Origin: Chloroflexota bacterium
Lineage (GTDB): Bacteria; Chloroflexota; Anaerolineae; DTLA01
NCBI GenBank assembly: GCA_014874485.1
Contig: JADBJK010000076.1
Coordinates: 1-58,176 of the forward strand
Direction: 5' to 3'
DNA: 58,176 nucleotides
Part shown: one piece after another, positions 1 to 58,176 of the stretch
Layout of the letters: each line of letters opens with the position of its first letter
Position numbering within the stretch: the stretch's first letter is position 1
Translations under genes and position numbers: made by a program
The notes under the pieces: model-generated
Database searches by the model: none
What the model was told of the DNA's origin: nothing
Seen by the model: the letters and a program-made list of their open reading frames with translations, nothing else

Positions 1-455
1 TCCAGCCAGCGGTGGCGCTGCACGTTCTGGAACAACCCCAGCGCGTCGTACAGCGTCAGCCCCATGCGCAACTTGATGGGGCCGGTCTTCTGGTCGCTGT
101 ACACCGGGTACAGGAAGGGCAGCGGCCTCACCAGCCGGGGCGCGATCTTGCGCAAGCGCCGCCGCTCGTTGCAGCACTCCAACACCAGCCCAAACTCGTA
201 GTTCTCCAGGTAGCGAAGCCCGCCGTGGATCATGCGCGAGGAGCGGCTGCTGGTGCCAAAGCCGAAGTCCCGCTTCTCCACCAGCGCCGTCCGGTATCCC
301 CGAAGCGCCGCATCGCGGGCCACGGCCACGCCCGTGATGCCCCCGCCGATGACCAGGATGTCAAAGGTCTCCGAGGCCAGCGCGTCCAGGTTCTCCCGCC
401 GGGTCGCGGGCGAAAAGGGGCGCGGGCACGTCAGCGAGAACGACAACTCGGCCAT
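1..455 (-). CDS. glpD: FAD-dependent glycerol-3-phosphate dehydrogenase, N-terminal part (cut by the window edge)
   Basis: The first 151 residues are in the window and the rest lies beyond base 1. A Rossmann FAD motif (DILVIGGGITGVAVARDAAL, about residues 31-50) is followed by TSSRSSRMIHGGLRYLENYE, the typical GlpD/GlpA segment contacting FAD and substrate. The family oxidises sn-glycerol 3-phosphate to dihydroxyacetone phosphate at the membrane and passes electrons to quinone. The ATG sits 3 bp after the stop of the upstream FAD enzyme and behind a GGGGAGG site, so the two genes form one transcript. A glycerol kinase gene lies at 20781-22295. GlpD and GlpA cannot be separated without the C-terminus. 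Confidence 0.9.
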   Translation of the reverse strand, partial: MAELSFSLTCPRPFSPATRRENLDALASETFDILVIGGGITGVAVARDAALRGYRTALVEKRDFGFGTSSRSSRMIHGGLRYLENYEFGLVLECCNERRRLRKIAPRLVRPLPFLYPVYSDQKTGPIKLRMGLTLYDALGLFQNVQRHRWL

Positions 456-458
456 CGC

Positions 459-2132
459 CTACCTCCCCTGCGGCAGCAGAATGCCCGGGTTCAGGATTCC
501 CGCCGGGTCCAGCGTGCGCTTGACGGCGCGGAAGGCCTCCACACCGAGCGGCCCCACCTCGCGCTCAAACCACGATGCGTGATCCCGCCCGATGCCGTGG
601 TGGTGGCTCAACGTCCCGCCGGCGCTCAGGATGGCCTCGGTCGTCGCGCGCTTGATGGCCCACCACTGCTGCTCCTCCTCCCCGCGCACCTGCCTGCCCA
701 GAAACGTGGAGTACAGCGACGCGCCCCATTCGTACACGTGCGAGACATGCGTCATCACGTAGCCCGGCCCGCCGTCGGTGTCGCGGATGGCCGAGCGGAG
801 CGCCTCGGTCATCGCGCCGTACAGCCGCAGCAGGTTCGTCCACGACGTCGCCGTCTCCAGCGTGTCCACCAGCACCCCCGCGCCCAGCAGGATGTCGCGC
901 AGGTACGGCTGGGCGAACCGCTCCCGTTTCCACGATTCGCCCACCGACCGCCCGACGGCAAGCCCGCCGTGGGCCTTGCACACCGGAGCAGCCTGTTTCC
1001 ACGCCCTCTGCGTCGCCTTCACGTCGCCATCGTAGCCCAGGATGAGGACGCAGGACCCGCCGGTGAGGCTGTGCCCCCGCATCCCCAGATAAGCCTCCGC
1101 AGCCACATCCGCCAGGCCCTTCAGCCCCCCGTGCTTGCGGGCCAGCATCGCGAACCCGGCCGTCTCGGCGGCGTCGGACAGGCGCGCGACCGTCGGCCTG
1201 GGGCCGCCCTGCAGCAGGTCCCGCAGCGTCGCCAGCCCATCCTCCAGCGAGCGGAACAGGAACCCGCGGTAGTCCTGCACCTGGGGCTTCGGGTGAATGC
1301 GCACCGTCGCTTCGGTGATGACGCCGAACAGGCCCTCCGACCCGACGAGGAGTTGCAGCAGGCTGGGGCCGGTGGCGGTCGCCGGCGCGTCCCGCGTGTC
1401 CAGAATGCCCTGGGGGCTGACCATCCTCACCGCCTGCGTCATGTCCTCAATCTTACCGTAGCCGGTGGACGCCTGGCCCGCGGCGCGTGTGGCGATCCAG
1501 CCCCCCAGCGTGGAGAACTCAAACGACTGCGGAAAGTGCCCCAGGGTGAACCCCTGGGCATTCAACTGCGCTTCTACTTCCGGGCCGGTAGCGCCCGCCT
1601 GGATTCGCGCCGTCCACGAGACATGGTCCACCGAAAGCACGCGATCCATCCGCGCCATGTCCAGCGAAATCACCGGGCGCGGGCCGGGCTCCGGCTCCAC
1701 GCCGCCCAGCACGCTGCTCCCGCCGCCGAAGGGCACGACGGCCACATCTCGGTCCGCCGCCCACGCCAGCAGCGCCGCCACTTGGCTTTCGTCGGACGGA
1801 TACACGACGGCATCGGGCGGATTGGGAACGACGCCGGCGCGCACCCGCACCAGGTCGCGGTAGGACTTGCCGAAGGCGTGCTCCACGCGGGACAGGCGGT
1901 CCACGCGCACTGCATCCTCGCCTGCGACCTTGCGCAGGGCGGCGAGGTCCGCGTCGTTCAGGCGCGGCGGGCGCAGGTCAATGTCTTCCAGGAGCACGGG
2001 CGGGGTGTGGCTGATGTCTTCGGGAAGCGCAAGCCACTGGCGCAGAGTGGGCCAGAGTCGGGGCCGATTCTCCAGGGAGTAGGTCTGATCCAGTGTCCCC
2101 CACCCCCACCATCGCAGGTTGGGAATATCCAT
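459..2132 (-). CDS. Alkyldihydroxyacetonephosphate synthase-like FAD-binding oxidoreductase
   Basis: A 557-residue protein of the vanillyl-alcohol-oxidase/GlcD fold. The FAD-binding part (about 95-280) contains VVPFGGGSSVLGG and then GHFPQSFEFSTLGGWIATRA and STGYGKIEDM, segments typical of alkyl-DHAP synthase (AGPS). Near the C-terminus LSHHHGIGRDH carries the three adjacent histidines (510-512) needed for catalysis in eukaryotic AGPS. AGPS exchanges the acyl chain of acyl-DHAP for a fatty alcohol, the committed ether-lipid step. Bacterial homologues are often annotated only as FAD-binding oxidase. It is followed 3 bp downstream by a glycerol-3-phosphate dehydrogenase, so its substrate is probably a DHAP or glycerol derivative. 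True ether-lipid synthesis is an inference. Confidence 0.85.
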   Translation of the reverse strand: MDIPNLRWWGWGTLDQTYSLENRPRLWPTLRQWLALPEDISHTPPVLLEDIDLRPPRLNDADLAALRKVAGEDAVRVDRLSRVEHAFGKSYRDLVRVRAGVVPNPPDAVVYPSDESQVAALLAWAADRDVAVVPFGGGSSVLGGVEPEPGPRPVISLDMARMDRVLSVDHVSWTARIQAGATGPEVEAQLNAQGFTLGHFPQSFEFSTLGGWIATRAAGQASTGYGKIEDMTQAVRMVSPQGILDTRDAPATATGPSLLQLLVGSEGLFGVITEATVRIHPKPQVQDYRGFLFRSLEDGLATLRDLLQGGPRPTVARLSDAAETAGFAMLARKHGGLKGLADVAAEAYLGMRGHSLTGGSCVLILGYDGDVKATQRAWKQAAPVCKAHGGLAVGRSVGESWKRERFAQPYLRDILLGAGVLVDTLETATSWTNLLRLYGAMTEALRSAIRDTDGGPGYVMTHVSHVYEWGASLYSTFLGRQVRGEEEQQWWAIKRATTEAILSAGGTLSHHHGIGRDHASWFEREVGPLGVEAFRAVKRTLDPAGILNPGILLPQGR

Positions 2133-2186
2133 GGCAACCGCTCCCTTCGCAGATGTAGGTTATCCAAGTTCTGTGAAATCGGTTGC

Positions 2187-2215
2187 ATTGTAGCACGATG
2201 GCCATGCGGCGTCAA
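2187..2215 (-). promoter_or_regulatory. Promoter of the AGPS-like/glpD operon
   Basis: On the minus strand TTGACG (2215-2210), a 17-bp spacer and TACAAT (2192-2187) preceded by TGC form an extended -10 promoter 55 bp before the ATG at 2132. The facing promoter of the ABC importer is at 2315-2343, so the 417-bp intergenic region is a divergent control region. Confidence 0.75.
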
Positions 2216-2314
2216 CGCGCACCAAGGGCGCCGGCTCGCGGACTCGCTTGCTGGCCAGTTGCGCACACGCTGCCCTCACGCCATCGCGAGCGAAACAAGG
2301 CAATCCCAGGGGGT

Positions 2315-2343
2315 TTGACAGTTCGGGAAAGTCATGCTAGAAT
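2315..2343 (+). promoter_or_regulatory. Promoter of the ABC importer operon
   Basis: A perfect TTGACA (2315-2320), a 17-bp spacer and TAGAAT (2338-2343) preceded by TGC. The start codon is at 2550, leaving an mRNA leader of about 200 nt in which I see no known riboswitch. Confidence 0.8.
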
Positions 2344-2549
2344 ATACCTGAACACGTGTGCAGTACCGATCGCAGAAGCCTTGACCATCCAACTCTGTAT
2401 GTAGGCGTGCGTGCCCGCACCCACAACCATACTCCCAGCGCGAGTCCGGGGCCACGCAAGCAAATGGGAAGGGGGTGATGCAATCTACCTCGTAATCGGG
2501 TAACTTCGTTCGGGATTCCAATATATGACCACCAATGGAGGAGGTTCCT

Positions 2550-3695
2550 ATGTTTCGCAAGGTTCTGCCCATCGTGATTGGATTGCTCGTTCTCGCGTCG
2601 CTTCTACCCGCGTGTGGCGGGGGCGGCAAGGCGGTAACCCTCAGCATCGTTACCGCGGGCGACACCAACATGGAAGAACTGCAGCGCAACACCTTCGGAC
2701 CCGAATTCGTCAAGAAGTACCCCAACGTAACCATCAACGTCGTCGGCACAGGGCCAGGCGATGCCGGCAGCCAGGCCATCTACACTAAACTCAAAGCCCA
2801 GAAGGACGCCGGCACCAAGACCTGGGACATTGACGTGGCCATCGTGCACCAGAGCATCATGGGCAAGATGATTGAGGACGGGCTCCTATTGAAATACGTG
2901 CCCGATACCTCGGTCGCCAAGTACGTCATCTCCGAAGACGCCAAGAACGCCCTGGGCACCAACGTAGAAGGCTACGTCATCCCCATGTTCCACAGCCAGA
3001 CCGCCATTGCCTACAACCCCGAGAAAGTCCCCAACCCGCCCAAGAGTTACGCCGAACTGGTGGAGTGGATCAAGGCGCATCCCAACCGCTTCGGCTACAA
3101 CGGCGTCAAGGGCGGCATGAGCGGCGTGGCGTTCGTGGCCGGATATCTCTATTGGAAGACCGGCAAGTACGACCTGCTGTCCAAAGGCCCCTATGACAAG
3201 GCCAACGAGGCCGGCTGGGTGGACATCTTCAAGGAACTGAAGTCCCTGCCCTGCGTCATCACCCAGGGCAACGCCGGCACGCTGGACATGCTCAACCGCG
3301 GCGAAATTGACATGGGGCCCGTCTGGGTGGACATGTTCATCCTGTGGAAGAACGACGGCCGCATGAACCCCAAGATGCGCATGGTCCTCATTGAGCCCGG
3401 CATGCCCGGACAGCCGATGTACGTGGTGATCCCGGCCAAGGCCGCGCACATCGCCGAGGCGAAGAAGTACGCCGAGTTCATCTGCAGCCCCGAGCAGCAG
3501 GCCGCCGTCATCGTCGGGAAAATGGGCTGGTACCCGGGCATTGATGCCACGAAGGTCCTGCCCAACGTCTCCGAAGAGGCCAAGGCCAAACTGTTCGGCG
3601 ACATCCCGGCCGAGACCCTCAACAAGTACGGGCTGACGTTCCCGCTCACCCCGTACATGCAGGACATGAACACGGCCTACGAGGAAGCCAAATAG
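2550..3695 (+). CDS. ABC importer substrate-binding lipoprotein
   Basis: A 381-residue periplasmic-binding-type protein. The first 22 residues are a lipoprotein signal (MFRKV, hydrophobic core, LLPAC with Cys22), so it is tethered outside the membrane. The body (TLSIVTAGDTNMEELQ, later AIAYNPEKVPNPPKSYAELV) resembles the PotD/YnjB type of extracellular solute-binding protein. ATG 2550 is chosen because GGAGG lies directly before it; an ATG 15 bp upstream overlaps that site. It heads a cluster with two permeases and an ATPase. The ligand cannot be read from sequence; divergence from the glycerol-phosphate genes only hints at a polyol, phosphate ester or amine. Confidence 0.88.
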   Translation: MFRKVLPIVIGLLVLASLLPACGGGGKAVTLSIVTAGDTNMEELQRNTFGPEFVKKYPNVTINVVGTGPGDAGSQAIYTKLKAQKDAGTKTWDIDVAIVHQSIMGKMIEDGLLLKYVPDTSVAKYVISEDAKNALGTNVEGYVIPMFHSQTAIAYNPEKVPNPPKSYAELVEWIKAHPNRFGYNGVKGGMSGVAFVAGYLYWKTGKYDLLSKGPYDKANEAGWVDIFKELKSLPCVITQGNAGTLDMLNRGEIDMGPVWVDMFILWKNDGRMNPKMRMVLIEPGMPGQPMYVVIPAKAAHIAEAKKYAEFICSPEQQAAVIVGKMGWYPGIDATKVLPNVSEEAKAKLFGDIPAETLNKYGLTFPLTPYMQDMNTAYEEAK

Positions 3696-3719
3696 GCTGC
3701 ATTTGACCTGACGCGATTC

Positions 3720-3755
3720 GTCTGTTCTGGGCTGCGTTTGCGGCCCAGAACAGAC
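3720..3755 (+). other. Intercistronic hairpin after the binding-protein gene
   Basis: A perfect 13-bp stem (3720-3732 with 3743-3755) and a 10-nt loop lie between the binding-protein stop and the first permease start, without a T run. Such hairpins often stabilise the upstream mRNA or attenuate the downstream genes, giving more binding protein than permease. Confidence 0.6.
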
Positions 3756-3771
3756 CCTTCAGGGAGAAACC

Positions 3772-4590
3772 ATGAAACGTTTGCGCGAGACTTCGTGGCT
3801 CATAGTCGCGGTGCCATCGCTTGCCATTGTCGTGTGGCTATTCTTCTTGCCTTTCATCCGCTCGGCAGTAACCAGTTTCCAGACCGAGGATGGCGCCTGG
3901 ACGTTCCAGAACTACATCACCGCGTACCGCCTGTATGCGGGCGATGTTCTTTACACCATCTTCGTGTCTGGAGTCAGCCTCATCGCCGTGCTCATCATCG
4001 GTATTCTCGTGTCAGGGTTCGCGCGCATCTACGGCGGGGGCGTTGTGGAGTTCCTGTTCAAGATCCCGCTGTTCGTGCCTTTCGTCGTCGTGGGCCACGC
4101 GATGCGCGTCTTCCTCGCACCGCACGGCCTACTGAACTCGGCGCTCGCGCAGATCGGCCTCGTCAACCTGGACAACCCGCCGTCCATCGCCTTCAGTTGG
4201 GTGGGCATCAGCGTGGCCCTGGCCTGGAAGAACATGGCGCTCGCCATCCTGCTCATCCTCGGCGCGTTTGAATCCGTGGGCGACACCTTCCTGGAGGCCG
4301 CCCGAAACTTCGGCGCGGGCTGGTTCCGACAGGTCAAGGACGTGCTCTTGCCCATGTCGTTGACCTCCATCGCCGTGGCCGCCGTGCTCATCTTCACGTC
4401 CATGCTGGCGTCGTTCTCCATCCCCATGATGATCGGCTCGGGCAAGGGCGCGCAGATGCTCATGATTGACGTGTACTACCGCATCGTGTACCAGCACGAC
4501 TACGGCGTCGCCAATGCGCTGGGCGTGGTCTCTTACATCACGGCCATGGGTGCGGCGGTGTACTATCTGCGATCCGTTACGAAGGGGTAG
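3772..4590 (+). CDS. ABC importer permease, PotB type
   Basis: A 272-residue inner-membrane protein with about six hydrophobic segments, starting MKRLRETSWLIVAVPSLAIV. The cytoplasmic EAA loop, which docks on the ATPase, reads EAARNFGAGWFRQVKDVLLP (about 180-200). ATG 3772 follows CAGGGAGAAACC. It is the first of two permeases translated after the intercistronic hairpin; the second starts 4 bp after its stop. The pair forms the transmembrane channel of a type I importer. Confidence 0.88.
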   Translation: MKRLRETSWLIVAVPSLAIVVWLFFLPFIRSAVTSFQTEDGAWTFQNYITAYRLYAGDVLYTIFVSGVSLIAVLIIGILVSGFARIYGGGVVEFLFKIPLFVPFVVVGHAMRVFLAPHGLLNSALAQIGLVNLDNPPSIAFSWVGISVALAWKNMALAILLILGAFESVGDTFLEAARNFGAGWFRQVKDVLLPMSLTSIAVAAVLIFTSMLASFSIPMMIGSGKGAQMLMIDVYYRIVYQHDYGVANALGVVSYITAMGAAVYYLRSVTKG

Positions 4591-4594
4591 GAAG

Positions 4595-5392
4595 ATGAAA
4601 CGCGCAAGAATTGTCCGCATCATCCTGGTCGTCTTGATCAGTTTCATCATCTTCGGCCCCCTGTCCAGCCTGGTCATCTGGTCGGTCGCCGAGAAGTGGT
4701 ACTGGCCGCACCTCCTGCCCCAGCAAGTCGGCCTGTTCTACTGGGGCAAGGTGTTCCAGGGCCGCATGATGCAGGCGCTCCAGGTCGGCGTGCTCATCGC
4801 CTGCGTGGTAACGGTGCTGTCGCTGATAATGACCGTGCCCCTGGGCTACGTCCTGGCGCGCTTCCGCGTGCCGTTCAAAGCCGCCGTGCTGCTCATCTTC
4901 CTCCTGCCCCAGGCATTCCCACAACTGCCCGTCTTCGCCAATGCGACCGTGTACCTCTACCGGGCAAACCTGGGCGGCAAGGTGCCCGGTGTCATTCTCA
5001 TCCACATGGTGGGGGCGCTGGTGTACGCAGTCTGGACCATGACCGCGGTGTTCAAGTCCATCCCGGCCAGCCTGGAAGAAGCCGCCATCAACCTGGGCGC
5101 GTCGCGCATCCGCACGTTCTGGAACATCTCTCTGCCGCTGGCCATGCCCGGCATCATCGCAAGCGCGCTCCTCATCTTCCTCTACTCGCTGGACGAGTTC
5201 ACGGGCACACTGTTGGTAGGCTCGCCCTTCGTCCTGACCCTGCCCGTGTTCATGTACAACGCCAGCCAGGGCTACGAACTGCCGGTCGCGTCCATCACCG
5301 CGCTTCTGCTCATGGTTCCAGGCATCATTCTGCTTCTCGTCCTGGAACGCTACCTAAAAGCCGAATATCTCTCGTCGTTCGGGAGGATTTGA
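4595..5392 (+). CDS. ABC importer permease, PotC type
   Basis: A 265-residue membrane protein beginning MKRARIVRIILVVLISF, with about six transmembrane segments and the EAA loop EAAINLGASRIRTFWNISLP around residues 160-180. The start at 4595 lies 4 bp after the preceding permease stop, behind AGGGGTAGG; longer frames upstream would overlap that gene. It partners the 3772-4590 permease and the 5396-6487 ATPase. Confidence 0.88.
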   Translation: MKRARIVRIILVVLISFIIFGPLSSLVIWSVAEKWYWPHLLPQQVGLFYWGKVFQGRMMQALQVGVLIACVVTVLSLIMTVPLGYVLARFRVPFKAAVLLIFLLPQAFPQLPVFANATVYLYRANLGGKVPGVILIHMVGALVYAVWTMTAVFKSIPASLEEAAINLGASRIRTFWNISLPLAMPGIIASALLIFLYSLDEFTGTLLVGSPFVLTLPVFMYNASQGYELPVASITALLLMVPGIILLLVLERYLKAEYLSSFGRI

Positions 5393-5395
5393 TTC

Positions 5396-6487
5396 ATGGA
5401 AGTCAGGGTTGAGAACCTGTCCAAAAACTACGGGGCCGTGCAGGCGCTGAGGGACGTGAACCTGTCCTTCGTGGATGGCGGGCTGACGGCCATCCTGGGG
5501 CCGTCGGGCTGCGGCAAGACCACCCTCCTGCGCTGTATTGCGGGGTTCCTGGAGCCGACGTCCGGCGCCATCTATTTCGGCGACGAGAACGTCGTGGGCC
5601 TCCCGCCCCAGGCGCGCGGGACGGCCATGGTGTTCCAGAACTACGCGCTGTGGCCCCACATGAGCATTTTTGACAACGTCGCCTACGGCCTTCGGCTCCA
5701 GAAGTTGCCCAAGGACGAAATCCGCAAGCGCGTGATTGACGCCCTGAACATGGTGGAGATGATGGTCGCGCCCGACATCCTGGAGCGCAAGCCGACGGCG
5801 CTTTCCGGCGGGCAGCAGCAGAGGGTCGCCCTGGCTCGCGCGCTCGTCGTTCGCCCCAAAGTCCTCCTGCTAGACGAGCCGCTGTCCAACCTGGACGCCA
5901 AGGTACGCCAGCGGCTCCGCGTGGAACTCCGCAGGCTTCAGCGCCAGGTCGGAATTACGACCATCTACGTAACCCACGATCAGGAGGAGGCGCTGAGCAT
6001 GGCCGACCAGGTCGTCGTCATGGATTGCGGCGAAGTTCGGCAGGTGGGCACTCCTGAACAAATCTACCGCAATCCCACCACCGCCTTTGTCGCCGAGTTC
6101 CTGGGCGTAACCAACGTGCTAGCCGGTACGCTCACGCCCGATGGCAAGGCCGTCGTAGCCGCAGGCACCCGCATCCCCCTGCCCGCGGACGTGCCCGCTT
6201 CCTCGGACCACTACACGGTTGTCTTCAAAGCAGATGCCGCGTACATCCTTCAGGACCAGCCCACGCCCCAGGATGCCGTTGCCTTCACAGGCGAACTGGT
6301 GGAAGTCTTCTTCGTAGGCTCCACATATCGCCATTATGTCAAGGCCGGCAAGGAGATGCTCCTTGTGGATTCCCCGTCCAGGGTTGCGGGCCCAAGCGTG
6401 AACGTCGTCGTGCCCAGGGCCGAACTCAAGGTTTATCCGGGCGCTCCCCTGGGGCATGACGTGGAGCCGACCTGCTCGGTGGGTTGA
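5396..6487 (+). CDS. ABC importer ATP-binding subunit, PotA/FbpC type
   Basis: A 363-residue ATPase driving the importer encoded just upstream. Walker A GPSGCGKT is at 35-42, the Q loop is in [10 protein letters not shown], the signature is LSGGQQQR, Walker B is VLLLDEP with the D loop SNLDAK, and the switch histidine is in [10 protein letters not shown]. The C-terminal 120 residues are a TOBE-type domain, as in transporters for polyamines, iron and other oxyanions or sugars. Start ATG 5396 follows GGGAGGATTT, 3 bp after the permease stop. Confidence 0.92.
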
Positions 6488-6585
6488 GCCTGCACCCACG
6501 GACGCGACCTTCGGCGAGCAGTGCCGACCCCGACAGGACTCGGCTCCGTTCCAGGATTTACCGGCAGCGGCGAGAAAACGGAGGG

Positions 6586-6624
6586 CTTGGTTGCGACGCC
6601 CCGGGTAGGTGCGTCGCAACCAAG
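6586..6624. repeat. Variant of the GCGACGC palindromic repeat
   Basis: Perfect 14-bp arms (CTTGGTTGCGACGC and its complement, 6586-6599 and 6611-6624) flank an 11-base loop. It shares the GTCGCA core and spacing of the 35-bp palindromes at 31875, 35207 and 38353. It lies in the 305-bp gap before the AMMECR1 gene, where only this repeat and a promoter are visible. Confidence 0.6.
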
Positions 6625-6697
6625 GTCCGGGAGAAGTCATCGCGTACGCGCGCCGTTCAGCAACAGGAGTTGGACAACGGGCCAGCCGCCTCCCTTC

Positions 6698-6726
6698 TTG
6701 CATCCCCAACCGTCCTCATGCATAAT
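6698..6726 (+). promoter_or_regulatory. Promoter of the AMMECR1 gene
   Basis: TTGCAT (6698-6703), a 17-bp spacer and CATAAT (6721-6726), with TG directly before the -10. It lies 66 bp upstream of the ATG at 6793. Confidence 0.6.
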
Positions 6727-6792
6727 ACACCCGCAATGTCCAGCCGCAGCGCGGGCAGGTCCCGCCGCCTGCTGACGAAAGGAGCATCGGCC

Positions 6793-7308
6793 ATGCATCC
6801 ACTCGTCCAACTGGCCAGACAGGCCATCACCGCCTATGTGCGAGATCGCAAGCGCATCTCCCCGCCCCCGCCCGAACAGATGACGCCGGAGATGTGGGAA
6901 CGCGCCGGCGTCTTCGTCTCCATCCACACCAAAGACGGCGCTCTCCGTGGCTGCATCGGAACCTACCACCCCACGCAGCCCAATGTCGCCGAGGAGGTTA
7001 TCAGCAACGCCATCAGTGCCGCCACCCGCGACCCGCGCTTCTACCCCATCACGCCCGAGGAACTAGACGACCTGGACATCTCCGTGGATGTGCTCACCGA
7101 GCCTGAACCGGTGGACAGCATCAAAGAACTGGACGCGAAGAAGTACGGGGTCATCGTGGAGAGCGGCTGGCGCAAGGGGCTGCTGCTCCCCGACCTGGAA
7201 GGCGTGGAAACGCCCCAGGAGCAGATTGACATCTGCCGCCGCAAGGCTGGCATCGGGCCAAAGGAGCCGGTGAAACTGTACCGTTTCCAGGTCAGGCGGT
7301 ATCACTAA
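6793..7308 (+). CDS. AMMECR1-domain protein
   Basis: A 171-residue single-domain protein of the AMMECR1 family, found in archaea, bacteria and animals. The family hallmark LRGCIGTY (about 55-62) is present, followed by [11 protein letters not shown] and later [20 protein letters not shown]. The biochemical role is not established; a link to radical-SAM or MEMO-type chemistry has been suggested, and here the gene stands alone. ATG 6793 is preceded by AAAGGAGC. It converges on the MFS gene, with 29 bp between the stops. Confidence 0.88.
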
Positions 7309-7337
7309 CGTTGAGCGGCACGGGCGCGCGGTTTGCA

Positions 7338-8582
7338 TTAGCGCCGCCGAATGCGGAACATCAGCAGCGCGCCGGCCAGGGCGCTGGCAGAACCCACGAT
7401 GAACAGCGCGGCGTAACCCATCCACGCGCCCGGTCGCGCGGCGTTGAGGCCGTCAATCAGCGGCCCGGCCAGACGGCTCACGGCCGCCGAGCCCGCCGTG
7501 GCGATATTCGTCAGGCCCATGTACAGGCCCGCCTTCTCGGCAGGGATGAGGTCGGTCGCCAGCGCCCAGTTGACACTGACGAAGATACCCGTCGCCATGC
7601 CGATGATGGCGCCGACCACGTACAGCGACTGCACGTTGGACACGAACAGCAACAGGAAAATACCCAGCGAGGCCAAAAGGCCCGCGCCCATGTTCAGCAT
7701 CCGCTGGCCCACCCGGTCCGACAGCCACCCGGCGGGGAACACCAGCGCGGTCAGCGCCACGCCAATGGCGGCCATGAGGTTGCCCGTTACTTCCGCCGCG
7801 TTGGCCACCGCCAGCCGGTCGCGGATGAAGTACTGCGCAAAGGTCTGCACCGCGTAGATGCCCAGCAGAATCAGGAACCGCGACGCGATGAGCCAGGCGT
7901 AGTCGGGATACTCGCGGATGGCGCCCAGGGCTCGGTTGCGCCACGATGTGCGGCCGGACGGCAGGGGTGGATCGCTGGCCGGCGCAGCCACGGCAGCCGT
8001 CCCGGGCGTTTCAGGCGTGCCCAGGATGGTGGTCAACGCACACGCAGCCAAAATCACGCCGACAATCGCGAAGGCCAGCGATGGGTTGTCCTGCCCCATC
8101 AGTTGGCCCGCGACCAGCGAGGCGACGATGAGGCCGAGCATGTCAAACAGGTTTTTCCAACCCGAAGCCAGGCCGCGCCTTTCGGCGGGGACCAGGTCGG
8201 GAATCAGCCCTTGCGCGGGGCCGTGCGCCATGTTGGACACCGACTGGAGAAAGAGGTATGTAGCCAGCAGCGCCCAGAATCCGGCGGCCGCGTTCATGGC
8301 GGCCAGCACCAGCAGCGTCGCCAGCGTCCCGCCCACCATCCAGGGGCGACGGCGGCCCCAGCGGGACTGCGTCCGGTCGCTCAAGGCTCCCGACAGCGGC
8401 TGGATGATCATCGCCAGGATGAGGCCCGCGAACGTCATGCCGCCGAGGTAGGTGTTCTTCAGCGCATCGGGCACGAAGCGCAGCAGAATCGCGGGCAGGA
8501 TGATAGGATGCAGAGCGTTCCACATGAAGGCAAGGCCGAACCAGTACACGTTCATGATGACATAGTGCCGGGGCTTGAGCAT
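7338..8582 (-). CDS. MFS transporter of the glycoside-pentoside-hexuronide (GPH) type
   Basis: A 414-residue membrane protein with about 12 transmembrane segments. The loop after helix 2 reads SDRTQSRWGRRRPWMVGG, the form typical of GPH/SUC-type sugar symporters, and helix 1 contains YWFGLAFMWNALHPIILP. A central loop rich in Ala, Pro and Ser (about 200-225) separates the two six-helix halves. The start codon follows AAGGAGGATACC. The likely substrate is a sugar or glycoside imported with a cation, but no sugar-degrading gene is adjacent. It is divergent from the acyltransferase-like gene, with 27 bp between the start codons. Confidence 0.85.
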   Translation of the reverse strand: MLKPRHYVIMNVYWFGLAFMWNALHPIILPAILLRFVPDALKNTYLGGMTFAGLILAMIIQPLSGALSDRTQSRWGRRRPWMVGGTLATLLVLAAMNAAAGFWALLATYLFLQSVSNMAHGPAQGLIPDLVPAERRGLASGWKNLFDMLGLIVASLVAGQLMGQDNPSLAFAIVGVILAACALTTILGTPETPGTAAVAAPASDPPLPSGRTSWRNRALGAIREYPDYAWLIASRFLILLGIYAVQTFAQYFIRDRLAVANAAEVTGNLMAAIGVALTALVFPAGWLSDRVGQRMLNMGAGLLASLGIFLLLFVSNVQSLYVVGAIIGMATGIFVSVNWALATDLIPAEKAGLYMGLTNIATAGSAAVSRLAGPLIDGLNAARPGAWMGYAALFIVGSASALAGALLMFRIRRR

Positions 8583-8609
8583 GGTATCCTCCTTGATGGC
8601 GAGGACTGA

Positions 8610-9395
8610 ATGGGCCAGATGATAGCACAACTCCCATCGGAAAATCAAACGCCGCGCTACCCGACCCCGTGGCGCGTCGCGGGAGAACTGGCGTGGGCTG
8701 CCATCGCGCGGCGGCAGCGGTCCTTCGTGCGGGACGCGCGCCGCGCCGTGGCCGCACTGCGCCCGCCGCTGGAAGTGCTCGGCGGCGAGCACGTGCCCCC
8801 CAGCGGGCCGCTTCTGGTGGCCTGCAACCACTACAGTCGCCCGGGGTTCCAGGCATGGTGGCTGGCCTTCGCCATCACGGCGGCCATTGCCGAGCGCCGC
8901 GCCCGCGCCCACGACGAACCGGTCGCCTGGGTCATGACGGCGGCGTGGCGGTTTGAGACGAGCCGCTGGCGACACCGGCTGCTCACGCCGATGAGCCGAC
9001 GGGCCTTCGCGCGCGTGGCCGGCGTGTACGGGTTCGTAACCATGCCGCCCATGCCCCCCGCCCCCGAAGAGGTGCACGACCGCGCGGTCGCCGTCTTGCA
9101 AACGCTGCGCCTGGCCCGGCACCTGGCCCATGCGGGCGGCGTCCTGGGCCTCGCACCGGAGGGGCGGGACGTCCCCGTCGGTCTCGCCGACCCGCCACCG
9201 GGAGCAGGCGCTTTCATCGCCTTGCTGGTGGAGACGGGCATGACCGTGCTGCCTGTCGCCGTGTCCGAGGCCGATGGGCGGCTCCGCGTGTGCTTCGGCC
9301 CGGCCTTCGTGCCCAGCATCCCCGAAAACCGCGCCGAACGCGACCGCGTCGTGGCCGCCCAGGTCATGGCCGCCATCGCCCGGCTTTTGCCGTAG
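8610..9395 (+). CDS. PlsC-like acyltransferase with altered motifs
   Basis: A 261-residue protein resembling 1-acyl-glycerol-3-phosphate acyltransferases. GPLLVACNHYSRPGFQAWWL (about 70-89) is where the NHxxxxD catalytic box belongs, and GLAPEGRDVP (about 182-191) resembles the PEGTR motif. The histidine is kept but the expected aspartate four residues on is replaced (HYSRPG), so activity may be changed or lost. ATG 8610 has GAGGA 4 bp upstream; an ATG at 8619 is possible. Expected role: membrane lipid acylation. The call rests on motif order. Confidence 0.65.
   Translation: MGQMIAQLPSENQTPRYPTPWRVAGELAWAAIARRQRSFVRDARRAVAALRPPLEVLGGEHVPPSGPLLVACNHYSRPGFQAWWLAFAITAAIAERRARAHDEPVAWVMTAAWRFETSRWRHRLLTPMSRRAFARVAGVYGFVTMPPMPPAPEEVHDRAVAVLQTLRLARHLAHAGGVLGLAPEGRDVPVGLADPPPGAGAFIALLVETGMTVLPVAVSEADGRLRVCFGPAFVPSIPENRAERDRVVAAQVMAAIARLLP
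8619..8648 (-). promoter_or_regulatory. Promoter of the MFS gene, overlapping the opposite gene's start
   Basis: On the minus strand TTGATT (8648-8643), an 18-bp spacer and TATCAT (8624-8619) preceded by TGC. It would start transcription about 30 nt before the MFS ATG. It lies inside the first codons of the divergent gene at 8610, so the two transcription units probably interfere. Confidence 0.55.
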
Positions 9396-9411
9396 CGCGT
9401 TTCACGCGGAT

Positions 9412-9440
9412 TTGCCCAATACTCCGCGCGGGCATATAAT
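9412..9440 (+). promoter_or_regulatory. Promoter of the lipoprotein gene
   Basis: TTGCCC (9412-9417), a 17-bp spacer and a perfect TATAAT (9435-9440), followed by a leader of about 110 nt. Confidence 0.7.
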
Positions 9441-9557
9441 ACACCCGCCCCAACGCACTGCTGAGCGCTGTTGCCTTATCCGCTTCTCCTCAGCAAAGGT
9501 CGGACGAACCTGCTTGGATCGCCGTCCAAACAAAACGCATCTCAAGGAGAGGAGAAC

Positions 9558-10358
9558 ATGAGAACGAGACGTTTTCTTGGACAGGCCATAGGCATCCTCC
9601 TGGTCATTGCCATGGCGACAGCGCTTGTGGGATGTGGAGGCGGCGCGAAATCCACACCGGCGCCTACCGCTACCCCGCGGCCCACACCCACGCCACTCCC
9701 CACCGACACCCCGACACCGGAGCCGGAGCCTACCGCAGCCGAACCCACCGAACTGGACTCGCTCATCAGCCACCTGGTGCGGCTTGCGCCCGTTCGCGTG
9801 GAGAGCGTCATGAGTAGCCAGGAAGGCGACAACCCCCCAACCGTCAACAGAACCGTGGCGGAGATTGACGCGGCAGGCAATCAGCGCATCCAGATGTACG
9901 AAGGCGACAACCTGACCGTTGAAATCCTGGTCGTGCAAAACCAGATGTACATGAAATCCGAGGGCGACCAGTATCTGTCCATGGGCGAGTCCAATGACCC
10001 CTGGACCGCGCTGATGATGTACGGCGGGGCGTTCCTGCTCGTGTTCAACGACCTGCAGCAGGCCGAATTCGTCGGTAAGGAGCAGGTCAACGGGTTCAGC
10101 ACGAACAAGTACCGCGTTCAGGTTGACCTGAGCCAGTTCGGCCTGAGCGGGTTCGTGGCCGGGCAGCAAGGCGCGGTGCTGGAATACCAGGGGTTCGCGT
10201 GGGTGGAGATGAACGCCATGGCGCTGGTCAAGGGCGAAACCCTGTACCGCGCGAAGTCCACAAGCGACGAGAAGGTTACGGAAATCCGCACCACCTTCAA
10301 CGCGCAGAAGGCCGACATCCCCGCCATTGAGAAGCCGGCCAACATCCTGGGCATGTAA
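9558..10358 (+). CDS. Secreted lipoprotein with Thr/Pro linker, LppX/LolA-like size
   Basis: A 266-residue protein. Residues 1-26 are a lipoprotein signal with lipobox LVGC (Cys26), followed by a Thr/Pro/Glu linker (30-65) typical of surface lipoproteins in Chloroflexota. The folded part (70-266) alternates short beta-like stretches (MYMKSEGDQYLSMG, YRVQVDLSQFGLSG) and ends in a well-conserved-looking segment, compatible with the half-barrel of LolA/LppX/LprG carriers of lipids. That assignment is a guess from size and pattern. ATG 9558 follows GGAGAGGAGAAC. It is monocistronic and converges on the nitrilase operon. Confidence 0.75.
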   Translation: MRTRRFLGQAIGILLVIAMATALVGCGGGAKSTPAPTATPRPTPTPLPTDTPTPEPEPTAAEPTELDSLISHLVRLAPVRVESVMSSQEGDNPPTVNRTVAEIDAAGNQRIQMYEGDNLTVEILVVQNQMYMKSEGDQYLSMGESNDPWTALMMYGGAFLLVFNDLQQAEFVGKEQVNGFSTNKYRVQVDLSQFGLSGFVAGQQGAVLEYQGFAWVEMNAMALVKGETLYRAKSTSDEKVTEIRTTFNAQKADIPAIEKPANILGM

Positions 10359-10390
10359 CGCCACAGGCTCCGCAACGGCGCGGATTCGCG

Positions 10391-10429
10391 GATGTGGATT
10401 GTCGGGGCGTCGCCCCGGCAGTCCACATC
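10391..10429. terminator. Long hairpin between convergent genes
   Basis: A stem of about 19 bp (10391-10409 with 10411-10429, a few G-T pairs) around GGGGCG/CGCCCC, lying between the lipoprotein stop and the nitrilase stop. There is no T run; a bidirectional terminator is the likeliest role. Confidence 0.5.
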
Positions 10430-10469
10430 CCATCGGGCAGCCCCTCGGCACGTGCCACGCAGGCCAGGG

Positions 10470-11543
10470 TCAGCAACCCGACCGGTTTCGTTCGCGCTCC
10501 ACTCGTTCCCAGATCGCGCCCAGTTGCCGCGCGCACCAGTCGTAGCGCGGCTCCACCGGCAGGCGCTTGCGAAACTCGCGCAGCGCCGCCAAATCCAGGT
10601 CTGCGATGACGACATCGCCCTGGTCGCACGGTTCCGCCCGCGCCAGGACGCCGTCGTTCCCCACCAACTCCACCGGCCCCACGATGGACGACTGCCCGCG
10701 GAACGGCATCCCCAGCACGTCGCCCACCATCATCGCGTGGACGCCGTAGCATGGCGACTCCTGCACCCTGCTCCACACGCCTCTCAACTGATAATGCCAG
10801 TTGTACTCGGCGTTGATGTCCGCCGACGGGTTCAGCAGCACCTCCGCCCCCAGGAGATACGCGATGCGCGCCGTCTCCGGGTACGTGTAGTCCATGCACA
10901 CGGGCATCGCCAGTTTGCCCACGGGCGTGTCGTACACCTGAACGAACCCGCTGCGCGTCAGCCCCATGTGGAACTCCTGGCCGTAGAAATGCGCCTTGGG
11001 CTGGTGGCCCATCTCAAACCCATCGGGGCCGAACAGGTACGCCATGTTCCGGTGCGTCCCGTCGCTCCACACGGCGATGGCGCTCCCCGCCGCGATGTGA
11101 ACCCCGAACCGCCGCGACAGGTTCTGGAACACGAACCGATAGACCCGCGTGGCGGTCGGCGCAAGCAGGCGGGTTACCACCGCCAGCGTCCCTGCGTCGC
11201 CGCCCCCGGAGTCGGCGCGAGCGGCCTGCGCCTCAATCCCGGGCACCAGCCCCAGCAGCGGCACGAACCCCACCAGTTCCGGGAACACCACCAACTGCGC
11301 GCCCGCCGCCACCGCCCGCGACGTCCAGGCGTAGCACTCCCGCGCGTACTCCGCAGGCGAGGGGAACAGGCGGGCGGGGAACTGCACAGCCGCCACGCGC
11401 ACCCGCGCCTTCTCCTCGTCGGGCGGCATGGCCTGGGAATACGGCGCGCGCGCCAGGTAGTCCTGCGCCGCGCCCAGCCTGCCCCGCCACCGGATGGCCA
11501 GCCGCGCCGCGCGAAGGAGAACCGCATCCAGCCGCGTGCTCAT
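10470..11543 (-). CDS. Carbon-nitrogen hydrolase (nitrilase superfamily), catalytically complete
   Basis: A 357-residue protein that hydrolyses a C-N bond in an amide or nitrile; the exact substrate is unknown. The complete Glu-Lys-Cys triad is visible: Glu in VVFPELVGF, Lys in HQPKAHFYGQE and the nucleophile in MPVCMDYTYPE. About 45 N-terminal residues precede the domain (RVRVAAVQFPA). Its ATG overlaps the stop of the upstream gene by 4 bp (ATGA), so it is translationally coupled to the inactive-looking paralogue. An MFS transporter lies upstream of both, suggesting uptake and hydrolysis of one nitrogen compound. Confidence 0.88.
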   Translation of the reverse strand: MSTRLDAVLLRAARLAIRWRGRLGAAQDYLARAPYSQAMPPDEEKARVRVAAVQFPARLFPSPAEYARECYAWTSRAVAAGAQLVVFPELVGFVPLLGLVPGIEAQAARADSGGGDAGTLAVVTRLLAPTATRVYRFVFQNLSRRFGVHIAAGSAIAVWSDGTHRNMAYLFGPDGFEMGHQPKAHFYGQEFHMGLTRSGFVQVYDTPVGKLAMPVCMDYTYPETARIAYLLGAEVLLNPSADINAEYNWHYQLRGVWSRVQESPCYGVHAMMVGDVLGMPFRGQSSIVGPVELVGNDGVLARAEPCDQGDVVIADLDLAALREFRKRLPVEPRYDWCARQLGAIWERVERERNRSGC

Positions 11544-12358
11544 GGGTGCGACTCCTTGCGGTACAGCGACAGCAGTTGCTGCCGGTACAGAGGCAGGTTC
11601 ATCTCGGCCAGGATGTCGTACTTGGCGATGACCGCCGCCCGCGCCCCGAAGTCCAGTTCGGCGACGACAGCGCCCTCAGCGTCGGCGCTCGCGGCCTGGG
11701 CCAGAACGCCCCTGCCGTCCGCCGTCATCTCCACCGGAGCCAGCGCGCACGACCGCCCCACAAGTCCCGCGCCCACCGGATACGCCTCTATGCCGAACGT
11801 CTGGTTCGCCTGCACTTCGCGCCACAGCCGCGCGAACCATGCCCCCTCGGACCCATCGCGGAGCGCGCCGACGTGCACCAAGACCTCGGCGCCCAGCAGC
11901 GTCAGCGCGCGGCTCACCTCGGGCACGAGGACATCCGCGCCGACTACCAGGCCCAGCGCTCCGGCCGGCGAGTCAAACACGCGGAGTTCCTCCCCCGGCG
12001 AGTACATGGCGGCCCGGTCCTCTCGGCTCAAGTGAATCTGCCGCTGGACGCCCGCGAGGCTACCGTCGTCGGCGAACACGTGCAGGCAGGGGAAAACCCG
12101 CCCGTCCTCATCGCGCTGGGGGCCGATGTCCGCGACGAGCCACACGCCAAACCGCGCCGCCAGTTCGCCCGCTTTCGCCAGCGGCCCGTCCCAGACCTCA
12201 TCCCACCCCGGACTGCCCGACAGGACGGCCAGGCGCACGCCCCGGCCTTCCAGATGGGCAAGGGCCTGGGCCCAATACGAAGCCCAGGCCCCTTCGGATG
12301 CAAAGGTAAACTGCCGCCCCTGCAGCGCAGCGACGGCCACCCGGCGTTCTGAACCCAC
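11540..12358 (-). CDS. Nitrilase-fold protein lacking all three catalytic residues
   Basis: A 272-residue paralogue of the downstream nitrilase. Aligned by eye, the Glu motif FPELVGF is replaced by LSGSPGW, the Lys in QPKAHF becomes Gln in QRQIHL, and the Cys in VCMDYTYPE becomes Ala in VGADVLVPE. The flanking fold-defining segments are kept, including LGAEVLVHVGALRDG against LGAEVLLNPSAD. It should therefore be a non-enzymatic partner or regulator. It starts at a GTG 4 bp after the MFS stop and its TGA overlaps the ATG of the active enzyme, the coupling expected for subunits of one complex. Confidence 0.8.
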   Translation of the reverse strand: MGSERRVAVAALQGRQFTFASEGAWASYWAQALAHLEGRGVRLAVLSGSPGWDEVWDGPLAKAGELAARFGVWLVADIGPQRDEDGRVFPCLHVFADDGSLAGVQRQIHLSREDRAAMYSPGEELRVFDSPAGALGLVVGADVLVPEVSRALTLLGAEVLVHVGALRDGSEGAWFARLWREVQANQTFGIEAYPVGAGLVGRSCALAPVEMTADGRGVLAQAASADAEGAVVAELDFGARAAVIAKYDILAEMNLPLYRQQLLSLYRKESHP

Positions 12359-12362
12359 CGGC

Positions 12363-13643
12363 CTACTCCGAAGCCACAGCCGCCGCCCGCTCCTGCATCA
12401 CGCGGCGCAGGTGTTCGGCGTCCTGCCGAATGTAGCGGGCCACGCCCAGGAACAGGAACGCGCACAGCAGCCACGTGCTGACGCAGATCGTCAGGATGGC
12501 GTTGCCCAGCGAGGAGCGCACCGCGATGTACCCCGCCAGCGCCGGCGCGACGGCCGAGCCGATGTTCTCAATGAAACTCAGCGTGGCCTGGGCCGTGCTG
12601 CGGACTTCCGGCTCGGCCACGTCGTGGATGGTCGCCTGCACGTTCGGCGCGGCGATGGACATGGTCAGCCCCGTCAGGCACATGAAGATCATGAAGGGCA
12701 CCAGTTGGCCCGACGGGATGCTCAGCGTGATGGTCAGCAGAATCGCGCCCAGGAGCACACCGGTCGCCCCCGTCAGCGCGCGCCCCCTGCGATCGCGCTT
12801 GAAGAAGAAATCGCCGATGGAACCACCCACGAAGTACCCCGCCGACAGCGCCAGAATCGCTACCATCATCACACTGGTCGTCTCGCCGGTGGAGAAGCCC
12901 CGCTCGGTCTCCAGGAAGCGGAAGAACCAGAAGGTGATCACCTGCCACGGGAACACGCCGAAGAACCCCTGCGCGAACAGGAACAGGAGCGACTTGCGGC
13001 GGAACAGGCTCAGCGCCACCTTGAGGTCAAAGCGGAACGAGGGAATCTCTGCGAGATCGGCCATCTCCGGCTCGGCCTTGCCGCGAGGCGGCTCCTTCAG
13101 GCCGGCGAACAGCACGATGGCCAGCAGGACGCCCAGACTGCCGGTGAGGATGAACACCTTGCGCCAGCCCAGCGTGTCCCTCAGTATCATGGCCAGAATC
13201 ATGCCCAGCATGTACCCCAGGGGCATAGCCGTCTGCAGAAGGCCATAGACCTTGCCCCGTATGTTGGGCCCGAAGTAGTCGGCCAGCAGGCTGTAGATGC
13301 CCGGGTAACTGCTGTCGTCAATGCCCGTGGACGAGCGCGTGACGAGGAACGTGGTGTAGTTGGGAGCGATTGCGTTCAGCCAGGTGGTGGAGCCCCAGAT
13401 GAACGAGGCCAGCGCGATGAGTTTGGCACGTGCGTACCGGTCGTACAGATACCCCCAGACCGGGTACATGATGGCCGCAACGAGGATGGCGAAACTGGAG
13501 ACCAGGCCCATCTGCGCCTCGTTGATGCCGAACTCTTCCATGATGGGCGTGGTCAGCGGGCCGATGAGCAAGCGGTCCGCCTGGTGGAGCAGCATGAAAA
13601 AGAAGAACATCAAGACGACAAACCACCGGTACTTGGATTTCAT
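12363..13643 (-). CDS. MFS transporter, Spinster-like
   Basis: A 426-residue protein with about 12 transmembrane helices. Helix 1 reads MLLHQADRLLIGPLTTPI, and the conserved MFS loop is WGYLYDRYARAKLIA. The length and pattern (GINEAQMGLVSSFAILVAAI, STGIDDSSYPGIYSLLADYF) fit the Spinster/sphingolipid-type branch of MFS, whose bacterial substrates are mostly unknown. ATG 13643 follows GGGGAGGAGTGG. It is the first gene of a run with the two nitrilase-fold genes (4 bp, then a 4-bp overlap), so its cargo is probably their substrate. Confidence 0.85.
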   Translation of the reverse strand: MKSKYRWFVVLMFFFFMLLHQADRLLIGPLTTPIMEEFGINEAQMGLVSSFAILVAAIMYPVWGYLYDRYARAKLIALASFIWGSTTWLNAIAPNYTTFLVTRSSTGIDDSSYPGIYSLLADYFGPNIRGKVYGLLQTAMPLGYMLGMILAMILRDTLGWRKVFILTGSLGVLLAIVLFAGLKEPPRGKAEPEMADLAEIPSFRFDLKVALSLFRRKSLLFLFAQGFFGVFPWQVITFWFFRFLETERGFSTGETTSVMMVAILALSAGYFVGGSIGDFFFKRDRRGRALTGATGVLLGAILLTITLSIPSGQLVPFMIFMCLTGLTMSIAAPNVQATIHDVAEPEVRSTAQATLSFIENIGSAVAPALAGYIAVRSSLGNAILTICVSTWLLCAFLFLGVARYIRQDAEHLRRVMQERAAAVASE

Positions 13644-13709
13644 TCCACTCCTCCCCGTGTCAGAGTTGGTTACCGCATGGATGTCTGCTTGTGCCCTTGG
13701 GGCTCACGG

Positions 13710-14237
13710 TTATCTTGCCGGCTGCTCACCTCCCTCCGATGGATGATGGTGCCTCTGATTCGCGCCCTGGACTTCCCGCAGGAGTTCTATCGCATGGGGA
13801 AGCGCGGGCAGGATGGTCTCCAGGTTCTCCTTCACGGCCTTGGGACTGCCGGGGAGATTCACGATGAGCGTCCGGCCCCGGATGCCCGCGACCGCGCGCG
13901 ACAGCATGGCGTGGGGCGTTACGCGCAAACTGGCGGCGCGCATGGCCTCGGCCAGACCCGGGGCCTCGCGCTGGATCACTGCCCGCGTGGCCTCGGGGGT
14001 TACGTCGCGCGGGGCGAAGCCGGTGCCGCCCGTCGTGAGGACGAGGTCCAGGTCGGCCTCGTCGCACCATCGCCGCAGGACCGCGGCGATCTGGTCCTGC
14101 TCATCGGGCACCACCGCCACCTGGGCCACATCGGCCTGAAGCGCCGCGCGCACGATGTCGGCAATCAGCGGGCCGGCAAGGTCCTGGTACTCGCCACGGG
14201 AGGCGCGGTCGCTCACCGTCAGGATTCCAACGCGCAT
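13710..14237 (-). CDS. mog: Molybdopterin adenylyltransferase-like protein (MogA/MoaB)
   Basis: A 175-residue MoCF_biosynth-domain protein. MRVGILTVSDRASRGEYQD opens the fold; LVLTTGGTGFAPRD (about 65-78) is the molybdopterin-binding signature and VNLPGSPKAVKENLE (about 125-139) the C-terminal family motif. MogA activates molybdopterin by adenylylation before Mo or W insertion. The length matches the MoaB/MogA family; the two names cannot be separated by eye. It follows the PHP/AlbA_2 gene by 33 bp. The same window has a Moco-type riboswitch and a Tup importer, so it fits a Mo/W cofactor pathway. Confidence 0.88.
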   Translation of the reverse strand: MRVGILTVSDRASRGEYQDLAGPLIADIVRAALQADVAQVAVVPDEQDQIAAVLRRWCDEADLDLVLTTGGTGFAPRDVTPEATRAVIQREAPGLAEAMRAASLRVTPHAMLSRAVAGIRGRTLIVNLPGSPKAVKENLETILPALPHAIELLREVQGANQRHHHPSEGGEQPAR

Positions 14238-14270
14238 GGGTTTCTCCGAGTATCTGTTTTCGCGAGGCGG

Positions 14271-16010
14271 CTACTTCTTGAGAAACTGCCGCCACTCGCC
14301 GTGGAAGCCGTCTTCGCTCACGCCGTAGTAGTAGTGGATGCGGCCGGTGCGGTCGCGCTGCACCAGGTTGTACCTGCGGCGGCTGCCGCTGCCGTACACC
14401 TTCCACAGGCCGATGTCGCCCTGCCATGTGATCTTGTCCCCGGCCACGGGCGCTTCTTCGTGCTGGGTGATCGCCGAGCGCCACAGCCTGCGCGCCGACT
14501 TGCGGGTTACGTTGGTAACCACGTTGCCGTTGCGCAGGTCCTTGAGCGAATGGTAGATGGTTCCCTTGCGCTCCTCGGACTCCACGATTTCCACCCCCGT
14601 GCGCGGCGGCGCGATGCGGAACAGCGGCTCTTCCTCCTCCACCGCGGGAGCGGGCGGTTCGGCTGCCGCAGGCTCCGCGACTGTGGGCGGCGGTGCCTTC
14701 TCCTCCAGGGCGCGCTTCACCAACTGGATAATCTCGTCGCGCAGGGCCAGGCTCGTCTCCGACTCGTGCCGCACGTAAATCTGCGTGCCCTCCACCGAGT
14801 ACGGGATGTCGGTGCCGCGCGGGACGCTGACGCGGACGATCTTCTTGCCCTGGGATTCCAGCGTGTCTATGGTTACGTCAACAGGCGGCGTAACCTTGCG
14901 CTGAATCTCCGCCTTGACCATCGCGGCCACTTCCTCCGGCTTGTCCACCCCCACCGGCGGCGTCTTGGCATTGGCGCTAACCCCGATGAAGATCGTCCCG
15001 CCGTTGGTGTTGGCGAAGGCGACCACGTCGCAGATGAGGGCGCGCAACCGGCCGCCCTGCCGCGTGGCCGACTCAAAGAACGACTGCACGATGTTCGGCC
15101 CCTCCTGCCGCGCAGCCATCACGTGGTCAAACGGCTGCTTGGCGGGGCGGTAGGGCCGCGTGCGGGCAAAGTCGTCGCCCAGGAACAGTTCCTTGATCGC
15201 TGCGAACGTGGTCTCGGGCAGGAGCAACTCGGTGATGCGGTCGCCCACCCCCAGCAGCCGCTTGTCCTTCGGGTCGGCGGTCAGGCGGTGCGCGTCGGAA
15301 CCCTGGATGCAGTGCATGCGGCGCGGGTATTCGGGCTTGGAGCCGCTGTAGAACGAGGCGGTGTTCCTGCGCCTGCCGCTCTCCAGGTCGGTTACCTCCA
15401 GCGCGTGCAGGTTCGGATCTTGCGTGTAGGCGATCTTCGTCTGCCCGCCGAAGTCAAACCCCTGCATCGCCACGCCGTGGGTGGAGTTGGCGTGCGCCGC
15501 GATGACCAGCGCGCCCGCCCGCGCCATCTCGCGGTACGCCGTGAGCACGTCGGACGTGGCCCCAACCTCCGTGCTCCCGTCGTCCAGTTTGTCCGGCGGG
15601 ACGTTCAGCCGCAGCAACAGGTGCTCAATCTCCCGCACCGTCGCATCTTCGGGGAAAATGGCCAGGATGTGGAAGCCCAAGGTGGCCGTGAACTCCACGC
15701 CGGGGAGCACCAGAATCTTGCCGAGCAGGCGACGATACTCCGCCAGTTGCTCCTTTTCCGCGGGCGTCAGGCGGTTCAGCCGCTCCAGGAGTTCCAGGTT
15801 CTCAACCTCCTGGCGCATGGTCGCGTAGCCGCGGATGGTGTTGTGATCCGTGAATGCGATGATGTCCAGCCCGCGCTCCTCGGCGCGGCGCAGGATGTCC
15901 AAGTAGCGCACGTTCGGCTCCTGATAATCCGCGGAGGCGGGCGTGTGCACGTGCAGGTCAGCCTTTTTCCATTCCATCTGTCCTGCGCTAATCTTCTTCG
16001 TACCTTTCAT
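14271..16010 (-). CDS. PHP phosphoesterase domain fused to an AlbA_2/Schlafen-type DNA-binding domain
   Basis: A 579-residue fusion. Residues about 18-290 form a PHP domain: ADLHVHTPASADY and IIAFTDHN supply metal-binding His/Asp, later VLPGVEF, VIAAHANS and IQGSDAH. Residues about 300-420 match AlbA_2/Schlafen domains, with FFESATRQGG and the hallmark FANTNGGTIFIGV. A Pro/Ala/Glu linker (about 430-460) leads to a small C-terminal domain (KGTIYHSLKDLRNGNVVTNV onwards). ATG 16010 is chosen because AAGAGAG precedes it. PHP domains hydrolyse phosphoesters in DNA repair, histidinol-phosphate and defence proteins. The combination suggests a nucleic-acid-acting enzyme; its role is unknown. Confidence 0.8.
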   Translation of the reverse strand: MKGTKKISAGQMEWKKADLHVHTPASADYQEPNVRYLDILRRAEERGLDIIAFTDHNTIRGYATMRQEVENLELLERLNRLTPAEKEQLAEYRRLLGKILVLPGVEFTATLGFHILAIFPEDATVREIEHLLLRLNVPPDKLDDGSTEVGATSDVLTAYREMARAGALVIAAHANSTHGVAMQGFDFGGQTKIAYTQDPNLHALEVTDLESGRRRNTASFYSGSKPEYPRRMHCIQGSDAHRLTADPKDKRLLGVGDRITELLLPETTFAAIKELFLGDDFARTRPYRPAKQPFDHVMAARQEGPNIVQSFFESATRQGGRLRALICDVVAFANTNGGTIFIGVSANAKTPPVGVDKPEEVAAMVKAEIQRKVTPPVDVTIDTLESQGKKIVRVSVPRGTDIPYSVEGTQIYVRHESETSLALRDEIIQLVKRALEEKAPPPTVAEPAAAEPPAPAVEEEEPLFRIAPPRTGVEIVESEERKGTIYHSLKDLRNGNVVTNVTRKSARRLWRSAITQHEEAPVAGDKITWQGDIGLWKVYGSGSRRRYNLVQRDRTGRIHYYYGVSEDGFHGEWRQFLKK

Positions 16011-16088
16011 AAACTCTCTTTCAACCCAGATTCTGCAAGTCTCCAGTACATGCTGGCGCGATTCGGCCCCAACATTCGTTGGCAACCG

Positions 16089-16335
16089 TCATTGCGAGAA
16101 CGCTGAGCGCCGAAGCAATTCCGCCATACCGTCATTCTGAGACGCGGAGCGCCGAAGAATCTCATCAACCGAGATGCTCCGCTTCGCTGATGCTTCGCTT
16201 CGCTCAGCATGACAGGGCCAGACTGTCATTCTGAGGCGCGGAGCGCCGAAGAATCTCGTTATCCGAGAGGCTTCGCTTTGTTCAGCATGACAGCTAGGCC
16301 TGGGATTGCTTCGCCTCGCCCGCAATGATAGAATC
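16089..16335. repeat. Cluster of CATTGCGAG/CATTCTGAG modular repeats
   Basis: About 250 bp before the LCP gene contain only repeat modules: CATTGCGAG...GAAGCAATT, then two tandem CATTCTGAG...GAAGAATCTC...CAGCATGAC units, then GATTGCTTCG...CGCAATGAT. The modules are imperfectly palindromic. Further clusters lie at 17588, 31837, 35078, 38233 and 55520. I see no gene in this stretch. Confidence 0.8.
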
Positions 16336-16351
16336 GGCCAGCGCGACGCAC

Positions 16352-16380
16352 TTTACGACTTGCCATGTTTATTGTAACAT
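16352..16380 (+). promoter_or_regulatory. Candidate promoter of the LCP gene
   Basis: TTTACG (16352-16357), a 17-bp spacer and TAACAT (16375-16380) in the only AT-rich island of the region. The -10 is weak. Confidence 0.4.
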
Positions 16381-16486
16381 AAAACGCCCATTTATCAAAT
16401 AACCGTTCATCGTGGCCCGCAAATTGCAGCAGGTTGGCCAAGACACCGCGCCGAAAGCGCACACAGGGAGGTTGCGAAGCGAACCG

Positions 16487-17560
16487 ATGACACGACCACA
16501 CTTGCCGTCTGCGTTGACTGCCGCCACGTTGGCGGTGCTGATCCTCGCCGGCTGTTCGGCCCTTGCCCCGCAGACCACCACGCCCGCGCCGGTGGCAAAC
16601 TCGCCCGCGCCGCAGGCCGCGACTGAGCCGGCCCCTGCCCCGACGCAGGTGGAGCCACCGCCCACATCCGAGCCGCAGCCAACAGCCGCGCCCACCGAAC
16701 CCGCCCCCATCGCGCCGCCAGCCAACCGCGTCCTCAACATCCTGCTCCTGGGCAGCGACCAACGGGAGGGGCAGACCGGCCCCTGGCGCACCGACGTCAT
16801 CATGTGGGTTACCATCCACCGCGACGCCAAGCAGGTCGGCATCCTCAGCATCCCCCGCGACCTGTGGGTCAGCATCCCCAAGGTGGGCGAGAACCGAATC
16901 AACGTCGCCGACTACTTCGGGGAGACGCTGAAGTACCCCGGCGGCGGGCCTGCCCTCGCGGCCGACACCCTCAAGAACAACCTGGGCCTGGAGACCCACC
17001 GCTACATCCGCCTGAACTTTGAGGCGTTTGAGCGCGTCATTGACGCCATGGGCGGCATCACCGTGGACGTGGATTGCCCGATTGAGGACAAGTTCATAGA
17101 CGATTCCGCGCCCGGCGGCTTCCGCCTTCTGAAAGTGCCCGCGGGCCGCCAGGTCATGGACGGCAAGACGGCCCTGATGTTCGCCCGTTCCCGGCACGGG
17201 CGTGGCGACATTGACCGCACCCGCCGCCAGCAGCGCGTCCTGATGGGCATTCGCAATCGCGCGTTGGACGTGGGCATGGTTCCCCGCATCCCTCGCATCT
17301 GGGCCGCCCTCAAGGACTCGGTGGACACGGACCTGACGCTCCAGGAGGTGCTCTCGCTGGCGCTCCTGGCCAAGGACATCTCGCCCGAGCAGATTCACAG
17401 CCGCGTGATAGACTACACCATGGTCCGGGACTGGACGACGCCGGAAGGCGCGATGGTGCTCCTGCCCGACCGCGCCAAGATCATGGACGCCATCGCCCAC
17501 CTCATGGACAGCCCGCCGCTCATGGAGGCATCCAAGTTCCCCGGCACCTGCCCCGACTAG
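16487..17560 (+). CDS. LytR-CpsA-Psr (LCP) family cell-envelope protein
   Basis: A 357-residue protein. A lipoprotein signal with lipobox LAGC (Cys23) is followed by a Pro/Thr/Ala linker (25-75) and then the LCP domain. Family motifs are visible: NILLLGSDQR, GPWRTDVIM, SIPRDLWV, and ARSRHGRGDIDRTRRQQR with the catalytic and pyrophosphate-binding arginines and aspartate. LCP enzymes transfer lipid-linked glycopolymers to peptidoglycan or other acceptors outside the membrane. ATG 16487 is chosen because the signal peptide then starts at residue 1; a GTG at 16412 would add 25 residues. Flanked by repeat clusters on both sides, it is a single transcription unit. Confidence 0.85.
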   Translation: MTRPHLPSALTAATLAVLILAGCSALAPQTTTPAPVANSPAPQAATEPAPAPTQVEPPPTSEPQPTAAPTEPAPIAPPANRVLNILLLGSDQREGQTGPWRTDVIMWVTIHRDAKQVGILSIPRDLWVSIPKVGENRINVADYFGETLKYPGGGPALAADTLKNNLGLETHRYIRLNFEAFERVIDAMGGITVDVDCPIEDKFIDDSAPGGFRLLKVPAGRQVMDGKTALMFARSRHGRGDIDRTRRQQRVLMGIRNRALDVGMVPRIPRIWAALKDSVDTDLTLQEVLSLALLAKDISPEQIHSRVIDYTMVRDWTTPEGAMVLLPDRAKIMDAIAHLMDSPPLMEASKFPGTCPD

Positions 17561-17587
17561 CACTAGGCCACTGGGACTTTTGATGGT

Positions 17588-17745
17588 ATGTCATTGCGAG
17601 AGCGCGCAGCGCCCGAAGCAATCTCCGCAGACTGTCATTCTGAGGCGCGAAGCGCCGAAGAATCTCGTCAACCGAGATGCTTCGCTTCGCTCAGCATGAC
17701 AGATGGAGCGTGAGATTGCTTCGCTTCGCTCGCAATGACAACGGG
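17588..17745. repeat. Modular CATTGCGAG/CATTCTGAG repeat copy
   Basis: One nearly complete element: CATTGCGAG...GAAGCAATCTC, GTCATTCTGAG...GAAGAATCTCG, CGAGATGCTTCGCTTCGCTC...ATGACAG and GATTGCTTCG...CGCAATGACA. It fills the gap after the LCP stop; its outer modules are inverted relative to each other. Confidence 0.8.
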
Positions 17746-17813
17746 CGGTTTTCTCTGTCAAGTACAAGTGCTAGTGCCTGACCACAGGGAAGATTGCCCG
17801 CACCCGCCCGCGT

Positions 17814-17842
17814 TTGGCAACCGGCGGCTCCGTTGGTATCAT
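17814..17842 (+). promoter_or_regulatory. Promoter of the S51-like/RNase J-like pair
   Basis: TTGGCA (17814-17819), a 17-bp spacer and TATCAT (17837-17842) preceded by TGG. The start codon is 46 bp downstream. Confidence 0.7.
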
Positions 17843-17888
17843 GGGGCCATCGGCTGTATCGTCAAGCAGAGCGGAACGGGAGCCCCCT

Positions 17889-19130
17889 ATGCCCACGGCG
17901 AAGCCGGGTACGGTAACGCTAATCGGATCAGGCGAGATGACCGACGCCATGGCGAGGGTGTACCGCGCCATCTTGGGCCGTGTCCCCGGCGAGGCACGCG
18001 CCGTGTTCCTGGATACGCCCGCGGGCTTCCAGTTGAACGCGGATGAACTCTCCGAGCGCGCCGTGGACTATTTTCGGACGCGGCTGGGCGTGCCCCTCGC
18101 CGTCGCCTCTTTCAAAGACCGCCGAACGCTGGATGAGGAGGCGCTGGACATGAACCTACACCTCATCGCCCGCGCCGACCTCATCTTCGCAGGCCCCGGC
18201 AGTCCGACCTACACGGTGTCCCAGTGGCAGGCACATCCCATCTTCGCGGCCTGCGTCCGGCGGCTGCACGAAGGCGCGCACCTCATCTTCGCTAGCGCCG
18301 CCGTCATCGCCATGAGCCGATTCGCCTTGCCCGTGTACGAAATCTACAAGGTCGGCGCCGATCCTCGCTGGGTGGACGGGCTGGACCTGCTGGAGCCGTT
18401 CGGCATGCCCCTCGCCATCATGCCCCACTGGAACAATGCCGAGGGCGGCACCCACGACACCCGCTTCTGCTTCATGGGCGCTCCTCGCCTGGCGATTCTG
18501 GAGCGGCAACTCCCCGACGACGCCGTGATTCTAGGCATAGACGAGTACACCGCGTGCATTCTGGACTTGCAAGCCAACACCGCCGCGGTTCTGGGCGCGG
18601 GAGGCATCACCATCCGACGGCAAGGCCGCGACGCCGTCTATCCAGCGGGCGCGTCGTTCCCGCTGGATGCACTACGCACCGCAGGGGTGTCTCTGGCGGC
18701 GCAAGAAACACCAGCGACAACCCCCGGCGCGCCACCCGCCCCCAGCCTGGCCGAGGAACTCCGTCGCGCGCGGCTGCAACTGGAGCGCCAAGCCGACGAC
18801 CTGGCGGCGGGGCTGTTCGCGTTGTACCGCCTCGCACGCGCGCTAGAATCCGTCGCCGACGCCGAGCAGGCGCAGGACGCCCGTCAGGTCCTGGCCGCCG
18901 GGCTCTCGCGCTGGGCGCAGGCAGCTGGCGGGCCCGACGCGGCAGCGCCCTACGTGGCCCTGTGCGTGGCCGTCCGCGACGAACTCCGCAAGGCCGGCCT
19001 CTGGGCGCAGGCCGACGCCATCCGCGAGCGACTTCTGGCGCTGGGCGTCGTGCTTGAGGACACCCCCGACGGCACGCGCTGGCGTCGCGGGCCGGCCACC
19101 CAACACACCGAAAGGAGCGGGCAGACATGA
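17889..19130 (+). CDS. Peptidase-S51-like (class I amidotransferase fold) protein with a cysteinyl-tRNA-synthetase-like C-terminal tail
   Basis: A 413-residue fusion. The N-terminal part (1-260) resembles cyanophycinase/peptidase S51: TLIGSGEMTDAM, DLIFAGPGSPTYTVSQW, then LIFASAAVIAMSRF where the GxSAGA nucleophile elbow belongs (Ser kept, glycines lost), and IDEYTACILD. After a Pro-rich linker (about 270-285) a helical region of about 120 residues ends in LWAQADAIRERLLALGVVLE and DTPDGTRWR, very like the last helix and tail of bacterial cysteinyl-tRNA synthetases. The synthetase HIGH and KMSKS boxes are absent, so it does not charge tRNA. Its stop overlaps the next start (ATGA). Function unknown; an RNA link is plausible. 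Confidence 0.75.
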   Translation: MPTAKPGTVTLIGSGEMTDAMARVYRAILGRVPGEARAVFLDTPAGFQLNADELSERAVDYFRTRLGVPLAVASFKDRRTLDEEALDMNLHLIARADLIFAGPGSPTYTVSQWQAHPIFAACVRRLHEGAHLIFASAAVIAMSRFALPVYEIYKVGADPRWVDGLDLLEPFGMPLAIMPHWNNAEGGTHDTRFCFMGAPRLAILERQLPDDAVILGIDEYTACILDLQANTAAVLGAGGITIRRQGRDAVYPAGASFPLDALRTAGVSLAAQETPATTPGAPPAPSLAEELRRARLQLERQADDLAAGLFALYRLARALESVADAEQAQDARQVLAAGLSRWAQAAGGPDAAAPYVALCVAVRDELRKAGLWAQADAIRERLLALGVVLEDTPDGTRWRRGPATQHTERSGQT

Positions 19131-20713
19131 CAACAATCACCTGCTACGGAGCGGTCGGATGCATCGGGGGAAACAAGATTCTCGTGGAAGATGGCGACAC
19201 GCGCCTGTTCCTGGACTTCGGGCTGGATTTCGGCCATGCGGGGAAGTTCTTCAACGAGTACCTTCGCCCCCGCCCCGCCCGCGGACTGCTGGACCTCCTT
19301 GCGTTGGGGCTGCTCCCCCCGCTGGAGGGCCTGTACCGCGACGACCTGGCCTTGCCGGGCCTGTGGGAACGCTTCCGCCCGCACCCGCTCTACCGGGACG
19401 TGCGCCGCGAGGGCCTGGCCGCCGACGCCGTGCTCTTCTCGCACGGGCACCTGGACCACAACGCGGATATTTCTTATGTCAATCCCCGCATTCCTGTCTA
19501 CTGCACGCGGGTTACCGCCTTCATCGCCCGCGCCATGCAGATCACCGGCCAGTCCAACTTTGAGCGCGAACTCGTGTACATCAACCCGCGCGCCCCGTCG
19601 GAGTCGGGCGAACTGCTATCGGACCGCAAATCGCCCTACCGGTGTCGCCCCCACTACTTCGTGGACGGCGGCTTGACCGACGTAGCCAGGGATTACTGGG
19701 AGCACCTGCCCAGGAGCGAAGGCGGCCGGGGCAAAGCCTTTGAGGCTGCCTGCGCCCATCCGGCCCCAGAATCCGTGAACGGCCTGCCCATCCGCTGGTG
19801 GCCCGTGGACCACTCCATCCCGGGCGCGGGCGGGTATGCCATCCGCACGTCGGCGGGCTGGATCGCCTACACCGGCGACATTCGCTTCCACGGCAAGGCC
19901 GGCGAACTCAGCCGGCAGTTCGCCCGCGACCTGGCCCGACTCCACCCTGTTGCGCTCCTGTGCGAGGGGACCCGGCCCGACCCCGACCCGTCGCCTATTA
20001 CCGAAGCCGACATCATCGCCAACGCGCTGCGCCTGGTGAAGGACGCTGCCGGCAGACTCGTGGTGGCCGATTTCGGCCCGCGCAACGTGGAGCGCCTGGA
20101 ATCCTTCGCGCGGGTCGCGCAGGAGACGGGGCGCACGCTCCTCATCCTGCCCAAAGACGCCTATCTCCTGCAGGCCATGGCCCTGGCGAACCCCGAACAG
20201 TACACGCCGCCGGAGCAGCAGCCCGTCCTCCAACTGTACGCCGACCCCAAGGCCGCGCCCCGCCCCTGGGAGCAGAACCTGCGCGACGCCTGGCCCAGGC
20301 CGCTCGTCAGCCCGGAGGACGTCTCGCGCAGCCCGGGCGAGTACATCCTGTGCTTCTCGCTGTGGGACGCCAACGACCTGTTGGATTTGCAGGGGGTGGA
20401 GGGCGGCATCTATCTGTATTCCAGCAGCCGCGCCTATGACGACGAGCAGGCCGCCGACCTGGACCGCCTGCGCAACTGGGTGCGGCACATGGGCTTCACG
20501 CTGCACGGCGACCCCGACGACGAGGGCCGCGTGCCACTCCACGCTTCGGGCCACGCCTCCGGCCCCGAACTGGTGGAATTCGTCGCCACCGTCAAGCCCG
20601 ACATCCTCATCCCCATCCACACGGAGCGCCCCGAGTGGTGGGAGCGGGAACTGGCGGGCACCGGCATCCGCATCCACAAGCCCGAGTTGGGGAAGCCGAT
20701 TCGGCTTATGTAA
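19127..20713 (+). CDS. RNase J-like metallo-beta-lactamase/beta-CASP nuclease
   Basis: A 528-residue protein. GAVGCIGGNKILVE opens the metallo-beta-lactamase fold, LFSHGHLDHNADI is the HxHxDH zinc motif (about 104-116), VDHSIPGAGG and AYTGDIRFHG give further ligands, and HASGHASG with DILIPIHTERPEWW near the C-terminus is the beta-CASP end typical of RNase J. RNase J proteins degrade or mature mRNA and rRNA. Insertions around 40-100 and 150-200 make it divergent from canonical RNase J. It starts within the stop of the S51-like/CysRS-tail gene, so the two are translated together. Confidence 0.8.
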   Translation: MTTITCYGAVGCIGGNKILVEDGDTRLFLDFGLDFGHAGKFFNEYLRPRPARGLLDLLALGLLPPLEGLYRDDLALPGLWERFRPHPLYRDVRREGLAADAVLFSHGHLDHNADISYVNPRIPVYCTRVTAFIARAMQITGQSNFERELVYINPRAPSESGELLSDRKSPYRCRPHYFVDGGLTDVARDYWEHLPRSEGGRGKAFEAACAHPAPESVNGLPIRWWPVDHSIPGAGGYAIRTSAGWIAYTGDIRFHGKAGELSRQFARDLARLHPVALLCEGTRPDPDPSPITEADIIANALRLVKDAAGRLVVADFGPRNVERLESFARVAQETGRTLLILPKDAYLLQAMALANPEQYTPPEQQPVLQLYADPKAAPRPWEQNLRDAWPRPLVSPEDVSRSPGEYILCFSLWDANDLLDLQGVEGGIYLYSSSRAYDDEQAADLDRLRNWVRHMGFTLHGDPDDEGRVPLHASGHASGPELVEFVATVKPDILIPIHTERPEWWERELAGTGIRIHKPELGKPIRLM

Positions 20714-20714
20714 A

Positions 20715-20748
20715 GCCGCCGAGCGTGGTTGGCCTACGGCTCGGCGGC
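20715..20748. terminator. Hairpin between the convergent RNase J-like and glpK genes
   Basis: A perfect 10-bp stem, GCCGCCGAGC (20715-20724) with its complement (20739-20748), loop 14. Lies 2 bp after the nuclease stop; probably a bidirectional terminator. Confidence 0.6.
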
Positions 20749-20780
20749 AGCGGTTGGCGGAAACAGAGAGGGTAGCCGCC

Positions 20781-22295
20781 CTACTCCACCCACCCCAGGG
20801 TGCGCTCCACCGCCTTGAGCCAGCCCTTGTACAGGCGCGCGCGGGTCTCGGCGTCCATGTGCGGCTCCCATCGTTTGTCCATGGCCCAGTTCGTGCGCAG
20901 GTCGGCCAGCCCGCCCCAGACCCCGACGGCCAGCCCCGCTGCGTAAGCCGCGCCCAGCGACGTGGTCTCGGCCACCTTCGGCCGCACCACCGGCACGCCC
21001 AAGATGTCGGCCTGGAACTGCATCAGCAGTTCGTTCTGCACCATGCCGCCGTCCACCTTCAGCGCCGCCAGTTTCACCCCCGAATCCTTCTCCATCGCGT
21101 CCAGCACCTCGCGGGTCTGGTACGCGGTGGCCTCCAGCGCCGCACGGCACAGGTGCGACTTGTTCACGTAGCGCGTGAGCCCCACGATTACACCGCGCGC
21201 GTCGCTCCGCCAGTACGGCGCGAACAGTCCCGAGAACGCGGGCACGATGTACACGCCGCCGCTGTCCTGCACCTGCCGCGCGTAGTCCTCCACATGCTTG
21301 GCGAAATCAAAGAAGCGCAAGTTGTCGCGCAGCCACTGCACCAGCGCGCCCGTGATGGCGATGGAGCCTTCCAGGCAGTACACCGCCGGCGCGTCGCCCA
21401 TCTTGTACCCCACCGTGGTGAGCAGGCCGCTGGTGCTGGGCACAGGCTCGGTGCCCGTGTTCAGCAGCATGAAGCAGCCGGTTCCGTAGGTGTTCTTCGC
21501 CTCGCCCGGGCTGAAGCACGTCTGGCCCACCAGCGCGGCCTGCTGGTCGCCCAGGTCGCCGCAAACCGGCACCGTTGCGCCCAGCGGCCCGTCCTTCGGC
21601 GTTGTCCCGTACAGCGCCGGGTCGGACGAGGGACGAATGCGCGGGAGCATGGCCCGCGGAATCCCCATGATGCCCAGAATCTCGTCGTCCCAGTCCAGCG
21701 TGCGCAGGTCCATGAGCATGGTGCGGCTCGCGTTGGTTACATCCGTTACGTGCGCGCCCCCGTTCGGCCCGCCCGTCAGGTTCCAGATGATCCACGTGTC
21801 CATGTTGCCGAACAGGGCGTCCCCTCGCTCGGCGGCAGCCCGCACCCCCGGCACGTTGTCCAGAATCCAGCGAATCTTCGGGCCGGAGAAATACGTCGCC
21901 AGGGGCAGGCCCGTCTTGGCGCGGAAGCGGTCCTGTCCGCCGTCATTCGCCAGCGCGTCGCAGATGTCCTTGGTGCGGGTGCACTGCCACACGATGGCGT
22001 TGTAGTAGGGCTTGCCCGTGTGCCGGTCCCAGACCACCGTCGTCTCGCGCTGGTTGGTTACGCCGATGGCGGCCAGGTCGTGCGGACTGATGCGGGCCTT
22101 GTCCAGCGCGCCCTGGATCACCTGGCAGGTGCGCTCCCAGACCTCCAGCGGGTCGTGCTCCACCCAGCCCGCCTGGGGGTAAATCTGCCGGTGCTCCAAC
22201 TGGTGCAGCCCGACGACCTGCCCCGTGTGGTCAAAGATCATGAAGCGAGTGCTGGTTGTCCCCTGGTCAATCGCAGCGACGTACTTTGCGGCCAT
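20781..22295 (-). CDS. glpK: Glycerol kinase
   Basis: A 504-residue FGGY-family kinase that phosphorylates glycerol to sn-glycerol 3-phosphate with ATP in the cytoplasm. Motifs: [16 protein letters not shown] (phosphate 1), [29 protein letters not shown] and the C-terminal ATP-binding [20 protein letters not shown]. Length is standard. ATG 22295 follows GAGGGAGGACT. The product feeds the glycerol-3-phosphate dehydrogenase at 1-455. It is a single gene here, with no glycerol facilitator beside it. Confidence 0.95.
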
Positions 22296-22337
22296 AGTCC
22301 TCCCTCACTTGCCAAGGTGTTCGCATCAACGCCGCAA

Positions 22338-22366
22338 TGATAGCAAAAAGGGCCCAATTCAACAAA
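22338..22366 (-). promoter_or_regulatory. Promoter of glpK
   Basis: On the minus strand TTGTTG (22366-22361), a 17-bp spacer and TATCAT (22343-22338) preceded by TGC, giving a leader of about 35 nt. Confidence 0.7.
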
Positions 22367-22428
22367 AGCGCGGCGAAGGGTTCAGCAGCGAGCAGTTGCC
22401 GTACTCTTGCGATCATCACACGCCCCGC

Positions 22429-22457
22429 TTGACGCCCACCCGCGCGCCCGTTACAAT
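22429..22457 (+). promoter_or_regulatory. Promoter of the Pro/Thr-rich protein/murB pair
   Basis: TTGACG (22429-22434), a 17-bp spacer and TACAAT (22452-22457), 35 bp before the GTG start. Confidence 0.7.
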
Positions 22458-22491
22458 TGCGCCGAACGGGATTCCGCTCGGAGGCTGTGAG

Positions 22492-23085
22492 GTGAAGACA
22501 ACCGTGAACGCATGGAAGACAGCCGTTGCGATGGTGGCGATCTTGCTGTGGGCGTCCCTTGGCGGCGCATGGAGCCGGGCGCTGGCGCTGAACCAGACCG
22601 TGCCCACGCGAACCCCCACACGCGCGCCCACCACGACGCCGACATCCGTCCCGCCGTCGCCCACGTTCACGGCCACGCCCGTGCCTCCGACGGCCACGCC
22701 TACAGCCGCCCCACCGTCGCCGACGACGCGCCCGCCCGACACGCCCGCGCCACCTCCGCCCACGGCCACGCCCGCGCCGACCGATACCTCCACGCCGCAG
22801 CCGACGGCCACCCGCACGGCGACGTTCACGCCCGTGCCCAGCAACACACCCACCGAGACGCCGACACCCGTCCCGCCGTCGCCGACGTTCACGGCCACGC
22901 CGACGGCCGTCCCGCCGTCGCCGACGACGCGCCCGCCCGACACCCCCGCGCCGACCCCGACACCCACGCCGCCCCCTGCGTCCGCGGCAGGCCCTGGCCT
23001 CGCCGTCATCGGTGGCGCGGCGGTAGGCTTGGCCCTCGTCGCCGCGGGCCTCGTGCTCCTGGCCCGCCGCAGGATGGCGCGATGA
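22492..23085 (+). CDS. Pro/Thr-rich surface protein with N-terminal signal and C-terminal membrane anchor
   Basis: A 197-residue low-complexity protein. Residues 1-33 are a signal peptide ([21 protein letters not shown]). Residues 35-160 are almost only Pro, Thr, Ala and Ser in imperfect repeats around [10 protein letters not shown] and [14 protein letters not shown], each present twice. The C-terminus is a transmembrane helix ([20 protein letters not shown]) followed by RRRMAR, so the stalk would project from the membrane. The start is a GTG with GGAGG 7 bp upstream. The stop overlaps the murB start, so it belongs to a cell-wall operon. No LPXTG motif is present; a wall-spanning or glycosylated stalk is a reasonable guess. 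Confidence 0.75.
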
Positions 23086-24026
23086 GCCTTCGCCCGCTAC
23101 AGGCCCGCGCCCTGCGAATCCTGGGCAGCGACTGGCTCACGCCCGACCAGCCGCTGGCCCCGCGCACGTCGTTTCGCATCGGCGGGCCGGCCCTGCTGTT
23201 CGCCTCGCCGCCGGATGTGGACGCGCTGCGCCGTGCGCTGGCCTTCTGCGCCGATGAGGGCATCCCCTGGTTCGTCATGGGTCGGGGCACAAACCTGCTC
23301 GTGAGCGACGCCGGGTACACCGGCATGGTGATCCACATGGGCAAGGCGTGGGCCTGGCTCCGCATCTCCGGCAGCGCGGTGAACGTGGGCGCCGGATACC
23401 CCCTGCCCGCCCTGGCGCGCAAGGCCGCCGACGCCGGCCTCTCCGGCCTGGAGTTCGCGGCGGGCATCCCCGGCTCCACGGGCGGCGCCATTGCCATGAA
23501 CGCCGGCGCGTTCGGCGGCAGCATGGCCCAAGTGGTGCGCGAGGTGGATTGCATCCTGCCCTCCCGCGAGGCGCGCACGCTGACCGCCGCCGAGATGGCC
23601 TTCGCCTACCGACACTCCCGCGCCCTGGCAGAACCCATGATCCTCACGGGCGCGCGCCTGCTCCTGACCCCCGACAACCCCGACGAAATCCGCCGCCGCA
23701 TGGCCGACTTCCAGGCCCAGCGCAAGGCGCGCCAGCCGCTCTCCGCATGGAGCGCCGGCAGCGTATTCCGCAACCCGCCCGGCGACGCCGCGGGCCGCCT
23801 GATTGAAGCCGCCGGGTGCAAAGGACTGCGACAGGGCGGCGCGCTCGTCTCGCCCAAGCACGCCAACTTCATCGTCAACGCCGGCGGGGCCACCGCCGCA
23901 GATGTGCTCGCCCTCATGCGCGAGGTTCAGCGCCGCGTGGAGGAGGCGTTCGGCGTCCGCCTGGAGCCGGAAATCAAACTGCTGGGGGAGTTTGACGCGC
24001 CCACGCCTGCCGCCCCTGCGCCTTGA
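23082..24026 (+). CDS. murB: UDP-N-acetylenolpyruvoylglucosamine reductase
   Basis: A 314-residue FAD enzyme reducing UDP-GlcNAc-enolpyruvate to UDP-MurNAc with NADPH in peptidoglycan synthesis. Motifs: [25 protein letters not shown] (FAD pyrophosphate), [28 protein letters not shown] with the catalytic serine, and [10 protein letters not shown] with the C-terminal glutamate. The GSVFRNP loop and length fit type II MurB. Translation starts inside the last codons of the surface-protein gene. Its 3' end overlaps the convergent pgl gene by 53 bp. Confidence 0.95.
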
Positions 24027-24736
24027 GCACGTCGTTCAAATCGCGGGCGGCTTCCTCGTCCAGCACCCACACGACCTGCGCCCGCGCCGTCAACACGCGC
24101 GTCGCGGGCAGGGCCTCATCGTGCGCGATCAGCACACGGGCCACCGCCTCGGCCTTGGCCGCGCCCGTGGCAAGGAAGACCACGCCCCGCCCGGCCAGGA
24201 TGAGCGGCAACGTGAACGTGATGCGCCGGTGCACCACGCCGGGCGGCGGGTCCACGGCCACGACCAGGCGGGCCCGCTCGTCCAGCGCCGGGCTTCCCGG
24301 GAACAGCGACGCCGTGTGCCCGTCCTCGCCCAGCCCAAGCAGAATCACGTCCAAGCGGGGAGGAACGCCCCCGACGGTCTCCCGCAGCACGCTTTCATAG
24401 CGGCGGGCCTCGTCGTCGGGCCCGGCCTCGCCGCGGATGCGGTGCACGTGGTCCGGCGGGATGGGCGCGCGGGACAGCAGCACCCCTGCTGCCGCGCCGA
24501 AATTGCTGTCCGGATGGTCCGGCGGTACGCACCGCTCGTCGCTCCAGAACAGGTGGGTGCGCGCCCACGGCATGTCGGGAGCCGCGGCCAAGTGCGCATA
24601 CGCTGCCAGCGGCGTCCGCCCACCGGCGAGCGCCAGGGTAAACCGGCCACGCTCTCGCACAGCCATCGCCGCCGCGTGAGCAATGACGTCGGCCACGCGC
24701 ATGGCGGCGCGCTCGGCCGTCGGAGCGATGACGAGT

Positions 24737-24756
<20 letters not shown>
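23974..24756 (-). CDS. pgl: 6-phosphogluconolactonase
   Basis: A 260-residue enzyme hydrolysing 6-phosphoglucono-lactone. Family motifs [30 protein letters not shown] and [16 protein letters not shown] are all visible. ATG 24756 lies 19 bp inside the end of zwf, so the two consecutive oxidative pentose-phosphate steps are co-translated. The C-terminal 17 codons overlap murB on the other strand. A few extra hydrophilic residues at the C-terminus may reflect this overlap. Confidence 0.93.
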
Positions 24757-26257
<1,501 letters not shown>

Positions 26258-26288
26258 CGCTCCCTCCTGAGGTATGGCCCTGCCGCGC

Positions 26289-26318
26289 ATTATACCGCAC
26301 GGACGCGCGGGGGTGAAA
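26289..26318 (-). promoter_or_regulatory. Promoter of zwf-pgl
   Basis: On the minus strand TTTCAC (26318-26313), an 18-bp spacer and a perfect TATAAT (26294-26289), about 30 bp before the ATG. Confidence 0.65.
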
Positions 26319-26350
26319 CGCTACCAGGCGACGGACGCGCGGGAACGTTT

Positions 26351-26379
26351 TTGCCAAATCCGGCCTTCTGTGCTACACT
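26351..26379 (+). promoter_or_regulatory. Promoter of tRNA-Arg
   Basis: TTGCCA (26351-26356), a 17-bp spacer and TACACT (26374-26379) preceded by TGC, 11 bp before the tRNA 5' end. Confidence 0.65.
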
Positions 26380-26390
26380 TCGGCCACAGT

Positions 26391-26463
26391 GCCCCCGTAG
26401 CTCAGGTGGATAGAGCACCGGCCTCCGGAGCCGGGTGCGAGCGTTCGAGTCGCTCCGGGGGTA
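26391..26463 (+). tRNA. tRNA-Arg, anticodon CCG
   Basis: A full cloverleaf folds by hand. Acceptor GCCCCCG pairs with CGGGGGT (first pair G-T), D stem GCTC/GAGC, anticodon stem CCGGC/GCCGG with loop CTCCGGA (CCG at 26425-26427), and T arm GAGCG-TTCGAGT-CGCTC. The 3' CCA is not encoded. A T-rich stretch follows. It reads codon CGG, common in GC-rich genes. Confidence 0.92.
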
Positions 26464-26476
26464 CCTTGTTTTTCTC

Positions 26477-27373
26477 CTACCGCTTCCACGGCGGTGTCTC
26501 GGGCAGCAGCGCCTCAAACTCCCGAATCAGTTCAGCCTCGTACGCACCGGCGAACTCGCCGCGCAGGAAGCGGGGGAATCCCTCCTTGTAGAACCGCTCC
26601 CAGGACTCATCCTCCCGCCCCGGGTTGATGGGGAAGAACAGGGCGTTGTTGGCGCGGGCCGCCTTCAGGTCCCCGGGCGCGTCGCCGATCATCAGCACGT
26701 GCCCCGCCGCGTACTTGCCGGCCGATGCGTACCGCAGGTGGTCGGCCTTCGTGCCCATCTCCTGCCCGGCGATGGCCCGCACGTAGCCGTCTATCCCGTG
26801 CTCCTGCCACTCGCGCACCAGCGCCTCGGTCGGCGTCTGCGACACCACCACCATGTCGGCGTGTTGCGCCATCATCTCCAAACTCTCGCGCACATACGGG
26901 AAAGGCGGCACGCCGAACACGATCTCCGCGATGGTGCGGTTCACCGCCTCGCTCCACTCCAGCGCCTGGATCAATTCGGGGTCCTGCGTCTCGGCGATCA
27001 TCTCCTTGAGCGAGTCGTTGCTCAACGGACGCCCCGACGCGATGAACTTGCGAATCTGCGGCGCTTCGGGGATGACCGCGTGGCGGCGCTGCACCTCCGG
27101 CCTCTCCCGCAGCAGGTCAAACACCATGACCAGCGCGGGCCAGCGGTTGATGCCGCGCCACTTGGAGTACAGGTTCACGAACTCCGCCGCCTCGCGCGCG
27201 TACTTGGACACCGGCTGAAGCCGCCAGTAGCGGATGATGTTGGGGATGAAGCACTCCTTGTGCTTGATTTCCATCGTGTCAAAGACGCAGCCATCGGAGT
27301 CTATCCCCACGAAGAAGTCGCGCGTGGGCTGAAGTTCCACAAGAGGCTTTGCTGCTTCGGGTACCGACGCCAT
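26477..27373 (-). CDS. HAD-superfamily hydrolase
   Basis: A 298-residue protein. HAD motif I is VGIDSDGCVFDT with the nucleophile Asp near residue 24; VVSQTPTEAL supplies motif II, and HVLMIGDAPGDLKAA is the motif IV loop with two acidic residues. A long helical cap (about 40-155) separates motifs I and II. HAD enzymes with this architecture are mostly phosphatases of small metabolites. ATG 27373 follows GGAGGGCAGT. It lies 32 bp downstream of the SDR gene in the same direction, so it may act on a sugar-derived phosphate of the same pathway; no substrate can be named. Its stop faces the tRNA-Arg gene. Confidence 0.8.
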   Translation of the reverse strand: MASVPEAAKPLVELQPTRDFFVGIDSDGCVFDTMEIKHKECFIPNIIRYWRLQPVSKYAREAAEFVNLYSKWRGINRWPALVMVFDLLRERPEVQRRHAVIPEAPQIRKFIASGRPLSNDSLKEMIAETQDPELIQALEWSEAVNRTIAEIVFGVPPFPYVRESLEMMAQHADMVVVSQTPTEALVREWQEHGIDGYVRAIAGQEMGTKADHLRYASAGKYAAGHVLMIGDAPGDLKAARANNALFFPINPGREDESWERFYKEGFPRFLRGEFAGAYEAELIREFEALLPETPPWKR

Positions 27374-27405
27374 GAGACTGCCCTCCTGCAATGGATTCGT
27401 CTTGT

Positions 27406-28242
27406 CTACACGCCGCTGCACGCCGCGAACCCACCGTCCACGGGGATGACCGCGCCGTGGACGAACCGCGCCGCCGGCGATACCAGCCAGAGCACCGCGC
27501 CGATGAGGTCAAATTCCGGGTCGCCCATGCACCCCATGGGCGTATGGGCCAGGATGGTCCTGCCGCGCTCGGTCCACTCGCCCGTCTGCTCGTCCACCAA
27601 CAGGTAGCGGTTCTGGTTGGTCAGGAAGAACCCCGGCGCGATGGCGTTGACGCGAATCTGGGTGCAGTAGTTCTGCGACATGTGGGTTGCCAGCCACTGA
27701 GTAAAGTTGACGACGGCTGCCTTGGCCGCCGAGTAGGCCACCACGTTGGTGAGGGGGCGGATGGCCGCCATGGACGCCACGTTGAGGATGACGCCCGACT
27801 CCTGCCGCGCCATCTGCCGCCCGATGACCTGGCACGGGATGACCGTCCCCATCAGGTTCAGGTCAAACACCCAGCGAAAGGCCGCCTCCGGCAGGTCAAA
27901 GAAGGACAGGTCCTTGGACGTGGTCGCCTCGCGCTTGTTCCCGCCCGCGCCGTTGATGAGGATGTCCACGCGGCCAAATCGGGCGAGGGCCGCATCCAGC
28001 GCCTGCTGCACGCTGGCTCTGTCCAGCACGTCAACCTTCACGGCCAGCGCCTCGCCCCCCTGCTCGGTGATGCGCCGGGCCACAGCCTGCGCCGCGTCCT
28101 CCATCAGGTCGGCGATCACCAGGTTCGCGCCCGCCTTGGACATCGCCTGGGCGATGTTGCTGAACAGCACGCCGCCCGCCCCTGTGATGAAGGCCGTCTT
28201 CCCCTGCAAGCCGAACAGAGAAACCAGATACTCCGTGTCCAT
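27406..28242 (-). CDS. SDR-family oxidoreductase, D-mannonate/fructuronate reductase-like
   Basis: A 278-residue classical short-chain dehydrogenase. Coenzyme motif TGAGGVLFSNIAQAM (about 20-34), LINGAGGNKREATT, catalytic Ser in NVASMAAI and YSAAK, and PVDGGF at the C-terminus. The GGN insertion after the NAG motif, the long segment around residues 105-125 and TNQNRYLL near 215-222 resemble the SDR branch annotated as D-mannonate oxidoreductase. Substrate remains inferred. ATG 28242 follows GAGGAGGCACGT. Probably one operon with the HAD hydrolase. Confidence 0.82.
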   Translation of the reverse strand: MDTEYLVSLFGLQGKTAFITGAGGVLFSNIAQAMSKAGANLVIADLMEDAAQAVARRITEQGGEALAVKVDVLDRASVQQALDAALARFGRVDILINGAGGNKREATTSKDLSFFDLPEAAFRWVFDLNLMGTVIPCQVIGRQMARQESGVILNVASMAAIRPLTNVVAYSAAKAAVVNFTQWLATHMSQNYCTQIRVNAIAPGFFLTNQNRYLLVDEQTGEWTERGRTILAHTPMGCMGDPEFDLIGAVLWLVSPAARFVHGAVIPVDGGFAACSGV

Positions 28243-28274
28243 ACGTGCCTCCTCTCGCTGCAAGACTCACAGCG

Positions 28275-28303
28275 ATTGTTGCACACGTTCTCATTTCTGT
28301 CAA
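28275..28303 (-). promoter_or_regulatory. Promoter of the SDR-HAD operon
   Basis: On the minus strand TTGACA (28303-28298), a 17-bp spacer and AACAAT (28280-28275) preceded by TGC. Confidence 0.65.
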
Positions 28304-28347
28304 ATACAGGGGCCGTTCTCAACGCAAGGGGACTCACGTCCCGCGCT

Positions 28348-29346
28348 CTACTCCACCGTCAGCACTGCCGCACCCTGCACCTGCCGCGCCTTCAGCCGCT
28401 GGAGCACGCGGTTGGCCTCGGCCAGCGGATACGTCTCCACCTCGGTGTGGACGGGGATTTGCGCGGCGACTTCCAGCAACCCCTGGGCGTCCTCGCGGGT
28501 GCTGTTCGCCACGCTCCGCACGGTGCGCTCGTGGTACAGCAACTCGTAGGGCATCTGCGGGATGTCGCTCATGGTGATGCCCGCCAGGGCCAGCGTCCCG
28601 CCTTTATCCAGCGCCCCCAGCGCCAGGGGCACCAGTTCCCCCGCCGGCGCGAAGATGATGCTGGCGTGCATGGGAGCGCCCGCGTCGTCCCGCGCATCGC
28701 CCGCCCACACCGCGCCCAACTCCCGCGCCAGCGCCCGGTGCGCCTCGCCCCGCGTGAACACGTACACCCGGCAGCCCCAGTGCCGCGCAATTTGCAGCAC
28801 GATGTGCGCCGACGCGCCGAAACCGTACAGCCCCAGGTTCTGCCCGGGCTGCACGCCGCTGAGACGAAGCGCCCGGTAGCCGATGATCCCCGCGCAGAGC
28901 AGCGGCGCGGCCTGGATGTCCGAGAACCCGTCCGGCAGGCGATAGACGAACCGCGCGTCGGCCACGGCGTACTCCGCGTACCCGCCGTCGCGGTGCAGGC
29001 CGGTGAACTCGGCGCGCTCGCACAGGTTCTCGCGTCCGCTGCGGCAGAACGCGCACTCGCCGCACGCCCACCCCAACCACCCCACGCCGACGCGCTGACT
29101 CTGCCCCAGGCCGCTCACCCCCTCGCCCACCTCGTCCACCACGCCCACAATCTGGTGGCCAGGGATGAGGGGCAACTTGGGCAGGCGCAACTCGCCCTCC
29201 ACCGTGTGCAAATCGGTGTGGCACACGCCGCACGCCCGCACGCGGATCCGCACCTGCCCCGGCCCTGGGTGCGGGTCGGGCAATTCCACCGCCGCCAGAG
29301 GCGCATCTTCCACAGGGCCGGGTTCGCGCAACAGCATCGCTCGCAT
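28348..29346 (-). CDS. Zinc-dependent alcohol dehydrogenase (MDR family)
   Basis: A 332-residue medium-chain dehydrogenase. Catalytic zinc ligands come from ACGVCHTDLHTVEG and IPGHQIVGVV; the structural zinc site is CGECAFCRSGRENLC with four cysteines (about 95-109). The coenzyme fold is LGLYGFGASAHIVLQIA. This pattern is the zinc-binding alcohol dehydrogenase class seen in AdhP/AdhA-like proteins, oxidising or reducing primary alcohols with NAD(P). The stop of the PEP/pyruvate-binding gene lies 6 bp upstream of its ATG, so the two are co-transcribed. Confidence 0.88.
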   Translation of the reverse strand: MRAMLLREPGPVEDAPLAAVELPDPHPGPGQVRIRVRACGVCHTDLHTVEGELRLPKLPLIPGHQIVGVVDEVGEGVSGLGQSQRVGVGWLGWACGECAFCRSGRENLCERAEFTGLHRDGGYAEYAVADARFVYRLPDGFSDIQAAPLLCAGIIGYRALRLSGVQPGQNLGLYGFGASAHIVLQIARHWGCRVYVFTRGEAHRALARELGAVWAGDARDDAGAPMHASIIFAPAGELVPLALGALDKGGTLALAGITMSDIPQMPYELLYHERTVRSVANSTREDAQGLLEVAAQIPVHTEVETYPLAEANRVLQRLKARQVQGAAVLTVE

Positions 29347-29352
29347 CTTTCC

Positions 29353-31671
29353 CTACCTCAAATATCCTACGGCGATTTCCTCATCGCTGTCCATCACGAC
29401 TTCCAGGCGCTTGCCGCCCGTGAGCGCGGGCACGTCCAGCACCCGCACCACGTCGCTCCAGCGGGCGTCTTCCGGCAACAGGTCGGCCAGCGCGTTCGGG
29501 CTGTCCTCAAAGAACTCCGTCCTGAACAGCGCGCCGGGCGCGTCGGGGAAAATGGCCAGCGGGTATATCTGCGCCTCCACCAGGTCTTGGAAGAAATGCG
29601 TGCCGTAGGAGACCTCCGGGCTGGCCTCCGTGCCCGAAATGCCCAGTTCCACCAGCATCCGCGCGTTGTAGATGTCGGCGTAGGTAACCTTCACGCCCAG
29701 GTCTATGCTAGAACTGCCCCACCGCCCGGGGCCGATGAGGATGAAGCGCTCGCCCGCGAGTTTCTGGTTGAGCCGCCCCACGACGCGCGCCACCTCGGCC
29801 TTCTGCGACGCGGTGGGCAACGCGGCGTAGGCGCTCGGGCTTATGTAGATGACGTACCGGATGTCGGCCACCCGCCCGTGGGGCACCAGCCAGCGGCTGA
29901 TGAACAGCGCGCGCTCTTCCGGAATGTCTGGCACCGACACGCCCTCGGCCTCGGCCATGCTGGCCTGGGGGCGGCACTGCAGCAGGCAGATGCGCGGGCG
30001 CGGTCGAGCGCCGTCCGCTTCCAAGTCCAGCGTGAACTCCGTGTCCACCGGACGGCCGTAGTGCCGCTCCAGCAACGACAGAAGGTCGCGCATGTCGGCT
30101 GCGAACGTCGTCTCCCCGAGAAGCCGGTCAAAGGTGAACACCATCCGGCCGCCCGCGTCCTCTCCGAACGGGCGCAGCGGCGAGAAATAGTCCCCGCAGT
30201 CCCACACGGCCAGATACGGCAAGGCCGGGTAATCCTCGCGCACCACGTCCTGGATGGGCAGGGAGCGGAATTCGTTGGCCTCCATGTCCAGTACGTCTAT
30301 GAAGTGCTGGGAATAGCGGCGGATGTCGCCGACGCTCGCCTCGGGCCGCAGCCGCGGATGGCTCAACGCGACCATGCGCGGGTAGTCGTTGGGCACGCGA
30401 TCCACGGCCCGCGTCCCCAGCCCGCACACCATGCGCACCAGGCCGTCCTCTCTGCGGATGCGCGGGTTCCACCGGAATGGGTTGCGGCTAAAGGCAACGC
30501 CCGCCACCGCAGGGAAGAACCAGCGCCCGTACCGACGGCCCTGCACCTTCTGGATGAGGATCGCCATCCGCTCGTCGTAGTCCACCAGGCCCATCTTCTT
30601 GCGGTACAGCAGCGCCGCCGGATTCACCACGCTGGCGTAGATGCGCGCGATGGCATCGCACAGTGCCGACAGGTTCTCGTCCAGCGTCCCCTGGTTGGGG
30701 CAGAAGTGGCTCTCGTACTTGCCCGCGAACGACGTCCCGAAACTGTCCTCCAGCAGGCTGGACGACCGCACGATGATGGGCACCGGGCCGATGTCTTCCA
30801 GCAAATCACGCAGGGCGCGGGTGATTTCCGGCGGGAAGCGCCCCTGGCGGTACACGTCGTAGATGTGAGGATACGTCTGCTCAATCTCCTCCTGCGGCCG
30901 GTACTTCTGGTTCATGTACTCCAAGAGATGGTTGTAGGCATGAAAGTCGTAGTACACGTCGGCGCCCACGTAGTACGAATCGGGAATGCTGACCAGCGGG
31001 CGCAGGCGCTGGGCCACCTCGGACTCGTCCGTCTGCAGAACCTTCCACGCCAGGAGCATCCCCGCCGCCTTGCCGCCGATCTTGCCCCGGCCGATGCGGC
31101 GCGCGCGAATCTCCTTCAGGTCGCGGATGGTGAACAGCCCCCGCGCAAGGCCGATGAACTGCAAGTGGTCGCTGATCATCGCCTTCAGCAGGACCACGAT
31201 GATCTCCTGCAAGTGGTGCTGGATGCGCGCCCGGCGCTCCGGCGGCAGCGCCTCGTACTCCTCCCCCTTGGCGAACAGGATGTCCCACGGGGCCAGTTCG
31301 GGGTTGAAGGTCAGAATCTCGTCATCGGGCAGCCGCTGGGGGCCCAGCACGTCGCTCACGATTCGGCGGAACAGGTCGTGGGGCAAGTTGTACGCGAAGT
31401 AGAAGTCGGTCAGCGTATCCCGAATCTGCCGAAGCCGCTCCTGCCACATCTCGGCCGATTCCTGCACCAGCGGGTCCGAAAGCCCCTCGCGCTGCTGCGA
31501 CAGGATGGCCTTCTCGCGCACCTCGGCCTCAAATCGGTCCTGGGTGATGACCCCGCGCGAAAACAGTTCCTGCCGCATGCGCTCGCGGATGCGCGACGCC
31601 AGGATGGGATACTGGCTGATCTCCAGGTACAGTTGCAGCACCTTGGGCATGAACCGCCCGTTCTCGTCCAT
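29353..31671 (-). CDS. PEP/pyruvate-binding (PPDK N-terminal-type) domain protein without the phosphohistidine domain
   Basis: A 772-residue protein. After a helical N-terminal region (1-190) comes the nucleotide-grasp domain of PEP synthase/PPDK: GRGKIGGKAAGMLLAWKVL, VPIIVRSSSLLEDSFGTSFA and later EFTLDLEADG with ICLLQCRPQ. The phosphohistidine swivelling domain (GG..SHAAI) and the PEP/pyruvate barrel are missing, so it cannot complete the PEP synthase reaction alone. The last 200 residues (RFILIGPGRWGSSSIDLGVK) belong to this stand-alone family. ATG 31671 is set by GGAGG 5 bp upstream. It may phosphorylate a partner or be a nucleotide-dependent regulator. Confidence 0.78.
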   Translation of the reverse strand: MDENGRFMPKVLQLYLEISQYPILASRIRERMRQELFSRGVITQDRFEAEVREKAILSQQREGLSDPLVQESAEMWQERLRQIRDTLTDFYFAYNLPHDLFRRIVSDVLGPQRLPDDEILTFNPELAPWDILFAKGEEYEALPPERRARIQHHLQEIIVVLLKAMISDHLQFIGLARGLFTIRDLKEIRARRIGRGKIGGKAAGMLLAWKVLQTDESEVAQRLRPLVSIPDSYYVGADVYYDFHAYNHLLEYMNQKYRPQEEIEQTYPHIYDVYRQGRFPPEITRALRDLLEDIGPVPIIVRSSSLLEDSFGTSFAGKYESHFCPNQGTLDENLSALCDAIARIYASVVNPAALLYRKKMGLVDYDERMAILIQKVQGRRYGRWFFPAVAGVAFSRNPFRWNPRIRREDGLVRMVCGLGTRAVDRVPNDYPRMVALSHPRLRPEASVGDIRRYSQHFIDVLDMEANEFRSLPIQDVVREDYPALPYLAVWDCGDYFSPLRPFGEDAGGRMVFTFDRLLGETTFAADMRDLLSLLERHYGRPVDTEFTLDLEADGARPRPRICLLQCRPQASMAEAEGVSVPDIPEERALFISRWLVPHGRVADIRYVIYISPSAYAALPTASQKAEVARVVGRLNQKLAGERFILIGPGRWGSSSIDLGVKVTYADIYNARMLVELGISGTEASPEVSYGTHFFQDLVEAQIYPLAIFPDAPGALFRTEFFEDSPNALADLLPEDARWSDVVRVLDVPALTGGKRLEVVMDSDEEIAVGYLR

Positions 31672-31836
31672 CAGCACCTCCGCGGACGCCCGCCCGGAAG
31701 CCCCGTGGCAGGCGCGAGCCTCACAGCGCAGGCCGACGCATCGCCGCCGTCCGCCCCAATTGTACACAAAGACGCGCCGCTTGGCGAAAACGCCGTACCG
31801 GCGACGCCCGGTACTTGACCGCAGAGAAAACTGCCC

Positions 31837-31990
31837 ATTGTCATTGCGAGCGAAGCCAAGCAATCCAGTCGGCCCACGTGCGACGCACCTCGGAGGTGCG
31901 TCGCACGTGCCTTCTCACGCCACCGTGAGCGAAGCATCTCGGTTGACGAGATTCTTCGGCGCTCCGCATCCCCGCCCTCGCAATGACACA
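31837..31990. repeat. Modular CATTGCGAG repeat with an internal 35-bp palindrome
   Basis: CATTGCGAG...GAAGC...CAATCC opens the element, a perfect palindrome lies at 31875-31909 (17-bp arms CACGTGCGACGCACCTC around one G), and CGAAGCATCTCGG...GAGATTCTTCGGCGCTCCG...CGCAATGACA closes it. It occupies most of the gap between the PEP/pyruvate-binding gene and the metK promoter. Confidence 0.8.
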
Positions 31991-32044
31991 CCGGCAAGAA
32001 TCCCTGTAGCAGCGTACCAGACGCTGAAAACGCCGCGCGGCTTT

Positions 32045-32073
32045 TTGACAGGCACACCGTTCCGTGCTATCAT
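32045..32073 (+). promoter_or_regulatory. Promoter of the metK transcription unit
   Basis: A perfect TTGACA (32045-32050), a 17-bp spacer and TATCAT (32068-32073) preceded by TGC; transcription should start near 32080, just before the riboswitch. Confidence 0.85.
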
Positions 32074-32100
32074 GTCGCCACAACTGAATACGACTGGACG

Positions 32101-32240
32101 CTCATCCAGAGGGGTGGAGGGACCGGCCCTGTGAAACCCCGGCAACCAGAACGGCGGGTCGCGGCCCGTCGGGGGCGATGACCCCGTTCACGGTGCCAAT
32201 TCCGGCAGACCGCACCGAGCGAGTCTGAAAGATGAGAGGT
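32101..32240 (+). ncRNA. SAM-I (S-box) riboswitch upstream of metK
   Basis: The S-box consensus is present in order: CTCATCCAGAGGGGTGGAGG, GACCGGCCCTGTGAAACC, CCGGCAACC and, after the variable helices, GTGCCAATTCC, closing with GAAAGATGAGAGG. P1 forms between CTCATC (32101-32106) and GATGAG (32231-32236). GATGAGAG (32231-32238) can instead pair with CTCTCATC (32252-32259) as an antiterminator. With SAM bound, P1 is kept and the terminator at 32247 forms, switching off metK. Confidence 0.95.
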
Positions 32241-32246
32241 GCCTTG

Positions 32247-32278
32247 AAACTCTCTCATCTTGAGGGAGTTTTCTTTTT
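32247..32278 (+). terminator. Riboswitch-controlled intrinsic terminator
   Basis: AAACTCTCTC (32247-32256) pairs with GAGGGAGTTT (32262-32271, one G-T pair) and is followed by TTCTTTTT. Its left arm overlaps the antiterminator partner of the S-box. Confidence 0.9.
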
Positions 32279-32295
32279 GCCAAAACCGGTGGGCG

Positions 32296-32365
32296 TTCAC
32301 CGCAGAGGTGCAGAAAACGCGGTGTTTCCCTGTTCTCTCCGCGCCCTCCGCGACTCTGCGGTGAA
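32296..32365. repeat. CCGCAGAG inverted-repeat element in the metK leader
   Basis: A 70-bp element bounded by perfect 12-bp inverted repeats TTCACCGCAGAG (32296-32307) and CTCTGCGGTGAA (32354-32365). It sits between the riboswitch terminator and the metK ribosome binding site. A related element occupies the same position in the tup leader (48283-48340). Confidence 0.7.
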
Positions 32366-32403
32366 AAACTCTTGTAACTTACATTCAGAAAGGAGCACAA
32401 TTC

Positions 32404-33615
32404 ATGAGCACCACATTCGCCACTTCGCCGAAACTGTACCTGACATCGGAATCGGTAACCGAAGGCCACCCCGATAAGGTCTGCGACCAGATTTCCGACG
32501 CCATTCTGGACGCCATCCTGGCCCAAGACCCCGACGCCCGCGTGGCGTGCGAGTGCAGCGCCACCACCGGCCTCGTCGTCATCATGGGCGAAATCACCAC
32601 GTCGGCCCGCGTGGACATGGCCGAGATCGCCCGCAACACCATCCGCGACATCGGCTACACCCGCGCCAAGTACGGGTTTGACGCCGACACCTGCGGCGTC
32701 ATCGTCTCGGTCAAGGAGCAGTCCAAGGACATCGCCCTGGGCGTGGACAAGGCGCTGGAAGCCAAGAAGGGCGAGATGACCGACGAGGAGATTGAGGCCA
32801 TCGGCGCGGGCGACCAGGGCATGATGATCGGCTTCGCCTGCGACGAGACGCCGGAGTACATGCCCCTGACCATCTCGCTGGCGCACCGCCTCTGCCGTCG
32901 CCTGGCCGAGGTTCGCAAGGCGAAAATCCTCCCCTGGCTGCGGCCCGACGGCAAGTCGCAGGTTACCGTGGAGTACGCCTACGGCAAGCCCAAGCGGGTG
33001 GACACGGTAGTGGTGTCGGCCCAGCACGATCCTTCGGTTACCCACGACGAAGTGGAAGCGGGCATCATGGAGCATGTGATCCGCGCGGTGATCCCCGCCC
33101 ACATGTTGGACAGCGGGACGAAGTACTACATCAACCCGACGGGGCGGTTCGTCATCGGCGGCCCCATGGGCGATTCGGGCCTCACGGGCCGCAAGATCAT
33201 CGTGGACACCTACGGCGGCGTGGTGCGGCACGGCGGCGGGTGCTTCTCGGGCAAGGACCCCACCAAGGTGGACCGCTCGGGAGCCTACGCGGCGCGGTAC
33301 ATCGCCAAGAACATCGTGGCGGCGGGCCTGGCCGACCGCGTGGAGATTCAGGTGTCCTACGCCATCGGCGTGGCGCGCCCCCTGTCGCTCATGGTGGAGA
33401 CCTTCGGCACGGGGCACGTGCCCGACGACAAGATCGTAGAACTGGTGAAGAAGCACTTTGACCTGCGGCCCGCGGCCATCATCCGCGACTTTGACCTGCG
33501 CCGCCCGATTTACAAGCCGACGGCGGCCTACGGGGCCTTCGGGCGCGACGACCTGGACCTCCCCTGGGAGCGCACCGACAAGGCCGAGTTGCTGCGCAAG
33601 GAGGCGGGGTTGTAG
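32404..33615 (+). CDS. metK: S-adenosylmethionine synthetase
   Basis: A 403-residue enzyme making SAM from methionine and ATP. Motifs: [20 protein letters not shown] (about 14-33), [20 protein letters not shown] (the MetK hexapeptide region) and [20 protein letters not shown] with the phosphate-binding P loop. Length is standard for bacterial MetK. ATG 32404 follows AGAAAGGAGCACAATTC. Regulated by the S-box riboswitch upstream, so expressed when SAM is low. Monocistronic. Confidence 0.98.
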
Positions 33616-33632
33616 CAACCCCATGCATCTCG

Positions 33633-33660
33633 CAGGGGGCACATCACGGTGTGCCCCCTG
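33633..33660. terminator. Hairpin between convergent metK and permease genes
   Basis: A perfect 11-bp stem, CAGGGGGCACA (33633-33643) with its complement (33650-33660), and a 6-base loop. No T run; probably bidirectional. Confidence 0.65.
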
Positions 33661-33674
33661 CGGTTCCTCACAGG

Positions 33675-34901
33675 TTATCCCACCGCCCCCAGCCAGGCCA
33701 CCCCAATCGCCAGCGTCGCCAGCGTGATCGGCACGCCCGCCTTCAGGTACTCGCCGAACGACACATACACCCCGCGCTCGCGCGCCATCTCCGCCATGAT
33801 GAGGTTCGCCACCGACCCCAGCAGCGTCAGGTTGCCCGCCAGCGTGGTGGACATCGCCAGCGTCAGCCACGCCGCCTGCGGGTTGGCGAATTGCGGGATG
33901 ATGGGCCGGAACAGGAGCACCGCCGGCACGTTGGACACCAGGTTGCTCAGCACCACGCCCACCGCCGCCAGCGACGCGCCGCCCGCCTCGGCCAATGGTC
34001 GCGCCACCGCAAACAGCCGTGCCGTCGCCCCCGTCTTCTCCAGCGCGCCCGTTACCATGAACAGCCCCGAGAAGAACACCAGCAGCGACCAGTCCACCTC
34101 GCCGAAGACCCGCTGCGGCTCCACCCGCCGCGTGATGAGGAGCAGCGCCGCCGCCGACAGGGCCGCCAGCGGGATCGGCGCACCCGCCGCCAGCCCCGCA
34201 ACCATCACGCCTGTCGCCACCAGCCCCTTCACCAGCAGCGGCCTGTGGAACTCCACGGGGCCGTTGCCGTCGGGCGGCAGGGCCCGGTCCGCGAACTCCC
34301 GTCGGTACACGACGACCAGGATCGCCCAGGCCGCGACCATCCCCAGAATCGCCACCGGCGTCAGGTAGCCCGCGAACCGCAGGTACGGAATGCCCGACGC
34401 CACGCCGATGATCATGTTCTGCGGGTTACCCGTGATGGTGGCCACCGACCCGATATTGGCCGCCGTCGCCAGGCCGATGAGGTAGGGAATCGGGTTGCGG
34501 CGCAGGGTCTGGGTGATGCCCAGCACCAACGGCGTGAACATCAGCACGATGGTGTCGTTGAGGAACAGGGCCGACAGCACCCCCGACACGGCGATGATGA
34601 TGGCGAGCAACTGCCTCGGCGACCGCGCCACCCGCACCACGCGGCTCGCCACCAGCCGGAAGAACCCCGCCAGCATGAGGTTCACATTCAGAATCATCAC
34701 GCCGAACAGCAGCGCCAACGTGTTCATGTCCAGCGAGGCGTAGGCTTCGTCCAGCGTCATTGCCCCGAACGCGACGAGCGCCACGCCACCCACCAGCGCG
34801 ATGGTGGCCCGGTTCATGCGCAGCCACGGGTAGCGCCCCGCCGCCACGCCCACAAGCGTGAGCACGATGATGGCCAGGTAGAACGAATTCGCGTATTCCA
34901 T
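33675..34901 (-). CDS. ArsB/NhaD/SLC13-type membrane transporter
   Basis: A 408-residue permease with about 11-12 hydrophobic helices. LFLNDTIVLMFTPLVLGITQ and, in the second half, LSNLVSNVPAVLLFRPII are the paired NDT/NVP re-entrant motifs of the ion-transporter superfamily; AANIGSVATITGNPQNMIIG is the typical GNPQN signature. Members export arsenite, exchange Na+/H+ or carry dicarboxylates; no ars genes are adjacent, so the substrate stays open. The start is uncertain: ATG 34901 begins at the first helix, and an ATG at 34958 would add 19 residues. Neither has a strong ribosome binding site. Confidence 0.83.
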   Translation of the reverse strand: MEYANSFYLAIIVLTLVGVAAGRYPWLRMNRATIALVGGVALVAFGAMTLDEAYASLDMNTLALLFGVMILNVNLMLAGFFRLVASRVVRVARSPRQLLAIIIAVSGVLSALFLNDTIVLMFTPLVLGITQTLRRNPIPYLIGLATAANIGSVATITGNPQNMIIGVASGIPYLRFAGYLTPVAILGMVAAWAILVVVYRREFADRALPPDGNGPVEFHRPLLVKGLVATGVMVAGLAAGAPIPLAALSAAALLLITRRVEPQRVFGEVDWSLLVFFSGLFMVTGALEKTGATARLFAVARPLAEAGGASLAAVGVVLSNLVSNVPAVLLFRPIIPQFANPQAAWLTLAMSTTLAGNLTLLGSVANLIMAEMARERGVYVSFGEYLKAGVPITLATLAIGVAWLGAVG

Positions 34902-34986
34902 ACTGCTCAGTACCTGCAAGACGGCGCCAATCGCGCCCAGAATAGAGCCCGGCGACATCCGTGGACACCGCCGGGCACAAGCGCGG

Positions 34987-35014
34987 ATTATACGCGCCCG
35001 GCCGCCGTGCGCAA
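34987..35014 (-). promoter_or_regulatory. Promoter of the ArsB/NhaD-type gene
   Basis: On the minus strand TTGCGC (35014-35009), a 16-bp spacer and a perfect TATAAT (34992-34987). Confidence 0.6.
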
Positions 35015-35077
35015 AATCGCGCGTCTGGCAGCGCGTAGGGCTGGCTCCCATACCCGCCCCTTGCCCCACGATAGCGT

Positions 35078-35285
35078 GTCATTGCGAGGGCGCGCAGCGC
35101 CCGTAGGGACAATTCATGAATTGTCCCTACTGAGCGGCGAAGCCGCGAAGAATCTCCCCAACCGAGATGCTTCGCTTCGCTCGCAATGACAGGTAACGGT
35201 TGTCGGCACGTGCGACGCACCTCGGAGGTGCGTCGCACGTGGGCGGCAATTGACGTGGCTCACCTTCGCTCACAATGACAACGGG
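35078..35285. repeat. Modular repeats with a 35-bp palindrome and an embedded AATTCATGAATT motif
   Basis: CATTGCGAG...GCGCCC, then GGGACAATTCATGAATTGTCCC (a perfect 22-bp palindrome at 35106-35127), CGAAGAATCTC, CGAGATGCTTCG...CGCAATGACA, a perfect 35-bp palindrome (35207-35241, identical to those at 31875 and 38353), and CACAATGACA. This fills most of the gap before tRNA-Asn. Confidence 0.8.
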
Positions 35286-35326
35286 CAACTCCCTCTGTGG
35301 TCAACTACTGCCCGGCTCGGCCGATT

Positions 35327-35354
35327 TTGACGTTTTTCGGCGCGCGCGTATAAT
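35327..35354 (+). promoter_or_regulatory. Promoter of tRNA-Asn
   Basis: TTGACG (35327-35332), a 16-bp spacer and a perfect TATAAT (35349-35354), 13 bp before the tRNA. The downstream lipoprotein gene may be read from the same start. Confidence 0.75.
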
Positions 35355-35367
35355 ATCTTTGTAACGC

Positions 35368-35440
35368 TCCTCGGTAGCTCAATCGGCAGAGCGGCCGGCT
35401 GTTAACCGGTTGGTTGTAGGTTCGAGTCCTGCCCGAGGAG
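35368..35440 (+). tRNA. tRNA-Asn, anticodon GTT
   Basis: Cloverleaf: acceptor TCCTCGG/CCGAGGA, D arm GCTC-AATCGGCA-GAGC, anticodon stem GCCGG/CCGGT with loop CTGTTAA (GTT at 35401-35403), variable TGGTT, T arm GTAGG-TTCGAGT-CCTGC, discriminator G. CCA is not encoded. A TTTTTGTTT tract follows. Confidence 0.95.
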
Positions 35441-35548
35441 CCTTTTTGTTTGCCCTCGCCTTCCGCACCTGAACCTTCCCGCCGATGCGCCCGTATATTC
35501 TATGGAGCGTGCTGGCCTCGCTGTGTGAAGTTCGGCGGGAGGATTGCC

Positions 35549-37426
35549 ATGGAGAAAGCATTTCTTCGCGCCGCCGTGCTCTTGACCGCGGCGCTTCTCC
35601 TGGCGGCATGTGGCGGGCCGCTGCATAGCCTGCGCGCCTGCCCCGACTGGAGCCGCGGGCTGGCCGTCGGCGAGACGTCTTTCAACGCCCCGGTCGCCCT
35701 CTACGCTGCCTCCGACGGCAGCGCGGCTCACCTCGCCTGGGGGCAAGTGTCCGCCGATGGCGACGCCATCCGATACGTCCAGATAGACGCCCGCGGAAAC
35801 GTCGTCCACGACCGGGTCTTGCCCATTCCTGTCCGCTCGCCTCGCCAGGTGAGGCTTCTCCCCGACGGACAGGGCGGCCTGCTGCTCCTCTGGCTCAACG
35901 GCGTCGGCGAGGCGCGCCGGGTTGTCGCCGCGCGCCTGGACGCGGAAGGGCAGCCAGTAGGCCCGACGGTGCAGGTATCTGCCCCGGCGCCCGAGGCCGA
36001 CAGTTTCACCGCCGTAGCGACGGCCAGCAGCGTGGACGTCTTCTGGAGTTACGAAGGCGCTTCCCCCGCCCGCGGCATCTACCATGCGCGGCTGGATGCA
36101 GCCGGGCAACCCATCGCTCCCAGCGCGCGGATTGTGGAAGGCGGCATCAGCCCACAGGCGGCAGCGGGAACCGACGGCCGTGTGCACCTGGCCTGGATTC
36201 ACGAGCCGAAGCCGGACGAGGAGCATGTGCTCTACGCGCGCTTTGACCCCGATACGCGCGAGTTGGAGCCGCCCCGCGAGGTCGGCACGTTCGTCGGGGG
36301 CACCAAAGTCCGCGGCTACGGCCCCGAGGTCGCGCTGGCCGGCAACCGGGCCTATGTATTCTGGGCGTGGGAACGGCTGGTCAGCCCCCTTTACCTCCTG
36401 TCGGCGCCAGAGGCAGGCGAGGGCGAGTGCCACTACGTCGCCCTGCCACTAACCGATGACAGCGCGCCGCCTTCGGAACAAACGCTGAACCTGCCGATCA
36501 TCGCCAGTCCCAGTTACGTGCCCACCACGGGCGCGTATGCCTATACCGCCCTGGCGGAACCGGCACGGGACGCAGGCCAACTCGTGCGGGTGTACGCGCC
36601 GGTGCCCGGCATCAAGACCACCATGCCCGGCGCCAACATGCCACCCCAGTACACGCAGCGGGTCAGCACCAACAGCATGGCGGTCTACATGCCCGCGCCC
36701 GCCGCCGGCGTCCGAGATGAGGCGGCTGTGAGCGTCGTCTTCCTCACGGCCACCAAGCGCGCCCAGCACCTGGTCATCGGCGTTGCCTACCTCGCGGATG
36801 GCACCCTGAAGGGATACCAAATCGCGGGGCGAAGTGCCACCGAGGCCATCCGCCCGACGCTTGCGGCTGACGACCGGGGGCACCTGCACCTGGCCTGGCT
36901 GGAGCCCGGTGGGGTGCGCCGCTACGTGGTCTACTACGCGAGCACCACGCCCGAGACACGCGCGACGCTCAACGCGCTCACGCTCCGGGACGTCGGCGAC
37001 GCGCTCATGCAGGGGTTGTGGCGGATTGTGGAGGCAGTGGGCCTGTTCCCGATGTCCTTCCTGGCCTTGCTGGCACCGCTGCTGTGGGTTGTGGGGTACA
37101 TGGTGGCGAAGGCAGAGGCGAGCCTGCAATTCCAAGGCCCGCGCATCGCCCTGGCCATCGCTATCCTGCTGTATATCCCCGCGAAGTTCTTCCTGCTGCC
37201 GCCGGACTTGCTCTCGTTCCCACCATTCTGGGACCGGGTCCCGCAGGGGGCAGCGAACGCCCTGGTCATCGGCGTGCCGGCCCTCATCCTGTGCGCGGCG
37301 CTGGGGCTCATGGCGCTCTACCTGAAGAAGGCAGAAGCCCGCTCCCTGCTCCCGGCCTACCTCATCTTCGGTGCAACCGACGCATTCCTCACGGTTGCGC
37401 TGTACGCGCCCGGATTCCTGGAATGA
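35549..37426 (+). CDS. Large lipoprotein: beta-propeller-like ectodomain with four C-terminal membrane helices (unrecognised family)
   Basis: A 625-residue protein I do not recognise. Lipobox LAAC (Cys21) anchors the N-terminus outside. Residues about 45-490 contain recurring blade-like units: SAAHLAWGQVSADGDAIRYV, GLLLLWLNGVGEARRVVAAR, VDVFWSYEGASPARGIYHAR, GRVHLAWIHEPKPDEEHVLY and GHLHLAWLEPGGVRRYVVYY, each a hydrophobic-aromatic strand pair as in sialidase-type propellers. The Asp-box SxDxGxTW is not clear. After it come about four transmembrane helices (520-625). ATG 35549 follows CGGGAGGATTGCC. It may bind a surface ligand and signal or export through the membrane part; that is inference. 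Confidence 0.75.
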   Translation: MEKAFLRAAVLLTAALLLAACGGPLHSLRACPDWSRGLAVGETSFNAPVALYAASDGSAAHLAWGQVSADGDAIRYVQIDARGNVVHDRVLPIPVRSPRQVRLLPDGQGGLLLLWLNGVGEARRVVAARLDAEGQPVGPTVQVSAPAPEADSFTAVATASSVDVFWSYEGASPARGIYHARLDAAGQPIAPSARIVEGGISPQAAAGTDGRVHLAWIHEPKPDEEHVLYARFDPDTRELEPPREVGTFVGGTKVRGYGPEVALAGNRAYVFWAWERLVSPLYLLSAPEAGEGECHYVALPLTDDSAPPSEQTLNLPIIASPSYVPTTGAYAYTALAEPARDAGQLVRVYAPVPGIKTTMPGANMPPQYTQRVSTNSMAVYMPAPAAGVRDEAAVSVVFLTATKRAQHLVIGVAYLADGTLKGYQIAGRSATEAIRPTLAADDRGHLHLAWLEPGGVRRYVVYYASTTPETRATLNALTLRDVGDALMQGLWRIVEAVGLFPMSFLALLAPLLWVVGYMVAKAEASLQFQGPRIALAIAILLYIPAKFFLLPPDLLSFPPFWDRVPQGAANALVIGVPALILCAALGLMALYLKKAEARSLLPAYLIFGATDAFLTVALYAPGFLE

Positions 37427-37448
37427 GCGGGTTTGTCCGCGCGACCCG

Positions 37449-38108
37449 CTACCCTCGCTTCTCCAACTCGCGGATGACGTCGGAAGCGATCCAGCGTGCC
37501 GGCTTTGAATCCATCTGGCCGATTTCGCGGGCTGTATCCAGGGCAGCGCGGCGCAGGTTCGCGTTGCGCTTGCCCACCTGCCGCAGCGCCCAGGACACCG
37601 CCTTCCTCACGAAGTTGCGCCCATCGGTCGCGCCCGCCCTGATGATGGGGAAGAACGCGGCGAACGCCTCGTCCGATGCCGACTTGTCGTGCCAGGCAAG
37701 ACATGCGATAAGGGCATAGGCCGCGCGCCGCACAAACTCCTCATCCCGCTGCGCCCACTCGCCCACCTTCCGCCAGGCAAGGGGGCTCTTGTCAAACAGG
37801 TTCATGCACACCTGGTCGCAAACGTCCCACGAATTGAAGTCGGCAACCCACCGTTCCATCTGCTCCTCGGTGAGTTGGGCTGCATCGTCCACCATGGACG
37901 CCAGGATGCGCGCATCGGGGACGCCCGTCTCCCACAGCGCAAGCGCGAGGCCGTGATCCCTGCCGAGGGACTTGGCGATGCGCCGCATGTCCACCACTGA
38001 CACGCCCAGGCGGGCGTCAGGCGTCATGCCGAAGCGGGCCATACCGTCCACATGGTCAGGGTGCGCGTAGGACTGGAGCATGTGTAAAGCATCTTGGACA
38101 GACGCCAT
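37449..38108 (-). CDS. DNA alkylation repair protein, AlkD-like HEAT-repeat glycosylase
   Basis: A 219-residue all-helical protein. MARFGMTPDARLGVSVVDMR is the conserved AlkD opening (ligand-binding helix with GV), and FNSWDVCDQVC (about 112-122) carries the Trp-Asp pair corresponding to the catalytic region of AlkD. GRNFVRKAVSWALRQVGKRN is the C-terminal family motif. AlkD removes positively charged alkyl bases without base flipping. ATG 38108 follows CCAAGGAGGCAAACC. Length is near the family norm. The stop is 22 bp from the convergent lipoprotein gene. Confidence 0.88.
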   Translation of the reverse strand: MASVQDALHMLQSYAHPDHVDGMARFGMTPDARLGVSVVDMRRIAKSLGRDHGLALALWETGVPDARILASMVDDAAQLTEEQMERWVADFNSWDVCDQVCMNLFDKSPLAWRKVGEWAQRDEEFVRRAAYALIACLAWHDKSASDEAFAAFFPIIRAGATDGRNFVRKAVSWALRQVGKRNANLRRAALDTAREIGQMDSKPARWIASDVIRELEKRG

Positions 38109-38232
38109 GGTTTGCCTCCTTGGGACGCGGCCGATACCTGGCTTGAGGCGCGCCCTATTATCCCTGGACCGTTCGCGCGGCAATGTCGGTACCGCTCTCG
38201 CTTATCGCTTCACCACTTTGATTCTTGATTGT

Positions 38233-38470
38233 ATGTCATTGCGAGGGCGCACACCGCCCGAAGCAATCCCGGTTGACCGTCATTCTGAGGCGCAGGGCGT
38301 CGAAAGAATCTCGTCAACTGAGATGCTTCGCTTCGCGCACAATGATTTGAGGCACGTGCGACGCACCTCGGAGGTGCGTCGCACGTGGGACTGGATGGCT
38401 TCGCTCGCAATGACAGGCAGGGCGTGAGGTTGCTTCGCCGCGCCCGCAATTCCAGGCGGGCAATTCTCCC
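38233..38470. repeat. Modular repeats with the third 35-bp palindrome
   Basis: CATTGCGAGGGCGC...GAAGCAATC, GTCATTCTGAGGCGC...GAAAGAATCTCG, GAGATGCTTCGCTTCGCGC..ATGA, the perfect palindrome at 38353-38387, and TTCGCTCGCAATGACA. It fills the gap between AlkD and the frameshifted PAS gene; nothing else is seen there. Confidence 0.8.
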
Positions 38471-38482
38471 TGTGGTCAAGTG

Positions 38483-39033
38483 CTATGCTCGCGCGGCGAC
38501 CTCGTTCATCTTTTCGTAGCACCCATCGCAGATGCCGTGCGTGATGGACGGAAGCCGACGCCGCTGGAACAGCCGCAGCCGCTGGACGGCTTCTTCCACC
38601 TCCACCCACTCGTCCCCCACCAGGAACTTCTTGCACCAGCCGCACGAACGCAACAACTCATCTGACCGCCCCACGTCGGCATCCAACAGAATCGGCGTGG
38701 GCCGCTCCTCTTCCAGGAGCGTGCGGGTGTGGAACTCCACCGCGCCGCCTCCTTGCCGACAACGGTCATCTCCAGGAAGCGCCGCCGCCACGGAGCGTCG
38801 CACCGAAAGGTGAACTGAAGGGAACGCCCCGATCGCGCCTTGCGAATCAGCGCGCGATAGATTTCCTGCGTTGACAAGTCCGTGATGAAGTCCCAAATCG
38901 GGCGACCAAGGACTTGTGCAGAAAGGACGCTCTCCCCACCGTTGGCAACGGCGAAGTCGTCCCATTCATCGCACACGAAGTCTATCTCATCCCTTGCGTT
39001 GACCCTATAGATGATATCGGGAGTCTCGGACAT
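38483..39033 (-). pseudogene. PAS-like sensor protein with C-terminal WCKK...HGICxxC motif, broken by a frameshift
   Basis: One gene in two frames. The first frame starts at 39033 (MSETPDIIYRVNARDEIDFV) and gives a PAS-like domain up to FLEMTVVGKE. Near 38741-38752, in a GGAGGCGGCG run, the frame changes. The continuation GGAVEFHTRTLLEEERP then leads to CGWCKKFLVGDEWVEVEEAV and HGICDGCYEK, a cysteine-pair motif often found after PAS or receiver domains. Adding one G restores about 183 residues. It may be a real pseudogene, an assembly error or, less likely, programmed slippage. The sequence upstream of the break looks intact, arguing for a recent event or an error. Confidence 0.75.
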
Positions 39034-39187
39034 CGTGCCTCCTCATGAATTGGTTTCACGGACTGCGAGCATGGAGACCCATCCCACCCGCCGAATTATG
39101 AACCCCGTCGGCTCCGATGACAAAACAACAGCGCGGCGCACCCGTGTACGCCGCGCTGTTGCAATCGCAAACTCCGTTCTCGTGAAC

Positions 39188-39832
39188 CTACTTCAACTGC
39201 TTCCAGACTTCCTGCACGAACAGGGGTTCGGGGTAAGCCCCTTCCAGCGCGATGGTCTCATTGATGACCGAGCGCGGCACCCCCTGCACCTGGTACTTGA
39301 TGGCCAGGTCGGGGAACTCCATCGCCTCCACCATGTCGGCACGGACGCGGTCGCTCTCCAGCGCCATCTGGAACGCGAGCAGCACGGCTCGCGGGCAGTA
39401 GGGTCAGGTGGGGGTTACGAACACCTGGATGTGCAAATCCTGCTTCAGTTCCGCCAACGCCTTCTTCGTGGCATCCTTCAGCCCGCTCTCGCGCCGCGAC
39501 ACCATCATGATGCTCTCCACCAGCGACGAGAACTCGTACCCCGACGGGATGCCGTAAAAGCGGATGCCGTAGTCCTTCTCGCCGATAACGGCGATGGCGG
39601 GGATGCGCGCGATGTTGTACGGCGCGATCTTGTCCTTGTCGGCGACGAAGTCGTATACCTCCGCCGTGATCTTGTCCGACAGTTCGGCCAGTTCCTCCAC
39701 GATCTCGCGGGTTTCCTTGCAGAAGTCGCACTCAAAGTCCTGCGTTACCATGATCAGTTTGACCGGGTGCACCAGTTTCGCCGCGAATTCCTTCTGCAGA
39801 TACTCGCGGTCCTTGGGTTGAATCATTGGCAT
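39188..39832 (-). CDS. Probable selenocysteine-containing thioredoxin/glutaredoxin-like protein disulfide oxidoreductase (in-frame TGA at 39406-39404)
   Basis: Read through one TGA, this is a 214-residue two-domain thioredoxin-fold protein of the PDO type. Domain 1 has TQDFECDFCKETREI (intact CxxC) and ARIPAIAV with its cis-proline. Domain 2 reads QVFVTPT, TGA (codon 143), then PYCPRAVLLAFQMA, and its cis-proline loop is VQGVPRSVINE. Homologues have VTPTCPYC, so the TGA replaces exactly the first active-site cysteine, giving UxxC. A SECIS-like hairpin follows (39374-39393). Translation stopping at the TGA would leave domain 2 inactive. ATG 39832 follows GAGGAGGGTATGAC. It lies 80 bp after hsp20, suggesting protein-folding or redox stress duty. 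The alternative is a C-to-A error in a Cys codon. Confidence 0.85.
39374..39406 (-). promoter_or_regulatory. Candidate bacterial SECIS element with its UGA codon
   Basis: On the minus strand UGA (39406-39404) is followed by a 10-nt spacer and a perfect stem-loop: CGCGAGC (39393-39387), loop CGTGCT, GCTCGCG (39380-39374). The stem lies inside the coding sequence directly after the UGA and the loop has a G within its first two bases, as known bacterial SECIS elements do. This would bind SelB and direct Sec insertion. Confidence 0.75.
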
Positions 39833-39861
39833 GTCATACCCTCCTCAAGAATGTGTTGTGG

Positions 39862-39904
39862 GCGCAGAAACACGGGGACATTGGGAATCCCCGTGCTCCT
39901 GCGC
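39862..39904 (-). other. Hairpin between hsp20 and the selenoprotein gene
   Basis: CACGGGGA (39871-39878) pairs with TCCCCGTG (39888-39895); an outer GCGCAG/CTGCGC stem (39862-39867 with 39899-39904) extends it across a 3x3 internal loop. It may terminate or attenuate the hsp20 transcript; no T run is present. Confidence 0.55.
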
Positions 39905-39912
39905 GGTTTGTG

Positions 39913-40326
39913 TCATTTAGCCGCAATGCTGATCTTGCGCGGCTTGAGTTCCGGCGCCTTGGGCAGCGTGATCTTCAGGATGCCGTCCTCGTAGTGGGCC
40001 TCAATGTTCTGGGCGTCTACCTCCATCGGTATCTGGATGACGCGGCGGTAGGTGCCGCTGGTACGCTCGCAGCACAGGTAATCGGCCTCCTCGGGATACG
40101 CCTTGCGCTCGGCGCGGAGCGTGAGCGTGTCGCCCTCCAGCGTAACGTCAATGGACTCGCGATCCACGCCGGGCAGGTCTGCGTAGATGACCAAGCGGTC
40201 GCCCAGGTCAAAGATGTCCACCGGTGGCGCCCAGGTGCGCTCTTCGGGTTCGCCGCCCCAATCCTCGCCGAACTCGCCCCACGGGCCTCGTCGCGCCCAT
40301 CGCGGTCGGAAAATCGGATACCACAT
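39913..40326 (-). CDS. Small heat-shock protein (Hsp20/alpha-crystallin family)
   Basis: A 137-residue chaperone holding unfolded proteins. The alpha-crystallin domain spans about 34-137: VDIFDLGDRLVIYADLPGVD, DVTLEGDTLTLRAER, and HYEDGILKITLPKAPELKPR ending in the ISI form of the C-terminal IxI motif. A CC pair in DYLCCERTSG is unusual for this family. ATG 40326 follows ACGGGAGGTGGTTGT. No CIRCE or HrcA operator is visible upstream. It is the first gene of a probable unit with the thioredoxin-like selenoprotein. Confidence 0.92.
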   Translation of the reverse strand: MWYPIFRPRWARRGPWGEFGEDWGGEPEERTWAPPVDIFDLGDRLVIYADLPGVDRESIDVTLEGDTLTLRAERKAYPEEADYLCCERTSGTYRRVIQIPMEVDAQNIEAHYEDGILKITLPKAPELKPRKISIAAK

Positions 40327-40533
40327 ACAACCACCTCCCGTATGTCCCCCAGCGGCACAAGGCCGCGGGTGAATGTTCTACCATTTAGATGCAGACAGGG
40401 GAAAAAGGATTCACGGGGCAGTGGCTGTGAGCCATCCGCAGTCAGCAATCGGCCGACAGCGGCCATCAGCGGCGCCGGTCTCCTGTCATCCTGCGCAGCG
40501 AGCGTCCCGGCGAATAGGGCACGATCGTGCGGC

Positions 40534-40598
40534 GACGCCCTCCCGCCCGCTACGCCTACGCACTGGCCATGTCTGCCAGTGGGGATGAGGTAGGGGAC
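40534..40598. repeat. Direct repeat R1 next to the toxin-antitoxin pair
   Basis: A 65-bp sequence starting GACGCCCTCCCGCCCGCTAC and ending GAGGTAGGGGAC. It is repeated at 41346-41409 with scattered differences, mainly in the middle. In this copy the middle can form the stem CACTGGC/GCCAGTG. It ends 4 bp before the stop of the DUF5615 gene. Confidence 0.75.
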
Positions 40599-40602
40599 CG
40601 GA

Positions 40603-41210
<608 letters not shown>

Positions 41211-41266
41211 TCACGAAAACCGGAACCAGACGCGTTTCGCCCTGTTAGCAGAGTCCTAACGCAGGC

Positions 41267-41295
41267 ATTATAACACGGCGCATGGCCGCAGTCAA
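41267..41295 (-). promoter_or_regulatory. Promoter of the DUF433-DUF5615 operon
   Basis: On the minus strand TTGACT (41295-41290), a 17-bp spacer and a perfect TATAAT (41272-41267), 66 bp before the ATG. Confidence 0.75.
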
Positions 41296-41345
41296 CGTTC
41301 TGTAGGGCCATCGCCGCGGGGAACAACACGGCATCGCGAGTGGTG

Positions 41346-41409
41346 GACGCCCTCCCGCCCGCTACGCCGACGCACTGGCTGTACTTCACCGCGGGGTGAG
41401 GTAGGGGAC
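41346..41409. repeat. Direct repeat R2
   Basis: A second copy of the 65-bp repeat at 40534-40598, beginning GACGCCCTCCCGCCCGCTAC and ending GGTGAGGTAGGGGAC, with a diverged middle. It ends 6 bp before the stop of the HTH-nuclease gene. R1 and R2 bracket the toxin-antitoxin operon in the same orientation. Confidence 0.75.
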
Positions 41410-41415
41410 GAGGCA

Positions 41416-42132
41416 CTACAGGCCGCACTCGGCGCGCACGGCCTCGCGCTCGTACTGGCGGATCAGCGCCTCGTACCCCAGGAACTGCACCCTGTCGCGG
41501 ATGGCGTCAAACGCGCTGCGGCGCTTCTTGTCCTCAAACTCGCGCCGCCGCCTTTCGTCCGCAACGATGAACATCCGAACGTAGAAGTCCTGCAATTCGT
41601 AGAACTTGACGAGTGCGCCCTGCATGTCCGTGGAGTGCTCCACCTCAAAAAGGCTGTGCGGCATTTGCCTGGAATTGAACCACACGACATCAATCGTCTC
41701 ACAGTAGCGCAGCAGGTGGTCATAGGTGAACGGCGGAAGCGCAGGCAGCGTCGCCAGGTCGCCGAGGCGCTTGCCCAGGAACGGTTTGTTCTTGTCCTGG
41801 CGCGGCACGAAGGTCCCCAGCCCCCTCATGGCCCCGATTGAGACGAGGATGCCCTGATAGTAGGCATGGCCTTGCACGTCCGCGCCGCTCTCCTTCGCCT
41901 CGCCGTACTCCATGAGGCCGAGTTTGTCCTTGTATGCCCGCAGCGCCCAGAGGCCAGGCCGCACCTTGAAGATCTCGGGGCGGGTCTGGACAATACGGCG
42001 AATGGACGCGAAGGGGGTCTTCGTGCCCCACGTGCACCCGTCCACCTTCATGACCTCGCGGTACAACTGGGCCAGGGTCGCCTGCCCGCCCAGCCGCTCC
42101 AGCGTGAGGATGACCGCCTCGTACTGCTTCAC
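41416..42132 (-). CDS. Winged-helix plus PD-(D/E)XK-like nuclease domain protein
   Basis: A 238-residue protein. Residues about 1-65 (AVILTLERLGGQATLAQLYR, then TPFASIRRIVQTRP and KVRPGLWAL) resemble a HARE-HTH/winged-helix DNA-binding module. Residues about 130-238 contain IDVVWFNSRQMPHSLFEVEH followed by STDMQGALVKFYELQDF, reminiscent of the core strands of restriction-endonuclease folds, with D, E and E in place but H where K is usual. No methyltransferase gene is adjacent. GTG 42132 is chosen because GGAGG lies 8 bp upstream. It could be an orphan restriction or DNA-maintenance nuclease. Confidence 0.65.
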   Translation of the reverse strand: MKQYEAVILTLERLGGQATLAQLYREVMKVDGCTWGTKTPFASIRRIVQTRPEIFKVRPGLWALRAYKDKLGLMEYGEAKESGADVQGHAYYQGILVSIGAMRGLGTFVPRQDKNKPFLGKRLGDLATLPALPPFTYDHLLRYCETIDVVWFNSRQMPHSLFEVEHSTDMQGALVKFYELQDFYVRMFIVADERRRREFEDKKRRSAFDAIRDRVQFLGYEALIRQYEREAVRAECGL

Positions 42133-42181
42133 GGCATCGCCTCCGATTGCGCTTGCCCACACAGGACTACCTACGCGGTGT

Positions 42182-42210
42182 ATTATACATCGCGCCCGCG
42201 TGCCGTCCAA
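42182..42210 (-). promoter_or_regulatory. Promoter of the HTH-nuclease gene
   Basis: On the minus strand TTGGAC (42210-42205), a 17-bp spacer and a perfect TATAAT (42187-42182). It abuts the divergent promoter at 42217. Confidence 0.7.
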
Positions 42211-42216
42211 CCCCGC

Positions 42217-42245
42217 TTGACACGCCGCCGCTCCGCCCGTACAAT
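42217..42245 (+). promoter_or_regulatory. Promoter of the membrane-protein gene
   Basis: A perfect TTGACA (42217-42222), a 17-bp spacer and TACAAT (42240-42245), 32 bp before the ATG. The two back-to-back promoters are only 6 bp apart. Confidence 0.8.
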
Positions 42246-42277
42246 CGCCCGCAAGAAACCCTGTCGGAGAGGCGCGA

Positions 42278-43090
42278 ATGAAACCCCCGCGGGCGCAAAT
42301 CCTCACGGTGGCATCGTTCCTGGCGCTGGGCCTGGCGCTTGCGCCCTGGGTCGGCGCGTTCAGCCGCCCCGTGCAGGCCGCGCTGGGCAAGGCGACGCTG
42401 TCGTTCACCCTGTCGGGCGTGGCCGTCTGGGCGCTGGCGATGGCCGTGGCCGCCGCGCTGGGCACCCACGAGGCCATCGCAGCGCACCCCAACACCCGCG
42501 ACGGCGAGTTGAGCCACACGGCCCACTACTGGCCCACGCCTGCCGTCTTCGCCGCTGCCGCGGCCGTCCACGTGGCGCGGCTGCGCTCGGGGCCTGCTGT
42601 GGCGGCGCTGGCCGTGGCCTTCGGCGCCCTGATGGCGGGCGTCCTGTGGTTGGAATGGGCCACGGCGGACGCAGCCGAGCGGCCCTATCCCCGCGCGCGG
42701 TGGCTGCTCAACGTGGCCGACTACGCCGCGGCGCTCCTCGCCTTCATGGCGGCCCTCACGGGCGATCTCGCGCCCAGCAGCGCAGGCGGGTTGTGTGGGT
42801 TTGCGGCTGCCCTCATCGCGGTTGACCTGTTGCGCCAGCCCACGCGGACGCCCGACTCGGTGGCCACCTACGCGCTGCTGACGGGGGCCATCGTCGGGGC
42901 CGCGGCAAGCCGAACGGCGGGGCAAGGCATCAAGCCCGTCGGAGCGGCGCTCATCCTGCTGCTCGTCCTCTACGCGCTGGCGGGTGTGCTCCAGCACCAT
43001 CTGCGTGGGCGGCTCACGTGGCGCGTGCGGGTGGAGTACTTCGGCCTTCTGGCGCTTGGGACGCTCGCCATCTTGCGCTGGGTCGCGTGA
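42278..43090 (+). CDS. Polytopic membrane protein of unknown function
   Basis: A 270-residue protein with about eight hydrophobic segments (for example ILTVASFLALGLALAPWVGA and VGAALILLLVLYALAGVLQH). A short soluble loop between helices 2 and 3 is HEAIAAHPNTRDGELSHTAH, unusually rich in His and Asp and possibly metal-binding. No family is recognised. ATG 42278 follows GAGAGGCGCGA. Its stop is 6 bp from the convergent radical SAM gene. Confidence 0.7.
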   Translation: MKPPRAQILTVASFLALGLALAPWVGAFSRPVQAALGKATLSFTLSGVAVWALAMAVAAALGTHEAIAAHPNTRDGELSHTAHYWPTPAVFAAAAAVHVARLRSGPAVAALAVAFGALMAGVLWLEWATADAAERPYPRARWLLNVADYAAALLAFMAALTGDLAPSSAGGLCGFAAALIAVDLLRQPTRTPDSVATYALLTGAIVGAAASRTAGQGIKPVGAALILLLVLYALAGVLQHHLRGRLTWRVRVEYFGLLALGTLAILRWVA

Positions 43091-43096
43091 GCGGGG

Positions 43097-44128
43097 CTAT
43101 TCCAGCCTCCGCGCCGCCGCGATGTTGGCCCGTAGGAACGGATCCTCGGCTCGCAGGTCGCCGTAGCAGGCATGCGCCGCGGCCTTGCACCCGCCCTGGC
43201 ACACGGCGCGCATGCGGCACCCCTCGCAGAACGGCGGGGTCGCCGCCGCGAAATCGGCCATCGCCTCCCCCGCGATGATGTCCGCGAACGGGCGTTCCCA
43301 CACGTTGCCCAGCACCGTCGCGCTGTGGTTGCACGGGCGGACGTTGCCGAGTGCGTCCAGCGTGTAGTAGGCGCGGTCGGTGCCAGCGGCGCAGAAGCCG
43401 AAGTTCAGGTGCGGATACGCGCTCATGTCCACGAGGCACGGCTGGATGGGGATGGAGACCGACACCGCCAGACCCAGTTCGGCGGCGGTCGCGTCGGCCA
43501 CGGCGAGGGCATCGCGCACCTGCCCCAGCGTGGGCAGGAGGTCCAGATGGGCCGCGCCTCGCCCGCCAGGGTTGAAGCGGTTGAACTGCACGCCGCGCGC
43601 GCCAAAAGCGAACGCCAGCCGCATCGTATCGCGCAGGTCGCCGATGTTCAGCCGCGTGGCGACGAAGGCGACGGCTGCGGTGCCGTGGTGCGCGCGGATG
43701 TGGGCGAGGGCGGCCAGCGCGGCGTCAAACGCGCCCGCGACCCCGCACAGGGCGTCGTGGACTTCGCGACGGTGGCTCAGCAGGGGCACGGCGAACAGGC
43801 TCACGCCGCACTCCACCAGTTCGGCGGCGCGGGCGTCGGTCAGGCGGTGGCCGTTGGTGATGAGGTTGACCCGCACGCCCCGCCGCGCGAGAAAGCCCAC
43901 CGTCTCGGCCAGGTCATCGCACAAGAGCGGCTCGCCGCCCGTGAGGGTTACGTGGTCGCAGTCCACCTGGGCCAGCACGTGGGCCAGCAGCCCCAGGACA
44001 TCGGCGCGGGGGCGTGCAGGAGCGGGCCGCGCGTCGGGGTGCCGCCAGGGGTTATAGCAGTACACGCAAGCGTGATCGCAGTCCTGGGTCATCTCCAGGA
44101 TGAGGGTCTGAAGCCGAGGCCTGTCCAT
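43097..44128 (-). CDS. Radical SAM protein with SPASM domain
   Basis: A 343-residue enzyme. The 4Fe-4S motif is CDHACVYC (Cys17, 21, 24), followed by TLTGGEPLLCDDLAETVGFL and NLITNGHRLTD. The C-terminus carries a SPASM cysteine set: FGFCAAGTDRAYYTLDALGN, RPCNHS, then FCEGCRMRAVCQGGCKAA, binding auxiliary clusters as in PqqE, anSME and peptide-modifying maturases. The stop of the Tat lipoprotein gene is 5 bp upstream of its ATG, so that lipoprotein could be its substrate or partner; no small precursor peptide is evident. It could also be a heme-d1/AhbD-type enzyme. Confidence 0.85.
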   Translation of the reverse strand: MDRPRLQTLILEMTQDCDHACVYCYNPWRHPDARPAPARPRADVLGLLAHVLAQVDCDHVTLTGGEPLLCDDLAETVGFLARRGVRVNLITNGHRLTDARAAELVECGVSLFAVPLLSHRREVHDALCGVAGAFDAALAALAHIRAHHGTAAVAFVATRLNIGDLRDTMRLAFAFGARGVQFNRFNPGGRGAAHLDLLPTLGQVRDALAVADATAAELGLAVSVSIPIQPCLVDMSAYPHLNFGFCAAGTDRAYYTLDALGNVRPCNHSATVLGNVWERPFADIIAGEAMADFAAATPPFCEGCRMRAVCQGGCKAAAHACYGDLRAEDPFLRANIAAARRLE

Positions 44129-44133
44129 CCGCG

Positions 44134-44778
44134 CTACTTCTTGCCCAGCAGGATGTCCACCAGCAGCGCCGCCGCGCCGACCACCTCGGGCGACACGGTG
44201 AGTTGCAGTTCCTCCAGCGACGGGTACGAGCCGCCCTCGCCCACGGTCTGGCGCAATGCCTCAATGAGGGCCTTCTCGTCCTCGTCGCTTAGCAGGAGCA
44301 CGGCCATGTCGCGCTGGATGGACGCCTGGGCCTGGGCGACGGTGGCGGGGTCAATGGCGCTGCGGGCTGCCATCTCGGCCAGGATGTCGGCCTGCTGGGC
44401 CAGGTCGCTGGCGCCCATGACGCGGTACTGCGGGTACGGCGCGGGCACGTAGCAGGTCATGGGGGCATTGGCACGCCAGACGTGCCTGGCCGCGGCCTGG
44501 AACGCCACATGGATGTCGTCGGCCTGGGCAGCGCTGACCTGCCCCGACTGCACGAGGCTGTCCAGCGCGGCCAGGTGGTCGGCGATGAGGCGGTCCAGGG
44601 TCTTCTGGCCCCGCTCAAAATCTTTGGCGTCCTGGGCCAGTTGGTCAAGACCGTACCAGGCGTCGCGCACGCGGTCCCAGTCGTCTTTCTTCTGGGCGGG
44701 GGGCTTGCACCCCGACAGGATAACCGACGCCAGGGCAATGCCCAGCCCCTCCAGGAATTCGCGCCGACTGCACTTCAC
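44134..44778 (-). CDS. Tat-exported lipoprotein of unknown function
   Basis: A 214-residue protein starting MKCSRREFLEGLG, with a twin-arginine motif (SRREFL), and a lipobox ILSGC (Cys24), so it is exported folded and lipid-anchored. The mature part is helical with no family recognised (DDWDRVRDAWYGLDQLAQDA, later ADDIHVAFQAAARHVWRANA). Tat export suggests a cofactor or early folding. The start is a GTG with AAGGAGGAG upstream. It forms a two-gene operon with the radical SAM/SPASM gene. Confidence 0.75.
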   Translation of the reverse strand: MKCSRREFLEGLGIALASVILSGCKPPAQKKDDWDRVRDAWYGLDQLAQDAKDFERGQKTLDRLIADHLAALDSLVQSGQVSAAQADDIHVAFQAAARHVWRANAPMTCYVPAPYPQYRVMGASDLAQQADILAEMAARSAIDPATVAQAQASIQRDMAVLLLSDEDEKALIEALRQTVGEGGSYPSLEELQLTVSPEVVGAAALLVDILLGKK

Positions 44779-44824
44779 TCCGTCTCCTCCTTGTGGGCCT
44801 GACCCCGTGCAGGGATTCGGAATC

Positions 44825-44854
44825 ATGATACCAGCAACCGTTCGGGCTGTCCAA
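44825..44854 (-). promoter_or_regulatory. Promoter of the Tat lipoprotein/radical SAM operon
   Basis: On the minus strand TTGGAC (44854-44849), an 18-bp spacer and TATCAT (44830-44825) preceded by TGG. Confidence 0.65.
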
Positions 44855-44880
44855 ACCATAGACGCCAACCCGCGCGGACG

Positions 44881-45078
44881 GGTTCCACCTACAAGGTCAA
44901 CCTGGGCTACTGGTACGGGCTGGTGCGCATCTTCCGTCGCTTGCTGCCGGTGGCGATGGAGAACGAGGGGTACCGACTCCACGCTCGTGCGGCGAGCCCC
45001 ACGGACACGTTGCGGGCTGTGCATTTGCGTGCCGCCCTGCCCTATGGTACTATGCAGCCACCGGCATTGGTTACGTAG
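44881..45078 (+). other. Possible gene remnant in the intergenic region
   Basis: A 66-codon open stretch without a start reads STYKVNLGYWYGLVRIFRRL and LPVAMENEGYRLHA, which looks protein-like for about 40 residues and then loses character over the promoter at 45025. It may be the decayed end of a deleted gene. I do not recognise it, and chance is not excluded. Confidence 0.25.
45025..45053 (+). promoter_or_regulatory. Promoter of the DUF4389 gene
   Basis: TTGCGT (45025-45030), a 17-bp spacer and TACTAT (45048-45053) preceded by TGG, 51 bp before the ATG. Confidence 0.6.
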
Positions 45079-45104
45079 GCATTCGCACACAAGAGGAGGC
45101 TACA

Positions 45105-45764
45105 ATGGCTGAACAGACTCAGTATGCGGCTCGTTTAGATGTTGACTATCCGGAGAGGCTGAATAGGGTCACGACCTTCTTCCGGCTCCTCTGGATCATT
45201 CCCATCGCTACCATCCTGGGCTTGGTGTCGGGCGCTGGCGCCACCGTTAACTACACAGTCGTTGTGAATCAGGCCGGCGAGGTTCTGAGCAGGACTCGCG
45301 AAGTCTCTGGCGGGCTGGCGAGTAGCCTCTTCATGGCTACTGCGCTGATGATTGTCTTTCGGCAGCGGTATCCGCGCTGGTGGTTTGATTTTTCCCGCGA
45401 ATTGGCCCGCTTCTCGTACAGAGTCTGCGCGTACTTTCTCTTGCTCACCGACCAGTACCCGTCCACCGAGGATGAGCAGGCCGTCCACCTGGAACTAGAT
45501 TACCCCGACGTCAAGCGCGACCTGAACAGGTGGATGCCGCTGGTCAAGTGGTTCTTGGTGATACCGCACTACATTGTGCTCGCCTTCCTCAGCATTGGTA
45601 TCCTTGTCGCGGCGGCAATAGCCTGGTTCGCGATCCTGATCACCGGCCGGTACCCGAGGGGGCTGTTTGACTACATCGTCGGGGTGGGCCGTTGGGGCCT
45701 GCGCGTCGATGCCTATGCGTTCCTGCTGCTGACCGACCGCTATCCGCCGTTCAGTTTGCATTAG
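45105..45764 (+). CDS. DUF4389 membrane protein
   Basis: A 219-residue protein with a duplicated pattern. RLDVDYPERLNRVTTFFRLL and, later, HLELDYPDVKRDLNRWMPLV each precede hydrophobic helices (WIIPIATILGLVSG; WFLVIPHYIVLAFLSIGILV) and each half ends in LLLTD(Q/R)YP. This tandem arrangement is characteristic of DUF4389. Function is unknown. ATG 45105 follows AGAGGAGGCTACA. The gene is less GC-rich than its neighbours. Confidence 0.85.
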   Translation: MAEQTQYAARLDVDYPERLNRVTTFFRLLWIIPIATILGLVSGAGATVNYTVVVNQAGEVLSRTREVSGGLASSLFMATALMIVFRQRYPRWWFDFSRELARFSYRVCAYFLLLTDQYPSTEDEQAVHLELDYPDVKRDLNRWMPLVKWFLVIPHYIVLAFLSIGILVAAAIAWFAILITGRYPRGLFDYIVGVGRWGLRVDAYAFLLLTDRYPPFSLH

Positions 45765-45806
45765 CATCGGCGGGAGGCCATCGCCGGTGGCACTGGGTCT
45801 GGGTGC

Positions 45807-45839
45807 GGGCGGCCGTACGCCATTGGGGGCTGGCCGCCC
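45807..45839. terminator. GC-rich hairpin between DUF4389 and tupA
   Basis: GGGCGGCC (45807-45814) pairs with GGCCGCCC (45832-45839); a 17-base loop and no T run. It lies between convergent genes. The stretch 45900-45956 also has a decayed GCCGCG...CGGCGGTGAGAAC half resembling the CCGCAGAG element. Confidence 0.4.
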
Positions 45840-45956
45840 CTGGCCCATGCCGCGCCGGTTCGCGTACGCGGTTCCTGGGTCCGGAGCGAATGCGCTCCGC
45901 CTAACCCCGGGATTGTCTTTGCGCTCGCCGCGTCTCGGCGGTGAGAACCTGCGCGC

Positions 45957-46808
45957 CTACCGCGCCTTCCACGCCGCCGAGTCGGGATAGAACAGCGGCT
46001 GCCCGCCGACGGTGAATTGGAGAATCCGCTGCTGGGTCTCTACCGACGTAAGCCACTCTATGAACTTCATCGCCAGGTCATACCGCACGTTGGGGTGCTT
46101 CGCGGGGTTCACGGCCACGACGCCGTAGGGGTTGCGCAGCGCCGGGTCGGGGTTCTGGTCCAGCGTGTCGCCGCCGAGCAGAATCGCCAGGCTCAGTTTG
46201 TCGCGCATAGAGAGATACGTGCCCCGGTCGGCGAGCGTGTACGCGCCCTTCTCGCTGGCGAACAGCAGTGTGTCGCCCATCCCCTGGCCCAGCGAGAAGT
46301 ACCAGCCGCTGCGGGGATCGGGCACGATGCCCGCCGCCTGCCAGATGGCCTTCTCCTTCGTCTCCGTGCCCGAGCCGTCGCCGCGGGACGCGAAGGGGGC
46401 CTTGGCCTGGGCGATGCGGGCGAAGGCCTCGGCGGCGGTGGCGCTGCCCCTCACGCCCGCCGGGTCCGACACCGGCCCGACGAGGATGAAGTCGTTGTAC
46501 ATCACATGCTGGCGATTCACGCCGTCGCCGCTGGCCACGAACGCCGCCTCTTTGTCCGGGTCGTGGACGAGCACCACGTCGGCGTCGCCCTTTGCTCCGA
46601 TGGCCAGCGCCTGGCCCGTGCCCACGGCGATAATCTGCACATCGCAGTTGTACTTCGCCTCAAAGTCGGGCAGCAGGAAATCCAGCAGGCCCGAATCGGC
46701 GGTGCTGGTAGTGGTGGCGAGGATAAGTTTCTGCGGCGCGGAAGTCGGCGCAGCGCAACCCGCCAGCGACAGCACGACGGCGAGGACAAGCGCGAGCCTG
46801 CGGGTCAT
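45957..46808 (-). CDS. tupA: Tungstate/molybdate ABC importer, substrate-binding lipoprotein
   Basis: A 283-residue binding protein. The signal MTRRLALVLAVVLSLAGC ends in a lipobox (Cys18). LILATTTSTADSGLLDFLLP is the TupA oxyanion-binding N-terminus, GDADVVLVHDPDKEAAFVAS and ASRGDGSGTETKEKAIWQAA the other family blocks. TupA selects tungstate over molybdate. ATG 46808 is preferred because GGGGAG lies 7 bp upstream; an ATG at 46823, overlapping the ATPase stop, would add five residues. Last gene of the tupBCA operon. Confidence 0.9.
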   Translation of the reverse strand: MTRRLALVLAVVLSLAGCAAPTSAPQKLILATTTSTADSGLLDFLLPDFEAKYNCDVQIIAVGTGQALAIGAKGDADVVLVHDPDKEAAFVASGDGVNRQHVMYNDFILVGPVSDPAGVRGSATAAEAFARIAQAKAPFASRGDGSGTETKEKAIWQAAGIVPDPRSGWYFSLGQGMGDTLLFASEKGAYTLADRGTYLSMRDKLSLAILLGGDTLDQNPDPALRNPYGVVAVNPAKHPNVRYDLAMKFIEWLTSVETQQRILQFTVGGQPLFYPDSAAWKAR

Positions 46809-46822
46809 GCGGCGGCTCCCCA

Positions 46823-47554
46823 TCAGTACACCATCTCCCCACGGACGAAGGCCCGCGTGCGGGGGTCTTTGGGCGACTCAAAGAACGCCTCGGCGTCGGC
46901 GGCCTCCACGCATTCGCCGTCCAGCAGGAACATGACGCGGTCGGCCAGGCGGCGGGCCTGGAACACGTTGTGCGTAACCAGCACGATGGTGGTGTGATTG
47001 TGGTGGCGCAGACCCTTCAGGGCTTCCTCTATCACCGACACGTTGTAGGGGTCCAGGTTGGCCGTCGGCTCGTCCAGCAGGAGCACCTCGGGTTCCAGCA
47101 CCAGGGCGCGGGCCAGGGCCACGCGCTGGAGTTCGCCGCCCGACAGCGTGTGGGCCGCCGCGTGGGCCATGTGGGCCAGCCCCACCATCTCCAGCGCCTG
47201 CTCCACGCGCGGGCGCACGTTGTCGGCCCCGCGGGCGCGCAGGCCGTAGGCCACATTGCGAAACACGCTGTCGCTCAGCAAGAGCGGCCGCTGGAAGACC
47301 ATGGTAACGCGGCGGCGCACGTCCAGCGGCGGCGGCCATCGCACCGGCTCGCTGCTCCCGCCGAAGTAGAGCACGCCCTCGGTGGGCGGCTCCAGCAGGG
47401 CCAGGACGCGCAGCAGGGTGCTCTTGCCCGCGCCGCTGGGGCCGACGATGCCCAGCAGGTCGCCGGCGCGGACGGTGAGTTCGTCCACGCGGAGCACGGT
47501 GCGCCGCCCGTAGGTTACGCGCAGGTTCTCGCCCATGTACACCCAGTCGCTCAT
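46823..47554 (-). CDS. tupC: Tungstate/molybdate ABC importer ATPase
   Basis: A 243-residue ATPase with Walker A GPSGAGKST (about 38-46), Q loop in VFQRPLLLSDS, signature LSGGELQR, Walker B VLLLDEPTANLD and switch histidine LVTHNVFQARRLAD. No C-terminal TOBE or Mop domain, as usual for TupC. Overlaps the permease stop by 4 bp (ATGA), placing it second in the operon. Confidence 0.9.
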   Translation of the reverse strand: MSDWVYMGENLRVTYGRRTVLRVDELTVRAGDLLGIVGPSGAGKSTLLRVLALLEPPTEGVLYFGGSSEPVRWPPPLDVRRRVTMVFQRPLLLSDSVFRNVAYGLRARGADNVRPRVEQALEMVGLAHMAHAAAHTLSGGELQRVALARALVLEPEVLLLDEPTANLDPYNVSVIEEALKGLRHHNHTTIVLVTHNVFQARRLADRVMFLLDGECVEAADAEAFFESPKDPRTRAFVRGEMVY

Positions 47555-48258
47555 GCCGTCTTCCCCTGCAGTCGGAGCATCAGGATGTTGCTGAGGAACG
47601 ACAGCAAGAGCAGGATGAGCGCCAGCGCGATGGCAAGGCTGAAGTTGCCGCGGCGGGTTTCCAGCACGATGGCGGTGGTGAGGACGCGCGTGGAGCCCTC
47701 AATGTTGCCGCCCACGAGCATGACCGCGCCGACCTCGGAGATGATGCTCCCGAATCCGGCGATGACCGAGACGATGACGCCGAAGCGGGCCTCGCGCAGG
47801 ACCGCCAGGGTCGCCTGCCACTCCGTCGCGCCCAGCGAGATCAACTGCTGGCGCAGGCTGGGGTCCACGCCCTTGACCGCCGCCATGGTGAACCCTGCCA
47901 CCAGCGGGAACGAGATGATGACCTGCGCCACCACCATCGCGCCAACGGTGAACAGGCGCGGAACCCAGGCTACGTTCAGGCTCCCCAGCGGGCCACTCTG
48001 GGACAGCAGGAGGTACACGAACAGACCCACGACGACGGGCGGGAACCCCATGCCGGTGTACAGCAGGGCGACCACAAGCCTGCGGCCCACGAAGCGCGAG
48101 AACCCCAGCCACGCACCCAGCGGGATGCCGATGGCGGCGCTGAACAGGAGGGCCGTCCCGGAGACCCGCAGCGACACGCCTACGATGTGCATCACCTCGG
48201 GGTCCAGGTGCCACAGAAGCAGCGCGGCTTGTTTGAGTCCCTCCCAAATCTCGTTGAT
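47551..48258 (-). CDS. tupB: Tungstate/molybdate ABC importer permease, apparent AUC start codon
   Basis: A 235-residue membrane protein with five to six helices; the EAA-type loop is SLGATEWQATLAVLREARFG. Reading from INEIWEGLKQAALLLW matches the usual TupB N-terminus. There is no ATG, GTG or TTG there: an ideal AGGAGG (48270-48265) is followed after 6 nt by ATC (48258-48256). Initiation at AUC, rare but known, is the simplest reading; otherwise a G-to-C change destroyed an ATG. A longer upstream frame would run through the riboswitch terminator and is rejected. The first gene under the Moco-type riboswitch. Confidence 0.82.
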   Translation of the reverse strand: MNEIWEGLKQAALLLWHLDPEVMHIVGVSLRVSGTALLFSAAIGIPLGAWLGFSRFVGRRLVVALLYTGMGFPPVVVGLFVYLLLSQSGPLGSLNVAWVPRLFTVGAMVVAQVIISFPLVAGFTMAAVKGVDPSLRQQLISLGATEWQATLAVLREARFGVIVSVIAGFGSIISEVGAVMLVGGNIEGSTRVLTTAIVLETRRGNFSLAIALALILLLLSFLSNILMLRLQGKTA

Positions 48259-48282
48259 GGCGCACCTCCTGCGCTTGGATTC

Positions 48283-48340
48283 GCCGCAGAGCACACGCAG
48301 GGCTTCTATCCGTTTGGTCTCTCCTCCGTGCCTCTGCGGC
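48283..48340. repeat. CCGCAGAG inverted-repeat element in the tup leader
   Basis: Bounded by perfect 9-bp inverted repeats GCCGCAGAG (48283-48291) and CTCTGCGGC (48332-48340). It sits between the riboswitch terminator and the tupB ribosome binding site, exactly as the related element does in the metK leader. Confidence 0.65.
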
Positions 48341-48351
48341 AAACCCCCAAG

Positions 48352-48386
48352 CAAAACGAATCGGCTGCCCGGAAGGGAGCAGCCGA
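48352..48386 (-). terminator. Intrinsic terminator of the Moco-type riboswitch
   Basis: On the minus strand TCGGCTGC (48386-48379) and GCAGCCGA (48368-48361) form a perfect 8-bp stem with a 10-base loop, followed by TTCGTTTT. It explains how the riboswitch would control tupBCA. Confidence 0.8.
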
Positions 48387-48403
48387 CATACGCACTGTGC
48401 TGC

Positions 48404-48529
48404 GGTTCTCCTTTCCGAGCACGGGGGGCGCGGGCGTTTCCACCCGCACCGTTGGCCCGGGAACATGCCCCGGGCGCTGCGGCTGCGCGCCATAGGCCGG
48501 TGCCCGTAGGCGGCGCAGCTCGGAGAGCC
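48404..48529 (-). ncRNA. Moco/Tuco-type riboswitch upstream of the tup operon
   Basis: A compact structured leader about 16 nt after the promoter. P1 forms between GGCTCTCCGAGC (48529-48518) and GCTCGGAAAGGAGAACC (48420-48404) with an AAA bulge. Inside are a GAAA tetraloop hairpin GGGTGGAAACGCCC (48445-48432) and receptor-like CCTACGG (48510-48504) and CCTATGG (48496-48490). This layout, and a Mo/W transporter downstream, fit the Moco RNA motif that senses molybdenum or tungsten cofactor. The motif match is from memory; a covariance search would decide. Confidence 0.75.
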
Positions 48530-48551
48530 TGCCGATATTCGGTTCGCACCC

Positions 48552-48580
48552 AGTATATGCAGGGGCGGGGCATTTGGCAA
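48552..48580 (-). promoter_or_regulatory. Promoter of the tupBCA operon
   Basis: On the minus strand TTGCCA (48580-48575), a 17-bp spacer and TATACT (48557-48552). Transcription should begin near 48545. Confidence 0.8.
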
Positions 48581-48678
48581 GTTCGCGTTTTCACGGATTG
48601 CATCTCAATCCTGCGGCGAGAATGCCCGGACATCGTTGGGTTGCCGAGCGGAATTCACCTCACCAAACCCCTCCCACA

Positions 48679-48720
48679 CCCTCCCCTTTCCTCTCCGCGA
48701 GCGGAGAGGAAAGGGGAGGG
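48679..48720. repeat. Perfect 20-bp inverted repeat
   Basis: CCCTCCCCTTTCCTCTCCGC (48679-48698) and its exact complement (48701-48720) are separated by two bases; flanks continue as CACC / GGGGTGGGG. A degenerate copy of the GCGACGC palindrome follows at 48778-48804 and a decayed CCGCAGAG-type element at about 48966-49005. The region 48601-49086 holds only these repeats and the promoter at 48884. Confidence 0.8.
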
Positions 48721-48883
48721 CCGGGGTGGGGATAGGTGAGGTCAAGTTGGAGACCGCGCGAAGCGGAGTTTTACCTTGCAACGCACCTGCGAGGTGTGTC
48801 GCAACCGAACGCCGGTGGAAGTCAGGAGCGCATGCGCGTCGTTCGCCACAAAAGGATAGAACCGAGGCGAATGCGCTCACGAC

Positions 48884-48913
48884 TTGACGGCGCGCACGCA
48901 CGTTCGCTACAAT
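48884..48913 (+). promoter_or_regulatory. Promoter of the aminotransferase operon
   Basis: TTGACG (48884-48889), an 18-bp spacer and TACAAT (48908-48913); the leader is about 165 nt. Confidence 0.6.
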
Positions 48914-49086
48914 TCCCGTGCCTGCCGACGGCACCTCGGCGGGCGAGCATGAGCGCCAAAATCATGCGGTTCACCGCGGCGCACGCCGAGACCGCAGAGA
49001 ACCCTCGTTTGCCCCTTTGCGGCCCCCGTGCGGCTGGCGGTCAGAGGCATCCGTGGCTACCGTTTTTCAGCAAAGGAGGCAATGCC

Positions 49087-50367
49087 ATGAACGAGAGTCC
49101 TGGTCTGATCGGAGCGCGGAGCAAGGCGCAGGTGCTGGACCTCTTCGCGCGGCACGTGTCCTCAGGCAAGGTGCGGTTCTTCCAAGAGGCGGGCATTGAC
49201 TTCGCTCCGGGCAAGCGCGAAGGGCCGTACCTGTGGGACCTGGCGGGGGAGAAACGCCTGATTGACTGCCACTGCAACGGCGGCGTGTTCAATCTGGGCC
49301 ACCGCAACCCCGACATTATTGCGGCGCTGGAGCGAAGCCTGCGTGAACTGGACATCGGCAACCACCACCTCATCAGCGAGCAGCGGGCGGCGCTGGCCGA
49401 GCGGCTGGCACAACTGGCCCCCGGCAACCTGCCGTACACGGTCTTCGCGGTGGGCGGCGGCGAGGCGGTGGACCTGGCCATCAAGGTGGCGCGCGGCTAC
49501 ACCCGCCGGCCCAACATCATCTCGGCCAAGGGCGGGTATCACGGCCACACGGGCCTGGCGCTGGCGGCCGGCGACGAGAAGTACCGCGCCCCCTTCGGCC
49601 CTATGCCGCCTGGATTCTTCCAGGTCCCCTTCAACGACATCGCCGCGCTGGAGCAGGCGGTGAACGATGAGACGGCAGCCGTAATCTTTGAGACCGTCCC
49701 CGCGACCTACGGCATGCCCATCGCAGACCCCGACTACTTCGCCCAGGTCCGCGCGCTGTGCGACCGCGCCGGGGCGCTGCTCATCGTGGACGAAATACAG
49801 ACCGGGCTGGGCCGCACGGGCAAACTCTGGGGCATACAGCACTTCGGCGTGGAGCCCGACATCATGGTCATCGGCAAGGGGCTGTCGGGCGGCATCTATC
49901 CCATGGCGGCCACCTGCTTCCGTGAGGAGTTGGAGACCGTCTTCCACAAGGACCCCTTCATCCACATCTCCACGTTCGGCGGGGCCGAGGTGGGGTGCCC
50001 CGTGGCCCTGAAGGTGCTGGAGATCAGTTCGGACCCCGCCTTCCTGCGCCACGTGGAGGAGATGGCCAGCCTGTTCGCCGAGGGCTTCGCTCGGCTGAAG
50101 GAGAAGCACCCCGACGTCCTGGTGCGGCTGCGGCAGTTGGGCATGATGATGGGGATTGAGATGGTGAACCCCTACTGCGGGCCGCTGTTCTCCAAGGCCG
50201 CCTACGACGCGGGGCTGCTGTCGGTGTATGCGTACAACGACACGCGTGTGGCCCAGTTCCTGCCGCCGCTCACCATAGACCGCCCGCTGGCCGAGGAGAT
50301 TCTCCAGCGCGTGGACGCGGCCCTGTCGGGCGTGGAGGCGTTCCTGCGGGGAGGTGCCCATGATTGA
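49087..50367 (+). CDS. Class III PLP-dependent aminotransferase
   Basis: A 426-residue enzyme of the acetylornithine/GABA/ornithine aminotransferase group. AKGGYHGHTGLALAAGD is the cofactor-ring segment, LLIVDEIQTGLGRTGKLWG has the PLP-pyridine aspartate, and MVIGKGLSGGIYPMAA contains the Schiff-base lysine. The family moves an omega-amino group to 2-oxoglutarate or pyruvate; the substrate cannot be chosen by eye. ATG 49087 follows AAAGGAGGCAATGCC. Its last 8 bp overlap the next gene, which suggests a shared pathway. Confidence 0.9.
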   Translation: MNESPGLIGARSKAQVLDLFARHVSSGKVRFFQEAGIDFAPGKREGPYLWDLAGEKRLIDCHCNGGVFNLGHRNPDIIAALERSLRELDIGNHHLISEQRAALAERLAQLAPGNLPYTVFAVGGGEAVDLAIKVARGYTRRPNIISAKGGYHGHTGLALAAGDEKYRAPFGPMPPGFFQVPFNDIAALEQAVNDETAAVIFETVPATYGMPIADPDYFAQVRALCDRAGALLIVDEIQTGLGRTGKLWGIQHFGVEPDIMVIGKGLSGGIYPMAATCFREELETVFHKDPFIHISTFGGAEVGCPVALKVLEISSDPAFLRHVEEMASLFAEGFARLKEKHPDVLVRLRQLGMMMGIEMVNPYCGPLFSKAAYDAGLLSVYAYNDTRVAQFLPPLTIDRPLAEEILQRVDAALSGVEAFLRGGAHD

Positions 50368-51334
50368 CCTGGACGCGGACTTGGATTTACTCCAGGCGTT
50401 TGAGGCTGGCCTGGACCCACGCCACCCGGAACGCAGCGCCATCCCCGCGAAGGTGCTGGGGTACGGCGAAATCAGCACGACGCTGGAGATCGGCACCGAG
50501 AGCCAGCGGCACATCGCCTACAAGCGCCTGCCCATGTTCCGCACCGTGGAGGAGGCCGCCGTGTACCAGGCGCTGCACGAGGACTACGTGCGCACGCTGC
50601 GGGATCGCATCGGCCTGCACGTCGTGCCCGACAAGGCCGTGTCGTTCGTGGACAGGCGCAGCGGGCGCGTCGTGGTGTACATCGCGCAGCAGAAGTTGCC
50701 GCCAGACTCCATCGGCCACCGCGCCATGCAGATGCTCCCGCTGGAGGACGTGCGGCGGCTGGTGCAGGCCGTCTTAGCCGAGTCCGCGAAGGTCTTTGAC
50801 TTCAACCGCCAGCACGCGGGGGAACTGGAACTCGGCCTGGACATCCAGATATCCAACTGGGCCGTCGTGGGGCTTGACCCCCGCGAGCCGCGCCTGTCCG
50901 ACCCGATTGAACTGGCGTACTTTGACACCAGTTCGCCCATGATGCGGCGCGGCGGCGTGGAGCAATTGAACCCCGAAATCTTCCTGCGCAGCGCGCCGTC
51001 GTTCCTCGTCTGGATTCTCCGCCTGCTGTTCCTGGAAGACGTGATGACACGGTACTATGACTTCCGCAAGGTCGCGGTGGACCTGGTGGCGAACTTCTAC
51101 AAGGAGCAGCGGGACGAGTGGGTTCCAGCGGTAACCGAGGCGGTCAACGCATTCTTCGCGGAGCGGGACGGCGGCGCGATGGAGCCGCTCACGGTGAAGG
51201 AGGTCAGCGCGTACTACCGCGAGGATGCGACCATCTGGCGGCTCTACCTGGCGTTCCGCAAGGTGGATCGCGCGCTGCGTCTGGCGCTGGGGCGCGAGTA
51301 CCCGTACATCCTGCCCGCCAAGGTTCAGCGCTGA
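50360..51334 (+). CDS. Uncharacterised protein with kinase-like motifs (possibly DUF6206)
   Basis: A 324-residue protein. TTLEIGTESQRHIAYKRLPM near residues 38-57 resembles a nucleotide-binding lobe with a strand lysine. LGLDIQISNWAVVGLD (about 155-170) looks like a catalytic loop with Asp and Asn, and ELAYFDTSSPM (about 180-190) like the metal-binding Asp loop of aminoglycoside- or protein-kinase-type folds. This is my reading; the family may be the one called DUF6206. ATG 50360 follows GGGGAGGTGCCC and lies inside the end of the aminotransferase gene, so it may phosphorylate an amino compound made there. Confidence 0.6.
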   Translation: MIDLDADLDLLQAFEAGLDPRHPERSAIPAKVLGYGEISTTLEIGTESQRHIAYKRLPMFRTVEEAAVYQALHEDYVRTLRDRIGLHVVPDKAVSFVDRRSGRVVVYIAQQKLPPDSIGHRAMQMLPLEDVRRLVQAVLAESAKVFDFNRQHAGELELGLDIQISNWAVVGLDPREPRLSDPIELAYFDTSSPMMRRGGVEQLNPEIFLRSAPSFLVWILRLLFLEDVMTRYYDFRKVAVDLVANFYKEQRDEWVPAVTEAVNAFFAERDGGAMEPLTVKEVSAYYREDATIWRLYLAFRKVDRALRLALGREYPYILPAKVQR

Positions 51335-51369
51335 CGGGTGCGACTCGGCGGCCCCGCGAACTGGGCCTG

Positions 51370-51942
51370 CTATTTGGTCTCGCCGTTGGCGGGCTTTTCG
51401 CTGGGGCGCTCATTCTTGGGCGCGCGCGACAGCCCCAGCAGCCGCCCCGCGCTCCCGAAGAAGATCGCCAGCACCTGGCGGAATCGCCGCCTGTCCATGA
51501 ACGCGACCACCACCATCCACAGGATCACGATCCAGCCCAGGTCGGCATTGGCCCGAAACAGCGCCCAGAGGGTCATACCGTCAACGCCGCCGAGGCCCAG
51601 CAGAAGCACGGCGCGCTCGCGCGTTGCGATGAACAGTACCGTCCAGACGGCCACCCACCCCAGGGCGAACCGCGCCGGAAACAGCCCGCTCAGCACGAAG
51701 TAGGCGAGGATTCCCAGGGCCAGCGCCGCGTCAAAGGTAATGTCCTGCTCTCCCACCCAGGTGGGGTGCCAGTTGGGGTCGCGGCGGGCCAGCGCCCCGT
51801 CCACGCTGTCGGTGCTCCACGCCAGCAGCCCCAGCGCCACCGCGGGCACCAGCGCCTGCCTGCCCCAGATAAGGCCCATCGCCACGAGGGCAAACCCCGC
51901 AATCAGCCGCGAGAAGGTCAACGCATCCGCTAGTCGCTTCAT
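51370..51942 (-). CDS. CDP-alcohol phosphatidyltransferase-family protein
   Basis: A 190-residue membrane protein. STDSVDGALARRDPNW followed by VGEQDITFDAALALG is the CDP-OH-P signature (DG..AR...G..D...D) with slightly altered spacing between AR and G. The helices around it (LADALTFSRLIAGFALVAMG at the N-terminus) fit the family. Such enzymes make phosphatidylglycerophosphate, phosphatidylinositol-type or archaetidyl lipids from CDP-diacylglycerol. ATG 51942 follows AAAGGAGGTTGAC. Downstream of DUF2721 by 37 bp, so probably one operon. Confidence 0.8.
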   Translation of the reverse strand: MKRLADALTFSRLIAGFALVAMGLIWGRQALVPAVALGLLAWSTDSVDGALARRDPNWHPTWVGEQDITFDAALALGILAYFVLSGLFPARFALGWVAVWTVLFIATRERAVLLLGLGGVDGMTLWALFRANADLGWIVILWMVVVAFMDRRRFRQVLAIFFGSAGRLLGLSRAPKNERPSEKPANGETK

Positions 51943-51979
51943 GTCAACCTCCTTTCGCCGCCCGCTTGCCAACGCGGCG

Positions 51980-52456
51980 CTACAACCTCATGGTCTCCTC
52001 AACCTCCAGGACTACCGCGCGGGCGGAGATGGCGATTTCCTGCGCCGCGAGCACCGTGCCCGCCAGCACGAGCACCATCCCCATCAGGAACACCGCCAGC
52101 GCCGCCATGTTTAGCATCGCCGTTGCGAGGAACAGGCTCGCGGCGATGACGAACGCATCGGCCACGAAGACGACCACCGCCGCAAACAGGCTGTACACGG
52201 CGTTGCGCTGAATCCGAACGCGGAGCAGCAGGTCGGGCATCTGGCGCTCAATGGCGTCCAGGCGCACGTCGGCCACGGGGTCGCCCCGCTTCGGCAGCAG
52301 GTCAAGCCGCTCGCGGGCCAGCGCCCGCATGCGGTCGTTGATGCGCCCGTAGCGGTTCTGCATCCCCAGCAGGAGCAGCCCGCACGCGGAAATCATCACC
52401 GCAGGCGCGAGAATGGTCTGAATCGCTCGCGCCGCCTCCTCAATCGGAAACTGCAT
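51980..52456 (-). CDS. DUF2721 membrane protein
   Basis: A 158-residue protein. AIQTILAPAVMISACGLLLL forms the first helix, then NRYGRINDRMRALARERLDL, a conserved cytoplasmic stretch of DUF2721, and three further hydrophobic segments. Function unknown. ATG 52456 follows GGAGGATTAGAC. First gene of a two-gene unit with the CDP-alcohol phosphatidyltransferase. Confidence 0.82.
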   Translation of the reverse strand: MQFPIEEAARAIQTILAPAVMISACGLLLLGMQNRYGRINDRMRALARERLDLLPKRGDPVADVRLDAIERQMPDLLLRVRIQRNAVYSLFAAVVVFVADAFVIAASLFLATAMLNMAALAVFLMGMVLVLAGTVLAAQEIAISARAVVLEVEETMRL

Positions 52457-52526
52457 GTCTAATCCTCCGATGCGCGCTCACCGTCTCGGCTTCCCAGGAC
52501 GACACGGCGACATTAGACTGATCCGA

Positions 52527-52554
52527 ATTATACATAAGACGGTGGTTTGGACAA
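52527..52554 (-). promoter_or_regulatory. Promoter of the DUF2721 operon
   Basis: On the minus strand TTGTCC (52554-52549), a 16-bp spacer and a perfect TATAAT (52532-52527). Confidence 0.65.
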
Positions 52555-52636
52555 CACGCAGGATGGCCGACTCTTACCAACAACATTTGGAACCGAACTG
52601 AATGGCCTAAGGAAAGTCCCGCTGGGGCTTGCCGTA

Positions 52637-52665
52637 CCTCCCGGAGATTCAGCACCCCCGGGAGG
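52637..52665 (-). terminator. Hairpin after the FN3 protein gene
   Basis: CCTCCCGG (52637-52644) pairs with CCGGGAGG (52658-52665); it lies 8 bp beyond the stop of the gene at 52674. Confidence 0.5.
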
Positions 52666-52673
52666 CTGGGGGT

Positions 52674-54284
52674 CTATTTCATCACCAGCGGCAGGAACAC
52701 GCGCCGCTGCAGGCCGGGCACGCGCGTGGGCGTGGGGCCGGGCGTGTTCGTGGGCCGCGGCGTGGCTGTACGCGTAGGCGTGGGCGTAATGGTTGGCGTC
52801 CGCGTAGACGTGAGCGTGGCCGTGGGCGTGGGCGTGGCCTGTGTGCGGTATCCCATATCTCCGACGCTGGGCGCGCTGCAGAACTGGGCGTTGCACGCGC
52901 TGATCCAGTAGTAGTAGAACGTCCCGACCGACGCACTGGTGTCATCGTAAGAAGTGGCCGCGGGCCCGGCGATGATGGTCTTCGCCCCCGTCGGCGAGGT
53001 GGCGCGTTCAATGCGATAGTACGCCGCGCCGGTGGACGCGTTCCACGTTACGCGCACCTTATCCGGAAAGGTCCCGTCGCTGGCCGCCACGCCCGTGGGC
53101 GCCGCGAAGTTGCGGTAGCCGCCGTCGTACGCGGTGAAGTCGCTGCACCCAGCAGCCGTGCACGCCTGGACGATGTAGTAGTACTGCACGCCCCGCTCCG
53201 CGGTCGCGTCGTCATAGGGACTCGCGGCAACGTCGGGGAACGTCTCCGAGTAGTGTCCGGCAGTCAGCCCGCGGCGGACCTTGTAGAACGTGGCGTACGG
53301 GTGCGCGGCCCAGGACACGCGCACCTTGTCGGTGTAGGTGCCGTCGCTGGCGGCCACGCCCGTGGGCGGCGTCAATTTGCGGTAGCCGAGGTCGGTGGCG
53401 TAGGCCCCGCAGATGGTGTCATCCGCGGTGCAGGCCCACACCCGGTACTCGTAACTCGCGCCCGGCGTGGCGAGCGTGTCATGCGCCACGGTGTCGGTGG
53501 TTAGAGCCACCCGCACCGCCGTTCCGCCCGCCGCCGGCACGCGCCACACCTGATAGCGCCCCGTGCCCGCCACAGCGTTCCAGGTTACGACCACTCTATC
53601 CGTCCACAGGCCGTCCGTCGCCGAGACGCCCATGGGCGGGGGATACTGGCGGTAGCCTGTGTCCTCGCCGTCGCCGCTCTGATCAGCGGGCGATGTGGAG
53701 AAAGCCCTGACCCAGTAGTAGTACATGGTGCCGGGAACAGCCGAGGTGTTGTCGTAGTAGGTGTTTGTGATGTTCGCGACGGCTACGTCATACCCCGCCG
53801 ACGTGGTGCCGCGGTACAGCGTGTAGGACGTCGCGCCCTGCACGATGTTCCAGGTGATCCGCACCTTGTCGGTGTACGTTCCATCGCTGGCGTACACCGT
53901 CGGCGTCGCAAGCCCTCGGAAACCCGAATCCGAATTGCTGTAGCCGCTGCAATTGGCATTGTCCACGCACGCGATCACCCAGTAGTAGCGCACCTGCACC
54001 GGGCCGGGTTCGTAGTCGCTATACTCTGTGGCGGTTGTGTTCGCGAGGCTCGTCTTGTTTCCATCCACTGTGTCTGAACGGAACACGCGGTAACCATTGG
54101 CACCGGCCGAGGGGTACCAGGTAATCTGGATCTTGGTTGAGTAGGCCCCGTCGGATGCCGAGACGTTCGTGGGAGGCGGCGGGGCGGCGGCGGGTTCGGG
54201 CAACTGCGCCGATGCAGCGGGGAGCCCAAAGCACAGCACGATGACGAGCACTGCGAGGATTCGGATGCGCAAGCCGGATTTCAT
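52674..54284 (-). CDS. Secreted protein with five fibronectin type III-like repeats and C-terminal FLPLVMK
   Basis: A 536-residue secreted protein. Residues 1-26 are a signal peptide ending ASA. Five repeats of about 90 residues follow; each begins PT(G/N)V.ASDG(T/A)Y..K(V/I)(R/Q)(V/I)(T/S)W and ends in YYYW(V/I).AC....CS.......GYR, and three or four carry a Cys pair that could form a disulfide. A Thr/Pro/Arg spacer (about 475-520) leads to RRVFLPLVMK at the very end. FN3 arrays mediate adhesion or carbohydrate interaction outside the cell. The repeats differ, so expansion is old. Confidence 0.88.
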   Translation of the reverse strand: MKSGLRIRILAVLVIVLCFGLPAASAQLPEPAAAPPPPTNVSASDGAYSTKIQITWYPSAGANGYRVFRSDTVDGNKTSLANTTATEYSDYEPGPVQVRYYWVIACVDNANCSGYSNSDSGFRGLATPTVYASDGTYTDKVRITWNIVQGATSYTLYRGTTSAGYDVAVANITNTYYDNTSAVPGTMYYYWVRAFSTSPADQSGDGEDTGYRQYPPPMGVSATDGLWTDRVVVTWNAVAGTGRYQVWRVPAAGGTAVRVALTTDTVAHDTLATPGASYEYRVWACTADDTICGAYATDLGYRKLTPPTGVAASDGTYTDKVRVSWAAHPYATFYKVRRGLTAGHYSETFPDVAASPYDDATAERGVQYYYIVQACTAAGCSDFTAYDGGYRNFAAPTGVAASDGTFPDKVRVTWNASTGAAYYRIERATSPTGAKTIIAGPAATSYDDTSASVGTFYYYWISACNAQFCSAPSVGDMGYRTQATPTPTATLTSTRTPTITPTPTRTATPRPTNTPGPTPTRVPGLQRRVFLPLVMK

Positions 54285-54432
54285 GTAGATTGCTCCTTGT
54301 GAGGGACATGCCCATTCCCTGAAAACACGCGGACCAGGGACGGGGTCGGACGAATGAACAGTGGTACGTTGGAACCGGCGCCAACGGGCCGGAAGCAGGA
54401 TTGCGGCTGCAGCCGTGGGCTAGCGCAAACGT

Positions 54433-54461
54433 ATTATATGATGAATCATCTCAAATCCCAA
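54433..54461 (-). promoter_or_regulatory. Promoter with palindromic operator-like spacer before the FN3 gene
   Basis: On the minus strand TTGGGA (54461-54456), a 17-bp spacer and a perfect TATAAT (54438-54433). The spacer contains GATGAATCATC (54440-54450), an 11-base palindrome, a possible regulator site. The transcript leader would be about 140 nt. The rest of 54285-54640 shows one stray repeat module near 54590-54621. Confidence 0.55.
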
Positions 54462-54640
54462 ATGCGCTCTTGACTTGACGGATTCCGTCTTGTGTTGGTG
54501 ATCAAGGTGCGCTGCACGTTCGGAACTGGACATTGGCGAGGATGAGCGCCTCGCACCTGTTCCGATTCCGATGGCGCGGCGCACAGCCGTGGGATTCTGC
54601 GCTTCGCTCAGAATGACAGGCCGCAAGTGCGGTCGTGGTA

Positions 54641-55432
54641 CTAGTCCGTTTTCTTCCCGCGCGGCGGGAGCGGCAGGAACGCGCTGGTGCGTTCCACGTA
54701 CTCCCTGTACTGCGGCTTGGTTTCCACCAGCGTCTTCTCCAGCAGCGCCACGCCCGATACCCGCAACAGGAGCAGCGTCATGAGAATCGGGCTGAACACC
54801 GTCCACCAGCCGCCCGCCGCCAGCGCGATGAGGTAGTAGCCCCACCACTGGGCCGAGTCGCCGAAGTAATTGGGGTGGCGCGTGTACCGCCACACGCCCC
54901 GATCCATGACCTTGCCCCTGTTGGCGGGGTCGGCCTTGAAACGCGCCAACTGGAGGTCGCCCACCGCCTCAAAGTAGAACCCGATCACCCACACGAAAAG
55001 GCCCAGGTCGTCCAGGAACGTGATGCGGGCGGGGGCAGCCCCGTGCTGTGCAGCCAGCAGCGGCGCGGATATGAGCCACATGAGCACGCCCTGGGTCAGG
55101 AACACGCGGAAGTAACTCTTCCACCAGAAATCTGCGCCCGCTTCCTCGCGCCACTTGCGGTAGCGGAAGTCCTCGCCCTTGCCCCAGTTGCGCCACAGGA
55201 TGTAGCCCGACAGGCGCAGCCCCCAGACCGTAACCATCGCCATCAGGAGCACCTTGCGCCCGACGAAGCCATCGGTGAGCGCGAAGTACACCCAGCCCGT
55301 GATGACAAACCCCAGCCCCCAGAAGATGTCCACGATGCTGGCGTTTTTCTTGACCAGGCTGGCGATCCATATCGCGGTCATGTAGGCCCAAATGACCAAC
55401 GCCGCGATGCCCCAGATGTGCAGAATCGTCAT
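54641..55432 (-). CDS. DUF1295 membrane protein (steroid 5-alpha-reductase-like)
   Basis: A 263-residue polytopic protein. SIVDIFWGLGFVITGWVYF, FRYRKWREEAGADFWWKSYF, and the C-terminal GVWRYTRHPNYFGDSAQWWG with YREYVERTSAFLPLPPR are hallmarks of DUF1295, related to steroid reductases and isoprenylcysteine methyltransferases. The HPNYFG motif binds the nucleotide cofactor. Substrate unknown, probably a lipid double bond. ATG 55432 is used; a GTG three codons upstream is possible. Confidence 0.88.
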   Translation of the reverse strand: MTILHIWGIAALVIWAYMTAIWIASLVKKNASIVDIFWGLGFVITGWVYFALTDGFVGRKVLLMAMVTVWGLRLSGYILWRNWGKGEDFRYRKWREEAGADFWWKSYFRVFLTQGVLMWLISAPLLAAQHGAAPARITFLDDLGLFVWVIGFYFEAVGDLQLARFKADPANRGKVMDRGVWRYTRHPNYFGDSAQWWGYYLIALAAGGWWTVFSPILMTLLLLRVSGVALLEKTLVETKPQYREYVERTSAFLPLPPRGKKTD

Positions 55433-55465
55433 GCGCTCCACCCCTGTCGTTCTCGTCGCATCTGG

Positions 55466-55494
55466 AGTATGGCACGCAAGGCGAGGGGTGTCAA
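55466..55494 (-). promoter_or_regulatory. Promoter of the DUF1295 gene
   Basis: On the minus strand a perfect TTGACA (55494-55489), a 17-bp spacer and CATACT (55471-55466) preceded by TGC, about 30 bp before the ATG. Confidence 0.75.
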
Positions 55495-55519
55495 GCAGCG
55501 CAGGCTAGCGCTCGCCACG

Positions 55520-55800
55520 TTGTGGTCATTGCCAGGGCGCCCAGCGCCCGAAGCAATCCCAGCAGACCGTCATTCTTCGCGGCTTCGCCGCTCAGAATCC
55601 CGCCGACCGAGATGCTTCGCCTTCGCTCAGCATGACAAATGGAGCGGGAGATTGCTTCGCTTCGCTCGCAATGACAGATGGGATGTCATTGCGAGGGGCG
55701 AAGCCCCGAAGCAATCCCAGCAGACTGTCATTCTGCGCGGCTGCGCCGCTCAGAATCTCGCCGACCGAGATGCCTCGTTTCGCTCAGCATGACAAATGGA
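55520..55800. repeat. Double modular CATTGCGAG/CATTCTG repeat
   Basis: Two consecutive elements of about 150 bp: each has CATTGC.AG...GAAGCAATCCCAGCAGAC, GTCATTCT.CGCGGC...GCTCAGAATC, CCGACCGAGATGC and CGCTCAGCATGACAAATGGAG. The near-identity of the two indicates tandem duplication. No gene is seen between the DUF1295 promoter and the promoter at 55841. Confidence 0.85.
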
Positions 55801-55840
55801 GCGGCCCGCACGCCGCTATCCCCGGCCGCTCCCCTCGCCC

Positions 55841-55869
55841 TTGCGCCCGCCGCGCCGACCTGCTATACT
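55841..55869 (+). promoter_or_regulatory. Promoter of the PLD-family gene
   Basis: TTGCGC (55841-55846), a 17-bp spacer and TATACT (55864-55869) preceded by TGC. Confidence 0.65.
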
Positions 55870-55926
55870 GCCCACGTCGCCAACGAGGGCACGCCTGCAT
55901 CCTCGTCGGCGCGAAAGGAGCACGTT

Positions 55927-57864
55927 ATGTCAAGCGATGCACAGAAGTTGGCCTTCTACCAGAAACACCGCCTTCGGATGCACGCCACGCCCGGCCTGGA
56001 AGCCGTCGTCCTGCACTGGACCATCGGCGAGGCGTTCCTCCCCGGCCTCCAGGGGTTCACCATCTTCCGCACCGACGCGGGCGGCACCCGCGCGCCGCTC
56101 CGCAGTTTTGACTGGCAGAAGGACTCGGACCTGGACCCCATCCGCCGCTTCTCGTGGATTGACTTCACCTGCACCGAGGGCCAGACGTACACCTACGAGA
56201 TCTTCGCCCGCTACAAGACCGGCAAGCGGTTCAAGCCCTCCGAATACGCCGACTTCCCCGATGCCGCGCCGTTCCTCCATGCCGAGACGCAGGTAACCAC
56301 CCACTCCAACGCCAACCGAACCATCTCCGTCCACTTCACCAAAGCCATTGACACCGGCATCCCCGGGTGGGACCCCACCAACGGCATAGACCGCCACTTC
56401 GTGGACTTCGTGGACTCGGCCCCTGCGGGCGGCTCCATCAGCGCTCACTTCTACCAGTGCAACCGCGCCAACATCCGCGACGCCTTCCTGCGCGCCGCCG
56501 ACCGCGGGGTGAGAATCCGCTTCCTCACCGACAGCGAGTACTACAGCAAGAAGGTCTCGTGGGTGCCCAAGCCGCGCAAACTGAAGGACAAGGCCCGCCC
56601 CGAACTGTGGGACGATTTCGCCGACCACATGCAACTGCCTGCCCTGCCCATCCCCGGCGACCTGCCCGTAACCCACCTGGAATTGCAGCACCTGGTGGAC
56701 TCCCTCAGCGCGCAGGGGCTCCAGGCCGTGGCGAACGCGGTGCTCCTGCCCGCCTTTCAGGCCGACGCCGAGGCGCTGGAAGCCCTGCGGTCCTACCGCG
56801 CGGCGCTCCTGGCCTTTCTCATCAACCGCACCAAGTACTACGACGTCTTCTACAAGCCGCTGGAGCAGCACCCCAACATTCGTGTGGAGTCGGACCGCTC
56901 GGCGGGGTTCGCGGGGGCCTGGCAGTCGCACAACAAGTTCGCCGTCATCTGCGACGCGGGCGGCAATCCACTGGCCGTCGCCACCGGCTCGTACAACCTG
57001 ACCGACAACGCCACCGAGCGCCAGAACAACACCCTGCTCATCATCCGCGCGCCCGAGGTGGCGCAGGTGTACCTGGACCAGTTCAACCAACTGTGGGGCA
57101 GCGATGGGTTTGAGTTTGACCGCGCCAAGTCCAAACTGCGCGGGCGCGACACCCAGAAGTTCTGGCAGGACTACGCCGACCTGTCCCGCACGGTGTTGGT
57201 GCCGGCCCGCTTCCCGGGCGAGTCGCCGATGGTGGTGGAGGTCCTGTTCTCGCCGTCGCCGCTGGAACCGGCCATCAACGACCCCTCGCGCCAGGTTACC
57301 CACGACACCAACCGCGTGGTGGATTTCGTGGGGCGTGCGCGGAATAGCATCCACTTCGCCGCGTTCTACTTCACCGACGACGCCGTGGGCGAGGCGGTGC
57401 GGCAACGCATGGACGAGGGCGTGGTGGTGAGCGGCATCAGCGACAATGAGGGCGCGGGCACCAAGTACTCCGAGTACCACTTCACCATGTGGCACAAGGG
57501 CGAGATTCTAGAGGGAAGCCTCAACCCGGGGCTTGTCCCGTTCCACATCACCGACGTGCGCGTGAACGCCGACTACGTGGTGCACCACAAGTTCTTCGTG
57601 CTGGACGTGGGGGCGGTCGGCGCGACGGTCATCACCGGCTCGCGCAACTTCACCGACGCCGCCGGGCGCGAGAACGACGAGAACATGCTCATCCTCCAGG
57701 ACCCGCGCCTGGCGGACATCTTCTTCGTGGAGTTCTACCAACTGTTCTCGTTCTACAAGACCCGCTACGAGAAGGCCAAGATATGGTACCTGAAGTACCT
57801 CAGCGGGCCGGACAAGACGTTCCGCGAGATGTTCTTCAACCCGAACTTCCAGCCGCACGGGTAG
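55927..57864 (+). CDS. Phospholipase D-superfamily protein with N-terminal FN3-like domain
   Basis: A 645-residue protein without a signal peptide. Residues about 20-110 form an FN3-like domain (LEAVVLHWTIG, FTIFRTDAGG, TYTYEIFARYKTGKRFKPSE). Two PLD half-sites follow: SHNKFAVICD then ATGSYNLTDNATERQNN (about 338-375), and VHHKFFVLDV then ITGSRNFTDAAGRENDENM (about 557-592), each HxKxxxxD with a downstream Asn and acidic residues. A helical insertion (about 210-310) separates the first domain parts. PLD enzymes cleave phosphodiesters of lipids or nucleic acids; cytosolic location and lack of partners leave the role open. ATG 55927 follows GAAAGGAGCACGTT. Confidence 0.88.
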   Translation: MSSDAQKLAFYQKHRLRMHATPGLEAVVLHWTIGEAFLPGLQGFTIFRTDAGGTRAPLRSFDWQKDSDLDPIRRFSWIDFTCTEGQTYTYEIFARYKTGKRFKPSEYADFPDAAPFLHAETQVTTHSNANRTISVHFTKAIDTGIPGWDPTNGIDRHFVDFVDSAPAGGSISAHFYQCNRANIRDAFLRAADRGVRIRFLTDSEYYSKKVSWVPKPRKLKDKARPELWDDFADHMQLPALPIPGDLPVTHLELQHLVDSLSAQGLQAVANAVLLPAFQADAEALEALRSYRAALLAFLINRTKYYDVFYKPLEQHPNIRVESDRSAGFAGAWQSHNKFAVICDAGGNPLAVATGSYNLTDNATERQNNTLLIIRAPEVAQVYLDQFNQLWGSDGFEFDRAKSKLRGRDTQKFWQDYADLSRTVLVPARFPGESPMVVEVLFSPSPLEPAINDPSRQVTHDTNRVVDFVGRARNSIHFAAFYFTDDAVGEAVRQRMDEGVVVSGISDNEGAGTKYSEYHFTMWHKGEILEGSLNPGLVPFHITDVRVNADYVVHHKFFVLDVGAVGATVITGSRNFTDAAGRENDENMLILQDPRLADIFFVEFYQLFSFYKTRYEKAKIWYLKYLSGPDKTFREMFFNPNFQPHG

Positions 57865-57967
57865 GGGGCAGCGGTCTGTCCACTCGCCCCCGGAAAGGGT
57901 CGGGGGACGGGCACACGTGCGCCGCGCCTCCGAGGTGCGCCGCCGTGCGATCTCCTCCCTCGCACAA

Positions 57968-58176
57968 GATGCTTCAGCGTCGGGCGGGCGGGCCGCGCGG
58001 GGCTGAACCCCCGCGCTAAATGAACCAAGCCCCCTTCGGGCCTAGCCCCAGCCCGCAGGGCTTTGCCCCTTCAGCCCGATGCTTCAGCGTCGGGCAAGCC
58101 CGCGCGGGGCTGAACCCCCGCGCTAAATGAACCAAGCCCCCTTCGGGCCTAGCCCCAGCCCGCAGGGCTTTGCCCC
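57968..58176. repeat. Tandem repeat of 110-bp period running off the window
   Basis: A unit starting GATGCTTCAGCGTCGGGC and containing CGCGGGGCTGAACCCCCGCG (hairpin), CTAAATGAACCAAGCCCCCT and AGCCCGCAGGGCTTTGCCCC starts at 57968 and again at 58078. The copies are nearly identical except for a few bases after GTCGGGC. A degenerate GCGACGC-type palindrome precedes it at about 57914-57948. No gene is visible from 57865 to the end. Confidence 0.85.

Follow-up and report, generated by a model that had tools for sequence, protein, structure and literature searches.

The stretch of DNA analysed here (the window; 58,176 nucleotides of contig JADBJK010000076.1 from a Chloroflexota bacterium) carries on its reverse strand a protein disulfide oxidoreductase (PDO) gene whose open reading frame contains a single internal stop, a TGA at codon 143 in the context VTPT-TGA-PYCPRAV (Table 1). 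An earlier note, made from the sequence alone, had placed this TGA at the first cysteine of the second CxxC, with the frame open for 71 further codons including GVPRSVIN, CDFC retained in domain 1 and a perfect 7-bp stem-loop beginning 10 nt past the TGA, and each of these observations was confirmed. The 71 sense codons end in TAG (39190–39188), and GVPRSVIN, assigned from family knowledge, is presumably the cis-proline loop. PDOs have one CxxC in each fold; with the TGA read as selenocysteine (Sec), residues 143–146 become UPYC and there is one CxxC-type motif per thioredoxin fold. Between the PDO gene and the Hsp20-type gene upstream lies a very strong inverted repeat (39860–39905, reverse strand), which is possibly a terminator or leader structure; the region spanning it (39833–39915) folds with −38.6 kcal/mol (z −5.5). 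Elsewhere in the window, a SAM riboswitch (Rfam; 32099–32238, forward strand) closely precedes a methionine adenosyltransferase-like gene (32404–33615), which is an ordinary arrangement.

Table 1. Features of the PDO gene and its in-frame TGA, in window coordinates.
Feature	Position	Strand	Description	Evidence
PDO gene (TIGR02187), predicted to contain Sec	39188..39832	−	214 aa with Sec143, TAG stop	TIGR02187 profile and phmmer to 1a8l
TGA codon 143, putative Sec	39404..39406	−	First position of domain-2 UPYC motif	TGA in 23 other genomes, TGC/TGT in the rest
CDFC active site of domain 1	39719..39730	−	Residues 35–38	
GVPRSVIN of domain 2	39260..39283	−	Residues 184–191	
SECIS-like hairpin	39374..39393	−	7-bp stem, 39393–39387 with 39380–39374; loop CGUGCU, 39386–39381	

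Translated with Cys in place of the TGA, the protein scores 281.4 bits against the NCBIfam model TIGR02187 ('PDO_seleno_TRX, protein disulfide oxidoreductase'), whose curated cut-off is 185 bits; the match covers residues 6–211 of 214 and profile positions 2–208 of 209. Its top Pfam match is Thioredoxin_3, and the nearest solved structure is the Pyrococcus furiosus PDO (1a8l; phmmer E 1.2e-53, residues 2–210), followed by 1j08, 2ywm, 2ayt and 2hls. The AhpF model TIGR03140 matches only in its N-terminal domain region (E 2.8e-21, 75.6 bits). An assignment to AhpF itself was rejected, with this score set against an AhpF cut-off of 502.9 bits and the flavoprotein (FAD/NADH) part absent.

The host genome is a draft metagenome assembly of 3.74 Mb (95.7% complete, 3.0% contamination) whose relatives by sequence are Anaerolineae bins. 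The earlier note had named selA, selB, selD and a tRNA-Sec (UCA) as the genes to look for in the rest of the genome, and all are present: SelB scores 349 bits, SelA 592 bits and SelD 372 bits, and the tRNA-Sec scores 67.9 bits by model, with the anticodon TCA given by ARAGORN. In this metagenome-assembled draft the PDO gene is on contig 98, which is the window, and the sel genes lie on other contigs; SelA, SelB and tRNA-Sec were also found in both same-genus genomes searched. SelD (contig 120) has an in-frame TGA of its own, in ASCAG-TGA-AGKMGPEA, which we take to be the usual Sec site of SelD, and a formate dehydrogenase alpha gene on contig 56 (883 bits) contains one TGA. Within the window, a Moco (molybdenum/tungsten) riboswitch (Rfam; 48392–48537, reverse strand) lies upstream of genes that probably encode a tungstate/molybdate ABC transporter (45957–48633), an arrangement consistent with a molybdenum- or tungsten- and selenium-dependent formate dehydrogenase in the genome.

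A bacterial SECIS is expected as a hairpin directly 3′ of the UGA whose apical loop is small and includes a G (PMC1088965). The hairpin of the PDO gene (CGCGAGC-CGTGCT-GCTCGCG) has this form, with its 7-bp stem starting 10 nt and its 6-nt loop 18 nt past the UGA, and with G at the second base of the loop. Its stem reaches −11.5 kcal/mol, compared with a mean of −3.4 kcal/mol in synonymous-codon shuffles, and none of 300 shuffles was as good; dinucleotide shuffling of a 45-nt stretch gave a weaker signal (z −1.8, 11 of 200). A wider comparison took 24 UGA and 45 Cys genes and, in each, set the strongest perfect hairpin close to the codon against 300 shuffles of synonymous codons. The UGA genes had a mean of −8.9 kcal/mol and a mean z of −1.7, with half at p ≤0.05, whereas the Cys genes had −5.7 kcal/mol and z −0.4, with 4% at p ≤0.05 (Mann–Whitney on z-scores, p ∼5e-6, an optimistic value because related sequences were counted singly). 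The loop starts 18–23 nt past the UGA in 22 of the 24 UGA genes, and all 24 have G as the first or second base of the loop. Three UGA members (L052, L056 and L068) have no strong hairpin at the expected place when the search strictly requires a perfect stem. Counting the seven stem pairs in a fixed register over the family gave no separation (mean 4.0 for UGA, 3.6 for Cys), because stem length and loop size vary between lineages. The Rfam model SECIS_1 (RF00031) had zero matches in the host genome and in control genomes alike; this is presumably a eukaryotic-type model whose silence says nothing here.

The TGA is conserved well beyond this genome. Among 396 Anaerolineae genomes surveyed, 206 encode a protein that scores above the TIGR02187 cut-off; among the matches listed, those from 23 other genomes contain exactly one stop, always TGA and always at the equivalent of codon 143, and in 23 of 23 one-TGA matches fetched it opens the domain-2 motif. 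A chance TGA is excluded because TGA alone occurs, at the same codon, in these 23 other genomes. Across 141 sequences, a count that includes a few duplicates, the codon is TGA in 27, TGC in 71 and TGT in 43, so that the Cys/Sec exchange among homologues that the earlier note had proposed to look for was found, with no other residue at this position. SelA is over the cut-off in 23 of the 24 UGA genomes, the exception being only 67% complete; its presence does not discriminate between UGA and Cys genomes, most Cys genomes of the class being SelA-positive as well. Over the 67 codons past the UGA, pN/pS is 0.03–0.09 in four of five close UGA–UGA gene pairs (the fifth has just four differences), and translation therefore continues past the TGA. 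A protein tree built without the Sec column requires at least 12 Sec/Cys changes, and well-supported branches force six of these. One metagenome-assembled genome labelled Candidatus Puniceispirillum encodes a more distant PDO (L153) whose equivalent of codon 143 is likewise TGA; if that bin is right, the Sec form extends to a genome whose label lies outside Anaerolineae.

The closest relative of the PDO gene is locus L082 (genome G001). Its sequence corresponds to public contig JARYMK010000176.1 (Anaerolineae isolate A05DMB-I-30), and the two loci are syntenic, sharing the Hsp20-type gene upstream. The two genes differ at 24 of 645 nucleotides and their proteins at 5 of 214 residues, including residue 143, which in L082 is Cys (TGC) in a genome that also has the Sec machinery. 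A synonymous difference at codon 148 (CGA here, CGC in L082; stem position 39389) breaks an A–U stem pair in L082, leaving it with a best perfect hairpin of −1.9 kcal/mol, against −11.5 kcal/mol here; in this pair of genes, the two A/C differences at codons 143 and 148 go together. A second set, whose members all belong to another single genus, shows the same pattern, with −10.1 and −7.4 kcal/mol for two UGA genes (L058 and L060) and −3.2 kcal/mol for a Cys gene (L087). In such near-identical Sec/Cys pairs, loss or gain of the UGA accompanies loss or gain of SECIS base pairs. It is probable that the PDO gene and L082 reflect a recent Sec/Cys exchange between two congeneric species, each of which has retained the Sec machinery. 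If so, the two genes would be a near-minimal natural pair for Sec versus Cys in a PDO and for SECIS decay. As to the direction of the change, the tree puts a Cys gene (L081) next outside the pair, with weak support. L082 keeps the codon CTC at Leu152, a codon that contributes to pairing in the Sec hairpin and occurs in 6 of 114 Cys members; retention of a codon so rare elsewhere is a hint that Sec may have been lost in the L082 lineage.

Under translation table 11 the TGA would be a true stop, leaving a one-domain thioredoxin-fold protein of 142 residues and a dead remnant, and a mechanical list of open reading frames does yield a 142-residue frame ending there. This is very unlikely, given the intact downstream frame under purifying selection in UGA–UGA pairs, a stop identical in identity and position in 24 genomes, and the full sel machinery of the host. 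Because the same-genus homologue L082 has TGC at codon 143, an error of sequencing or assembly, or a TGC-to-TGA mutation private to this genome, might also be considered, but 23 other genomes share the same TGA, and the codon-148 difference that completes the hairpin would not accompany an error; we give this explanation similarly little weight.

Genome-wide reassignment of TGA to Trp or Gly would account for the in-frame TGA codons in selD and formate dehydrogenase alpha as well. However, these are families long known for Sec use, Anaerolineae use table 11, and SelA, SelB and EF-Tu-like frames were found without an internal TGA, making reassignment extremely improbable. The gene, its codon, the hairpin, the Sec machinery and the conservation are directly seen, and from them we infer Sec insertion itself: on the sequence evidence, UGA-143 almost certainly encodes Sec, which makes the product a PDO-type selenoprotein whose domain 2 carries UxxC and whose domain 1 carries CxxC. 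This was the central proposal of the earlier note, now supported by the TIGR02187 match, Sec machinery, hairpin and conservation. Two findings that the note had said would count against it, a genome lacking sel genes and homologues with a residue other than Cys at this codon, did not occur.

The product is predicted to be a cytosolic PDO with two thioredoxin folds, also described as a glutaredoxin-like protein or homologue of the AhpF N-terminal domain. SelB and tRNA-Sec would decode UGA-143 at the adjacent hairpin, giving UPYC in the C-terminal fold beside CDFC in the N-terminal fold. Mutagenesis of the Sulfolobus solfataricus PDO showed that thiol transfer depends fundamentally on the C-terminal site and that isomerase activity requires both sites (PMC7465337); PDO electrons come from NADPH thioredoxin reductase and pass on to peroxiredoxins and other targets (PMC7278568). 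We infer the chemistry, substrates and electron donor as follows. Sec143, at the exposed, attacking position of the C-terminal site, most likely performs the attack in the main thiol-transferase site and would reduce protein disulfides, and the resulting Sec143–Cys146 selenenylsulfide would then be re-reduced by a flavoprotein of the thioredoxin reductase type. Since Sec143 would occupy this attacking position, the protein is likely, from family knowledge, to serve as a faster disulfide reductase of the cytosol.

The PDO gene adds one more member to an established selenoprotein family; the find is genuine and essentially ordinary. For annotation of the genome the reading is important, as standard annotation truncates the protein at residue 142 and loses its main active site, and about two dozen Anaerolineae members are added to a known but little-studied family. 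Homology to the N-terminal domain of AhpF is detectable (TIGR03140). Cys-type PDOs, including those of P. furiosus (1a8l) and Aquifex (2ayt) and, from the literature, Sulfolobus SsPDO, likewise consist of two tandem thioredoxin folds over their full length but have Cys where the gene here has Sec, their C-terminal CPYC presumably corresponding to UPYC. The earlier note knew of no described selenoprotein of this exact architecture; this part of it did not stand, the architecture having been in the literature since 2006, when the family 'Homolog of AhpF, amino-terminal domain' was listed with two selenoproteins, from Carboxydothermus hydrogenoformans and Symbiobacterium thermophilum (PMC1794560). 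Reviews of 2022 and 2026 equate this AhpF-homologue family with TIGR02187 and give the motif UxxC and the example ABB15282.1 (PMC9312934, PMC13188914), four Asgard sequences of the selenoprotein family have been described (PMC11227280), and the NCBI model name of TIGR02187 already contains 'seleno'. With the published members, for which ABB15282.1 serves as example, the PDO gene shares a family match over the cut-off and UxxC. By the published entry for ABB15282.1 it agrees in every checkable respect (family and motif), and only the host, an Anaerolineae draft genome, differs.
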